From positions 1-34,468 of IMG/VR virus record IMGVR_UViG_3300046804_002536: a stretch of 34,468 bases of DNA. One strand, given 5' to 3'. The translations under genes and the position numbers were made by a program. The notes under the pieces are model-generated. The model worked only from the letters and a program-made list of their open reading frames with translations, made no database searches and was not told where the DNA came from. Numbering within the stretch: the first letter of the stretch is position 1; each line of letters begins with the position of its first letter. This document shows positions 1-34,468 of the stretch, in pieces. Origin of the DNA: a virus.

Positions 1-190
1 AAATTGTCTCAGAATGTGAGATATTTATCGTCAAGTATTGACAGGAATTTATGAATATGCTAAGGGTATCTCTATTTACTATATATAGTGGCAATTTGAC
101 ATTACGACCCAAGATATGGTATGTTCTATAACACATTAAATAATGATAATATAAACTATTAGTTATTTATTAATTTTCTTTAGTCTATCT

Positions 191-220
191 CTCCACTTTA
201 CTCCACAATACTCCACTTTA
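191..220. repeat. three tandem 10-base units
   Basis: Three adjacent units CTCCACTTTA, CTCCACAATA and CTCCACTTTA; the outer two are identical and the middle one differs at two bases. Iteron-like arrays of this spacing can bind a protein on one face of the helix, but no function is shown. Confidence 0.7.
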
Positions 221-222
221 TA

Positions 223-239
223 AGGCCTTAGAAAGGCCT
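223..239 (-). terminator. small hairpin after the last minus-strand gene
   Basis: AGGCCTT-AGA-AAGGCCT forms a perfect 7-bp stem with a 3-base loop, 43 bases past the stop of the gene ending at 282. There is no T-run after it on the minus strand, so it is a weak terminator candidate only. Confidence 0.3.
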
Positions 240-281
240 ACAAGGGGTGGAAGGCGGTAGGAACTAGCTATACTTAATGAC

Positions 282-509
282 CTAATTCTCTCTTGGCTCT
301 AATGGCTTATAACGGTCTATATCTGAGAGAATCATTTGCTCTAAATTTACGGGTATATCTTCTCCCTTATCTCTATGTATTCCTATATGATTGAGAAGAT
401 CGATGTCATTGTTTATCGCCGTCCCATTACAAGACCCATAGCAATATATGTAGCCATCTATATGAGAATAAACATAAACATCATAATCAGATAGCCTACA
501 ATATGCCAT
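282..509 (-). CDS. hypothetical protein, Tyr/Asp-rich, 75 aa
   Basis: I do not recognise the family. The protein is rich in Tyr, Asp and Ile and has two Cys, with no membrane segment. I choose the ATG at 509 because it overlaps the stop of the previous gene as TAATG; an ATG five codons upstream (524) in the same frame is possible and would lengthen the overlap. It is the last gene of the minus-strand run that starts at the tRNA promoter near 3090. Confidence 0.65.
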   Translation of the reverse strand: MAYCRLSDYDVYVYSHIDGYIYCYGSCNGTAINNDIDLLNHIGIHRDKGEDIPVNLEQMILSDIDRYKPLEPREN

Positions 510-667
510 TAGATTGACCACCATCCCTGGGCTACCGCCTTACCAGAGGCGATCCATTCCACATGATATTCCCACTGGGCTTTCCAGTCTATTTCATGTG
601 TATATCCGCCACAATCTGGGCAGATATCCTTCCCAGTATATTCATAGACATGTCTGCAGTATGTCAT
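509..667 (-). CDS. small zinc-ribbon-like protein, 52 aa
   Basis: Short frame read by hand. The N-terminal part has a lone Cys (C4) followed by CPDCG at residues 16-20, typical of a small zinc-binding knuckle. The C-terminal half is Trp-rich (WKAQWEYHVEWIASGK). Its ATG overlaps the stop of the gene above as ATGA and its own stop overlaps the ATG of the gene below as TAATG, which strongly suggests a real coupled gene. No function can be assigned. Confidence 0.7.
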   Translation of the reverse strand: MTYCRHVYEYTGKDICPDCGGYTHEIDWKAQWEYHVEWIASGKAVAQGWWSI

Positions 668-867
668 GAATCCTGATACCTTTTAATGATATCTTCATAC
701 ATACGAATCTTAAAAATGGCAGCTTTCATATCTTCTCTAAGCTTCATAGCATCTGATGTAATTCCATCTATCTCCGCCTTTAATCTGCCAAATTTTCTGG
801 CAAGTAGGAGATATCTGGTACTGATAAAAATGAAGCATACCAGAAGTGTGGCTGAAATTATTGACAT
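664..867 (-). CDS. membrane-anchored coiled-coil protein, 67 aa
   Basis: Residues 3-22 form one hydrophobic membrane span (SIISATLLVCFIFIS region), followed by a charged helix with heptad-like Leu/Ile spacing. The layout resembles small phage Rz/spanin-like or septum-type anchors, but there is no sequence support for either. The start follows a good Shine-Dalgarno (GGGAG seven bases before the ATG). It is coupled by ATGA to the zinc-ribbon gene below. Confidence 0.7.
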   Translation of the reverse strand: MSIISATLLVCFIFISTRYLLLARKFGRLKAEIDGITSDAMKLREDMKAAIFKIRMYEDIIKRYQDS

Positions 868-960
868 GTTCTTCTCCCGCGGCTCACTGTGTGCGTAGGC
901 TTATATAGCCTAATATAGTAGTAAATAATAATATAAAGAAAAGCTTTAGTTTTAATTTAG

Positions 961-1233
961 TCATAGACGAATTGACCCATCCATTTCATCCATAGCAGTC
1001 ATAGCAGAACTAAAGCTATACTCTGGATAATCATTAAAGTAATACTTATTTAGATCTTTATTATGAGACCAGCCTCTCCAGCCATCTGATTCCTCCCAAA
1101 ATGCTAGGGCAGTTTCCATAGCCTCTGGATCTTTCATTACTCTGGTTATAGAGTTGTAAAATGTTGCTTCCGCCAAAAGCTCACTGCGTAAAGAGTCCCA
1201 GCGAAATAGCTGGCGCACTATCCATTCTATCAT
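961..1233 (-). CDS. hypothetical protein, 90 aa
   Basis: Unrecognised. The protein is Trp- and acidic-rich in its middle (FWEESDGWRGWSH) and has no Cys pair or membrane span. It starts four bases inside the previous gene (ATGA). A 93-base gap follows it, with a 6-bp hairpin TAGGCT-TATAT-AGCCTA at 896-912. Confidence 0.7.
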   Translation of the reverse strand: MIEWIVRQLFRWDSLRSELLAEATFYNSITRVMKDPEAMETALAFWEESDGWRGWSHNKDLNKYYFNDYPEYSFSSAMTAMDEMDGSIRL

Positions 1234-1505
1234 TTTGGCTCCTCAATTGATTTTCTATTTAAACTAAAATAACTTTCATTATATCCATAAGACATCTTTT
1301 TTAACTTTTTGTCAATGGCTCTCCACATACCCCATTCAGTATATGCTAGACCACCTCTACAGGCTCTTCCCCAATATCCGTCCTCTGGCTTTGCACCCAT
1401 CTGATACCACTTCTGAATCTCCCAGAATCTGGCTCTCTTTCCATATCTCCAGTCACGAGTAACTTTGACAATATACTTTGGACGATCAACTTTCTTTGTA
1501 CTCAT
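1230..1505 (-). CDS. hypothetical basic protein, 91 aa
   Basis: Unrecognised. It is basic and aromatic (RARFWEIQKWYQMG around residues 24-37) and could be a nucleic-acid-binding or virion-associated small protein, but nothing proves this. Its ATG overlaps the previous stop as ATGA. Confidence 0.7.
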   Translation of the reverse strand: MSTKKVDRPKYIVKVTRDWRYGKRARFWEIQKWYQMGAKPEDGYWGRACRGGLAYTEWGMWRAIDKKLKKMSYGYNESYFSLNRKSIEEPK

Positions 1506-1690
1506 CGCAGATGCCTTTCAATAATCTTAAATATCTCTATCTTGTTATATTTTTCATCAGTAAAGTCCCAATCATTAGGTTTAATATACTCAACTACTGC
1601 ACGAAGGGCATGAGCTATTTGAGGGTCACCATTGTAAAGTGCAACATCTAGCCTTCGATTTATTTCAATCAACAATTCATCGTGGGTCAT
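1502..1690 (-). CDS. hypothetical helical protein, 62 aa
   Basis: Unrecognised, largely helical by composition, with a conserved-looking DPQIAHALRAVVEYI segment at residues 22-36. Linked by ATGA overlaps on both sides. Confidence 0.7.
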   Translation of the reverse strand: MTHDELLIEINRRLDVALYNGDPQIAHALRAVVEYIKPNDWDFTDEKYNKIEIFKIIERHLR

Positions 1691-1902
1691 TCTAATTCCT
1701 TTTCAATAGCTTTAATTCCTTCTAAAACTCTACCCCATATTGAGGAACCATAGTTATCATTAAAGTATTTAAACATATCTTTTCCCGCCTGAGTTTTAAT
1801 ATTAAGATGTCCTGCAACATCCGTCACATCCATGTATTCCATCATCCTCTCCATTTCTAATCCTAAATTCATCTGGATCAGGGTGTCCAATTCCATGCTC
1901 AC
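1687..1902 (-). CDS. hypothetical protein, up to 71 aa
   Basis: Unrecognised. The first 34 codons lie inside the previous gene in another frame, so the start is doubtful: later in-frame ATGs (for instance at MERMMEY or MDVTDVAGH) would reduce a 101-base overlap. The unshared C-terminal part (AGKDMFKYFNDNYGSSIWGR) looks like a normal protein. Confidence 0.55.
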   Translation of the reverse strand: MSMELDTLIQMNLGLEMERMMEYMDVTDVAGHLNIKTQAGKDMFKYFNDNYGSSIWGRVLEGIKAIEKELE

Positions 1903-2122
1903 AAATTCTTTCCATAATCATTCTATCAAATCTGTACGATTGTGGCAAGTGTCTCATGCTGTGATTTGAGCGGTTATGCAAGGTACAAAAATCACCCTTG
2001 CAAGTCCTTTCTTCATGGCAGTAAATCCAATGATCTGTGTGCTCTAAAAACATATTAGTGCTACGCAATGGCTCAAACTTTGCAGTTTTATTAATACGTC
2101 TCATTTGTGATTTACTTTTCAT
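1802..2122 (-). CDS. conserved actinophage His/Cys-rich protein, 106 aa
   Basis: The protein carries two clusters of likely metal ligands: CHEERTCKGDFCTLH at residues 35-49 and, near the C-terminus, CEHGIGHPDPDEF followed by HGCDGCC. The latter pair is a pattern I recall from hypothetical proteins of many actinophages, where it is uncharacterised. A zinc-binding fold is inferred. The start forms a TAATG overlap with the gene above. Confidence 0.8.
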   Translation of the reverse strand: MKSKSQMRRINKTAKFEPLRSTNMFLEHTDHWIYCHEERTCKGDFCTLHNRSNHSMRHLPQSYRFDRMIMERICEHGIGHPDPDEFRIRNGEDDGIHGCDGCCRTS

Positions 2123-2298
2123 TAATACGGTCCATAAACAATAAAATCAAGGTAGCTTATTACTTCATCTTCTCTTTTAATATCAATCATCTCTTGAGGA
2201 GTCATTTTAAAAGCATGATTATACCCATTTAGCCATTGGTCAACAAGCTCATCATTTTGCAATGCCATCATCAAAAGCTTTCTTGTCTCATCTTTCAT
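2122..2298 (-). CDS. hypothetical acidic protein, 58 aa
   Basis: Unrecognised. A frame open from 2316 exists, but the second Met (2298) gives an exact ATGA overlap with the previous stop and is the more likely start. The product is helical and acidic, with no Cys. Confidence 0.65.
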   Translation of the reverse strand: MKDETRKLLMMALQNDELVDQWLNGYNHAFKMTPQEMIDIKREDEVISYLDFIVYGPY

Positions 2299-2708
2299 TC
2301 TATACTGCCTATACAATGCTTAACTATTTCAAACCATGTTCTAGCTCCTGGATAGCTTTTATTAGAGGTAACTCCACGAGAAGCATGCTTATACCAGGTA
2401 ATCATCATTCCGTTGGGCTTGTAAAGAAAGTTAGGAGGACATCCTTTAGCGTGTGGATGATTTTCGTCCTCATCCCATCCAGAATCACACCAGCAATATG
2501 AACGCATTTCAAATACATCATTAACATACTCTTCAGCCCCAGAATTTGATGTTAATAAACCATCCCATCCATACCTGCCATAAGACTTTCCACGTAGTTC
2601 CGATATTACCTCTGCAATCAAGGTAAGGCCGTCACTTGACCAGTCAGCTTCATATCTGTGCCAATCATTATTACTTAATAGCATTTGTCCTAGTTCTAAA
2701 TCAGCCAT
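2295..2708 (-). CDS. conserved phage protein, 137 aa
   Basis: The central block CWCDSGWDEDENHPHAKGCP at about residues 72-91, followed by PNF and WYKHASRG, resembles a family of uncharacterised actinophage proteins in which Cys and His probably bind a metal. Function is unknown. It sits between two coupled small genes (TAATG above, ATGA below). Confidence 0.75.
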   Translation of the reverse strand: MADLELGQMLLSNNDWHRYEADWSSDGLTLIAEVISELRGKSYGRYGWDGLLTSNSGAEEYVNDVFEMRSYCWCDSGWDEDENHPHAKGCPPNFLYKPNGMMITWYKHASRGVTSNKSYPGARTWFEIVKHCIGSIE

Positions 2709-2905
2709 TATTTATCCCAGTAGGGAACTCCGTTCTCATCATAATCAGAACCTAGTCTTTCTAGTAATTCCGCATTGTCACTAAGCATTTGATCAATGCT
2801 AAGATTTAATTTTTCCGCTTTGATTTCTTCTTTTGTTCGCTTGCATATCTTGCAAGCATCTTCCATGTATTCATTAACCCACCAAACATGCTTGTGAAGT
2901 GTCAT
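2708..2905 (-). CDS. small CxxC protein, 65 aa
   Basis: H4, H6, and CKICKRT at residues 18-24 suggest a one-site zinc knuckle followed by an acidic helix. It is the first protein gene after the initiator-like tRNA and probably shares its transcript. A weak ribosome site (AAAGGAT) precedes the ATG. Confidence 0.7.
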   Translation of the reverse strand: MTLHKHVWWVNEYMEDACKICKRTKEEIKAEKLNLSIDQMLSDNAELLERLGSDYDENGVPYWDK

Positions 2906-2976
2906 AAAATATCCTTTGAAAAAATATGAGCAGTTTTAAGACTTACTCAGGTCTTTCATCCCCACTACAGGATTAG

Positions 2977-3051
2977 TAGCAGTGACGGGATTCGAACCCG
3001 TGACCTTCTGGTTATGAGCCAGACGAGCTGACCGAGCTGCTCTACACTGCG
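2977..3051 (-). tRNA. tRNA-Met(CAU), initiator-like
   Basis: A 75-base cloverleaf. The anticodon arm is TCTGG-CTCATAA-CCAGA and the T arm is ACGGG-TTCGAAT-CCCGT. Acceptor bases 1 and 72 are C and U, unpaired, while pairs 2-71 to 7-66 are perfect. A C1-N72 mismatch and the D-arm GAGCAGCTCGGTCAGCTC match the initiator tRNA of actinobacteria as I know it; a true initiator would have three G-C pairs next to the loop, and here the outer one is U-A. The 3' CCA is not encoded. Confidence 0.88.
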
Positions 3052-3062
3052 TCGTATACTTA

Positions 3063-3092
3063 AGTATAACATACAACAAAAATCCTTGTCAA
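3063..3092 (-). promoter_or_regulatory. strong sigma70-type promoter for the tRNA and left operon
   Basis: On the minus strand TTGACA (3087-3092), 18 bases, TATACT (3063-3068) with TGT just before the -10 box (extended -10). The tRNA 5' end lies 12 bases after the -10, so transcription would start about 5 bases upstream of it. Confidence 0.8.
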
Positions 3093-3137
3093 CTAGAATC
3101 TTGATATTTAAATCTTACATTTTAAGATAAATAGTTA

Positions 3138-3143
3138 TATAAT
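3138..3143 (+). promoter_or_regulatory. -10 box for a leaderless plus-strand gene
   Basis: TATAAT at 3138-3143 ends eight bases before the ATG at 3152, with no Shine-Dalgarno between. A start at about 3150 would give a leaderless mRNA. The -35 region is weak. Confidence 0.55.
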
Positions 3144-3151
3144 TATGTATT

Positions 3152-3433
3152 ATGTCTACTCTAGAATTTATAGTTTTAGTTGGTGCAGCACTATCTGCAA
3201 TCTTATTCATAGGAAACAAATTTGTTACCCTATTTAAAACATGGTTTAAATTTGTTGATGATTGGAATGGCACCGATGAGAAGCCTGGAGTAGTCGATAG
3301 ACTTGCAGAAGGTAATGCAAGATTTGATAAGATCGAAGAAGAAATAGCATGCATTAAAGCAGAACTATTTAATAACCACGGCACTTCTTTGCGTGATGCA
3401 ATTGATAGAATTGAAAAGCACGTAGCTAAATAG
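3152..3433 (+). CDS. membrane protein with C-terminal coiled coil, 93 aa
   Basis: The only plus-strand gene. Residues 5-30 form a membrane span, followed by an aromatic amphipathic stretch (FKTWFKFVDDWNG) and a helical tail ending in GTSLRDAIDRIEKHV. That tail motif, a short N-terminal anchor and a DW-N-G segment are what I recall from small actinophage membrane proteins of unknown role, sometimes near tail or lysis genes. It overlaps the end of the opposing gene by eight bases, tail to tail. No ribosome site is seen, in line with a leaderless mRNA. Confidence 0.8.
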   Translation: MSTLEFIVLVGAALSAILFIGNKFVTLFKTWFKFVDDWNGTDEKPGVVDRLAEGNARFDKIEEEIACIKAELFNNHGTSLRDAIDRIEKHVAK

Positions 3434-3650
3434 AATTCTTAGCCTTATATTTATTAATATAATTTAAAGCATAGTCGTATGGATATGCAAGATATGAAGT
3501 TGTTTTCATAAATCTGTCTTCTGCTGGTAAAAATACATTTTCCTCATAAATAGAAAATAATTCAAATTGATGATTTGGATCTTTATCTACTTTATCAACA
3601 TAAGCCATTGATGCACGAACTGGATGTGGTCCATAACAGCTATTAGTCAT
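3426..3650 (-). CDS. hypothetical protein, 74 aa
   Basis: Unrecognised, with a motif CYGPHPVRASMAYVDK near the N-terminus and a Tyr-rich C-terminus. The ATG at 3650 overlaps the end of the upstream gene by eight bases (ATGACTAA); a longer frame from 3692 would overlap it by 50 bases and looks less natural. Confidence 0.65.
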   Translation of the reverse strand: MTNSCYGPHPVRASMAYVDKVDKDPNHQFELFSIYEENVFLPAEDRFMKTTSYLAYPYDYALNYINKYKAKNSI

Positions 3651-4368
3651 ATTTCTTTTTCTGCCAGAATGATTTCTTATAGTTATCTTCAATATACTTA
3701 GATGCTTCTAGTATAGCTGAATCAGTTGGTTTAAATGGTAGCTTTTCTGAGCTCCAGTCCGCCCTCTTAAATGGAATAATCTGAACAACTGGAGTACCAA
3801 GATCAATCTTGCCAGTAAATCCTTTCTTCATTAAGAATGGGAAGTGAACAGGAGCTGGATGCTTATCTGTATCAACTACACCCGATAGAGTATAGAATGG
3901 TAAGTCTGTTCTATTAAGTGGATGTGTAAATAGGCATGACCATCCAGGTGGTGTTTTAATTATATTAAAGTTTCTCCATTTATATGCAACAGGAATATAT
4001 TCATCTGTTGCTCCCCAACCTTCAATCTGAGCTGGTTCATGGAACTGTACTAATTCTGTATCTGGAAAATTAACAAACACCCCTGTAGAACCGTCAAACA
4101 TAATTTCCATAGGAGTTGAATATATATATCCTACACCAAATGCGTCAAGAACTGGAATGCATTTCTTTACCGTTCCCTGTGGAAGATATTTAACACGCCA
4201 GTTTCTTTCAATCTCTCTTTGAGACGGATCATAGTTTCTTTTGATATTCTTGTACCATTGCGGTACATGCCCAATACTTGGAGTTGGATGATTATCCGCA
4301 TAGAAATCATTAGACCCTATGGGCATAAACTTAATTACTTCTTTTGGATCTTTATTAAAAAACCTCAA
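3643..4368 (-). CDS. conserved phage protein, DUF6065-like, 241 aa
   Basis: The segments CIPVLDAFGVGYIYSTP, FTHPLNRTDLPFYTLSGVVD and FPFLMKKGFTGKIDLGTP match my memory of a widely spread marine and freshwater phage family (DUF6065-like) with no known function. The protein is soluble. The start is TTG at 4368, overlapping the thioredoxin stop as TTGA, so it is probably translated from the thioredoxin transcript. Confidence 0.75.
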   Translation of the reverse strand: MRFFNKDPKEVIKFMPIGSNDFYADNHPTPSIGHVPQWYKNIKRNYDPSQREIERNWRVKYLPQGTVKKCIPVLDAFGVGYIYSTPMEIMFDGSTGVFVNFPDTELVQFHEPAQIEGWGATDEYIPVAYKWRNFNIIKTPPGWSCLFTHPLNRTDLPFYTLSGVVDTDKHPAPVHFPFLMKKGFTGKIDLGTPVVQIIPFKRADWSSEKLPFKPTDSAILEASKYIEDNYKKSFWQKKKYD

Positions 4369-4709
4369 GGTCTCCCTGCATCTTTCCAGAACATTTCACG
4401 TCCCATAGAGTCTGTTTCTTTAATCATATTGCTTTCAAAATGTGGTTCTGCAGCATGGGCAAAAAGCGCCTCAATTTTAGCCTTTGGCACTGCACCAGTT
4501 ACTTTATTTGAAACCTCATCATTAATCATTCCAATAAATGTAGGAACAGACATTACGTCATATTTCCTAGCAAGATCGAACTCGTTATCTACGTCAATCT
4601 TTTGATACTGAATATCTGGATTTTCTTCTAAAAATAATTTAATAATTGGTTCCATCATTTTACATGGATTACACCAATCTGCGCTAAAATGTAAAAGCTT
4701 TCTGTTCAT
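4365..4709 (-). CDS. thioredoxin
   Basis: A thioredoxin-fold reductant with active site WCNPC at residues 12-16, the expected cis-Pro segment SVPTF downstream and the DVDNEFDLARKYDV region typical of the family. Phage thioredoxins may serve as polymerase processivity factors or as reductants for host ribonucleotide reductase; neither role is proven here. I choose the ATG at 4709, because a TTGACA-17-TATACT promoter ends six bases before it, giving a leaderless mRNA, although an open frame continues to 4763. About 24 residues extend past the normal fold end and are not recognised. Confidence 0.92.
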   Translation of the reverse strand: MNRKLLHFSADWCNPCKMMEPIIKLFLEENPDIQYQKIDVDNEFDLARKYDVMSVPTFIGMINDEVSNKVTGAVPKAKIEALFAHAAEPHFESNMIKETDSMGREMFWKDAGRP

Positions 4710-4715
4710 TCTATA

Positions 4716-4744
4716 AGTATACTCCCATGTATAAATGTTGTCAA
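4716..4744 (-). promoter_or_regulatory. promoter of thioredoxin, leaderless type
   Basis: TTGACA (4739-4744), exactly 17 bases, TATACT (4716-4721). The ATG begins seven bases after the -10 box, where transcription itself should start. Confidence 0.8.
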
Positions 4745-4751
4745 TATGTGC

Positions 4752-4777
4752 CAGGTAGGGCATTTCTGCCCTACCTG
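4752..4777 (-). terminator. terminator hairpin after hsp20
   Basis: CAGGTAGGGCA-TTTC-TGCCCTACCTG is a perfect 11-bp stem. No T-run follows on the minus strand, as is common for actinobacterial terminators. It separates hsp20 from the thioredoxin promoter eight bases further on. Confidence 0.7.
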
Positions 4778-4793
4778 CGCTATTTAGTTGTAT

Positions 4794-4814
4794 ATTCTGA
4801 TATTAGATCAGAAT
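4794..4814 (-). terminator. second hairpin after hsp20
   Basis: ATTCTGAT-ATTAG-ATCAGAAT forms an 8-bp stem, only five bases past the hsp20 stop codon. Together with the next hairpin it gives a tandem stop or a 3' end protection element. Confidence 0.45.
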
Positions 4815-4818
4815 GCTA

Positions 4819-5238
4819 TTATTTGACCTTAATGGTCTTCGGCTTCTTTTCTTCTGGAATCTCAATCTCTACTGTAACGTAAAGAATTCCATCTGTTAAT
4901 TCAGCAGACTTTACATATGCATACTCACCAAGGGCAAATGTTCTCTTAAACTTGCGAGTTCCAATTCCCTTATGTAGGTATTCTGTTGTAATTGCGTTGT
5001 CTTCTTTAGAGCCTTCGATAATTAATGTACCGTCCTGCTCAGTCACTGTTACTTGGTCTTTTGAAAAACCAGCCACAGCCATTTCAACAACCCATGTCTC
5101 ATCATCCTTTTTAACTACATTGTATGGTGGGTAGTTATTAGGATTAGCTGAATGAACATGATTTAGACGTTGTAGGGTATGATTAAACCCAATAAAAAAT
5201 GGATCATTAAAAAGATCCAGCCCAAATGTATGGACCAT
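4819..5238 (-). CDS. Hsp20 small heat-shock protein
   Basis: ATP-independent chaperone of the alpha-crystallin type. An N-terminal arm of about 40 residues (DPFFIGFNHTLQRL) is followed by the beta-sandwich domain: WVVEMAVAGFSKDQV, TLIIEGSKED, KFKRTFALGEY and GILYVTVEIEIPEEKKP at residues about 117-133. Length 139 aa is normal. Such genes occur in cyanophages and other aquatic phages and may guard virion assembly or host proteins. It has the clearest Shine-Dalgarno of the region (AAAGGAGG, seven bases from the ATG) and its own promoter. Confidence 0.95.
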   Translation of the reverse strand: MVHTFGLDLFNDPFFIGFNHTLQRLNHVHSANPNNYPPYNVVKKDDETWVVEMAVAGFSKDQVTVTEQDGTLIIEGSKEDNAITTEYLHKGIGTRKFKRTFALGEYAYVKSAELTDGILYVTVEIEIPEEKKPKTIKVK

Positions 5239-5264
5239 ATTATTCCTCCTTTAAGCGAATAAAT

Positions 5265-5299
5265 TAATATATGGGTCCCCGAAGGCGACCCATATATTA
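5265..5299 (-). promoter_or_regulatory. hairpin: end of lysin transcript and 5' leader of hsp20
   Basis: A 13-bp stem (TAATATATGGGTC paired with GACCCATATATTA) around a 9-base loop containing TTCG on the minus strand. It could terminate lysin transcripts, followed by an AT-rich stretch. Because the hsp20 promoter starts inside it, the hsp20 mRNA would begin with the inner seven pairs at its very 5' end. Confidence 0.65.
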
Positions 5300-5327
5300 T
5301 TATATCAAATAGACTTTAAGTTGTCTA
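5299..5327 (-). promoter_or_regulatory. promoter of hsp20
   Basis: TAGACA (5322-5327), 17 bases, TATAAT (5299-5304) with TGA before the -10 box. The -35 box overlaps the last codon and stop of the endolysin gene. Confidence 0.75.
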
Positions 5328-6110
5328 CTTCATTTTAATTCTGCGGTATGTCTCTTCATCAACAATACCAGTAGGCTTTAGCTTTTCCTTTGTCTGAAAT
5401 GCCTTTACAGCCTTTTCTGTAGCTGGACCAAATGAGCCGTCAGGCTTTAATCCTAGAGCCTCTTGAACAACCTTTACTGAAGAACCCTTAGCGCCAACTT
5501 TGAATGGCTTAAAGAGCTTTACAGGAGGAACTTCAACACCCTGTGCCTTTGCTACTTCAGCAAGAGCGACTTTCTTTTCCTCTAATGTTGCTGGTGCTGC
5601 CGCTGCATCTGCATCAGGATAATCAACTACTCCATATCCTGCAATAAATACTGGAAGCCCCTTCTTATTTGGACCATATGCACGAAGCTTCTTAGCACAT
5701 TCTCCACCATTTGACTGTGAGCCCTTCTTTCCATCTGCAGATGTATTTCCTTCAATACACCAAGCAGTTCCGTCACCATTATCCTTCAATACCCAACCTA
5801 CGTGATCAATATCACGGCCACCTGGGAAATCAAAATAAACAACGTAGCCTGCCTTTGGCTTGTTACCCTTAACAGGAAGCCACTTACCCATCTTCTTAAA
5901 TGCTGCTACACCCGCTGGTGTATAAACTGTATTTGGAACTTTTACTCCAGCTTGGTTTGCTGACCAGTTCACAAATGAGCCACACCATGGCAAGAAATTT
6001 GCCTTTGTGTATGCTCCATATTTTGTTTCATTATCTTTTGGACCTTCTACGGTTCCAACTTCTTTTTGAATTACTTCTAAAAGTAATGCCAATGTACCCT
6101 TGTCTGCCAT
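5325..6110 (-). CDS. endolysin, CHAP plus peptidoglycan-binding domain
   Basis: Lysis enzyme with an N-terminal CHAP cysteine amidase/endopeptidase domain (residues about 8-165). The catalytic Cys is C43 in PWCGSFVNW, His is H103 in DIDHVGWV, and E120/N122 in IEGNTS complete the usual set. A charged Ala-rich linker leads to a C-terminal PG_binding_1 domain (about 203-259, VGAKGSSVKVVQEALGL and FGPATEKAVKAFQ). There is no signal peptide, so a holin is needed for access to the wall. It follows a 43-codon gene by two bases and uses an AGAGG ribosome site. Confidence 0.94.
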   Translation of the reverse strand: MADKGTLALLLEVIQKEVGTVEGPKDNETKYGAYTKANFLPWCGSFVNWSANQAGVKVPNTVYTPAGVAAFKKMGKWLPVKGNKPKAGYVVYFDFPGGRDIDHVGWVLKDNGDGTAWCIEGNTSADGKKGSQSNGGECAKKLRAYGPNKKGLPVFIAGYGVVDYPDADAAAAPATLEEKKVALAEVAKAQGVEVPPVKLFKPFKVGAKGSSVKVVQEALGLKPDGSFGPATEKAVKAFQTKEKLKPTGIVDEETYRRIKMK

Positions 6111-6112
6111 TA

Positions 6113-6244
6113 TTACCTCTTATCTATTTTATAAATTATATAATCAATAACCATATTTGGTTCCCATTCTTTTGGAAGTTCAAGATTTTTTATTTCATCA
6201 ATAATCTTACGACGAATATGCTCTTCTATAACTAAAAGGTCCAT
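6113..6244 (-). CDS. small protein upstream of endolysin, 43 aa
   Basis: Read by hand. A charged helical peptide (EEHIRRKIIDEIKNLELPKEW) with no membrane span or Cys. The ATG is preceded by GTGGAGCGAT, a good Shine-Dalgarno. Its stop lies two bases before the endolysin ATG, and it starts just after the terminator with a nested promoter, so it is the first gene of the lysin transcript. A role in timing lysis is possible but unproven. Confidence 0.65.
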   Translation of the reverse strand: MDLLVIEEHIRRKIIDEIKNLELPKEWEPNMVIDYIIYKIDKR

Positions 6245-6256
6245 ATCGCTCCACTC

Positions 6257-6297
6257 CAAAAAAATAGGGGATAGGTCAATTATAACCTATCCCCTAT
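6257..6297 (-). terminator. intrinsic terminator after the membrane-protein genes
   Basis: On the minus strand a 13-bp stem, ATAGGGGATAGGT paired with ACCTATCCCCTAT around an 8-base loop, followed at once by seven T. This is the most typical rho-independent terminator in the window. Confidence 0.9.
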
Positions 6298-6308
6298 AAT
6301 CAAGTCAA
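6279..6308 (-). promoter_or_regulatory. lysin promoter nested in a terminator
   Basis: TTGACT (6303-6308), 18 bases, TATAAT (6279-6284). The -10 box is the loop of the terminator hairpin, and the spacer is its ascending arm. Transcription would begin in the second arm (about 6272), so the new RNA lacks the complete stem and escapes termination. Confidence 0.7.
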
Positions 6309-6310
6309 AA

Positions 6311-6622
6311 TTACTGAGCTTGCTTATCTACCTTAGCAAATGCTGCATTAATTTCTTCTGCGCTGAGCTTGCCATCATCAAGGAATGAACGAGCTAGTCT
6401 TTCTACAACTGTCGCTACACCCAATAGACCAGCCATTGTTACTGCAGTAGCTGTATCAATACCCACAACTGATCCTGCACCAATAACTGATAGTCCTGAA
6501 GCTGCAAATACTGCTACAATTCTAAGGAAAATGTTCCAAAGATTTGTTACTGCGCCACCAATTGCTGGGGCACCAGTTGCTTCATCAACTACTAGATAGT
6601 CTGCTTCTTTCTTTTTTGCCAT
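6311..6622 (-). CDS. holin-like membrane protein, 103 aa
   Basis: Hydrophobic segments at residues about 29-55 (NIFLRIVAVFAASGLSVIGA) and 59-73 suggest two membrane spans, followed by a soluble tail FLDDGKLSAEEINAAFAKVD that resembles a single EF-hand-like loop. Size, position before the endolysin and topology fit a phage holin. It is the last of three small membrane-protein genes in a row before the terminator, and the call of which is the holin is an inference. Confidence 0.7.
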   Translation of the reverse strand: MAKKKEADYLVVDEATGAPAIGGAVTNLWNIFLRIVAVFAASGLSVIGAGSVVGIDTATAVTMAGLLGVATVVERLARSFLDDGKLSAEEINAAFAKVDKQAQ

Positions 6623-6624
6623 AT

Positions 6625-6852
6625 TTATTCCTCCTTGTCTTTATTGTTTGCTTTCGCACCAAAATATCCACCGATGATTCCTATAAGTCCGCCAAGAGCT
6701 GTTTGAACAAGTGTCATGACCTCTGCAGATACCTCCACTGGTTCACCAGTTTTCTGTGTTTCAAGTGCTGCTGTTACGTAATCACCAACAATTGCAGTAA
6801 TGATTGCTACACCTACCATTACCGATAATGTAAAAATTACTTTATCTTTCAT
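6625..6852 (-). CDS. two-span membrane protein, holin candidate, 75 aa
   Basis: Spans at residues about 6-30 and 46-66 (TALGGLIGIIGGYFGAKA) with a short charged C-terminus (NNKDKEE) give the classical small-holin layout. It is two bases from the next gene, and a GAGGAATAA ribosome site lies between. It may act as holin or antiholin with its neighbours. Confidence 0.7.
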   Translation of the reverse strand: MKDKVIFTLSVMVGVAIITAIVGDYVTAALETQKTGEPVEVSAEVMTLVQTALGGLIGIIGGYFGAKANNKDKEE

Positions 6853-6854
6853 TA

Positions 6855-7058
6855 TTACTCCTTTCTAAGCGGAATTGATATTAACCATATAACTGTGGTT
6901 ACTAGAATTGCCAGACCTACGATATCTCTTGCGGATCCCGTAAGTGTCAACCAAGCAATAAAGAAGCCAAGGAGGGTGAATGCCTGTGCGATTATCTCGA
7001 CACCAGCGTCCTTAAGCCATGTGAAGAATCCCTTCACAACTTTCTTAATTATCTTCAT
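6855..7058 (-). CDS. small membrane protein, 67 aa
   Basis: A basic amphipathic N-terminus (MKIIKKVVKGFFTWLKDAG) precedes two hydrophobic segments at about 22-39 and 46-62 and a basic end (PLRKE). It starts one base after the stop of the large secreted protein with an AGGAGG-type site inside that gene. It probably belongs to the lysis set, exact role unknown. Confidence 0.7.
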   Translation of the reverse strand: MKIIKKVVKGFFTWLKDAGVEIIAQAFTLLGFFIAWLTLTGSARDIVGLAILVTTVIWLISIPLRKE

Positions 7059-7059
7059 A

Positions 7060-9084
7060 TTACCTCCTCATTCCAATCAGTGTGCTTGCAATTTGAGATA
7101 CAATCACTACTGGGATAATTACTTCTTGTGCTTTTTCTCTCTGATCGTCTGTCATATCCATACCTAACTCAGAGAAATTAGATAGGAGTTCTAATGGATC
7201 CACATTAAATACCGCTCCAAGTGGATCTGCCAAGAATGCTTCAGCTTGAACTTCAGTTGCAGCATCAGCTAATGTATATGGCATTGGTGCATCTAAATTA
7301 GCATTAGCACGATCACCAAATTCTTCTAGCGCTGTAGCAATAGTTGGATCAGATTTAGCTAATTCCGCAACTAATTTTAATTCCTGTGGGGCAACACCAA
7401 GTGTTTTTGATACAGCCAAAGCCTGTTCTGGCGTAAGTTTTGCTAATGTGTTAGAATTTGTAAGGTCAGCAATTAAATTTGCCATTTCACTATTAACGGG
7501 AGTATTTTTTGTTTTATCAAAAATTTCAGTCTGATCTTGAGTTGGTTCAGGCTCTGGAGTTGGAGTTATATCCTCTGGCTGAGATGAAGGCTCTACAGAA
7601 GGCTCTGGAGAAGTCTCAGGAGTTGGAGTTGGATCTACAGTCTCCTCATCTGTGGTATCAGTGGTTGGCTCTGGAGTGGGATCAACTTGTTCAGTTTGCT
7701 CAGGAGATGGCTCAGGGCTAGGTTCAGGAGAAATTTCTGGAGTTGGTTCTGGAGTTGGCTCTATGCTAGGTTCAGGTGTTGGTTGTGGCTGATTTGCCAT
7801 AGCTTGTGCAATTGCTGCAGCAACTCTTTGTTTTTCCTCAAATTCAAATTGATTATTATATGATTCCCAAGCATCGTCTATAGCATTATTCATATCAATA
7901 ATTGCCTGATTATAATTAGATGATGCAGTATTTTTTGTTGACAACGCATTTGCTGTATTTGATACGGCATTATCATAAGCAGTAGTTTTACTAATTAAAG
8001 TTTGATTATATGTTAAAAGTTTATTATTTTCCTGTGTATATGTAGTAGATGCAGTATTATACGCAGCTAATTTATTATTGTAATCTGTTTGTGCATCCGC
8101 TTGTGCAGTTATAGCTGCATTGTATGCATCAATTTGCTGTTGTGTTGCTCCAGATCCAGAGGAAAATGTATTAAGATTACAACTAAAATCTTGCCCCCAT
8201 ACTCTTGGGTTTCCAGCATAGTCACATCCTGCACCAGTCATTCCACCAGGAATTGTCCATCCAAGATAATAAGACCCTGGGCCTCCCCCGTTGTACCACC
8301 ATATCTCTACATCTAAAGTCTTATCCTGAGTTACATCATATGTTGGAGACCAAGCACTCCATCTTGCTCCCTGCTCTACCCAGTTATTAACTGCAAGAGC
8401 TCCGTTGATATACATTTTAAAACCATCATCTGTGTATCCTGCAAATGCTACTGTTGTAAACCATGATGGAACGGTGATTTGACCAGTAAATTTAACCACA
8501 ATATTTTCATATCTATTTCCGCAAACTGGAAGATACATAGCGTTTGAATTCCATGTACCAGAACATATTACTGAATCTGGTACTGCATAGCTAGGCCATA
8601 TTCTTGCCAAGTTATATACTGTGTAATTAAGTCCGTTTCCGCCAGAGCTTTGGATAACTGATTGTCTTGCTTGAAGATTTGAGTTTGCAGTAGCAAGATT
8701 AATTGCTGAGATATCTAGGGCATCTTTAGTTGAATTTTTATTTTGAAGAGCAGTAGCTACAATTGGTGTCTGTGTATCTACGGCGGATTGAGCTAAATTC
8801 TTTTCTTCTAGGGCAGTTGCTTCCGCTTGGACAGCAGAATCGTATGACTCATTTGCAGCATCTTTGACAGCCTTTGCTGCTACTGCTAATTCATATTTAT
8901 TTTCTGCTATATCTATAAGGTCTTGGGTGGCCTTAGAGTCTGTTAAATTGCCTACCTTTGAGTTTAAATCAGCTATTTGCTGGGCTGCTATAGATAAAGG
9001 ATCATCAGCGCTTGCTGGTATTAAAAATAGCCAAGAAAATGCTATTAAACAAGCGGTGGTAAGCCTTGATGCTTTTACTAACAA
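7060..9084 (-). CDS. secreted PA14-domain surface protein, 674 aa
   Basis: A signal peptide (TTACLIAFSWLFLIPASA) is followed by a coiled coil, then a PA14/GLEYA-type beta domain at residues about 195-285 with the usual DDG calcium motif (YTDDGFKMYING) and several Cys, a second coiled coil, a Pro-Glu-Thr-rich linker (about 435-530) and a helical C-terminal domain ending in a hydrophobic segment and MRR, probably a membrane anchor. PA14 domains bind carbohydrate in known families. Phage tail proteins lack signal peptides, so this is exported by the infected cell. I choose TTG at 9084: GGGGAGAG lies eight bases upstream; a TTG at 9102 is also in frame. Confidence 0.88.
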   Translation of the reverse strand: MLVKASRLTTACLIAFSWLFLIPASADDPLSIAAQQIADLNSKVGNLTDSKATQDLIDIAENKYELAVAAKAVKDAANESYDSAVQAEATALEEKNLAQSAVDTQTPIVATALQNKNSTKDALDISAINLATANSNLQARQSVIQSSGGNGLNYTVYNLARIWPSYAVPDSVICSGTWNSNAMYLPVCGNRYENIVVKFTGQITVPSWFTTVAFAGYTDDGFKMYINGALAVNNWVEQGARWSAWSPTYDVTQDKTLDVEIWWYNGGGPGSYYLGWTIPGGMTGAGCDYAGNPRVWGQDFSCNLNTFSSGSGATQQQIDAYNAAITAQADAQTDYNNKLAAYNTASTTYTQENNKLLTYNQTLISKTTAYDNAVSNTANALSTKNTASSNYNQAIIDMNNAIDDAWESYNNQFEFEEKQRVAAAIAQAMANQPQPTPEPSIEPTPEPTPEISPEPSPEPSPEQTEQVDPTPEPTTDTTDEETVDPTPTPETSPEPSVEPSSQPEDITPTPEPEPTQDQTEIFDKTKNTPVNSEMANLIADLTNSNTLAKLTPEQALAVSKTLGVAPQELKLVAELAKSDPTIATALEEFGDRANANLDAPMPYTLADAATEVQAEAFLADPLGAVFNVDPLELLSNFSELGMDMTDDQREKAQEVIIPVVIVSQIASTLIGMRR
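7540..7790 (-). repeat. Pro-Glu/Thr-Pro coding repeat
   Basis: Imperfect short repeats encode PEPSPEPTPE-like units, forming the extended linker of the secreted protein. On the plus strand they read as repeats of GGTTCTGGAGTTGGCTC type. This is coding low complexity. Confidence 0.8.
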
Positions 9085-9111
9085 TCTGCATTCTCTCCCC
9101 AATCTAGTCTA

Positions 9112-9120
9112 ATTATATCA
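9112..9120 (-). promoter_or_regulatory. extended -10 promoter of the PA14 gene
   Basis: TGATATAAT: a perfect -10 box (9112-9117) with TGN in front. The -35 region falls in the T-run of the terminator ahead and is poor. The leader would be about 20 bases and carries the GGGGAGAG ribosome site. Confidence 0.55.
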
Positions 9121-9136
9121 TCAAACATGTATAAAT

Positions 9137-9165
9137 AAAAAAAGAGCGGAGCATTTCTGCTCCGC
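9137..9165 (-). terminator. intrinsic terminator after the secreted Ala/Thr-rich gene
   Basis: GCGGAGCA-GAAA-TGCTCCGC on the minus strand, an 8-bp GC-rich stem followed by CTC and seven T. Confidence 0.88.
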
Positions 9166-9181
9166 CCCCTTTTAGTTAAGA

Positions 9182-10276
9182 TTACTTAACTAGTGTGACC
9201 TTAGCCTTTGGATTCTTTGCATTCCACTTTGCAGCGAGTGCATTGAAAGCCTTCTTTAGGTCTGCAAGTGCCTTAGCATTATCCGCCTTAAGCTTAGCAA
9301 TTTCTGCATCTTTAACAGCAATTGTTGCTGTTGCAGAATCTGTTGCAGCCTTTAGATCTGCTGCAGCCTTTGCTGCAGCTGCTGCTGCTGTAGCATTTGC
9401 TGTTGCAAGTGCTGCTTCTGCAGTAGCTTTTGCTGCAAGAGCAGCATCACGAGCAGCAGTTACTGCTGCAAGTTCTCCAGCCAAATCACGAACTGTGATT
9501 GATTTAACTACAGAAGATGTTACGGTATTGAAACCTGCTACTACTGTAGCAATATCTCCTGCTGCTGCTGAGACTACAAGTGTTGTTGTACCAGTTGTTG
9601 GTAATGTAACCTTGAAATCTGCTGAGCCAAAGTTTGTTAATGTTGCGCCTGTTGTGGCTGTTGTTGTGTCAACTGTTCCGTTAACTACAAGTGCTGTCAG
9701 AGTCTTTCCAGAAACCTTGTTTCCGAATACGTCTGAAGCTGTTGCTGTAACTGTTACAACGCTAGATGTTGAACCAGAATCATTGCCTGCAAGAGCAAGT
9801 GTGTTGATCTTACCTGCAGTACCCTGTACATAATATGTAAGAGTTGTTCCCTGGTTATTTACAACTACTGTTCCAACTGCTGTTGTCTTTGTATATACAT
9901 AGAAGGTAGCAGATGTTCCTGTACCTGTAGCAATTGTTAGTGATGCTGAGCCAGATGATGCGTTCACTGGCGCTGCTGCTGCGTTTGTAGCAGATACGAT
10001 TGTTGCATTTGTTGCAGAAACAGTTACTGATGTGCCTGTGTCAACAGTAGCAACGAATCTAACGACATCGCTGTCATCAATTACGTTATCTTCTGGGACA
10101 GGGCGAGTAATTGCTGTTGCTGCAGATGTTCCTGTAGTAACAGTTGTCCAAGTGGTTGATCCACCTGAGACTGCACCTGTTGATGTTACAACTGTCATTG
10201 GAGCTGCATTAGCTGGTGCTGCCACTAAAGTAGCCAGACCTAGTACTGATGCAACTAGAATTGATAGTTTCTTCAT
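9182..10276 (-). CDS. secreted Ala/Thr/Val-rich protein, 364 aa
   Basis: A textbook signal peptide (MKKLSILVASVLGLATLVAA, cleavage after PANA) is followed by Thr/Val/Ser-rich beta domains of the bacterial Ig-like or adhesin type (SVVTVTATASDVFGNKVSGK at about residues 170-190 looks like an invasin/Ig-like repeat) and by a long Ala-rich coiled coil (AARDAALAAKATAEAALA). It ends in NPKAKVTLVK. It is strongly biased to Ala/Thr codons and richer in GC than its neighbours. Similar secreted proteins are typical of the cell surface of freshwater actinobacteria, so host origin is likely. The ATG at 10276 is chosen over an upstream frame because the signal peptide starts there. Confidence 0.88.
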   Translation of the reverse strand: MKKLSILVASVLGLATLVAAPANAAPMTVVTSTGAVSGGSTTWTTVTTGTSAATAITRPVPEDNVIDDSDVVRFVATVDTGTSVTVSATNATIVSATNAAAAPVNASSGSASLTIATGTGTSATFYVYTKTTAVGTVVVNNQGTTLTYYVQGTAGKINTLALAGNDSGSTSSVVTVTATASDVFGNKVSGKTLTALVVNGTVDTTTATTGATLTNFGSADFKVTLPTTGTTTLVVSAAAGDIATVVAGFNTVTSSVVKSITVRDLAGELAAVTAARDAALAAKATAEAALATANATAAAAAAKAAADLKAATDSATATIAVKDAEIAKLKADNAKALADLKKAFNALAAKWNAKNPKAKVTLVK

Positions 10277-10315
10277 AGTTTGTTTTTTATCCTCTTCAAT
10301 TGATTTGGTTTGATT

Positions 10316-10334
10316 TTGTGTGTCAACCACACAA
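10316..10334 (-). promoter_or_regulatory. 5'-terminal stem-loop of the secreted-protein mRNA
   Basis: TTGTGTG-GTTGA-CACACAA: a perfect 7-bp inverted repeat that begins at the predicted transcription start. It could be an operator at +1 or an RNA hairpin protecting the mRNA end. Confidence 0.55.
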
Positions 10335-10340
10335 GTCTTA

Positions 10341-10369
10341 ATAATACCAAATTTGCTGCTAGTCGTCAA
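10341..10369 (-). promoter_or_regulatory. promoter of the secreted Ala/Thr-rich protein
   Basis: TTGACG (10364-10369), 17 bases, TATTAT (10341-10346), with TGG before the -10 box. The -35 box covers the last codons of the 45-residue gene above. Confidence 0.75.
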
Positions 10370-10496
10370 ATTCAGTATCTTCTTCTTCAGATAGATCAAT
10401 ATCTATGCTGTGAAATACCCGTGAATATAACCAATCAATTCCTTTTTGGAACTGATAAACTACCCACCAGTAAATCTCCACTATTGCTTTGGCCAT
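10359..10496 (-). CDS. small Trp-rich protein with acidic tail, 45 aa
   Basis: Read by hand. The N-terminal half is aromatic and moderately hydrophobic (VEIYWWVVYQFQKGIDWLY) and the end is strongly acidic (DLSEEEDTEFDD). It overlaps the preceding gene by 16 bases and is probably translated by coupling. Function unknown; the aromatic part might lie on a membrane surface. Confidence 0.65.
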   Translation of the reverse strand: MAKAIVEIYWWVVYQFQKGIDWLYSRVFHSIDIDLSEEEDTEFDD

Positions 10497-10774
10497 GTCC
10501 CGTCCAAGTTCATGATTGCTATAGCAGAATAATTTAAATCATCTATAAACGTCTCCCTGAGACTTTCAAATTGTGGCTTCTCAGTTGGCTTATTATAAAA
10601 TAAGTTCTTGATACGCTCAAACTTATCATGCTTCCTTACGATAAGACCATTAATTGCTCCACCTGGGGCAGACGCAATATTTAGGGGGCCGTAATCCTTA
10701 TGCTTACGAAGAAGCAAGGTATAGGCCTCATCAAAAATCTTTTTTACTTCTTTTTCAAAATCAGCATTAGGCAT
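10481..10774 (-). CDS. DUF1599 / nucleotide-modification-associated protein, 97 aa
   Basis: Residues about 15-45 (LLLRKHKDYGPLNI, then PGGAINGLIVRKHDKFERI) and ESLRETFIDDLNYSAIAI match the DUF1599 family, also called nucleotide modification associated domain 1, whose MazG-like helical fold suggests action on nucleotides. The exact reaction is unknown. The ATG at 10774 overlaps the previous stop by eight bases; a longer frame from 10828 lies entirely in that gene and is rejected. Confidence 0.85.
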   Translation of the reverse strand: MPNADFEKEVKKIFDEAYTLLLRKHKDYGPLNIASAPGGAINGLIVRKHDKFERIKNLFYNKPTEKPQFESLRETFIDDLNYSAIAIMNLDGTWPKQ

Positions 10775-10973
10775 TTTTAATCTCTTCCGCAAGTTTATTG
10801 AACTGTTCCATAAAAATATTAAGAGCAAATGTTACTTGATCTACAGAATGTTTATATGCTTCTTCCATTTCAGGTGGAGTTAGCTTATTTTCTGGATCTG
10901 GGTAGTACTTATTGTGAAATTCACGAACTACTTCAAGAACAATCGCTTCCATTTGTGTTGCATCAATTGCCAT
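10767..10973 (-). CDS. hypothetical helical protein, 68 aa
   Basis: Unrecognised. Acidic and helical, with KYYPDPENKLTPPEMEEAY in the middle. It overlaps the proteasome-like gene by 11 bases and DUF1599 by eight, so all three are probably made together. Confidence 0.7.
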   Translation of the reverse strand: MAIDATQMEAIVLEVVREFHNKYYPDPENKLTPPEMEEAYKHSVDQVTFALNIFMEQFNKLAEEIKNA

Positions 10974-11523
10974 TATTTTTCTCCTTCTTGTTTAAAATAC
11001 TTACTACATCTACTGGTCCCATACAACTAGGGCTATATTTAACTGCAGCCTCAATTGCTGTTCTTACTCTACGCTTTCCATCATTCCATCCTTCTGTTGA
11101 ATGTAATGATCCTAGAGCATATTCTGAACCGCTACCAACAGACAAATGGTCTGTTTGAAAGCGTGTCATTGACATTGTTCCTGCATCATGCTCATAGATA
11201 TATTTATCTATAACTATAATCATTCCAAAATCAGCATCTTTATCTTGCGTAGCAAATACAAAGTGCTCATCATAGAAAGACTTCAATGCTTGCGTGAAAT
11301 CCGTAAGCATAAATTTATCTAGATTTCCCTTTTTAGGGGCTGGTGGATGAAAGTTATACATAACTTTTTCTCCGTCCATACTGCCATAATATCCAAACAG
11401 GTACGGTCCAGTCTGCCAAACTTTAGGATGTGCTAAAGGGAAAATGACATTATCGTCAGAAGCACCTCTATCACCAGCAATGAATGCACCATTATCGTTT
11501 ACTACCGCAGCTATTACAGTCAC
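10963..11523 (-). CDS. proteasome beta / HslV-like Ntn-hydrolase
   Basis: The start of the protein, MTVIAAVVNDNGAFIAGDRG, is that of a self-exposed threonine protease. With the initiator Met removed, T2 is the nucleophile, D18 matches Asp17 and K34 matches Lys33 of proteasome beta subunits, and GSGSEYALG (130-138) matches the conserved Ser129 loop. At 186 aa it is near the size of HslV or Anbu-type subunits, without an unfoldase gene next to it. It could be a protease ring working with host ATPases, or have another hydrolase function. The start codon is GTG, overlapping the previous stop as GTGA; it has its own promoter inside the upstream gene. Confidence 0.88.
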   Translation of the reverse strand: MTVIAAVVNDNGAFIAGDRGASDDNVIFPLAHPKVWQTGPYLFGYYGSMDGEKVMYNFHPPAPKKGNLDKFMLTDFTQALKSFYDEHFVFATQDKDADFGMIIVIDKYIYEHDAGTMSMTRFQTDHLSVGSGSEYALGSLHSTEGWNDGKRRVRTAIEAAVKYSPSCMGPVDVVSILNKKEKNNGN

Positions 11524-11744
11524 TTATTAATCCAATCAACTATTTTTCGAAATTGCTTCTTCAAATTGTTTACTCTTACAAGTATAACAAAAAGAAGTAG
11601 CAGTGTCAAGACTGGAAATGGATCACCCGCATCATTAATTATTCTATTATATAGCTCAAATAATATATAATAAATAAAACCAGCCCATATTCCAAGGCCT
11701 ATTAATAATCCTATTACATACCCTACTTGTTCTGCACGTTTCAT
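11520..11744 (-). CDS. two-span membrane protein, 74 aa
   Basis: Hydrophobic segments at residues about 6-29 (VGYVIGLLIGLGIWAGFIYYI core) and 42-56 (PVLTLLLLFVILVRV) with a basic C-terminus. Unrecognised. The ATG at 11744 makes an ATGA overlap with the gene above. Its 3' half carries the promoter for the Ntn-hydrolase. Confidence 0.7.
   Translation of the reverse strand: MKRAEQVGYVIGLLIGLGIWAGFIYYILFELYNRIINDAGDPFPVLTLLLLFVILVRVNNLKKQFRKIVDWINK
11581..11609 (-). promoter_or_regulatory. internal promoter for the proteasome-like gene
   Basis: TTGACA (11604-11609), 17 bases, TATACT (11581-11586) with TGT before the -10, all inside the membrane-protein gene. The predicted RNA starts about 50 bases before the GTG start codon of the hydrolase. 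Confidence 0.65.
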
Positions 11745-11980
11745 ACTAATAACTCCGTAGCACTTATTTCTTCCCCATGGTATAGATGATCTATCACATA
11801 GGTTTTTACCAATTCCGACCCATACTGTCTGCCAGCCAAAACAATCACCCATCTAGGCTCATACATGGAAGTGGTACATCTCTTGCACATAAGTAAATTT
11901 AAGTTTTTAAATATCTTAGATTTATTAACTACGATATCTGACTTAAATTCCTCACAGCTATAACACTGTATCTGTCCCAT
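11741..11980 (-). CDS. zinc-ribbon protein, 79 aa
   Basis: Two CxxC pairs (CYSC at residues 6-9 and CKRC at 32-35) make a four-Cys zinc ribbon, followed by EPRWVIVLAGRQYG and a basic/aromatic tail. This layout recurs in actinophage proteins of unknown function and could bind nucleic acid or RNA polymerase. It overlaps the previous gene by 23 bases. Confidence 0.78.
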   Translation of the reverse strand: MGQIQCYSCEEFKSDIVVNKSKIFKNLNLLMCKRCTTSMYEPRWVIVLAGRQYGSELVKTYVIDHLYHGEEISATELLV

Positions 11981-12182
11981 CCTCTTCTTCCTCTATATGA
12001 TCAAAACCAAGCTCATCCATTACTATAAAATCATCATTCTCTAGATAAACCTGATGGTCAATACCGTCTTTTTGATACCTAACAAGGGAAGCATAAAGCC
12101 CTTCTTTAACGATATTTCCGTACACACTCTCAGAGTAAATCCATACTATCTGGATTCTATCTTGATAATGTCTTTCTGCCAT
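11958..12182 (-). CDS. hypothetical protein with acidic tail, 74 aa
   Basis: Unrecognised. A beta-like N-terminus (RIQIVWIYSESVYGNIV) and an acidic end (HIEEEEDGTD). It overlaps neighbours by 26 and 23 bases. Confidence 0.7.
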   Translation of the reverse strand: MAERHYQDRIQIVWIYSESVYGNIVKEGLYASLVRYQKDGIDHQVYLENDDFIVMDELGFDHIEEEEDGTDTVL

Positions 12183-12432
12183 TTCCTGGGACCCCTTCGA
12201 ACTCGCATCTTACACCAAATGATTCTATTACTTTTCTAACTAAATTAATATAATCAGTAATTAATACACGCTGATTAATATCAAATGACATGATGTTATC
12301 TTCATACATTCTTATAGTTAAAAACTCTGGATATTTTACAACATCAATAATAATATTAGGAAAAGGCTTTTTTACTTGTCTAACAGCTCCAGCCATTTGT
12401 TTTGTATAAACTACTGGTCTACTTTTGTCCAT
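12157..12432 (-). CDS. hypothetical protein, 91 aa
   Basis: Unrecognised. Basic N-terminus and a beta-rich middle (PNIIIDVVKYPEFLTIRMYE). It starts 14 bases inside whiB and is probably co-translated with it. Confidence 0.7.
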   Translation of the reverse strand: MDKSRPVVYTKQMAGAVRQVKKPFPNIIIDVVKYPEFLTIRMYEDNIMSFDINQRVLITDYINLVRKVIESFGVRCEFEGVPGNGRKTLSR

Positions 12433-12733
12433 GTTTGGACTTCCACTTTTTCCATACTTCTTGTGTCTTATGTGAATTTCTTGTTTTATCTAATGCCCCA
12501 AGACTTAGATATACTCCGCCCCAAACACCGTACTCCGCATTATTAGTACCAGCATCATGACACTGTTTTGCAACAGGACATACAAGGCACATCTGATCTA
12601 TATTTTTTGCTATTGTTTGATCAGCCTCATATGTATCAAAAAAGAAATCTGTTTCAATTCCATTACATGCTGCCAAATCTGTCCAATGAATATCATCTGG
12701 ATCAATGCCTAAATCATCTAATATGTTTGACAT
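12419..12733 (-). CDS. WhiB-family iron-sulfur regulator, 104 aa
   Basis: WhiB-like proteins are Fe-S transcription factors limited to actinobacteria and their phages. The four cluster ligands are C23 (AACNG), C49, C52 and C58 (CLVCPVAKQC), followed by the family turn GVWGG (69-73) and a basic C-terminus (KKWKSKHGQK) for DNA or sigma-factor contact. Phage copies are known to interfere with host WhiB2-type control of division or exclude superinfecting phage. I choose the ATG at 12733, 20 bases inside the previous gene; an in-frame ATG at 12760 is possible. Confidence 0.93.
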   Translation of the reverse strand: MSNILDDLGIDPDDIHWTDLAACNGIETDFFFDTYEADQTIAKNIDQMCLVCPVAKQCHDAGTNNAEYGVWGGVYLSLGALDKTRNSHKTQEVWKKWKSKHGQK

Positions 12734-12935
12734 ATTTGTCGGGAATCCTCCATTTTCCATCTTCAGAAACTACAAATGTTTCTGATATTCCCCAGCTACC
12801 ATTATGTCTTAATCCGTTTGTTTTGTAAATAGCCTCATTATCTTCTTTCCAGAAAATAAGTTTCCATCCATCCCAAAAAAAATTTTTATTGTTTTGTACT
12901 AATACATGAGCTGTATTGTAATCAAAAACGGCCAC
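12714..12935 (-). CDS. hypothetical protein upstream of whiB, 73 aa
   Basis: Unrecognised, Trp-rich (FFWDGWKLIFWKEDNEA). The GTG at 12935 follows GAAAGG on a leader of only about 12 bases from a well-formed promoter, so it opens the whiB transcript. Confidence 0.72.
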   Translation of the reverse strand: MAVFDYNTAHVLVQNNKNFFWDGWKLIFWKEDNEAIYKTNGLRHNGSWGISETFVVSEDGKWRIPDKYVKHIR

Positions 12936-12953
12936 AATAATGCCTTTCTATTA

Positions 12954-12982
12954 ATTATATCAAGTTAATTCTGGTTCGTCAA
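12954..12982 (-). promoter_or_regulatory. promoter of the whiB transcript
   Basis: TTGACG (12977-12982), 17 bases, TATAAT (12954-12959) with TGA before the -10 box. The -10 box lies just past the stop of the upstream gene. Confidence 0.8.
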
Positions 12983-13370
12983 CAACTGTGTCAAACCAAT
13001 TTTCTGCGTCTGGCTCAATAATTTCTTTAAAAAATACGCCATCCCACATGCTTTTATTTGCCTCTACTATCTTCCTTGACCATGTAAATCCAGCGTCTCC
13101 GCCCCATGCATCCCACATAATTCTTCCATTTGAAGGGTTACTTGTATTATTAAAGTCTTCGCCCTTCTTATCTACCTCATGTCTTGAGAAAAAAGAATAC
13201 ATTCTCTTTACAACTGACAATGACATTGATCTTCCAGCAACAATATCTGAAGCTCTTCCCCAACCAACTGCTGTTCCAGCACCAGTTGCCTTGCCTTCTT
13301 CTTTCCATTTTAAGGCACGACGTGCTGCAATCTTCATTCCTTCTGTTGGAGTATATGTTTTTTCAGCCAT
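12960..13370 (-). CDS. conserved phage protein, 136 aa
   Basis: The pattern GMKIAARRALKWKEEG, GTAVGWGRASDI, VKRMYSFFSRHEVDK and GRIMWDAWGGDAG belongs to a family widespread in phages, often fused to or next to head-maturation protease genes. Its function is not known to me. The ATG at 13370 overlaps the previous stop by eight bases; the frame is open to 13454 but the added part does not resemble the family. Confidence 0.8.
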   Translation of the reverse strand: MAEKTYTPTEGMKIAARRALKWKEEGKATGAGTAVGWGRASDIVAGRSMSLSVVKRMYSFFSRHEVDKKGEDFNNTSNPSNGRIMWDAWGGDAGFTWSRKIVEANKSMWDGVFFKEIIEPDAENWFDTVVDEPELT

Positions 13371-13521
13371 TATTTTTATCCTCTTTCTTCTTTCCGTACT
13401 CTCCATACTTTCCAAGAACTGATTGAATTCTGCCATCTTTACGAAGTCTGACAATCATTCCGTTTTTAATCTGAATTGGATTAAACTTAACGTGCTTCTT
13501 GTATGATCCGCCTGATGCCAC
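13363..13521 (-). CDS. small basic protein, 52 aa
   Basis: Read by hand. A basic protein (KKHVKFNPIQIKNGMIVRLR, then VLGKYGEYGKKKEDK) with the look of a small nucleic-acid binder. It starts with GTG that shares a base with the nuclease stop (TAGTG), and overlaps the next gene by eight bases. Confidence 0.68.
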   Translation of the reverse strand: MASGGSYKKHVKFNPIQIKNGMIVRLRKDGRIQSVLGKYGEYGKKKEDKNNG

Positions 13522-13907
13522 TATACAAGCTTGACATCAATAGTTGTTTTAGCTAGTTCTGCTTCAGACCATAGCCCAACTTTTGAGTCTCCTCCGTAGC
13601 TTTTAGCAATTCCGAGTCTAAGCATTTGATCGTTAATGCTTTCCTCAGAATCTAAATAAACTTTTCCTAAGTATCTTCCATACTTATCTGGCTTTGATAC
13701 TTCAAGCTTAACTAACTTGCCCTCTAATGTATCAATTAAAAGCTTCTTAGTTGCTTTACCAAACTCTGTATTCTTTTCTGCTGTATCAATACCAGATAGT
13801 CTGATACGCTCTTTGTGCCAAACGCTAAATCCTAGATCAATAAATACGTCAACGGTATCCCCGTCAACTACCTTGTCTATCTTTGTGAAATATGTATACA
13901 TTGCCAT
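13521..13907 (-). CDS. thermonuclease, staphylococcal nuclease family
   Basis: A compact SNase OB-fold nuclease of 128 aa. The catalytic set is present: VVDGDTVD (D17), R36 and D41/E44 in RIRLSGIDTAEK, and R78 in KYGRYLG, matching Asp21, Arg35, Asp40, Glu43 and Arg87 of the model enzyme. It should cut DNA or RNA using calcium. No signal peptide is visible, so it would act in the cell, for example on host DNA. A TGCTATAAT box directly after tRNA-Asp would start RNA three bases before the ATG. Confidence 0.93.
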   Translation of the reverse strand: MAMYTYFTKIDKVVDGDTVDVFIDLGFSVWHKERIRLSGIDTAEKNTEFGKATKKLLIDTLEGKLVKLEVSKPDKYGRYLGKVYLDSEESINDQMLRLGIAKSYGGDSKVGLWSEAELAKTTIDVKLV

Positions 13908-13916
13908 AATACATAA

Positions 13917-13925
13917 ATTATAGCA
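13917..13925 (-). promoter_or_regulatory. extended -10 box, leaderless nuclease gene
   Basis: TGCTATAAT with the -10 hexamer at 13917-13922. No -35 box is visible because the region upstream is tRNA-Asp. Expected RNA start about 13910, three bases before the nuclease ATG; no ribosome site exists there. Confidence 0.5.
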
Positions 13926-13930
13926 TCTAG

Positions 13931-14004
13931 CGATCCATAACGGACTTGAACCGTCGACCTCTACCGTGACAGGGTAGCGCTCTAACCAACTGAGCTAATG
14001 GACC
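13931..14004 (-). tRNA. tRNA-Asp(GUC)
   Basis: Cloverleaf with anticodon arm CTACC-CTGTCAC-GGTAG, T arm GACGG-TTCAAGT-CCGTT and discriminator G73 as expected for Asp. Acceptor GGTCCAT pairs with ATGGATC (one G-U). CCA is not encoded. Confidence 0.95.
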
Positions 14005-14008
14005 AGTG

Positions 14009-14082
14009 TGCTCTAAGTAGGACTTGAACCTACAACATCATGTTCCTAAGACATGCGCCTCTACCAATTGGACTATTAGAGC
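14009..14082 (-). tRNA. tRNA with UAG anticodon (Leu), short variable loop
   Basis: Acceptor GCTCTAA/TTAGAGC, anticodon arm CATGT-CTTAGGA-ACATG, T arm GTAGG-TTCAAGT-CCTAC, discriminator A73. The anticodon reads CUA. A normal bacterial Leu tRNA has a long variable arm; here the variable loop is five bases, so this is a class I body. The D stem is short (three pairs). Confidence 0.88.
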
Positions 14083-14083
14083 A

Positions 14084-14175
14084 TGGCGGAAGATATAGGA
14101 TTCGAACCTATGGTGAGATTTAACTCCCACGATCAGTTAGCAACCGATTGCTTTAGACCACTCAGCCAATCTTCC
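14084..14175 (-). tRNA. tRNA-Ser(GCU)
   Basis: Class II tRNA with anticodon arm ATCGG-TTGCTAA-CTGAT, a long variable arm (GTGGGAGTTAAATCTCAC) and discriminator G. It is the only tRNA here with an encoded 3' CCA (14084-14086). Confidence 0.95.
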
Positions 14176-14179
14176 GTAT

Positions 14180-14317
14180 GTTGGACCAACTTGCTATATT
14201 ACTTAGATATCATTTTCATATAACGCATGGTTGGGCAGCGTACCAGACTATCCAACTTTATCCGTAGGGCGGTCCCTAATAGGCAATATTCCTATGTAGT
14301 GGTTACCTTCTTCCGAG
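14180..14317 (-). ncRNA. structured spacer in the tRNA array, possible degenerate tRNA
   Basis: No reading frame. On the minus strand hairpins ATAGG-AATATTG-CCTAT (14279-14295) and TAGGG-ACCG-CCCTA (14265-14278) are followed by a 77-base segment (14180-14256) closed by GTTGGAT/GTCCAAC, the size and acceptor-like ends of a tRNA, next base A. It lacks a T-arm consensus, so it is not a normal tRNA. Confidence 0.4.
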
Positions 14318-14390
14318 CTGGGGATGCAAGACTCGAACTTGCGACCTAGAAGTTAACAGCTTCCCGCTCTGCCGACTGAGCTAATCCCCA
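14318..14390 (-). tRNA. tRNA-Asn(GUU)
   Basis: Anticodon arm GGAAG-CTGTTAA-CTTCT, acceptor TGGGGAT/ATCCCCA, discriminator G73 as usual for Asn. It begins six bases past the stop of the zinc-ribbon gene upstream and is probably processed from its transcript. Confidence 0.95.
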
Positions 14391-14396
14391 ATATTG

Positions 14397-14573
14397 TTAG
14401 CCTCCTTTAGAGTACCAACCAGAACCCTTTAAGTCAATTCCAAAAGTTCTATAAACTTTTTTCATTGCACTATCACATTTAGGGCAGTCTGGAATAACCT
14501 CTGGATCAAGAATAGATCTTTGTATTTCTATAATATCTTCAGAGCAATCACATTTATATTCGTATACTGGCAT
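14397..14573 (-). CDS. FmdB-type zinc-ribbon protein, 58 aa
   Basis: The start MPVYEYKCDC, the second pair CPKC and the end GSGWYSKGG are typical of the FmdB / CxxC_CxxC_SSSS family of small zinc-ribbon proteins, thought to be regulatory. The ATG at 14573 forms TAATG with the upstream stop. Confidence 0.88.
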   Translation of the reverse strand: MPVYEYKCDCSEDIIEIQRSILDPEVIPDCPKCDSAMKKVYRTFGIDLKGSGWYSKGG

Positions 14574-15049
14574 TATCTTCCTATGTGTGTTGGCCAAAAA
14601 TAACTACACTCTTCACAGCATGGATCATTCATTGGATCATCATAGGATGACTGGAATAATCCATATTCGTAAGAATCCTTGCGATATAAATTTGCTTGAT
14701 GGGTTGTAATTACACGATGAAGCATTGTCTTATCTTTCATCCAAAATGGTCTGCCGTTGCAAGTAATATTATTAAAATGTACTTCCATAATATCTTCAAT
14801 AGCATTTAAATTATTTTGATACTTAATGCCACGCTCATTACATTCTTTGGCTATCGCAAGAAGATATTTATACAGCATACCCTCTGAGCCAGCCCACATT
14901 TTAGTTGCTGGATGATTTCTCCAACCTTTAGACGTTCCTGCTAGAGCAGCAAGAATCTGCCTTCCCTCTAATAGTTGTTTATTTAATCTTTTTGAATCTA
15001 GCACTGAAGCAACTTCATCAAAGTCGCTGTATGGCATAAATGTTTGCAC
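14573..15049 (-). CDS. Pyr_excise / MSMEG_6728 family protein
   Basis: The N-terminal signature MQTFMPYSDFDEVASVLDSK followed by RLNKQLLEGRQIL, NHPATKMWAG and a His-containing ATTHQANLYRKD-type end fits the MSMEG_6728 family, grouped with pyrimidine-dimer DNA glycosylases (Pyr_excise). A DNA-repair function is suggested by the family name, not shown. Three Cys near the C-terminus (CCEECSYFW) are an unusual addition and may bind metal. Confidence 0.82.
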   Translation of the reverse strand: MQTFMPYSDFDEVASVLDSKRLNKQLLEGRQILAALAGTSKGWRNHPATKMWAGSEGMLYKYLLAIAKECNERGIKYQNNLNAIEDIMEVHFNNITCNGRPFWMKDKTMLHRVITTHQANLYRKDSYEYGLFQSSYDDPMNDPCCEECSYFWPTHIGR

Positions 15050-15065
15050 CGCAGTTTCCTATCTA

Positions 15066-15320
15066 TTATTCTTCTTCTGTTGTTTCCTTATTACTAAGTT
15101 TATCACGTTGGTCAATGATTGTAAAGGCCCAATCATCTAATTTATCTTTATGTTGATTATAATGATGTCCGCAGAAATATAAAGATCCTTCTAGACCTTT
15201 ACAATAAACGTAAGCTTGTGCTCCACATGCATCACATCTATCACTAGCATTTAAATCAATACTAGTATTATCAGTCTGCTTATCTAATTGGAGCAAAACT
15301 TCCTTCCCAAAACTTTCCAT
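15066..15320 (-). CDS. DUF7455-like zinc-ribbon protein, 84 aa
   Basis: RCDACGAQAYVYCKG, then YFCGHHYNQH, is the pattern of a small actinobacterial zinc-ribbon family (DUF7455-like) in which two Cys pairs and His bind zinc. Function unknown. The ATG at 15320 lies 41 bases inside the previous gene, so a later start is possible. Confidence 0.8.
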   Translation of the reverse strand: MESFGKEVLLQLDKQTDNTSIDLNASDRCDACGAQAYVYCKGLEGSLYFCGHHYNQHKDKLDDWAFTIIDQRDKLSNKETTEEE

Positions 15321-15876
15321 TCATGTCTGGTCTAACTGAAGCATCTGCTTCTTCTGATGTCATATCGGCAAGTGCTGCCTCTGCAGATGCACGATCTGGA
15401 TAGCAAAGGACTGTAGTTCCGTCAGTTTCAACAAGAGCAATGCCCTCACACTTTGGATGATTTTCTACAATAGCAAAATTTGATTTAGTTACTTTTTTCT
15501 TTTTCTTTTTATCGTGAGATTCTCCCGATTGATCTTCATTGTCAGAAGACTTATTAGTATCTTTTGGAACACAATTTGGAACCATTTTGCCATCTTTTTC
15601 TTTCATTCCACGCTGTTCATATCCATCCCAACAAGGACCTTGGGCTTTTTGAACATCTGTTTCTGGACAGCAATTTTTTCTAATTGCTGAATCTTCTGAG
15701 TAGTATTCATAATTTGCTTTATTTGAAGACTCTGAAGCATAAATAGCTGCCTGCTGTGCTCTAGCTTGTGCTCGTGTCTTGTGGCATCCATGCACCTTGC
15801 CTGTATCTCCAACTACTGGATATCCAGAACATCCGTGTGTGCCTCTGGCACCAATTGTATATCTTCCTTTTGGCAT
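15280..15876 (-). CDS. conserved phage protein with Cys/His modules, 198 aa
   Basis: Three modules: GTHGCSGYPVVGDTGKVHGC with TRAQARAQQAAIYASE (residues about 12-48), CCPETDVQKAQGPCWDGYEQ (about 68-87) and, after a Lys-rich linker, CEGIALVETDG with CYPDRASAEAAL. Such modules recur in phage proteins associated with head proteases and portals in actinophages, role unknown. It has its own promoter and a CGGAGG ribosome site. Confidence 0.8.
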   Translation of the reverse strand: MPKGRYTIGARGTHGCSGYPVVGDTGKVHGCHKTRAQARAQQAAIYASESSNKANYEYYSEDSAIRKNCCPETDVQKAQGPCWDGYEQRGMKEKDGKMVPNCVPKDTNKSSDNEDQSGESHDKKKKKKVTKSNFAIVENHPKCEGIALVETDGTTVLCYPDRASAEAALADMTSEEADASVRPDMNGKFWEGSFAPIR

Positions 15877-15898
15877 ATAAACCTCCGTGTATGTATTT

Positions 15899-15927
15899 AT
15901 TATACGCTACTATAAATTGATAGTCAA
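15899..15927 (-). promoter_or_regulatory. promoter between tRNA-Arg and the Cys/His-module gene
   Basis: TTGACT (15922-15927), 17 bases, TATAAT (15899-15904). Expected start about 15892, a leader of 16 bases carrying CGGAGG. Confidence 0.78.
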
Positions 15928-15929
15928 AG

Positions 15930-16002
15930 CGCCCCTGGAAGGAATCGAACCTCCGACGCAGGCCTTAGAAGAGCCTCGCTCTATCCGCTGAGCTACAAGG
16001 GC
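15930..16002 (-). tRNA. tRNA-Arg(UCU)
   Basis: Anticodon arm AGGCT-CTTCTAA-GGCCT, D arm GCTCAGCGGATAGAGC, acceptor GCCCTTG/CAGGGGC with one G-U pair. It reads AGA/AGG, common in AT-rich phage genes. Confidence 0.95.
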
Positions 16003-16003
16003 G

Positions 16004-16076
16004 TAGCCAAAGTGGGATTCGAACCCACACTTGGAGAATTTTAAGTCCTCTGCCTCTACCGTTGGGCTATTTGGCC
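16004..16076 (-). tRNA. tRNA-Leu(UAA), short variable loop
   Basis: Anticodon arm GAGGA-CTTAAAA-TTCTC, T arm GTGGG-TTCGAAT-CCCAC, acceptor GGCCAAA/TTTGGCT (G1-U72), discriminator A73. As in the other Leu tRNA here, the variable loop has only about five bases. One base separates it from tRNA-Arg, and its first ten bases contain the stop codon of the gene upstream. Confidence 0.9.
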
Positions 16077-16303
16077 TTAACAAATATGTCAACAACATTA
16101 TTTGATCTTAACCAATCAAATGTTGCCATTAAAGATTCTCTGCTATTGCAGGTATCACAACCACAATATACATCATATGGTTGCCAATCTTCTCTTACAT
16201 CTTCTTCATCATATAACTGCACATAGCATGCATTCATATGGTCTTGCACAAACTTTTCAAGCTCCTCCGCTTGTTTCGTTGACAGTGCTATTTGTTGTAC
16301 CAC
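16067..16303 (-). CDS. small Cys-rich protein, 78 aa
   Basis: Unrecognised. C26 and the motif YCGCDTCNSRE (residues about 46-56) suggest a metal site; the C-terminus ATFDWLRSNNVVDIFVKAK is conserved-looking. The start taken is GTG at 16303, 47 bases inside the HNH gene; later starts are possible. The stop TAG lies inside the tRNA-Leu(UAA) gene. Confidence 0.65.
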   Translation of the reverse strand: MVQQIALSTKQAEELEKFVQDHMNACYVQLYDEEDVREDWQPYDVYCGCDTCNSRESLMATFDWLRSNNVVDIFVKAK

Positions 16304-16634
16304 TTACCCTATCCCTTCCGATCATTGAGACCCAAGTTCTATGCTTATGACAATTTGAGCAAACAATATCACATTTTGCCATTTCTTCTATAATCTCTTC
16401 CATTGTATGCGTTCTGTACATTCTTGTCAATGTACCCTTTTTTACACCACGCACATGGTCATATTCCATTATATACCAAGGATAGGACATTCCGCAATCT
16501 GCACAAGGCCTATCATTTTTATTTTCTTGTATAAATCTTCTTTTCTTGCCAGTTTTATCTTTTCTTTTTGTAGGCAATAACCTTTCGACATCCTGATAAT
16601 ATTTTTCTCTAATATCAATTATTGTCTGGTTCAT
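16257..16634 (-). CDS. HNH endonuclease, 125 aa
   Basis: A beta-beta-alpha-metal nuclease with two CxxC pairs (C44/C47 and C92/C95) holding a structural zinc, catalytic D59-H60 in MEYDHVRG and the final CHKHRT. HNH nucleases near terminase genes assist genome packaging in many phages; it could also be a free-standing homing enzyme. A basic N-terminus (KRKDKTGKKRR) should help DNA binding. It overlaps the previous gene by 20 bases. Confidence 0.9.
   Translation of the reverse strand: MNQTIIDIREKYYQDVERLLPTKRKDKTGKKRRFIQENKNDRPCADCGMSYPWYIMEYDHVRGVKKGTLTRMYRTHTMEEIIEEMAKCDIVCSNCHKHRTWVSMIGRDRVSGTTNSTVNETSGGA
16402..16430 (-). promoter_or_regulatory. possible promoter inside the HNH gene
   Basis: TTGACA (16425-16430), 17 bases, TACAAT (16402-16407). 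It could drive the small Cys-rich gene and the Leu and Arg tRNAs, but it lies wholly in coding sequence and may be chance. Confidence 0.4.
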
Positions 16635-16959
16635 CTAATTCAATATATCCTTTTTGTCTCATTATTTCTTTTGCCTCATCAGATATTTTCAAATTGGCAT
16701 TAAGATCTTCATCATATTCAACCTCTATAAGATCTTTTTCAAACAGTTCAAGGAGGGCGTCGTCAACCATATCATGGTGCATTGCCCATAACTCTGGTGC
16801 TACTTCCCTAGCCATATCTGTTATTTTATATATAAAGTTTCCGTCTGGATCAATACCACTGACAATGACTGCACCAACTTCTATGTAATATTCCATTAAG
16901 CCTTCAAAATCTTCTTCGCTTAATCCGTTGTCGTCATAATTAAAATCGTCGTTATTCAT
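16615..16959 (-). CDS. winged-helix-like acidic protein, 114 aa
   Basis: After an acidic N-terminus, the segment FIYKITDMAREVAPELW through DALLELFEKDLIEVEYDED to LKISDEAKEIM resembles a winged-helix fold (helix, helix, beta wing). Small proteins of this kind in phages are often adaptors or regulators; no DNA-binding residues stand out. The ATG at 16959 is preceded by GAAAGAAG, after a structured leader RNA. Confidence 0.7.
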   Translation of the reverse strand: MNNDDFNYDDNGLSEEDFEGLMEYYIEVGAVIVSGIDPDGNFIYKITDMAREVAPELWAMHHDMVDDALLELFEKDLIEVEYDEDLNANLKISDEAKEIMRQKGYIELDEPDNN

Positions 16960-16978
16960 AACTTCTTTCTTATAGAGA

Positions 16979-17078
16979 CTGCCTGGCCTTGCGGCCAGGC
17001 AGCTGTAACTATTTCCCCATCCCAAGGTACCTACAAGCACGATGGCCAGGACCAGGCGTGTCTCACACGGACTCTGGT
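16979..17078 (-). ncRNA. structured leader RNA with terminator-like hairpin
   Basis: A 100-base stretch without a reading frame. On the minus strand it starts with ACCAG, paired to CTGGT (17051-17055) around hairpin CGTGT-GAG-ACACG, and ends with the strong hairpin CTGCCTGGCC-GCAA-GGCCAGGCAG (16979-17002). The segment CCTGGCC near 17044-17050 can pair with the second arm of that hairpin, giving two exclusive folds as in attenuators or riboswitches. Confidence 0.55.
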
Positions 17079-17084
17079 AATTAA

Positions 17085-17113
17085 ATTATACTACTTCTTG
17101 TTTTTCTTGTCTT
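17085..17113 (-). promoter_or_regulatory. promoter of the structured leader
   Basis: AAGACA (17108-17113), 17 bases, TATAAT (17085-17090), overlapping the end of the Lys-rich small gene. Expected start about 17078, exactly where the ACCAG stem begins. Confidence 0.65.
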
Positions 17114-17195
17114 TTTTAGCAGCTCTTTTTTCCTTAAGAGACATCTTTGGCTCTTTCTTTTTATTTGAGCTACCCTTTTGTTCTTTATTTGCCAT
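17091..17195 (-). CDS. Lys-rich micro-protein, 34 aa
   Basis: Read by hand. A very basic peptide (KEKRAAKKDKKNKK at the end) behind one of the best ribosome sites of the window (AAAGGAGG five bases before the ATG). It may bind nucleic acid by charge. It lies between tRNA-CAU and the structured leader. Confidence 0.7.
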   Translation of the reverse strand: MANKEQKGSSNKKKEPKMSLKEKRAAKKDKKNKK

Positions 17196-17208
17196 TTTTC
17201 CTCCTTTG

Positions 17209-17282
17209 TGTGGCAAGTAGGACTTGAACCTACGATTACCGAATTATGAGTTCGGGGCTTTAACCAACTAAGCTATTGCCAC
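17209..17282 (-). tRNA. tRNA with CAU anticodon (elongator Met or Ile2)
   Basis: Acceptor GTGGCAA/TTGCCAC fully paired, D stem GCTT/AAGC, anticodon arm CCGAA-CTCATAA-TTCGG, T arm GTAGG-TTCAAGT-CCTAC, A73. The paired first base excludes an initiator. If its anticodon C is lysidylated it would read AUA as Ile, useful for an AT-rich genome; sequence alone does not decide. Confidence 0.93.
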
Positions 17283-17295
17283 TTACTCTTTAATT

Positions 17296-17541
17296 CTACA
17301 GTAAAACTTTGGTTCTGTCTAGACTTTCTTTTACAATTTTTTGTACATATTCAGAAAAATGTTTTCTTATATTTCCAGGTGGCTCACACCCAAGAACTTC
17401 CCACATCTTCTTATACTCTAAAACATTATCGTATGTTGTCGCACACAACATTACGCCATTATATTCTTTTAATGTTGTTGGTAGTGGAACATGTTTCCCA
17501 ACACACTTGCATTGAGTTGCTTTCTTCTGATAACTGTTCAT
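17296..17541 (-). CDS. small conserved protein after terminase, 81 aa
   Basis: Unrecognised. CKCVGKHVPLPTTLKEYNGV and a helical C-terminus (KHFSEYVQKIVKESL) suggest a small fold with possible metal ligands (C11, C13). It starts on the terL stop (ATGA). Confidence 0.75.
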   Translation of the reverse strand: MNSYQKKATQCKCVGKHVPLPTTLKEYNGVMLCATTYDNVLEYKKMWEVLGCEPPGNIRKHFSEYVQKIVKESLDRTKVLL

Positions 17542-19310
17542 AGTACCCTCATTCCTGATATAGCTTCATATACGTCTTGAGGAATAGCTTTTGGAACACC
17601 ATCCCTAGTCTCATATACTTTACCTTCATCTTTAGTCTCTGACCACGTATGTATATCTATTTCTCTATCATCTTTTCTAGACTTAGATATAGAGTTATAT
17701 ATAGATCCACAAACTGCGTCCGCCAAGTCTTTTGAACCTTTTCTTGGGTGGTCTACTCTATCACGCATAATTCTTAACTGTAGTAATTCATCAATAAGCA
17801 ACTTAATGTCTGGCCCAATGATTCTTTCTTCATGTATGCCTAAAGCTAAATCTTCATAATGACGCTTAGCAACAGACAAAATTTCTGTATGAATATTATA
17901 ATTCTTAATCTGCTGCATCATATCATGTGAGTTCCATCGGTCAAATGTTACTGATCTTATATTAAATCCTCTTTCACGTAGAGAAATTATATAATCTTTT
18001 ACCTCTGTAAAATCTACTGACTTATCAGATGTTGGAGTCCACCATCTGACTGCATCCACAACAACAATTGGGGCAACCTGCTGATAATCATTAATAGTTC
18101 TAATCTTTACCCACTCTTTTACGTGGCTCAATGCAACTGCACAATGGTCATGCTTTTGAGCAAGGTCTACGTGAATATAGTAATCCTTCTCTGGAATAGG
18201 CTGAAACCATTCTTCAAACCTTCCAGTTTGATTATCTACACCATTTCTACCAACAAAAGCTTTTTCGACTTTTTCACGAGACTTAAAGAATGCATCTACT
18301 GCTTCTGGTGGCATACAAGCAAAACGTGCAAGTGCGTCTGTTGGGTTTGTATAAAATGCTACTTTAAAATCATCAATACTTCTTGTAGGGTTTACTTCCC
18401 AAGTTGGTCTCTTTAGAGCAAATACTTTTGGAATCCTGTAAGAAACAATCTTATCTTCTTCCCAATCAACAGAGAATTCATTTCCATCTGTCCCATCTGC
18501 AAGATCATCTACCATCTTAAAATTATGTGTACGAATAATAGTTTCTTTTTCAGCAATTACCGCATTGTATCTTTGCTGAATATAGTCACCCTTATATCTA
18601 GGGAAAGAAAGCAAAATTACTTTACCAAAGTCTGGGAAACGTGAATCAACTGATGCACGATACATATCGTAAATAGCACCAGCAGTTTTTGCCTGCTCAT
18701 GACCAGTAGTATTGTCAATACTAAATCCAGAAATCTCATCAAGGATTACTACAAGTGCGTTATATCCCTCAAAGGCTTCTCTTTCTGAGTGACCTGAATG
18801 ACAGCTAATGCTTTTATCAAACTCAATTACGTCTGCTTTCTCAACATATTTTCCAGCAAACCATGGCGATTTATTAATTCTATTCTTCAAGCCCTTAAAG
18901 AAAACATTCTTTGCCTGTTGTGCGTTGATAGCAATATTGATAATATCAATAGAATCCCCAGGTGGTTTTCCAAAATACTTAGCTGGATCCTTTAAGCACA
19001 ATAGTAAATAAACTATATATGCAACAGCAATAGTTGAGCAATAATCTTTTCCAGACCCTTTTCCTAGCTGTGCAATAACTTCATTTACAGTTTCGCCCCA
19101 GCGTTTATTCCCAGCGTCTTCTCCATATAACTTCTCTAATGTTGATTTCTTATATATCTGAGAAGATGCACGAATAAGCATATACTGATATTCTGATAAT
19201 GGTGGCAAACCTAAATAATCTTCGCTAGTTACAAAGGTAGCCAAATCTACTGGACGCTCTTCGAACTCCTCGCCATCCAGCATATCGATGATATCATCAA
19301 AATTAAACAT
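17538..19310 (-). CDS. terL: terminase large subunit
   Basis: Genome-packaging motor and nuclease, 590 aa. The ATPase domain has Walker A GKGSGKD (83-89) and Walker B LVVILDE (186-192, D191 and the catalytic E192). The RNase H-like nuclease domain shows D382 (HVDLAQKHD), D457 (VTFDRWN) and D528/D531 (KGSKDLADAV), the expected metal-binding acids. It overlaps terS by eight bases. Portal and capsid genes, normally next to it, are not seen downstream. Confidence 0.96.
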   Translation of the reverse strand: MFNFDDIIDMLDGEEFEERPVDLATFVTSEDYLGLPPLSEYQYMLIRASSQIYKKSTLEKLYGEDAGNKRWGETVNEVIAQLGKGSGKDYCSTIAVAYIVYLLLCLKDPAKYFGKPPGDSIDIINIAINAQQAKNVFFKGLKNRINKSPWFAGKYVEKADVIEFDKSISCHSGHSEREAFEGYNALVVILDEISGFSIDNTTGHEQAKTAGAIYDMYRASVDSRFPDFGKVILLSFPRYKGDYIQQRYNAVIAEKETIIRTHNFKMVDDLADGTDGNEFSVDWEEDKIVSYRIPKVFALKRPTWEVNPTRSIDDFKVAFYTNPTDALARFACMPPEAVDAFFKSREKVEKAFVGRNGVDNQTGRFEEWFQPIPEKDYYIHVDLAQKHDHCAVALSHVKEWVKIRTINDYQQVAPIVVVDAVRWWTPTSDKSVDFTEVKDYIISLRERGFNIRSVTFDRWNSHDMMQQIKNYNIHTEILSVAKRHYEDLALGIHEERIIGPDIKLLIDELLQLRIMRDRVDHPRKGSKDLADAVCGSIYNSISKSRKDDREIDIHTWSETKDEGKVYETRDGVPKAIPQDVYEAISGMRVL

Positions 19311-19863
19311 CGTTATCTTTAACTAATCTAAGTGGCTCTTCTTGAACTACAGTGACTTCTTCTACACGATTACTAATCTTAGAAAGTCTACGCATAATTT
19401 CATCACGAACTTGTGGATATTCAGATGCAATATCTTTTAATATTCCAACAAGAATGTCTTGCTTTCTTTCTGTTTCAGCTAAATGTCCAGCTAACTCTGC
19501 ATTATCTAATAAACCTAATTGTTGAAGCATTGCAATTCTTTTTGCTTCAATATCAGCAATTAATTTCAATGCTGTTGCTTTAACATTTAGTTGACCAGCC
19601 TGATCAGCATCGTCAACTGTTTTCCATGCTTCTTTAATTAACATAGCATAATGTTGATCAGCACCAGCAACTGCTTCCTTAGCACGTTCTCTTGCATTCT
19701 GATCATTATGAACAAGTGACTTCCACTCATCAATTAATTCAAGAACATCTTTACGTGGAATATCTAACTGCTTTGATATTTGAGTTGGATTATTGCCCAT
19801 AAGCAATTGCTCGACAACTTTATTCATCTTGTCAAAGCGTTCTACTAACTCTATTTCTGACAC
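19303..19863 (-). CDS. terS: terminase small subunit
   Basis: The N-terminal helix-turn-helix (GNNPTQISKQLDIPRKDVLELIDEW, residues about 23-47, read as NPTQISKQLDIPRKDV) should recognise the packaging site; a helical middle and an acidic tail follow, matching small terminases in size and order. The start is GTG at 19863, behind AGGAGATATT, about 17 bases from the predicted RNA start. Confidence 0.85.
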   Translation of the reverse strand: MSEIELVERFDKMNKVVEQLLMGNNPTQISKQLDIPRKDVLELIDEWKSLVHNDQNARERAKEAVAGADQHYAMLIKEAWKTVDDADQAGQLNVKATALKLIADIEAKRIAMLQQLGLLDNAELAGHLAETERKQDILVGILKDIASEYPQVRDEIMRRLSKISNRVEEVTVVQEEPLRLVKDNDV

Positions 19864-19886
19864 AATATCTCCTACTTCCTAAGTAA

Positions 19887-19915
19887 ATTCTACTATTAGT
19901 CAACTAAAATGTCAA
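19887..19915 (-). promoter_or_regulatory. promoter of terS-terL with repeated TTGAC
   Basis: TTGACA (19910-19915), 17 bases, TAGAAT (19887-19892). The motif AGTTGAC occurs twice, 12 bases apart, and GTCAA-TTAGAG-TTGAC (19911-19926) is an inverted repeat over the -35 box, a possible operator. Confidence 0.78.
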
Positions 19916-19917
19916 CT

Positions 19918-20763
19918 CTAATTGACTAAAGATTTCTTTCTAAGGACTGTATTAATATGTGCAGGTGCAGACAAAATGTCTTCTACTGTAATAGGAACCT
20001 CATCAAAGTTCTCTAGTTTAAACATGTCAAAGTCTTTGCTTACTTCTTCTAAGAAATCTCTTGAGTGATACGGTCCAAGCTCTACTATTAAGGCTCTTAC
20101 ATTCTTAAGAACTGGCTTTAATGTTGGCCAAATCTTTTCTTCGTGACCCTCTACATCCATTTTAATAATATCAATCTCTTCAATAACAATCTCATCAATG
20201 ATATTAGTAATTAAATCTAATACAACAGGTACGCTTTCATATCCATCTAGTGGATCAGATTCATCATATGTAACTCCAGCTCCGCCAATGTTTGCCTTTG
20301 GTACAAAGATATATGCCTCTCTAGACTCGTCTGAAAGCCCTATAGGAAATAAATAAATCATTCCTACGCTTTCATAGTCATTTCCAGCATCAACTAATGT
20401 CTTTTCATATACATCAACTAAATTTGGATTAGCTTCAAAAGCGTACACTCTTCCATACGAGCCAGCTTTTCTAGCCATAATTTCAGTAAAATAACCTACG
20501 TTACTTCCAATATCTAAACAAGTATCCGCATCTTTAATATTTTGATATAGCCAATGAGTTACATCTGGTTCCCAAAACCCTTTTTCTCTAAGGTTATGTC
20601 CAACATGCTCATCTCCGTCTACAGTAAATAAACTAAAGCCATGAACAGTTTTAGCTAAGGTAATTGGATATGCTGGTTCTACTACTTGCTCCACTTGCGC
20701 TGATTCTTGATCAGTCCAAACTGCTCCAGATACCTCTGGATTGTCATGTGACTCACTTGACAT
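19918..20763 (-). CDS. FkbM-family SAM methyltransferase
   Basis: Class I methyltransferase with motif I CLDIGSNVGYF (82-92), acidic loop YAFEANPNL and the FkbM signature KMDVEGHEEK (201-210). Family members methylate sugars or other small molecules; in phages they are often linked to glycan or surface modification. The first 30 or so residues look random and overlap the HTH gene, so the true start may lie downstream; the ATG at 20763 follows AAGGAG at a long spacing of 11. Confidence 0.9.
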   Translation of the reverse strand: MSSESHDNPEVSGAVWTDQESAQVEQVVEPAYPITLAKTVHGFSLFTVDGDEHVGHNLREKGFWEPDVTHWLYQNIKDADTCLDIGSNVGYFTEIMARKAGSYGRVYAFEANPNLVDVYEKTLVDAGNDYESVGMIYLFPIGLSDESREAYIFVPKANIGGAGVTYDESDPLDGYESVPVVLDLITNIIDEIVIEEIDIIKMDVEGHEEKIWPTLKPVLKNVRALIVELGPYHSRDFLEEVSKDFDMFKLENFDEVPITVEDILSAPAHINTVLRKKSLVN

Positions 20764-20843
20764 TCTTCTGCTATCTCCTTTATTGTTTTCTTTTGTAGTA
20801 CGTATCTTCTATATAAATATTCTTTACTTTGATATAATTTCAT
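20682..20843 (-). CDS. helix-turn-helix micro-protein, 53 aa
   Basis: Read by hand. KTIKEIAEECQVSHMTIQRY (residues 19-38) is a clear HTH of the kind found in phage regulators and homing-endonuclease tails. The ATG overlaps the RuvC-like stop as ATGA. Its last 27 codons run over the start of the FkbM gene in another frame (82-base overlap). Confidence 0.75.
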   Translation of the reverse strand: MKLYQSKEYLYRRYVLQKKTIKEIAEECQVSHMTIQRYLEQFGLIKNQRKWSK

Positions 20844-21409
20844 TTTGCACCTATCATCTTTTCATAAGCGTAATATGCAATTCCTATGGAATCTGCAACA
20901 TCATGATCTGGAACATCTATATCAAACTTTTGTTTTACCCATGAAACTGTGCGCTCTTTTCTTATTTCACGCATCTTATTCTTATACCAAGATTCTGCTT
21001 TCCCTGGATTCAATACACGTAATCCTTGTTTTTCATCCTTTGTAAAATTTTTATTACCTATAAATGACTGCCAAGATACTGGTGCAACTGTAATAACTTT
21101 AGGGTTATATTGCATAAGCTCTGCAAGGACAACTCCGTAAACATATGACAATTTAATTACAGCATCTGCTGATTTAACCATAACTGCGCCTTCCATAGCT
21201 ATATAGTCAGCCTTTAGCACATCACTAAATGAACTAATTTTATTTCTAGCATCTGCTATTCTCTCGTATATATCTTGACCATTCAAAATAATCTTGCCAT
21301 ATTTATATGGCTTTCCGCCTTTTAGGATACAAAAAGCAACTGAACCAGTAGAGGCATCTATGCCAATAACAGTAGCAGCATTAGACTTACTTAGCTTTGC
21401 CAATGACAT
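20840..21409 (-). CDS. ruvC: RuvC-like Holliday junction resolvase
   Basis: RNase H-fold nuclease of 189 aa. The acidic catalytic set is visible: D18 in IGIDASTGSVAF, E73 in YIAMEGA, and H169, D170, D173 in PDHDVADSIGIA. It should resolve recombination or replication branches before packaging. It sits with the Cas4-like nuclease and RecA genes in one coupled run. Confidence 0.9.
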   Translation of the reverse strand: MSLAKLSKSNAATVIGIDASTGSVAFCILKGGKPYKYGKIILNGQDIYERIADARNKISSFSDVLKADYIAMEGAVMVKSADAVIKLSYVYGVVLAELMQYNPKVITVAPVSWQSFIGNKNFTKDEKQGLRVLNPGKAESWYKNKMREIRKERTVSWVKQKFDIDVPDHDVADSIGIAYYAYEKMIGAK

Positions 21410-21680
21410 TTACTAGATCCAATAACTCTTTTTTAGCGCTAGAGCGCTTTCTAGATTCACAACTATAGCATACGCTTGAGTAGTTATATCTACTTAAGAT
21501 TTCTCCACAGCCCTTTGTTTTACAGATTCTTTTTGCGCCGTTTCTAATAGCTTTTTTCTCATAGTATTTCTCCATGATGCGCTTATTAGTTGCAATTCTA
21601 CAGCATTCATCAGAACAATACTTTTGGTTATGGGTTTTTTGATCAAAATCAATTCCGCAATCTTCTCTGGCACAGATCAT
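21387..21680 (-). CDS. two-site zinc-ribbon protein, 97 aa
   Basis: An N-terminal site (C3, C8, YCSDECC at 21-27) of the HNH-like/DUF2116 kind and a second site (CKTKGCGEIL and CYSC) make a double zinc ribbon, with basic ends. A DNA-binding helper for the nearby recombination enzymes is a guess. It overlaps the resolvase by 23 bases. Confidence 0.78.
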   Translation of the reverse strand: MICAREDCGIDFDQKTHNQKYCSDECCRIATNKRIMEKYYEKKAIRNGAKRICKTKGCGEILSRYNYSSVCYSCESRKRSSAKKELLDLVNVIGKAK

Positions 21681-22450
21681 TTTGGAAGATCCAGTGCTCT
21701 AATTTGAATATCGCCCATTTCTCCAGACCAGCATTCTTTTCTAACTGGACAGTACTTGCAGACACTTGCAGACTTTGTAAATGGTCTTTCAGGAAGAATG
21801 TCTTCTTTATAGTTAGCATAAACTTCACGCATCCACTGAATTACATCTTCAATAATCTTTTCATATCTTGCATTCATAACTATTGGCATAATTAAAAGCT
21901 CGTTGTTATTTTTATTTTCATACATAACAAAGCCTTCTTTAATTTTTTCTACCCACATATATAGCAAAAGCTGGATTAGGTGGGATGTGGTAGGAGTCAT
22001 TGATGCCTGTCGTGCAGAGAATATTTCATCCTTTACAGTCTTAATTTCACCAATAACCTCTTGGCCAGTCCAATCAAGAATTAAGTCAGCAAATCCTCTT
22101 ACTGGAGGGTCATCACATAAAATTTCTCTTTCAATTTCTTTTAAAACCTTTGTTGACTGCAGCAAGGTTTGAAGTCTCTCGTGAGCCTGCTTACCATTTT
22201 CCATATTTGCAATTGCAATTGCATCAAACTTATCTTCAAAGTCTGCACCATTAAATGCAATAAACCAGTACCTTGGACACGTTCCATGACCATATCCAAT
22301 AGTTGAAGGAGAAAATGTATGCTTCTTCTGCCATCTATCTAGATTTCTTCCAGTCAGATATGCATCATCAATAATCTTTGCAAAGGTGTCTGGGTCAAAA
22401 CTTCCAGTTACCTTCTTAAATTTTAAATTTGTTACTAAATCTCTTCCCAT
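21677..22450 (-). CDS. Cas4-like Fe-S PD-(D/E)XK nuclease
   Basis: RecB-family exonuclease with the four-Cys Fe-S layout of Cas4/AddB: C58 (TCPRYWF) and C231, C234, C240 (CKYCPVRKEC). Nuclease residues are H90 (GKQAHERL), D122 (GFADLIL) and E135/K137 (EIKTVK). It probably resects DNA ends for RecA-mediated recombination. No CRISPR array or other cas gene is present, so an adaptation role is not suggested. Confidence 0.9.
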   Translation of the reverse strand: MGRDLVTNLKFKKVTGSFDPDTFAKIIDDAYLTGRNLDRWQKKHTFSPSTIGYGHGTCPRYWFIAFNGADFEDKFDAIAIANMENGKQAHERLQTLLQSTKVLKEIEREILCDDPPVRGFADLILDWTGQEVIGEIKTVKDEIFSARQASMTPTTSHLIQLLLYMWVEKIKEGFVMYENKNNNELLIMPIVMNARYEKIIEDVIQWMREVYANYKEDILPERPFTKSASVCKYCPVRKECWSGEMGDIQIRALDLPK

Positions 22451-22780
22451 TTAAAAACTTCTCGCAGAATACTTCAATGCATCAACAAGTCTGTCAATTG
22501 CTTCTTTACATGAGTAGTATAAATTCTTCTTATTGTTATTCAATGTACCAGTCTTATCTCTAGCCACAGTAGTATAATAAGAAGCAAGTATGGCCAGCTT
22601 TGCACTTATGGCCTGAAGTTCAATAATAAGCATAGGAGCCTTTGCTGATGGAACATCAGGGTTCATAATCAATTTTACCACAATTGCTAAGGCTTTATCG
22701 AGTTGCTCATCATTCATATACTCATGAAGATCATTAAACTCAGTGATCTGGCTAATCAACTCAAGTGTATTATCTGACAT
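22451..22780 (-). CDS. conserved actinophage helical protein, 109 aa
   Basis: The segment SAKAPMLIIELQAISAKLAI with ASYYTTVARDK and KKNLYYSCKEAIDRLVD is one I recall from large actinophages next to recombination genes. It is helical and soluble, function unknown. It is one base from the Cas4-like gene start. Confidence 0.78.
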   Translation of the reverse strand: MSDNTLELISQITEFNDLHEYMNDEQLDKALAIVVKLIMNPDVPSAKAPMLIIELQAISAKLAILASYYTTVARDKTGTLNNNKKNLYYSCKEAIDRLVDALKYSARSF

Positions 22781-22886
22781 CCTTTGACTTCTCTTTCTTA
22801 TCTAAATAATCTATAAATAATCCAATAGGGTATCCGAATACAAACCCAACCATAACTCCCATTAAAAAGATTGCTATATCTGTCAT
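22770..22886 (-). CDS. single-span membrane peptide, 38 aa
   Basis: Read by hand. Residues 4-24 (IAIFLMGVMVGFVFGYPIG) form one membrane span, followed by a charged end (DYLDKKEKSKDVR). It starts with an ATGA overlap on the XapX gene and overlaps the next gene by 11 bases. Confidence 0.68.
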   Translation of the reverse strand: MTDIAIFLMGVMVGFVFGYPIGLFIDYLDKKEKSKDVR

Positions 22887-23038
22887 AGAAATCTACCTAC
22901 TAATCCATATCCTAGCCATAGCCCAAAAATGCCCATGAGACCTGCAAACACTGGTGGTGCTGGGACTGGAAGTTTAAATAGCGCAAAAACTACTCCTACT
23001 CCAGCTCCAGTTAATGTAGTCATAATAATTTCTCTCAT
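22883..23038 (-). CDS. XapX-like membrane peptide, 51 aa
   Basis: Read by hand. GAGVGVVFALFKLPVPAPPV followed by FAGLMGIFGLWLGY is the signature of the XapX (DUF1427) domain, a two-span membrane peptide of about 55 residues seen in bacteria beside purine nucleoside genes. Its role is unknown, and I do not recall it as a usual phage gene. ATGA overlaps on both sides. Confidence 0.82.
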   Translation of the reverse strand: MREIIMTTLTGAGVGVVFALFKLPVPAPPVFAGLMGIFGLWLGYGLVGRFL

Positions 23039-23340
23039 TGATGGTTCTCCTCCCAAAAGTTAATAAGCTCTTCAAGAATAGCCCACTCTATGATTCCTAG
23101 GCGGACTTTAGATTCTTCTCCAATAATAATCTTTAATGCTGGATGCATGTCTCTACTTACTTTAAATGTGTCGGTACAAATCTTTGCCCAGTTATCCTGA
23201 TTCAAAGTAAATGAACGAGATGCTTCTTTATAATCTACTAAAAACTGATTCCACTTAGCGTCACCCTTTTGATACTGACCGCGACCTGAATTCTTTTGAG
23301 CTTTTGCCCCATCACGTTTGATTTCACCACGCTCTGACAT
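23035..23340 (-). CDS. conserved basic protein next to recA, 101 aa
   Basis: The motif RDGAKAQKNSGRGQYQKGDA (residues 9-28) and the acidic helical end (IIEWAILEELINFWEE) resemble a conserved protein family of large actinophages. A disordered basic N-terminus could touch DNA. Function unknown. Confidence 0.78.
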   Translation of the reverse strand: MSERGEIKRDGAKAQKNSGRGQYQKGDAKWNQFLVDYKEASRSFTLNQDNWAKICTDTFKVSRDMHPALKIIIGEESKVRLGIIEWAILEELINFWEENHQ

Positions 23341-23537
23341 TATCCAAGTGTAACTTTCGATAAGTGATTATTCTTGCATGTCCAAGTAATTACACCAGCA
23401 TTTCTGTCAAACTGAGCTTCGTCTGATACATCATTACATGTCTGACAGGAAAATGATCCATCCATTGACATGGAGTTATCATTATTTGTTTTATTATTAC
23501 TTGGTTTCTTACTAATTAAATCTTCAATTTTTGCCAT
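23340..23537 (-). CDS. zinc-ribbon protein, 65 aa
   Basis: A low-complexity Lys/Asn/Ser N-terminus precedes CQTC (31-34), a Cys in WTCKNNHLS (54) and a His, a three-Cys/His zinc ribbon. It overlaps recA by 14 bases and probably serves recombination or replication. Confidence 0.75.
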   Translation of the reverse strand: MAKIEDLISKKPSNNKTNNDNSMSMDGSFSCQTCNDVSDEAQFDRNAGVITWTCKNNHLSKVTLG

Positions 23538-24525
23538 AAACTTTTTCTCTAAGTGCTGAAACTACATCAGCATTCTCTCTTAAATATTGAACTGCCTTAG
23601 CACGTCCTTGGAATCTTTCTTCTCCAATAGTATACCATGCTCCGCCCTTTTCAATAACGCCATGTTGCTCAGCAACATCTAGAACTTCACCAACTTGATC
23701 AACACCAATGTTATCTCCTTGGAAATAAAAATCATATTGACCTGAAAGATTTGGTGGTCCAAGTTTGTTATAATCGATAATCCAGTTTACTGGTCGACCA
23801 ACTCTTTGTTCAATGATTTTATCTCCGACTTTAATGCCAGCTTTAATAGCATTAGCCTCAGCCTCACTAGACCAAAGCTTAACCACAGTAGAAGAGAAGA
23901 ACTTGACCGCCATACCACCCGTTGGAATATGGCTTGCATGCATGCTACCAAACTGATTGCGTTGCTGAGAAATAAGTACGAGTAATGTTTTCTTATTCGC
24001 ATAATTAAGCATCTTAACTGCATGTGTCATATCCTTTGCTTCGGCACCAATTTGCTTTGTATCTTCAAGCTTTTTAAGATCTGTGCTATCTTTTTCAAAA
24101 TAAATAGCTGGTAGTAATGCAGAAATGGAATCTACAACAATAATATCAACTTCCGCATCCATTAGCTGAGTAGCAACATCAACCATATCGTTAATAGTTT
24201 TTGCAGAAGAATAAATTAACTTATCAGAGTCTACACCTAACTTAGCAGCCCATTCTGAAGAATACGAGTGCTCAGCATCAATCCAAGCGCAAGTCTTTCC
24301 CTCTTTTTGTGCTTCTGCAATCATCTGCAAACAAAATGATGATTTACCAGCAGACTTGTTTCCCCAAACAAGGATCTGTCTTCCGTAGCCAAATCCTCCT
24401 TGGAGTGCCATGTTAAGGCCTATGCTTGGTGTTTTTTGTTTTTCTACTTCCACTTCCATTGCTGACTGAACCCTTTGTCTTGTTTTTGGATCCAGTTTGG
24501 CTAGGATGTCTGTTATCTCTGTCAT
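23524..24525 (-). CDS. recA: RecA/UvsX-type recombinase
   Basis: 333 aa with Walker A GNKSAGKS (55-62), Walker B IIVVDS (128-133), and the loop motif LISQQRNQFG. The N-terminus (LDPKTRQRVQSAMEVEVEKQ) is of the phage RecA type rather than host RecA. It forms filaments on ssDNA for strand exchange. Upstream, the coding frame overlaps another gene by 113 bases, and downstream a zinc-ribbon gene by 14. Confidence 0.95.
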   Translation of the reverse strand: MTEITDILAKLDPKTRQRVQSAMEVEVEKQKTPSIGLNMALQGGFGYGRQILVWGNKSAGKSSFCLQMIAEAQKEGKTCAWIDAEHSYSSEWAAKLGVDSDKLIYSSAKTINDMVDVATQLMDAEVDIIVVDSISALLPAIYFEKDSTDLKKLEDTKQIGAEAKDMTHAVKMLNYANKKTLLVLISQQRNQFGSMHASHIPTGGMAVKFFSSTVVKLWSSEAEANAIKAGIKVGDKIIEQRVGRPVNWIIDYNKLGPPNLSGQYDFYFQGDNIGVDQVGEVLDVAEQHGVIEKGGAWYTIGEERFQGRAKAVQYLRENADVVSALREKVYGKN

Positions 24526-24736
24526 GTAAGTCCATTTCTAATCTTTTACTAATTATCTTTAGTTCTTCAATTCTAGAAGAACCAATTTTATCTATAACAT
24601 TCTTTATCAAATGTTCGTCTGTGGTTTTAATAACCAGAATCATTTCTCCTTCACTACCATGAAGGACGTATCCATTTATGCTAGAAGAGATTTCCGTGTA
24701 GAGCTGGTCTACTTCGGTTTTTGTTAATTTTTTCAT
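24413..24736 (-). CDS. hypothetical protein overlapping recA, 107 aa
   Basis: Unrecognised. The first 70 residues (LTKTEVDQLYTEISSSINGY, MILVIKTTDEHLIKNVI) look like a normal protein. The last 37 (SQTGSKNKTKGSVSNGSG and after) are low complexity because they lie over the start of recA. The ATG at 24736 follows GAAGAGG and overlaps the MazG-like gene by 56 bases. Confidence 0.6.
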   Translation of the reverse strand: MKKLTKTEVDQLYTEISSSINGYVLHGSEGEMILVIKTTDEHLIKNVIDKIGSSRIEELKIISKRLEMDLHDRDNRHPSQTGSKNKTKGSVSNGSGSRKTKNTKHRP

Positions 24737-25022
24737 CCATAACCTCTTCAAGAGAATGGCTTGTTATGCCCTCATTTTGCATTACTGCGTAGACATCAAG
24801 CAATCTAATTATTACGTCAGCCATTTCTTCAACAATAGCCTGACTACCTTTTGACTTTCTTAATGCTTCAAGGACTTCTGTTACCTCAGAATGAACTAAT
24901 GCAAGCTTATTGCCAAGCTTGTCATAGGTTACTTCACCGTCCCAAAATCCTTTTTCTTTGGCATTTTCATGCAGCATTGCTGCTAGGGCATCTATGCCAT
25001 ACTCAGTTAATACATTATTCAT
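24681..25022 (-). CDS. MazG-like NTP pyrophosphohydrolase
   Basis: The ExxE...ExxD metal-binding pattern is complete: E46/E49 in HSEVTEVLEAL and E66/D69 in EEMADVIIRLLD, with a preceding KLALVH helix and ending NRSRPALHG. At 113 aa it is a single-domain enzyme, likely cleaning modified or damaged dNTPs, or altering ppGpp-related signals as proposed for phage MazG. Confidence 0.9.
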   Translation of the reverse strand: MNNVLTEYGIDALAAMLHENAKEKGFWDGEVTYDKLGNKLALVHSEVTEVLEALRKSKGSQAIVEEMADVIIRLLDVYAVMQNEGITSHSLEEVMDEKINKNRSRPALHGNLF

Positions 25023-25257
25023 TGTTTGCTTCTAGCTTTGCTCTCTCTTCTGGAGAAATATTTTCTAGGTTCAATATAAATACTTTCTCTTCATCATCAT
25101 ATGATAATACTAGCTTTCTGTCAACTACCATAGACTTAGTAAATTGATCTGCAGGAATTCTAGCAGATCCACCCATAAAGTCCATAAGAATTGAAAGCAC
25201 ATGGCTAACATCAATCTTGCCCTCAAAAATATTTGGGACGTTTACTTCTTCTGTCAT
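25015..25257 (-). CDS. hypothetical protein downstream of polymerase, 80 aa
   Basis: Unrecognised. GKIDVSHVLSILMDFMGG followed by DDEEKVFILNLENISPEE. It shares four bases with the DNA polymerase stop (ATGA) and eight with the MazG-like gene, so may belong to nucleotide handling. A promoter-like TTGACA-17-TATGAT (25096-25124) inside it could support later genes, uncertain. Confidence 0.7.
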   Translation of the reverse strand: MTEEVNVPNIFEGKIDVSHVLSILMDFMGGSARIPADQFTKSMVVDRKLVLSYDDEEKVFILNLENISPEERAKLEANNE

Positions 25258-28200
25258 TTTACACTCCTTAGTGAATATGTTCCGTCTTCAGTTTTTGTTA
25301 CTTCTGGAATGTATATCATTCCATCTTTGATTCTGCTCTTTATTCTATCATATACCTGTGGAAATACAATAGCTCTAGTAAGTTCCTTAGTTTTATTACT
25401 CATAATTAAGTGACCCATAGACTTACCTTGCTTTGTTCTATATGGTAACAAACTTACTGTAAGTCGCATATTTTCTGGTATTTGAATTTCTGCAGAATGC
25501 AAAAACTTTGCAAACTCATCATTCTTATCGCTTACCATTTGATCAATAGTAATATATCTATGAATTCTATTATCTCCAATTAAGAAGAAATACATGTTGC
25601 CAGTCTCTATCTGTGTCTGTTCTGTATGGAATACACCAATAGTTCCAGTCTCATCAACCATCTCAATACGAGACCATCCATTACCCTTCTTAATACCCTT
25701 AACCATAGCAAGAATTACGAATGTTCCACGCTCATCAAAATCCTCAATAGAGTTAATCTGAGCCTTAATATGTGGTGGCACTTTACCTAAATCAAACTTA
25801 GGAATACTTAAATATTCATATAGATTTTCTGTCTCTGAGCCACTTCTAGGATTATCATCAAAAGCTGCTGCACCGATTGCATTCAAAGCAGTGATTGCTC
25901 TTGAGTTAATTCCGCTTCCCTTTTTAGAAGCAATCTCTTCTAAATGTTTGTATGATTTATATGGCCCAGATGCAATAATCTTCTTGCCAATATTATCAGA
26001 TATAAACTTAACATTTGAAAGGCCAAATCTAATTGCATCTTTTTGAATCTTAAAGTCTAAATCTGATTCATTAACATGTGGAAGCAGGATCTTAATTCCC
26101 AATCTTTTTGCTTCAATTAGGTATTCTGTACGTGCATCCTTATCCTGCTCATTACGCAAAATAGCAAACATGAACTCAATTGGATAGTAATGCTTTAGCC
26201 AAGCTGTCCAATATGATAACAAAGAATAAGCAATAGCATGAGAACGGTTAAACGAATAACCAGAATGCGCTTCAAAGTCATGCCATAAAGCTTCCGCTGT
26301 TTTTGTTGGTACGTGTAAAGATGCACCCTGAATAAATTTATCTCTAAACTCATCAAACTCTTTAGCATCTTTTTTCTTGCCAATGATCTTTCTAACTTTA
26401 TCTGCTTCCGACATGGACATTCCGCCAAGGTGTACGCATGCTTGCATAACCTGTTCTTGGTAAATAATAACGCCATATGTTCTCTCCGTAAAAGGTCTTA
26501 AGATTTCATGCTGATAAACAATTGGCTCTAGGCCCTTTTTTCTATTGATATAAGCATGACCAACAGTATTCATAGCACCTGGTCTAACAAGCGCATTAGA
26601 TGCAGCGAGGTCTTCGAATGTACTTACACCCATCTTAATTAAAAGATTCGTGTATGGTGTTGCTTCTGCCTGAAATATACCTTTAGTATATCCATTAGAT
26701 AAATCCTCAAATATCTTTGGGTCATCTAATGGAAGTTTATCTAAATTAACTTCTCTGCCGTGTCTTTCACTAATCATCTTTAGTGTGTCAGAAATAACAG
26801 ATAATGTTTTTAGACCTAAAGCATCAATTTTAATTAGACCAATATCTGCAACAGTATCCATATCATATGCCACTACTGGCACACGACCACTTACCTCATC
26901 ATTTGCATCAGCTCTAGTTTCAATTGGAGCAAAGTTGACTAAACTATCCTTTGCTACAACCATACCAGCAGCATGCATACCCGCAGATCTAATTTTACCA
27001 CGAAGACCCTTAGCTAATTCAGTTACTTCTGGATACTTCTCTCTAAACCAAAATGAGTTAGGGCTAGTTTCAAACTCTTCAAATGTATCAATCTGCTTCA
27101 TTGCCTTATTTACTTCTGACAATGGAATTCCAAAGACTCTTGCAGCATCTCTAACTACACCCTTATCTTTAAAATAGGTATAAGTAGAAATTGATGCTAC
27201 GTGCTTAAACTTTTTACGTAAATAATCCTTTACTTCTTTACGACGACGATCTTCAAAGTCTGTATCAATATCAGGAAAATCATTACGCTCTGGATTAATA
27301 AATCTAAAAAACAATAGGTCAAACTTAATTGGATCAACGCTAGTAATTCCAAGTGCATAGCAAACCAAAGAGCCTGCTGCAGAACCACGGCCAGGACCAA
27401 CCATAATGTCTTGCTTACCAGCCCATGAAATCATATCTGCTACAACCAAGAAGTATGATGAGAAGTTCTTTTCTTGGATTACAGAAAGCTCTTCATTTAC
27501 TCTATCAATATATACCTGATCTTTGTCATGACCCTTAGATTTAAGACCCTCAAAAACAAGCCTGGTGAGCTCTGTATGGGCGTCTTTCTTAGGAGATGGT
27601 AGTAAGTCTAGCCCCTTATTAAAATCATATAAATCAATCTTATCAGAGATTTCAAGGGTATTATCATAGATATCTTCACGCTCAATTCCCTGAGCCATCA
27701 TTAATGATTTCATTTCTTCACGAGATGTAACATAAACATCAATGTCCTGAAATGTGATTTTTCTATCTGGATAAAGATAATTAAATCTTTCAAATACGTC
27801 AGCCATTTTTCTAGACTTTTCAAAATCTGCTTCTTTATTTATCTTAGGAGAAGTAGATAGAATTAGCATTGCTTCTTCAAGGGCTTTATCTTCTTTATGT
27901 GCATAGTGGCAGTCACCAGTCACAACTGGCTTTACCTTAAATTCATCTGCAAGTTCTAGCAGTTTATTGTTTAGCTCTACTGGATTATGTGGCTGAATTT
28001 CAATATAAAAATCATTCTTAAATTGACCTTTAAACCATCCTAATAATGTCTTGGCTTCAGCAAAATCTTGCCTTTCAATTGCCTTAGATATAAGTCCATT
28101 AAAGCATCCAGACAAAACAATTAGTCCTTCTTTGTATTCAGAAAGGATCTCTCTATCAATACGTGGCTTATGATAATAGCCTTCCGTCCATGCAATTTCA

Positions 28201-28523
28201 GACAACTTATTTAAATTCTTTAATCCAGTCTGATTCTTTGCAAGGAGAATGATATGGTTGTAAGCCTGAACTGTTTTATCTGTTTTAGAAGACTTATCAA
28301 ATCTATCTGTTGGGGAAATGTATGCTTCTAATCCTAAAATTGGCTTTACACCTAGTTCCTTTGCTGCAATCTGCATTTCACGGTGTGATGCTAATGTTCC
28401 GTGGTCAGTTATTGATATTGCAGGTTGGCCATGATTTTGAGCAGCCTTCATTAACTCAGCAGGCGAATTCAGCCCATCCATTAATGAATAATACGAATGA
28501 ACGTGTAAGTGTACGTAACTCAA
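25254..28523 (-). CDS. dnaE: DNA polymerase III alpha subunit (DnaE type)
   Basis: Phage replicase, 1089 aa. PHP domain at the N-terminus with HLHVHS (5-10), then the C-family polymerase core with GPGRGSAAGS (376-385), PDIDTD (417-422; D418 and D420 catalytic) and the third acid in KIDALGLKTL (about 565-574). The helix-hairpin-helix (GINSRAITALNAIGA) and a C-terminal OB fold (GTFVILAMVKGIKKG) follow. It is slightly short at the C-terminus against bacterial DnaE. The start is TTG, with TATAAT and AGG near it and a terminator upstream, so it may have its own weak promoter. Confidence 0.96.
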   Translation of the reverse strand: MSYVHLHVHSYYSLMDGLNSPAELMKAAQNHGQPAISITDHGTLASHREMQIAAKELGVKPILGLEAYISPTDRFDKSSKTDKTVQAYNHIILLAKNQTGLKNLNKLSEIAWTEGYYHKPRIDREILSEYKEGLIVLSGCFNGLISKAIERQDFAEAKTLLGWFKGQFKNDFYIEIQPHNPVELNNKLLELADEFKVKPVVTGDCHYAHKEDKALEEAMLILSTSPKINKEADFEKSRKMADVFERFNYLYPDRKITFQDIDVYVTSREEMKSLMMAQGIEREDIYDNTLEISDKIDLYDFNKGLDLLPSPKKDAHTELTRLVFEGLKSKGHDKDQVYIDRVNEELSVIQEKNFSSYFLVVADMISWAGKQDIMVGPGRGSAAGSLVCYALGITSVDPIKFDLLFFRFINPERNDFPDIDTDFEDRRRKEVKDYLRKKFKHVASISTYTYFKDKGVVRDAARVFGIPLSEVNKAMKQIDTFEEFETSPNSFWFREKYPEVTELAKGLRGKIRSAGMHAAGMVVAKDSLVNFAPIETRADANDEVSGRVPVVAYDMDTVADIGLIKIDALGLKTLSVISDTLKMISERHGREVNLDKLPLDDPKIFEDLSNGYTKGIFQAEATPYTNLLIKMGVSTFEDLAASNALVRPGAMNTVGHAYINRKKGLEPIVYQHEILRPFTERTYGVIIYQEQVMQACVHLGGMSMSEADKVRKIIGKKKDAKEFDEFRDKFIQGASLHVPTKTAEALWHDFEAHSGYSFNRSHAIAYSLLSYWTAWLKHYYPIEFMFAILRNEQDKDARTEYLIEAKRLGIKILLPHVNESDLDFKIQKDAIRFGLSNVKFISDNIGKKIIASGPYKSYKHLEEIASKKGSGINSRAITALNAIGAAAFDDNPRSGSETENLYEYLSIPKFDLGKVPPHIKAQINSIEDFDERGTFVILAMVKGIKKGNGWSRIEMVDETGTIGVFHTEQTQIETGNMYFFLIGDNRIHRYITIDQMVSDKNDEFAKFLHSAEIQIPENMRLTVSLLPYRTKQGKSMGHLIMSNKTKELTRAIVFPQVYDRIKSRIKDGMIYIPEVTKTEDGTYSLRSVK

Positions 28524-28546
28524 AATTATAACCTATCTTTTAGAAA

Positions 28547-28582
28547 GTGGTGGGGAGCGAAAGGAAATAAACTCCCCACCAC
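28547..28582 (-). terminator. terminator between ssDNA-binding protein and polymerase
   Basis: A perfect 11-bp stem GTGGTGGGGAG/CTCCCCACCAC around a 14-base loop, followed on the minus strand by TTTCTAAAA. It should reduce read-through into dnaE. Confidence 0.82.
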
Positions 28583-28589
28583 ATTTAGT

Positions 28590-29264
28590 TTACCACTCTA
28601 GACTAGATGTGGTTGCGTCTTGGCCGTCAGCTTCTGAGCCTTCGCCAAACAAATAGAACGCTTCTTGTTCTGCATATGGAACATATCGAACTGCAGTCTT
28701 TTCAAGATCATAAATCTCAAGACCAGATGCATCAAATGGTTCCTCATCCGTCTTTAATGGGATGATTGTATAGCTTGTGTCTGTCTTTGTACCTGTGCGC
28801 TTTAAACGCCACATTAAATTAGTAATGCTTCCCATTTCACCAGCATATTCAATTAGTGTTGGTGTAATAGTCTTTGAACTTGTTCCTTGTGAAAGAATAG
28901 CAACATATGGCTCTTCCTTTCCATCATCTACAAGTACGTTGATGTAGAGGCGTGAACGTGCCTTCCAGCCAGCCTTTGGGTTCTTCTTATGTTGTTCGTT
29001 TGCCCAGTCACGACCATCTGACTCCATTGTATCAAGAGCTTTGCGTCGGTAATCTTTTGGGTTTGTGTGCTCTAGTGCAATAAAACCTAGGCCCATCTTA
29101 TCATCATACTTAGGGGAATCAGGATCTAACTCCTGAAGAAAACGAATCTTAACACTCTCTCCGTCTTCCAACTTTAGCCATTTTGCCTTTGGACCATCTG
29201 ATTTCTCATATGATGGCTTGTCCAATGTTTTATTCATATTCTTAAGTCCGCGAACGATACTCAT
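28590..29264 (-). CDS. phage ssDNA-binding protein, gp32-like
   Basis: 224 aa. The order of a basic N-terminus, an OB-like core (WLKLEDGESVKIRFLQEL, SRLYINVLVDDGKEEPYVAI, SSKTITPTLIEY) and an acidic, aromatic tail ending in SSLEW is that of phage ssDNA-binding proteins, and it lies between primase and polymerase genes. It protects ssDNA and recruits replication partners by its tail. The Cys ligands of T4 gp32 are absent. It has its own promoter and likely high expression. Confidence 0.8.
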   Translation of the reverse strand: MSIVRGLKNMNKTLDKPSYEKSDGPKAKWLKLEDGESVKIRFLQELDPDSPKYDDKMGLGFIALEHTNPKDYRRKALDTMESDGRDWANEQHKKNPKAGWKARSRLYINVLVDDGKEEPYVAILSQGTSSKTITPTLIEYAGEMGSITNLMWRLKRTGTKTDTSYTIIPLKTDEEPFDASGLEIYDLEKTAVRYVPYAEQEAFYLFGEGSEADGQDATTSSLEW

Positions 29265-29288
29265 TTATATACTCCATTTACTATAGGT

Positions 29289-29305
29289 GAGGCTATATAT
29301 GCCTC
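29289..29305 (-). promoter_or_regulatory. 5'-terminal hairpin of the ssb mRNA
   Basis: GAGGC-ATATATA-GCCTC forms a 5-bp stem starting about four bases after the expected RNA start. Confidence 0.45.
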
Positions 29306-29315
29306 GATTAATCTA

Positions 29316-29345
29316 ATTGTATCATACACTGGCGGTGTATGTAAA
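29316..29345 (-). promoter_or_regulatory. promoter of the ssDNA-binding protein, with inverted repeat
   Basis: TTTACA (29340-29345), 18 bases, TACAAT (29316-29321) with TGA before the -10. The spacer is filled by a perfect 7-bp inverted repeat CATACAC-TGGCG-GTGTATG (29323-29341), a possible repressor site. Confidence 0.65.
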
Positions 29346-30317
29346 GTTTGGAACAGCATTAGAAATACATTGTTTTATTTCATTACTATTCATATCACCA
29401 ACATCTTTAGCACCATGAGGATAAATAATATCATCATCGTACATGGCCCAAAGAATTTCTTTATTTCTTAGCTTTTTGACAATTGTATGCCCAAGCTGCC
29501 TTCCTGCTTCGTCTGCATCAGTCATAATAATTACTTTAGAAAAATACTTATTTAAAAGATTAAGGCTATCATTTGAAATATGTCCGCCAAGCGTTGCTAC
29601 TGCATTTGGAAATCCAACTTGATGTAACATCATAGCATCAAAAGAAGACTCTACTACAATTGCAGTAGGGCTTACTCTTTTTGCCCTGTGTATATTAAAC
29701 ATAGTTTTATTTTTAGGCAATCCTGTAGAATTCTTAAATCTTTTATCAACAATTGATCTTCCAATAATACCAACTGGCAAGCCGTCTGGACTATGTAGTG
29801 GAACCGTAACCATGTCCATTTTGTCTGAATAGCCCATTTCAAAATACTTTAATGTTTCGTCATCAAAATTTCTACCATGCATATACTCTATTGCTGGATC
29901 ATGAGACCAAAAACCATTTGAAAGCTCATCTAGTTTATCTTGTGGGAATTCAACAAAGTCTGGTTTTTCTTCAAGCATCTCTGTAAGCATGTCATCAAAA
30001 GATTCCATGACTTCATCTTCTTTTACCTTAATAAAACGAATTGCTTCAAACTCATTACGATTTGTAAGTCTTTTAACAAGCTCAATGATACTTCCAGATT
30101 CACCGCATGATGGATTAAAACAAATAAACGCACCACGCTCTTTACTTATGCTGAAGCTTGGTGTGTTTCTATTTCCATGAAATGGGCATAGGCATAAAAA
30201 GTCATTGCCTGTTTCTGATACTAAATCTATTCCTGCGGATTTAATAACTGCTTTAATTTGTGATGGGGAGTAGGTCTGGGTATCAACTTTCCCTGCGATA
30301 TCCCATCTAGTCGACAT
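29322..30317 (-). CDS. dnaG: DnaG-like primase
   Basis: Replicative primase of 331 aa. Zinc finger of CHCC type: C44, H47, C66, C71 (CPFHG ... FNPSCGESGS). TOPRIM domain with E223 in VVESSFDA and D267/D269 in MTDADEAG. It lacks the C-terminal helicase-binding domain of bacterial DnaG. Works with the DnaB-like helicase just upstream. Its first 30 codons overlap the preceding gene by 91 bases. Confidence 0.93.
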   Translation of the reverse strand: MSTRWDIAGKVDTQTYSPSQIKAVIKSAGIDLVSETGNDFLCLCPFHGNRNTPSFSISKERGAFICFNPSCGESGSIIELVKRLTNRNEFEAIRFIKVKEDEVMESFDDMLTEMLEEKPDFVEFPQDKLDELSNGFWSHDPAIEYMHGRNFDDETLKYFEMGYSDKMDMVTVPLHSPDGLPVGIIGRSIVDKRFKNSTGLPKNKTMFNIHRAKRVSPTAIVVESSFDAMMLHQVGFPNAVATLGGHISNDSLNLLNKYFSKVIIMTDADEAGRQLGHTIVKKLRNKEILWAMYDDDIIYPHGAKDVGDMNSNEIKQCISNAVPNFTYTASV

Positions 30318-30550
30318 GCTCTAGCCTTCCCAACATATACACCATGCATTGTAAATGTAAAATTGTATGTATCCTTTTCATTATCATATTCTACCGAAAA
30401 AGCTGGGTCTATGTCAAGAACTCTGACATAACCCTTTTTTCTCATTTGTAGAGTTAAAATAGTTTCATATTGATTTTTTAAACGAACAAATCCTGCGTCA
30501 TCACCTATGATGCCGTTAACCTGAAATCTGTGGATCTGCTTGTGGGTCAT
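30227..30550 (-). CDS. hypothetical protein between helicase and primase, 107 aa
   Basis: Unrecognised. A beta-rich fold (GFVRLKNQYETILTLQMRKK, FSVEYDNEKDTYNFTFTMHG), basic at the end (PRPTPHHKLKQLLN). The ATG at 30550 lies inside the helicase end (35 bases), and its own end overlaps the primase by 91 bases, so it is held by translational coupling on both sides. Confidence 0.65.
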   Translation of the reverse strand: MTHKQIHRFQVNGIIGDDAGFVRLKNQYETILTLQMRKKGYVRVLDIDPAFSVEYDNEKDTYNFTFTMHGVYVGKARACRLDGISQGKLIPRPTPHHKLKQLLNPQE

Positions 30551-31775
30551 CCTGACTACTATTCTGATACACTTCTTCAATTATACCTCTATCGATGTCC
30601 CAATTTAAATAGAAGGAGAAGTTTCTACCGTGTCTATTTTTACGAGACACGACTTCAATAATGTTTGTATCAGGCTTTCTGTGAACAGCCATAGCCATAT
30701 CAGCATCATACTCAATAGCCTTTGACCATGCCACCTGAGAAAGCATTGGTGGATCATCTTGATCTGAAATATCATCCATCGTTGCTGCAGTAATATCAAT
30801 AATAGGAATATTATTAGACACCGCAAGCATCTTAAACTCACGAGAAATATTACGGTTACGCTCTACTTCAGAATTAGAACGCTTTGTGTCTGTAAATAAC
30901 TGATGATAATCACAGATAACAAGGTCTGGCTTATGCTGGTCAATCTTAGACTGAACTGTAGCTGGAGTTACATCCGCCATACCCTCATTTGAAACAAGAA
31001 TAAATCCACGCTTGTTATCAAATTTCTTTTTAGCCCAACTTCCAAAGTCATCTAGATTGATATCACCACGAGAAAAATCTGATGCTCTAAATAATCCAGA
31101 ACCAAGCATTGTATAGATACGATCACGCATATTCTCTGGAGACATTTCAAGTGAAACAATCATTGGCTTAAAGCCTTGTTCCCATGCCTTACAAGCAAGG
31201 TATGAAGTAAACCATGTCTTACCTTTTCCTGGCCAACCAATAGCAACAATCAAATGTCCTGGAGCCATTCCAGTTGGATATGCAGTATCAATTGCTTTAA
31301 AGCCAGTTGCAATTCCTGGTGCACCGCCCATTGCAGCCGAACGCTCACGCAGATTTAAAATATGTCGCTCTGCTGATTCATAATCAGTTAAGTCTAAGTC
31401 TCTAACATGATTTGTATATTTACCCAGTGCAGCAATTTCTTTCTGCATCTCAGAGATTACTCTTTGCGGAGCATTTTCTTTTAGAGAAGCACCACTCTTT
31501 AAAAGAATATTACGAACTTTGCCACTCAAGAACTCGCCTTTTAGCTGGTCAAGGTAGTAGCCTGTTTCTGCAGTTGTTGATACTGGATCAAAATCTCTAA
31601 ATCTATCTGTCAAAACATCAACTTCTGGAACAGACCTAAACTTCATATAGTATGACTTAAGGCCATCCCACACATCTTTATGAGATATAAATAGCTCATC
31701 GACATTATCTTGCATGAGCGTACTAATATCTTTATTTTTACATACAGCACTAATTACCGCAGCCTCAGTGTTCAT
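30516..31775 (-). CDS. dnaB: DnaB-like replicative helicase
   Basis: 419 aa. N-terminal primase-binding helices, then the RecA-like ATPase with Walker A GWPGKGKT (180-187), Walker B LVICDY (285-290) and the motif QVAWSKAIEYDADMAMAVHR. It unwinds the fork for the DnaE-type polymerase. It starts 11 bases inside the preceding gene. Confidence 0.95.
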   Translation of the reverse strand: MNTEAAVISAVCKNKDISTLMQDNVDELFISHKDVWDGLKSYYMKFRSVPEVDVLTDRFRDFDPVSTTAETGYYLDQLKGEFLSGKVRNILLKSGASLKENAPQRVISEMQKEIAALGKYTNHVRDLDLTDYESAERHILNLRERSAAMGGAPGIATGFKAIDTAYPTGMAPGHLIVAIGWPGKGKTWFTSYLACKAWEQGFKPMIVSLEMSPENMRDRIYTMLGSGLFRASDFSRGDINLDDFGSWAKKKFDNKRGFILVSNEGMADVTPATVQSKIDQHKPDLVICDYHQLFTDTKRSNSEVERNRNISREFKMLAVSNNIPIIDITAATMDDISDQDDPPMLSQVAWSKAIEYDADMAMAVHRKPDTNIIEVVSRKNRHGRNFSFYLNWDIDRGIIEEVYQNSSQDDPQADPQISG

Positions 31776-32106
31776 TCAACTCTCTTTCCGCAACCATTTG
31801 TTTTGTTTCTTCTCTGAGCTTTTCTCTATTTGCTCTATCCTTTTCTAACTCTACCATATATGAATTGAGTTTGTCAAAATTAAAAAAGAACTGCTGAATA
31901 GGATGTCCAGCCCTATTTGTTTTAAAATAGTATTCTAAAACCTCTTTGGCTCTCTCAAAACCAATGCTATCAATAACATCCTGCATACCCCACTTTTCAC
32001 GATATATATTTATCTGTGGCTCTCTCTTATATCTTTCTCTATATAATTCCTTATATACAGCAAGCAAGATATACGGCTGCTTTGAGTTATCTTTAGCTTT
32101 TGCCAT
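31765..32106 (-). CDS. probable helicase loader or replication organizer, 113 aa
   Basis: The region YRERYKREPQINIYREKW and AGHPIQQFFFNFDKLNSYM suggests a small helical replication-associated phage protein, and its position directly before the helicase fits a loader. The loader role is inference only. A Glu/Lys-rich helical tail follows. Confidence 0.6.
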   Translation of the reverse strand: MAKAKDNSKQPYILLAVYKELYRERYKREPQINIYREKWGMQDVIDSIGFERAKEVLEYYFKTNRAGHPIQQFFFNFDKLNSYMVELEKDRANREKLREETKQMVAERELNEH

Positions 32107-32309
32107 TACGCTTTTAGTTCCTTTTCAATCTCTTGCATTTTTTCAATTAACTTATCTTCTACAAATTTATAGACACGATCAGTAGCAGTATTTACATTTT
32201 CGCCATCTCTGACAATATCTTCTACGCCAAGACCAACTTTAATACTTTCATAATTGCCTAGATTTCTTGTATACTGTAAATCAACTTTAACCTTAGTATT
32301 ACTCATCAT
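32106..32309 (-). CDS. conserved phage protein, 67 aa
   Basis: VDLQYTRNLGNYESIKVGLG with DRVYKFVEDKLIEKMQEIEK is a pattern I recall from many phage replication regions, function unknown. The start may be the first or second Met (32309 or 32306). Coupled as TAATG with the next gene. Confidence 0.78.
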   Translation of the reverse strand: MMSNTKVKVDLQYTRNLGNYESIKVGLGVEDIVRDGENVNTATDRVYKFVEDKLIEKMQEIEKELKA

Positions 32310-32589
32310 CTTCCTCCTCTTCCATTCTATCAGAAGTATGAAGAGTTGAAAAGCCCAATGGCATTTTCTTTTTCTTAGGTCTATTCATATCTTTATCCCA
32401 TTTAGCTATCTCAAGCCATGCTCCAGCAATTTGCACAAGTGTCTCTGTATCATTATTCATTTCAGCAAAAAGTGCTGCTCGTGACAACATATAGGAAACA
32501 TTCTGCAAATATGCGTTATTTCTCTTAACTGCAAATTCAACTTGGACTGGCTCTATAGAAGCTGGTCTTTCTCTTCTTTTTCTTACCAT
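32299..32589 (-). CDS. conserved helical protein with acidic tail, 96 aa
   Basis: Helical core VQVEFAVKRNNAYLQNVSYM and an acidic end (RMEEEEDDE). The ATG at 32589 is chosen because MVRKRRERPASI begins there behind GAAGGAGAATGT. Function unknown. Confidence 0.72.
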   Translation of the reverse strand: MVRKRRERPASIEPVQVEFAVKRNNAYLQNVSYMLSRAALFAEMNNDTETLVQIAGAWLEIAKWDKDMNRPKKKKMPLGFSTLHTSDRMEEEEDDE

Positions 32590-33101
32590 ACATTCTCCTT
32601 CCATACTGGAATAAAATCGCCATCATCATTCTTAATATACATAACCGCAGATTCTTTTAATACCGCCTTTAGTTCCGATCTGGTGGGAAGACCAGATGAG
32701 TTTATTAGCCCATCTTTTCTTGGCCTTCCCACACTAATCGTTGAACAATATTCATGTAGTTCTAAGATCTCTTTTTCAGAGAACATATACTTACCTAGCT
32801 GATCAAACTTGCCATCTAGCTTATACATTCTTTGTGGAGTTCTTATTTTTCCTTCACGAATATAGCTATCTATAGTCATTCTATGGCGATTTAAAATAGA
32901 TGCTACCTCTGTAATAGAATATGCTTTTTCCATATTCTTTTGAGTTTCAGACCAAGAGTAGGCAGCTCTCCTTTTTTCAAGATAACACCATGTTGTTATT
33001 AAGTCGCTTGCACGATTAACATGCAAGGTCTTATGCAACATATTGTTTAAGAAGAAATACCGAACTTTCTTTGGTGGTCCCTTTCTCTTCTTGTTACCCA
33101 T
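32583..33101 (-). CDS. MerR/excisionase-type HTH DNA-binding protein, 172 aa
   Basis: A basic N-terminus (MGNKKRKGPPKKVRYFF) and, at residues about 60-90, an HTH of the excisionase kind (YSITEVASILNRHRMTIDSY), then MYKLDGKFDQLGKYMFSEKE and SVGRPRKDGLI. It may control early genes or replication. I recall relatives upstream of replication genes in large actinophages. Overlaps the zinc-ribbon gene by 55 bases. Confidence 0.85.
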   Translation of the reverse strand: MGNKKRKGPPKKVRYFFLNNMLHKTLHVNRASDLITTWCYLEKRRAAYSWSETQKNMEKAYSITEVASILNRHRMTIDSYIREGKIRTPQRMYKLDGKFDQLGKYMFSEKEILELHEYCSTISVGRPRKDGLINSSGLPTRSELKAVLKESAVMYIKNDDGDFIPVWKENVW

Positions 33102-33241
33102 CTTGCTAAAGAATCCCTCTCTTTATCTAGCATCCATCTTTTGCCACACATGATGCAAAATAGCTCTATGTGAAGTTTTTGAGAAAAAACTCTGTCGATA
33201 AACACAGAGCCACTACACCTTTTGCATCTCATCAGTGTCAT
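33047..33241 (-). CDS. zinc-ribbon protein, 64 aa
   Basis: Four-Cys ribbon: CKRC (6-9) and CIMC (29-32), with a basic helical C-terminus (ARWVTRRERDHQRKFG). A DNA- or RNA-polymerase-binding factor by type, function unknown. Confidence 0.78.
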   Translation of the reverse strand: MTLMRCKRCSGSVFIDRVFSQKLHIELFCIMCGKRWMLDKERDSLARWVTRRERDHQRKFGISS

Positions 33242-33253
33242 TTTAATTGCCTA

Positions 33254-33670
33254 TTATTCTACCTTTTTAGCTGGCTTCTTTGCAGGCGCTTTCTTTGCTG
33301 TAGTCTTCTTAGCCTTAGCTGGCTTATTTGTCGCAGCAATATCTGACAAAAGATTTGCAAACTGCTTAGCTTGCTCAGCGGACTTATTTCCTCCGCCAAA
33401 AGACTTTTCTAGAATCTCATCTGCTGGTGTTCCCTTAAGAATAAAATTATAGATAGCCTGTGATGCACCAAACACTAGAACTGCTGATTGAAGTGCGTCT
33501 CCACCAGCCAAATCTCCACCGCTGTTGATCCATGCTGTAGCAAGACCAGCGACTGCAGATGTAGCGACTGCTACTGTGCTCTTTTGCTTAGTTGACATTC
33601 TTACTGTCTTGATTAATGAGGTTGCTACGATAACAACCAATGAGGCAATAAAAATAATAATGCCGTCCAT
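33254..33670 (-). CDS. membrane protein with Lys/Ala-rich tail, 138 aa
   Basis: Hydrophobic segments at residues about 3-22, 32-48 and 59-78 give a membrane anchor, followed by a soluble loop and a C-terminal tail AKAKKTTAKKAPAKKPAKK like histone H1 or bacterial HU tails. It might tether phage DNA to the membrane; this is a guess. The ribosome site is AAGGAGAATAC. Confidence 0.78.
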   Translation of the reverse strand: MDGIIIFIASLVVIVATSLIKTVRMSTKQKSTVAVATSAVAGLATAWINSGGDLAGGDALQSAVLVFGASQAIYNFILKGTPADEILEKSFGGGNKSAEQAKQFANLLSDIAATNKPAKAKKTTAKKAPAKKPAKKVE

Positions 33671-33679
33671 GTATTCTCC

Positions 33680-34447
33680 TTATGCTGTAAATACCTTGCC
33701 GTCTACGACACAGGTATAGTCTTCCGTAATTTGAATTAGCTGCATGTGTGGATAGTCATTTACAACATGTGCAACTGCAAATCCTGCTTGCCAATTCTTT
33801 TGAATGGAATAATCCATCTTATTAATATCGCAGAGATGACCAATTTCATATCCACGAAGTTCTTGTCCAGTTAGGTTGTATGTTTGAAAGTATGCACCCA
33901 TTCTATGAGAATGACCTCTAACTAAAGATACACCCCAGTTGTTTACATCTTTCTTAACAGACTCTGCTGAGTTCTGTGAAATTGCTTCGCCATGATGAGC
34001 CCACATATCACCAAATCTTCGTACTGGTGGCTCATTATATTCATGCCAGCTAAATCCATACTTTTCATACTCGTACAAACTATTAGGTGTTATTACATCT
34101 AAAAAGGCTGGTGCCTTCTTAGCAAGATAGTCTCCGTGTCTTGTCCATCCATGATTTCCATCATGGAAATGACAATCTGCATTTGGAACAATCTTCCTAA
34201 TGTCATGCATAAACTGTTTTGTACCAGTTACACCACCGTCACCAACAGGAATTGAAAACTCTGTAGGATATTCAGCAGCCCATCGACTTGTTGAATCTGC
34301 ATCGTCGATATCTCCTAATAGATCTACTGCATGTGGCTTAAACCACTTCATGACCTTAAGGAATAGTTCAACCTTTCTTGGATCGTGTCTTGGAAAGTGA
34401 ACATCCGAAACCATCATCCATCTTAGGTCGTTTTTTGCTTCTGTCAT
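33680..34447 (-). CDS. metallophosphoesterase
   Basis: Calcineurin-like phosphoesterase, 255 aa. Metal ligands appear in order: D15/H17 (SDVHFP), D46 (GDIDD), N98/H99 (GNHGW), H151/H152 (HHGE) and H179/H181 (GHSHR). It hydrolyses phosphodiesters, perhaps nucleic acid or cyclic nucleotides. I choose the ATG at 34447; an ATG at 34465 near the window edge is in frame. Confidence 0.92.
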   Translation of the reverse strand: MTEAKNDLRWMMVSDVHFPRHDPRKVELFLKVMKWFKPHAVDLLGDIDDADSTSRWAAEYPTEFSIPVGDGGVTGTKQFMHDIRKIVPNADCHFHDGNHGWTRHGDYLAKKAPAFLDVITPNSLYEYEKYGFSWHEYNEPPVRRFGDMWAHHGEAISQNSAESVKKDVNNWGVSLVRGHSHRMGAYFQTYNLTGQELRGYEIGHLCDINKMDYSIQKNWQAGFAVAHVVNDYPHMQLIQITEDYTCVVDGKVFTA

Positions 34448-34468
34448 TATATTCCGTTCATGCAACTC

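Follow-up and report, generated by a model that had tools for sequence, protein, structure and literature searches.

A stand-alone initiator-type tRNA gene behind a strong promoter-like sequence in the genome of a probable actinobacteriophage

The initiator tRNA starts every bacterial protein, and the usual explanation for phage-encoded tRNAs is codon compensation. Why, then, would a phage carry an initiator tRNA gene of its own? Codon compensation cannot explain such a gene because the initiator is required to the same extent by all genes and reads no codon during elongation. For this reason, an initiator that stands alone behind a strong promoter of its own offers a clear case for the competing ideas on phage initiators, i.e., the replacement of degraded host tRNAs, counter-defence, and the control of initiation. 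Here, a candidate for such a gene was analyzed in a window of 34,468 bases, which is an entire linear virus record of IMG/VR. ARAGORN predicted eight tRNAs in the window, each encoded on the minus strand, and one of them is isolated, with 10.9 kb to the next tRNA and the other seven located between 13.9 and 17.3 kb (Table 1).

The isolated gene (sequence CGCAGUGUAGAGCAGCUCGGUCAGCUCGUCUGGCUCAUAACCAGAAGGUCACGGGUUCGAAUCCCGUCACUGCUA) scored 64.3 bits with Rfam (E=6e-12; gathering score 29), and a cloverleaf fold was obtained for it. C1·U72 is mismatched, and Rfam marks both cells as non-pairing; in bacterial initiators, a 1:72 position without Watson-Crick pairing is a formylation determinant. The D stem (GAGC/GCUC) gives A11:U24, i.e., the purine 11:pyrimidine 24 arrangement, and the gene also has A9 and the discriminator A73, with CCA not encoded. 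The anticodon arm reads UCUGG-CUCAUAA-CCAGA, placing CAU within the loop CUCAUAA, and its stem contains G30:C40 and G31:C39 but U29:A41, i.e., two of the three classical G:C pairs. This departure does not exclude the tRNA from the bacterial initiators because many sampled bacteria lack G29 as well, having A29 instead. Profiles were generated from 185 initiators and from 57 elongator-type CAU tRNAs, all taken from other loci with the window left out. The isolated tRNA scored 65.7 bits against the initiator profile versus 27.1 bits against the elongator profile, and the tRNA-Met used as an internal contrast scored 13.7 versus 68.2 bits. Overall, these features support the tRNA at 3051..2977 being of the initiator type and not an elongator Met or Ile2. 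An earlier note had described it as initiator-like, which agrees with C1·U72, A11:U24, the CUCAUAA loop, and the scores obtained here with our own profiles; a higher elongator score, which the note had named as refuting its claim, did not occur.

Table 1 Features of the initiator tRNA locus and of the surrounding phage genome.
Feature	Coordinates	Strand	Basis or remark
Initiator-type tRNA(CAU)	3051..2977	minus	ARAGORN and Rfam, both calling tRNA-Met(CAU)
-35 hexamer TTGACA	3087..3092	minus	consensus match only
-10 hexamer TATACT, TG before (extended -10), spacer 18	3063..3068	minus	consensus match only
Perfect 14-bp palindrome TATACTTAAGTATA, overlapping the -10	3055..3068		possible operator
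Next ORF downstream, 65 aa, without family match	2708..2905	minus	Shine-Dalgarno AAGGA 6 nt before ATG
WhiB-like regulator	12419..12760	minus	PF02467, 1.4e-11; marker of actinobacterial host
Elongator tRNA-Met(CAU), internal contrast	17282..17209	minus	G1:C72, C11:G24; ARAGORN, Rfam, profiles
Terminase large subunit	17538..19310	minus	61% identity to Streptomyces phages (Phredrick, Gilson)

The promoter-like sequence TTGACA-18-TATACT spans 3092..3063, with its -10 hexamer ending 11 nt upstream of C1, and a leader of about 5 nt is predicted for RNase P processing. It is among the eight best sites (11/12 consensus) in the left half of the window. The earlier claim that the gene stands under the best promoter was correct as to the hexamers and the extended -10 but too strong in its ranking, as at least one other site, at 11609..11581 (TTGACA-17-TATACT with TG, and the ideal 17-base spacer), equals or beats it. 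Across the region, promoter-like sites were not in excess (63 found versus 60.8 expected from shuffles). Strong promoters (at least 10/12 match) before viral initiators were barely above background (3.1% versus 0.9%), and the strong promoter therefore belongs to this locus, not to viral initiators as a class. The palindrome at the -10 was considered as a repeated operator and rejected, as it is found a single time in the window, which is no more than expected by chance. Downstream, the tRNA and ORF 2905..2708 are presumed to be co-transcribed, and small ORFs without assigned function continue from 2905 in the same direction as the tRNA. As proposed previously, the tRNA is the promoter-proximal gene of a leftward unit, upstream of ORF 2905..2708. 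To its right, the start of a divergent ORF lies at 3152, followed by leftward genes encoding a DUF6065-like protein (slightly under the Pfam cut-off), a thioredoxin, Hsp20, and a CHAP-domain lysin.

Phage genes are found on either side of the initiator tRNA, and the larger ORFs of the window include a polymerase, a primase, a helicase, a recombinase, and the terminase. Based on the WhiB gene and the similarity of the terminase to those of Streptomyces phages, an actinobacterial host is very likely, in line with the actinobacterial link drawn in the earlier note. No formyltransferase domain was found in the window, as expected. Beside the tRNA cluster of this actinophage, a pyrimidine dimer DNA glycosylase (PF03013, 3.9e-19) is encoded at 14573-15049 on the minus strand. 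No exact match to the initiator tRNA was present in IMG/VR, and the initiator pattern was absent from 50 whole records out of 80 terminase-relative loci, nearly all of which are fragments so that absence is unproven. Using the neighbouring protein (3643-4368), one contig was found at 98%, which ends about 160 bp short of the tRNA position, and a second relative (39%) contained no tRNAs within the stretch examined.

As tRNA genes can act as integration sites and are often found at the flanks of proviruses, the gene could in principle be left over from an attachment site or from host DNA and not be in use as a phage gene. Several initiator matches in IMG/VR resemble such provirus flanks, being the only tRNA of their locus and located no more than about 200 bp from the end of a contig. 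In contrast, the tRNA studied here is flanked by phage genes, 3 kb into the record and behind its own promoter, and position 9 and the 29:41 pair are among the sites at which it departs from the actinobacterial host type. An integrase is not among the larger ORFs, nor was one found among the ORFs scanned in this record, which is a fragment, making an origin as a remnant exceedingly improbable. Hardly more probable is the suggestion of the earlier note that the tRNA could shift initiation toward phage mRNAs, perhaps leaderless ones. Leaderless initiation is common in actinobacteria, and one convincing case was identified in the window, where TTGACA-17-TATACT-6-ATG (4744..4709, minus strand) precedes the thioredoxin gene. 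However, when the ATG starts of longest ORFs were compared with internal in-frame ATGs, Shine-Dalgarno matches of at least 4 nt were found at 22 of 39 starts versus 9 of 131 internal ATGs, and matches of at least 5 nt at 15 of 39 versus none of 131. Promoter-like sites abutting a start were not enriched either, as they occurred at 10 of 64 genes (183 candidate starts) versus 7 of 184 internal ATGs. Leaderless promoters as invoked earlier are thus no commoner than chance, with a single convincing case at 4709, and the window shows no sign of a leaderless programme for the initiator tRNA to serve.

We consider it probable, with good confidence, that the gene encodes a functional phage initiator tRNA (tRNA-fMet). 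A working initiator is suggested by the intact gene, by the promoter of its own that precedes it, and by the occurrence of its type in many independent phages, including lineages with known hosts (I3, PegLeg, GodonK, GMA2, CcrRogue, RB23, D3, and T5). The distance between the -10 and C1 also suits a short tRNA leader, whereas U29:A41 counts against function as it departs from the 3GC rule, and so does the lack of an initiator pattern in the 50 terminase-relative records, nearly all of them fragments. Most likely, the phage copy would supplement or replace the host initiator during infection. Its own strong sigma-70 type promoter would drive transcription, host RNase P would trim the transcript, and the host nucleotidyltransferase would add CCA before the tRNA is charged by host MetRS. 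Host Fmt would then formylate it, reading the unpaired 1:72 position and the D stem, and IF2 would deliver it to the P site. In this manner, the phage copy could add to or displace the host initiator tRNA during the takeover of translation by the phage, with the greatest benefit expected if infection degrades or cleaves host tRNAs. Expression, processing, formylation, initiation, and benefit are all inferred here from sequence.

The stem pair 29:41 was compared between viral and bacterial initiators. Among the matches listed by a scan that left positions 9 and 29 free, U29:A41 was present in 24 of 100 distinct viral initiators, and it occurred in none of 397 sampled Pseudomonadota genomes (seed genome excluded). 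Position 29 was G or A in all Pseudomonadota and Planctomycetota matches listed, seed genomes excluded. The 24 of 100 viral initiators versus 0 of 112 genomes, the latter counted by hand among the matches listed, gave a Fisher's test value of 3e-9, which overstates certainty as related phages are non-independent, hosts are unmatched, both scans list only part of the matches, some viral contigs may include host flanks, and the genome scan pattern missed about half of genomes. The exact arm UCUGG/CCAGA was found in 10 stretches when 84,980 bacterial and archaeal genomes were searched; in three of these genomes (Aquamicrobium, Robiginitomaculum, and Bradyrhizobium), a UCAGG copy of the host type is present in addition, and a viral contig carries a tRNA identical to one of the ten. 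Five of the ten stretches belong to Patescibacteria (Saccharibacteria, Moraniibacteriota, and Harrisonbacteria), where the UCUGG/CCAGA copy, with an arm seen elsewhere in phages, was the only initiator found. G29:C41 is also absent from T5, PegLeg, RB23, GodonK, and the copy on an Arthrobacter plasmid. The loop, T arm, and G30:C40 are kept in the window copy and in 168 of 174 distinct viral initiators, a set partly selected for these features, and the window copy thus shows no decay. Overall, the sampled genomes suggest that U29:A41 is near absent from bacterial initiators, and the pair looks like a signature of initiators on mobile elements. We take this tendency to be real, and it may reflect either relaxed selection or tuning.

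The three G:C pairs matter for P-site selection in E. coli, where changing all of them abolishes activity in initiation (PMC10486304), and nothing on their natural variation was found in the literature examined. U29:A41 bears on whether phage initiators have undergone tuning or just relaxed selection at a position that is regarded as strictly selected. One view is that phage and plasmid initiators form a recognisable class (A9, with U29:A41 or another departure from G29:C41), of which the window copy would be a member, and that tuning has made this class diverge from the bacterial form, either so that it evades initiator-specific nucleases and checkpoints in the host or so that phage mRNA can compete for the P site; we regard this as doubtful. 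Somewhat better placed, though still unlikely, is a role in counter-defence, where the phage copy would replenish initiator tRNA cut by VapC-type toxins or, owing to its U29:A41 stem, would itself be cut less readily. VapC homologues of several bacteria cut tRNA-fMet site-specifically between the anticodon stem and loop, and growth is partly rescued by extra initiator genes (PMC8522696). Phage tRNAs have also been argued to evade anticodon nucleases (PMC10264068), and U29:A41 is common in viral initiators while nearly absent from bacterial ones. However, the host-type tRNA has the identical loop CUCAUAA and 38/39 cleavage junction and differs only at a pair deeper in the stem. Where VapC is the nuclease, phages tend not to encode tRNA-fMet (PMC10264068), and no nuclease is known for this host. 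A functional initiator that supplements the host pool is compatible with the replacement of lost host tRNA, including loss by VapC cleavage, which represents the most testable reason for carrying the gene.

Initiators of this type were also encountered in many other phages. Pattern scans of IMG/VR returned at least 120 stretches for initiators and at least 120 stretches for A9 forms, and the window initiator was matched by 320 of 50,697 annotated phage records using BLASTN. The matches inspected include genuine initiators in I3, GodonK, GMA2, CcrRogue, RB23, PegLeg, D3, and phiKX1, among them the mycobacteriophages I3 and PegLeg as well as Gordonia and Caulobacter phages. These initiators have A11:U24 and mostly a 1:72 mismatch (the PegLeg 1:72 is paired), and their annotation is usually plain “tRNA-Met”. 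On one viral contig, two initiator-type tRNA genes stand in tandem (positions 130 and 222). Cyanophages encode tRNAfMet as well (reviewed in PMC4810235), and the fMet tRNA of T5, annotated as “initiator tRNA fMet” in record AY543070 (32428-32505), was described in 1975 (Chen et al. 1975, as cited in PMC4810235). A phage-encoded initiator has thus been known since T5 in the 1970s, and the window gene is not a new type. An initiator in a phage had been called unusual in the earlier note, which holds in that such genes are uncommon, but the many phage records that carry one and the early description in T5 indicate that they are nonetheless well represented. The interest of this gene arises chiefly from its stem signature and its stand-alone, promoter-proximal position.

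When compared with known systems, the T5 tRNA-fMet shares with the window gene a phage-encoded initiator with a 1:72 mismatch (U·U in T5), A11:U24, A9, and a 29:41 pair other than G:C, but it is part of a large tRNA cluster, has an encoded CCA, and belongs to a phage of E. coli. In the T5 stem (CUAGU/GCUAG), G30:C40 is the sole survivor of the three G:C pairs; the textbook 3GC rule thus fails in the founding phage example. The CcrRogue tRNA-Met (NC_019408) resembles the window copy in C1·U72, A11:U24, A9, and an identical arm (UCUGG-CUCAUAA-CCAGA), yet differs in its D stem (GAGG) and encoded CCA and belongs to a giant phage of an alphaproteobacterium (Caulobacter). Closer in host are the tRNA-Met genes of I3 (Bixzunavirus, cluster C) and PegLeg (Bongovirus), which are of the initiator type with A9, no encoded CCA, and actinobacterial hosts. 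The I3 gene is 81% identical to the window copy but has A1·C72 and the full 3GC, whereas PegLeg has U29:A41 and, unlike the window copy, a paired U1:A72; both lie within tRNA clusters. The actinobacterial host-type initiator, found identical between a Streptomyces plasmid and a Tsukamurella record with chromosome-like neighbours, shares C1·U72, A11:U24, the loop CUCAUAA, A73, and the lack of an encoded CCA, but it has G9 and the full 3GC (CUGGG/CCCAG) and is about 79% identical. A 375-kb plasmid of Arthrobacter caoxuetaonis (NZ_CP099467) carries an array of 14 tRNA genes at 2657-5937 of the examined stretch, which is absent from the PLSDB table. Its initiator is the nearest sequence found outside viruses, sharing A9, U29:A41, and 87% identity with the window copy, and differs from it in C1·A72 and in its location on a plasmid within a tRNA array.

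Follow-up and report, generated by a model that had tools for sequence, protein, structure and literature searches.

A proteasome-like Ntn hydrolase predicted to be a threonine peptidase in a freshwater branch of actinobacterial phages

The window analyzed here is an IMG/VR virus record of 34,468 nucleotides, and it encodes a proteasome-like Ntn hydrolase of 186 residues. This protein is a real, conserved phage peptidase of a known kind, and it is probably active. By enzyme class, both the sequence and the predicted structure mark it as almost certainly a proteasome-like threonine peptidase. It is a group I proteasome-like homolog (the HslV/BPH/AAH/PPH group), of the phage-borne kind already described in 2021, and its freshwater clade forms an actinophage branch under strong constraint, in which the promoter and the gene neighborhood are conserved. 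The best explanation as a whole, to which we give a probability of roughly 0.55, is that the enzyme would be an ATPase-independent, BPH-like compartmentalized peptidase used during infection. The observations computed for this account are the homology, the fold, the catalytic residues, the conservation of the promoter and the finding that the searched records contain no dedicated AAA+ partner.

Catalytic residues and conservation

The hydrolase gene (10963..11523, minus strand) starts with GTG, the corresponding codon being ATG in relatives. Its product begins with MTVIAAVVNDNGAFIAGDRGASDDNVIFPLAHPK and matches PHROG 1040, 'peptidase HslV family', with an E-value of 4.8e-17. When the initial Met is discounted, T1, D17 and K33 fall in the proteasome register. 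The initial annotation had equated Thr2, Asp18 and Lys34, as numbered with Met, with Thr1, Asp17 and Lys33 of proteasome beta subunits, and our alignment confirmed this assignment. The codons of Thr2 (11518..11520; Thr1 after Met removal and the predicted nucleophile), Asp18 (11470..11472) and Lys34 (11422..11424), all on the minus strand, specify residues that are invariant in 27/27 homologs. The T2+D18+K34 pattern was present in 39 of the 1274 ORFs of at least 100 aa from the window and all of the collected loci, some of which overlap. Since all 39 are members of the hydrolase family, a chance origin of the spacing was ruled out.

The Ser-containing GSGS loop, also pointed out initially, is present at residues 130-133 (11125..11136, minus strand). 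Both of its Gly residues are invariant across the 27 homologs. Ser131, the equivalent of Ser129, does not vary within the freshwater clade; in the wider family this position holds S, C, T or A, and once G (L039), which makes it a weaker mark than the T/D/K set. The close clade always has G47 (numbered with Met) and the wider family G, S, T, Q or H at that position, the register relative to the oxyanion-hole Gly47 being ambiguous by one residue.

A search for the gene in related phages yielded ten close relatives from viral contigs, 73-90% identical to the window hydrolase, as well as diverse homologs, which share 21-29% identity with it outside the window's own clade. All ten close relatives (nine aligned with the window, plus L009) retain Thr2, Asp18, Lys34 and the GSG loop. 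In L009 (L009:5001-5551), the reading frame of the hydrolase is interrupted beyond residue 154, with a tblastn match up to residue 182, reflecting a frameshift or an assembly error. Across the 27 diverse homologs, window included, only M1, T2, D18, K34, G130 and G132 are invariant, and all 27 start with Met-Thr, i.e. have no propeptide. The freshwater clade received 100/99 support in the tree and has a long stem (2.18 changes per site), and its place among the other clades is unsure.

With the window hydrolase as the query, zero matches were obtained in genome contigs. The Streptomyces homolog as the query retrieved six bacterial loci in genome contigs, and the Vibrio homolog retrieved no viral contigs. 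Homologs are present in Streptomyces and Mesorhizobium. In Aeromonas phage 2L372X (L051:2995-3957), two adjacent genes are annotated as peptidase HslV family.

Overall fold

A Pfam search with the single window hydrolase sequence gave no match. The profile of the 27 homologs matched HslV (2.4e-13) and BPH (6.8e-13) along its whole length, beginning at Thr1; the window hydrolase itself gave a weak sequence match to the BPH structure 5ovu (E 0.0006), and HslV was equally good with the family profile. The AlphaFold2 monomer model, computed from 22 sequences, has a mean pLDDT of 89.6 and a pTM of 0.86. An alignment of only 10 close sequences had produced a poor model (pLDDT 66.6), which was fixed by the wider alignment.

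The model consists of a β-sheet core with flanking helix pairs, on which Foldseek and VIA-align agree, and has a pair of helices (residues 51-57 and 68-87) between S4 and S5. Foldseek ranked BPH and HslV first. VIA-align superposed 172 residues on the BPH-epoxomicin complex with a Z score of 20.4 and an rmsd of 2.8, as compared to Z scores of 18-19.5 for HslV and about 18 for mycobacterial PrcB. Structure prediction and comparison with HslV and PrcB thus bore out the earlier reading, indicating a proteasome-type Ntn hydrolase fold with BPH and HslV as the best matches. In BFVD, 38 viral models matched at E 0.001 or better, and the fold is therefore widespread in phages.

Comparison with known proteasome-like proteins

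Fuchs, Alva and Lupas described 22 new proteasome-like homologs in 2021, of which PPH and AAH are notably phage-borne (PMC8665760). Like the window hydrolase, PPH and AAH possess Thr1/Asp17/Lys33, lack a propeptide and have no AAA+ partner found. However, PPH has about 140 residues and no helix H2 (PMC8665760), whereas the window hydrolase has 186 residues and a second helix of 20 residues. PPH membership was rejected on this length and on the two helices between S4 and S5. Membership in AAH, which was compared by its description only, is plausible by size and by hosts (the Streptomyces and Mesorhizobium homologs).

BPH, a tetradecamer without a known unfoldase, sheds its initial Met and is bound by epoxomicin at Thr1 (PMC5777263). 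It is the closest solved fold (PDB 5OVS/5OVT/5OVU) and shares with the window hydrolase the Met-Thr start and acidic residues at the pore-loop position. In contrast to BPH, to which it is about 20% identical, the window hydrolase is phage-encoded and its acidic stretch is much shorter. HslV (ClpQ) resembles it in fold, catalytic set, size (about 175 residues) and GSG loop, but is only 14-19% identical to it, and no HslU is found in the phages. Against the HslV family models, the window hydrolase gave no match, the only match being a weak one to 20S_bact_beta.

PrcB, the actinobacterial proteasome beta subunit, has the same catalytic triad and core fold. The window hydrolase differs from it by the lack of a propeptide and by a shorter C-terminus, and is 15-20% identical to the PrcB structures. 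Its identification as PrcB was rejected, as its score of 21.8 bits lies below the TIGR03690 cut-off of 191.9 and it begins with Met-Thr. The PHROG 1040 members (Yersinia phage phiR201, Aeromonas phages and Planktophila phages E7/F5) are homologous over the full length, but at 20-30% identity, with the freshwater clade forming a distinct branch.

Promoter and operon structure

The hydrolase gene had been assigned a TTGACA-17-TATACT promoter of its own, placed inside the neighboring membrane-protein gene. The element proved to be conserved, but it does not precede the hydrolase alone. The sigma-70-type promoter TTGACA-N17-TATACT (11581..11609, minus strand) lies inside the membrane-protein gene, 86 nt upstream of the hydrolase start codon. 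The strict pattern TTGACA-N16-18-TATAMT matched three times in the window, with 0.11 matches expected. TTGACA-N17-TATA(C/A)T, with its 17-nt spacer, is located at exactly -86 in 10/10 sequences that have the membrane gene (the window and nine relatives), and both the membrane gene and the box are absent in L003. The membrane gene has 17 fully conserved degenerate residues, four of which have invariant codons, and three of these four are box codons (TTG, ACA and ATA; hypergeometric 0.006, with kinship among the sequences ignored). This codon conservation ruled out a chance box. Two further strict TTGACA-N17/18-TATACT boxes, at 3063-3092 and 4716-4744 on the minus strand of the window, are also well above chance.

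The membrane gene (11520..11744, minus strand) encodes 74 aa and ends in a TGA that overlaps the GTG/ATG start codon of the hydrolase, so the two genes are likely to be translationally coupled. On the other side, a 68-aa ORF (10767..10973, minus strand) has an 11-nt overlap at its start with the end of the hydrolase gene, and this ORF is in turn overlapped by 8 nt by the gene for a 97-aa DUF1599-like protein (10481..10774, minus strand; PHROG 1485, below the Pfam cut-off). The DUF1599-like gene adjoins the hydrolase in the relatives, L003 included. Given these overlaps, the promoter probably serves a unit of three genes (hydrolase, 68 aa and 97-aa DUF1599-like) rather than the hydrolase alone.

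Phage lineage and gene neighborhood

A WhiB-like regulator (12419..12760, minus strand; E 1.4e-11) is encoded upstream of the hydrolase in the same gene run and marks an actinobacterial host. The order WhiB, two small genes, hydrolase and DUF1599-like gene is kept even in the divergent L003, and in DSL-LC01 a hydrolase homolog is followed by WhiB. The window DNA polymerase is 56-58% identical to those of BillNye, which is placed in Stanwilliamsviridae, and other Streptomyces phages. The encoded WhiB and the BillNye-like polymerase thus support the earlier connection to actinobacteria.

BillNye has no hydrolase homolog even by profile search, and therefore either the freshwater branch acquired the gene or BillNye lost it. 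A BillNye gene annotated 'peptidase' was considered as the counterpart and rejected, since its sequence reads as an apparently unrelated cysteine-peptidase-like protein. The freshwater contigs, listed as linear, could be fragments.

Proposed role and alternatives

We infer the activity, assembly, ATP independence and substrates of the enzyme in the following scheme. Host methionine aminopeptidase would remove the Met and expose Thr1, so that no propeptide would be needed. The subunits would close into a homo-oligomeric single or double ring, as in BPH and HslV, with the active sites inside; such an assembly is likely. The hydrolase would need no unfoldase dedicated to it, and its targets in the infected cell would be host or phage proteins that are unstructured or held by chaperones. 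It would be made from the conserved promoter in the preceding gene, together with the products of the two small downstream genes. Because the genome position of the homolog varies, a general infection service may be favored over one structural substrate, although a general clearance role during infection is put forward tentatively, at somewhat less than even odds. The authors of the BPH study considered that BPH may have a specialized substrate range (PMC5777263), so that the catalytic residues are no guarantee of a promiscuous peptidase.

The processing of virion proteins, suggested in the initial annotation, would mean that the hydrolase trims virion or prohead proteins as an assembly protease. 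This suggestion lost ground in the window lineage but drew some support from more distant phages. In the Planktophila phages LanE43-AprE7 (E7) and AprF5 (F5), whose isolation is described in PMC10202952 and whose records carry no annotation, the homolog directly follows the portal gene (L055:7500-8036 and L052:6001-6537, respectively). It lies upstream of the scaffold and the major head protein, and no recognized head protease was present among the head genes scanned. Similarly, the homolog is located between the portal and the head maturation protease in the soil phage contig L043, and just before a terminase small subunit match in L041. However, in the window lineage a distinct gene homologous to the BillNye head maturation protease is present in four relatives of 90-108 kb (G002, G003, G007 and G010), which makes the hydrolase only one of the candidates for capsid processing there. 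In this lineage, the gene sits within the WhiB/tRNA gene run with no head genes beside it, which, together with the separate protease, led us to reject it as the only head protease of a head cluster. Furthermore, BillNye, a close relative by polymerase, lacks it, and in T5-like, Ochrobactrum and Vibrio phages the homolog lies among nucleotide-metabolism genes. An assembly protease is thus unlikely, though it survives best among the alternatives.

The two high-G+C viral contigs with the homolog in head/packaging modules (L043:1382-3543 and L041:3001-3996) also suggest that the actinobacterial chromosomal copies may travel with prophages.

HslV and PrcB act as proteolytic chambers docked to AAA+ ATPases, and the hydrolase could likewise dock to a host ATPase (Mpa/ARC, ClpX or similar) and redirect host degradation. 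The observation that no ATPase partner is encoded nearby holds, and extends to the 90-108 kb relatives: AAA_2/HslU gave no match in the freshwater relatives, these contigs included, and no AAA match exceeded the cut-off. HslU was not found in the related phage records, E7, D'Alembert and DSL-LC01 included; DSL-LC01 has two AAA-family matches, which would be candidate partners only. As the freshwater contigs may be fragments, an ATPase could sit in their missing parts. Among the sampled species of the actinobacterial phylum, a proteasomal ATPase (Mpa/ARC) scores above the curated cut-off in 106/246, a count that applies to the phylum. On the other hand, Mpa docks on the proteasome alpha ring, whereas the hydrolase resembles beta/HslV-type subunits only. 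Mpa was over the cut-off in none of about 18 sampled genomes of at most 1.5 Mb (counted by eye), a point of relevance should the host be a streamlined actinobacterium from freshwater; a literature search for the proteasome in Nanopelagicales found no papers. Moreover, Fuchs et al. found no AAA+ partners co-occurring with the phage-borne homologs (PMC8665760), and we regard docking to a host ATPase as rather improbable.

A substrate-specific Ntn enzyme, such as a connectase-like peptide ligase or a peptide-trimming enzyme, is also conceivable, since connectase, a member of the proteasome-like family, is a specific protein ligase (PMC8665760), and the long stem of the freshwater clade may reflect a changed function. 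However, the model has no connectase-type helical insertion between S3 and S4, and with BPH and HslV as the best structural matches, this alternative seems quite improbable. Phages often encode look-alikes of host subunits, but a decoy that would insert itself into a host proteasome-like complex or block it is very improbable here, as the strictly invariant T/D/K set favors catalysis and the identity to the PrcB structures is low.

If the ATPase-independent reading is true, an ATPase-free phage ring protease would amount to a viral ATP-independent proteasome. Phage proteasome homologs have no known function, and the freshwater clade adds an actinophage branch to them. The portal-adjacent homologs in the cultured-host phages E7 and F5 make the role open to test, and they bear on the 2021 statement by Fuchs et al. 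that AAH could not be found in any phage specific to actinobacteria (PMC8665760). It is a speculative and rather doubtful generalization that actinobacterial phages, including cultured phages of Nanopelagicales, a freshwater order, use their own ATPase-free proteasome-like ring protease to clear or remodel proteins in infection, in the window lineage perhaps together with a phage HSP20.

Additional genes in the window and its relatives

The window encodes an HSP20 small heat-shock protein (4819-5238, minus strand; Pfam 2.8e-17), which is also present in five freshwater relatives. It was rejected as a family-wide partner of the hydrolase, being absent in DSL-LC01, E7/F5 and D'Alembert, and in BillNye too. 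Two large proteins (7060-9102 and 9182-10399, minus strand) have apparent signal peptides, and one of them shows a sub-threshold PA14 match and proline/glutamate repeats; they are possibly cell-surface or host-derived proteins. In a relative, a PBP_like_2 phosphate-binding-protein-like gene (L020:10364-11410; 9.9e-41) with an apparent signal peptide lies between the two surface-protein genes, and is possibly a pstS-type metabolic gene. Near the tRNA cluster, the window encodes a pyrimidine dimer DNA glycosylase (14573-15049, minus strand) and a staphylococcal-nuclease homologue (13521-13907, minus strand).
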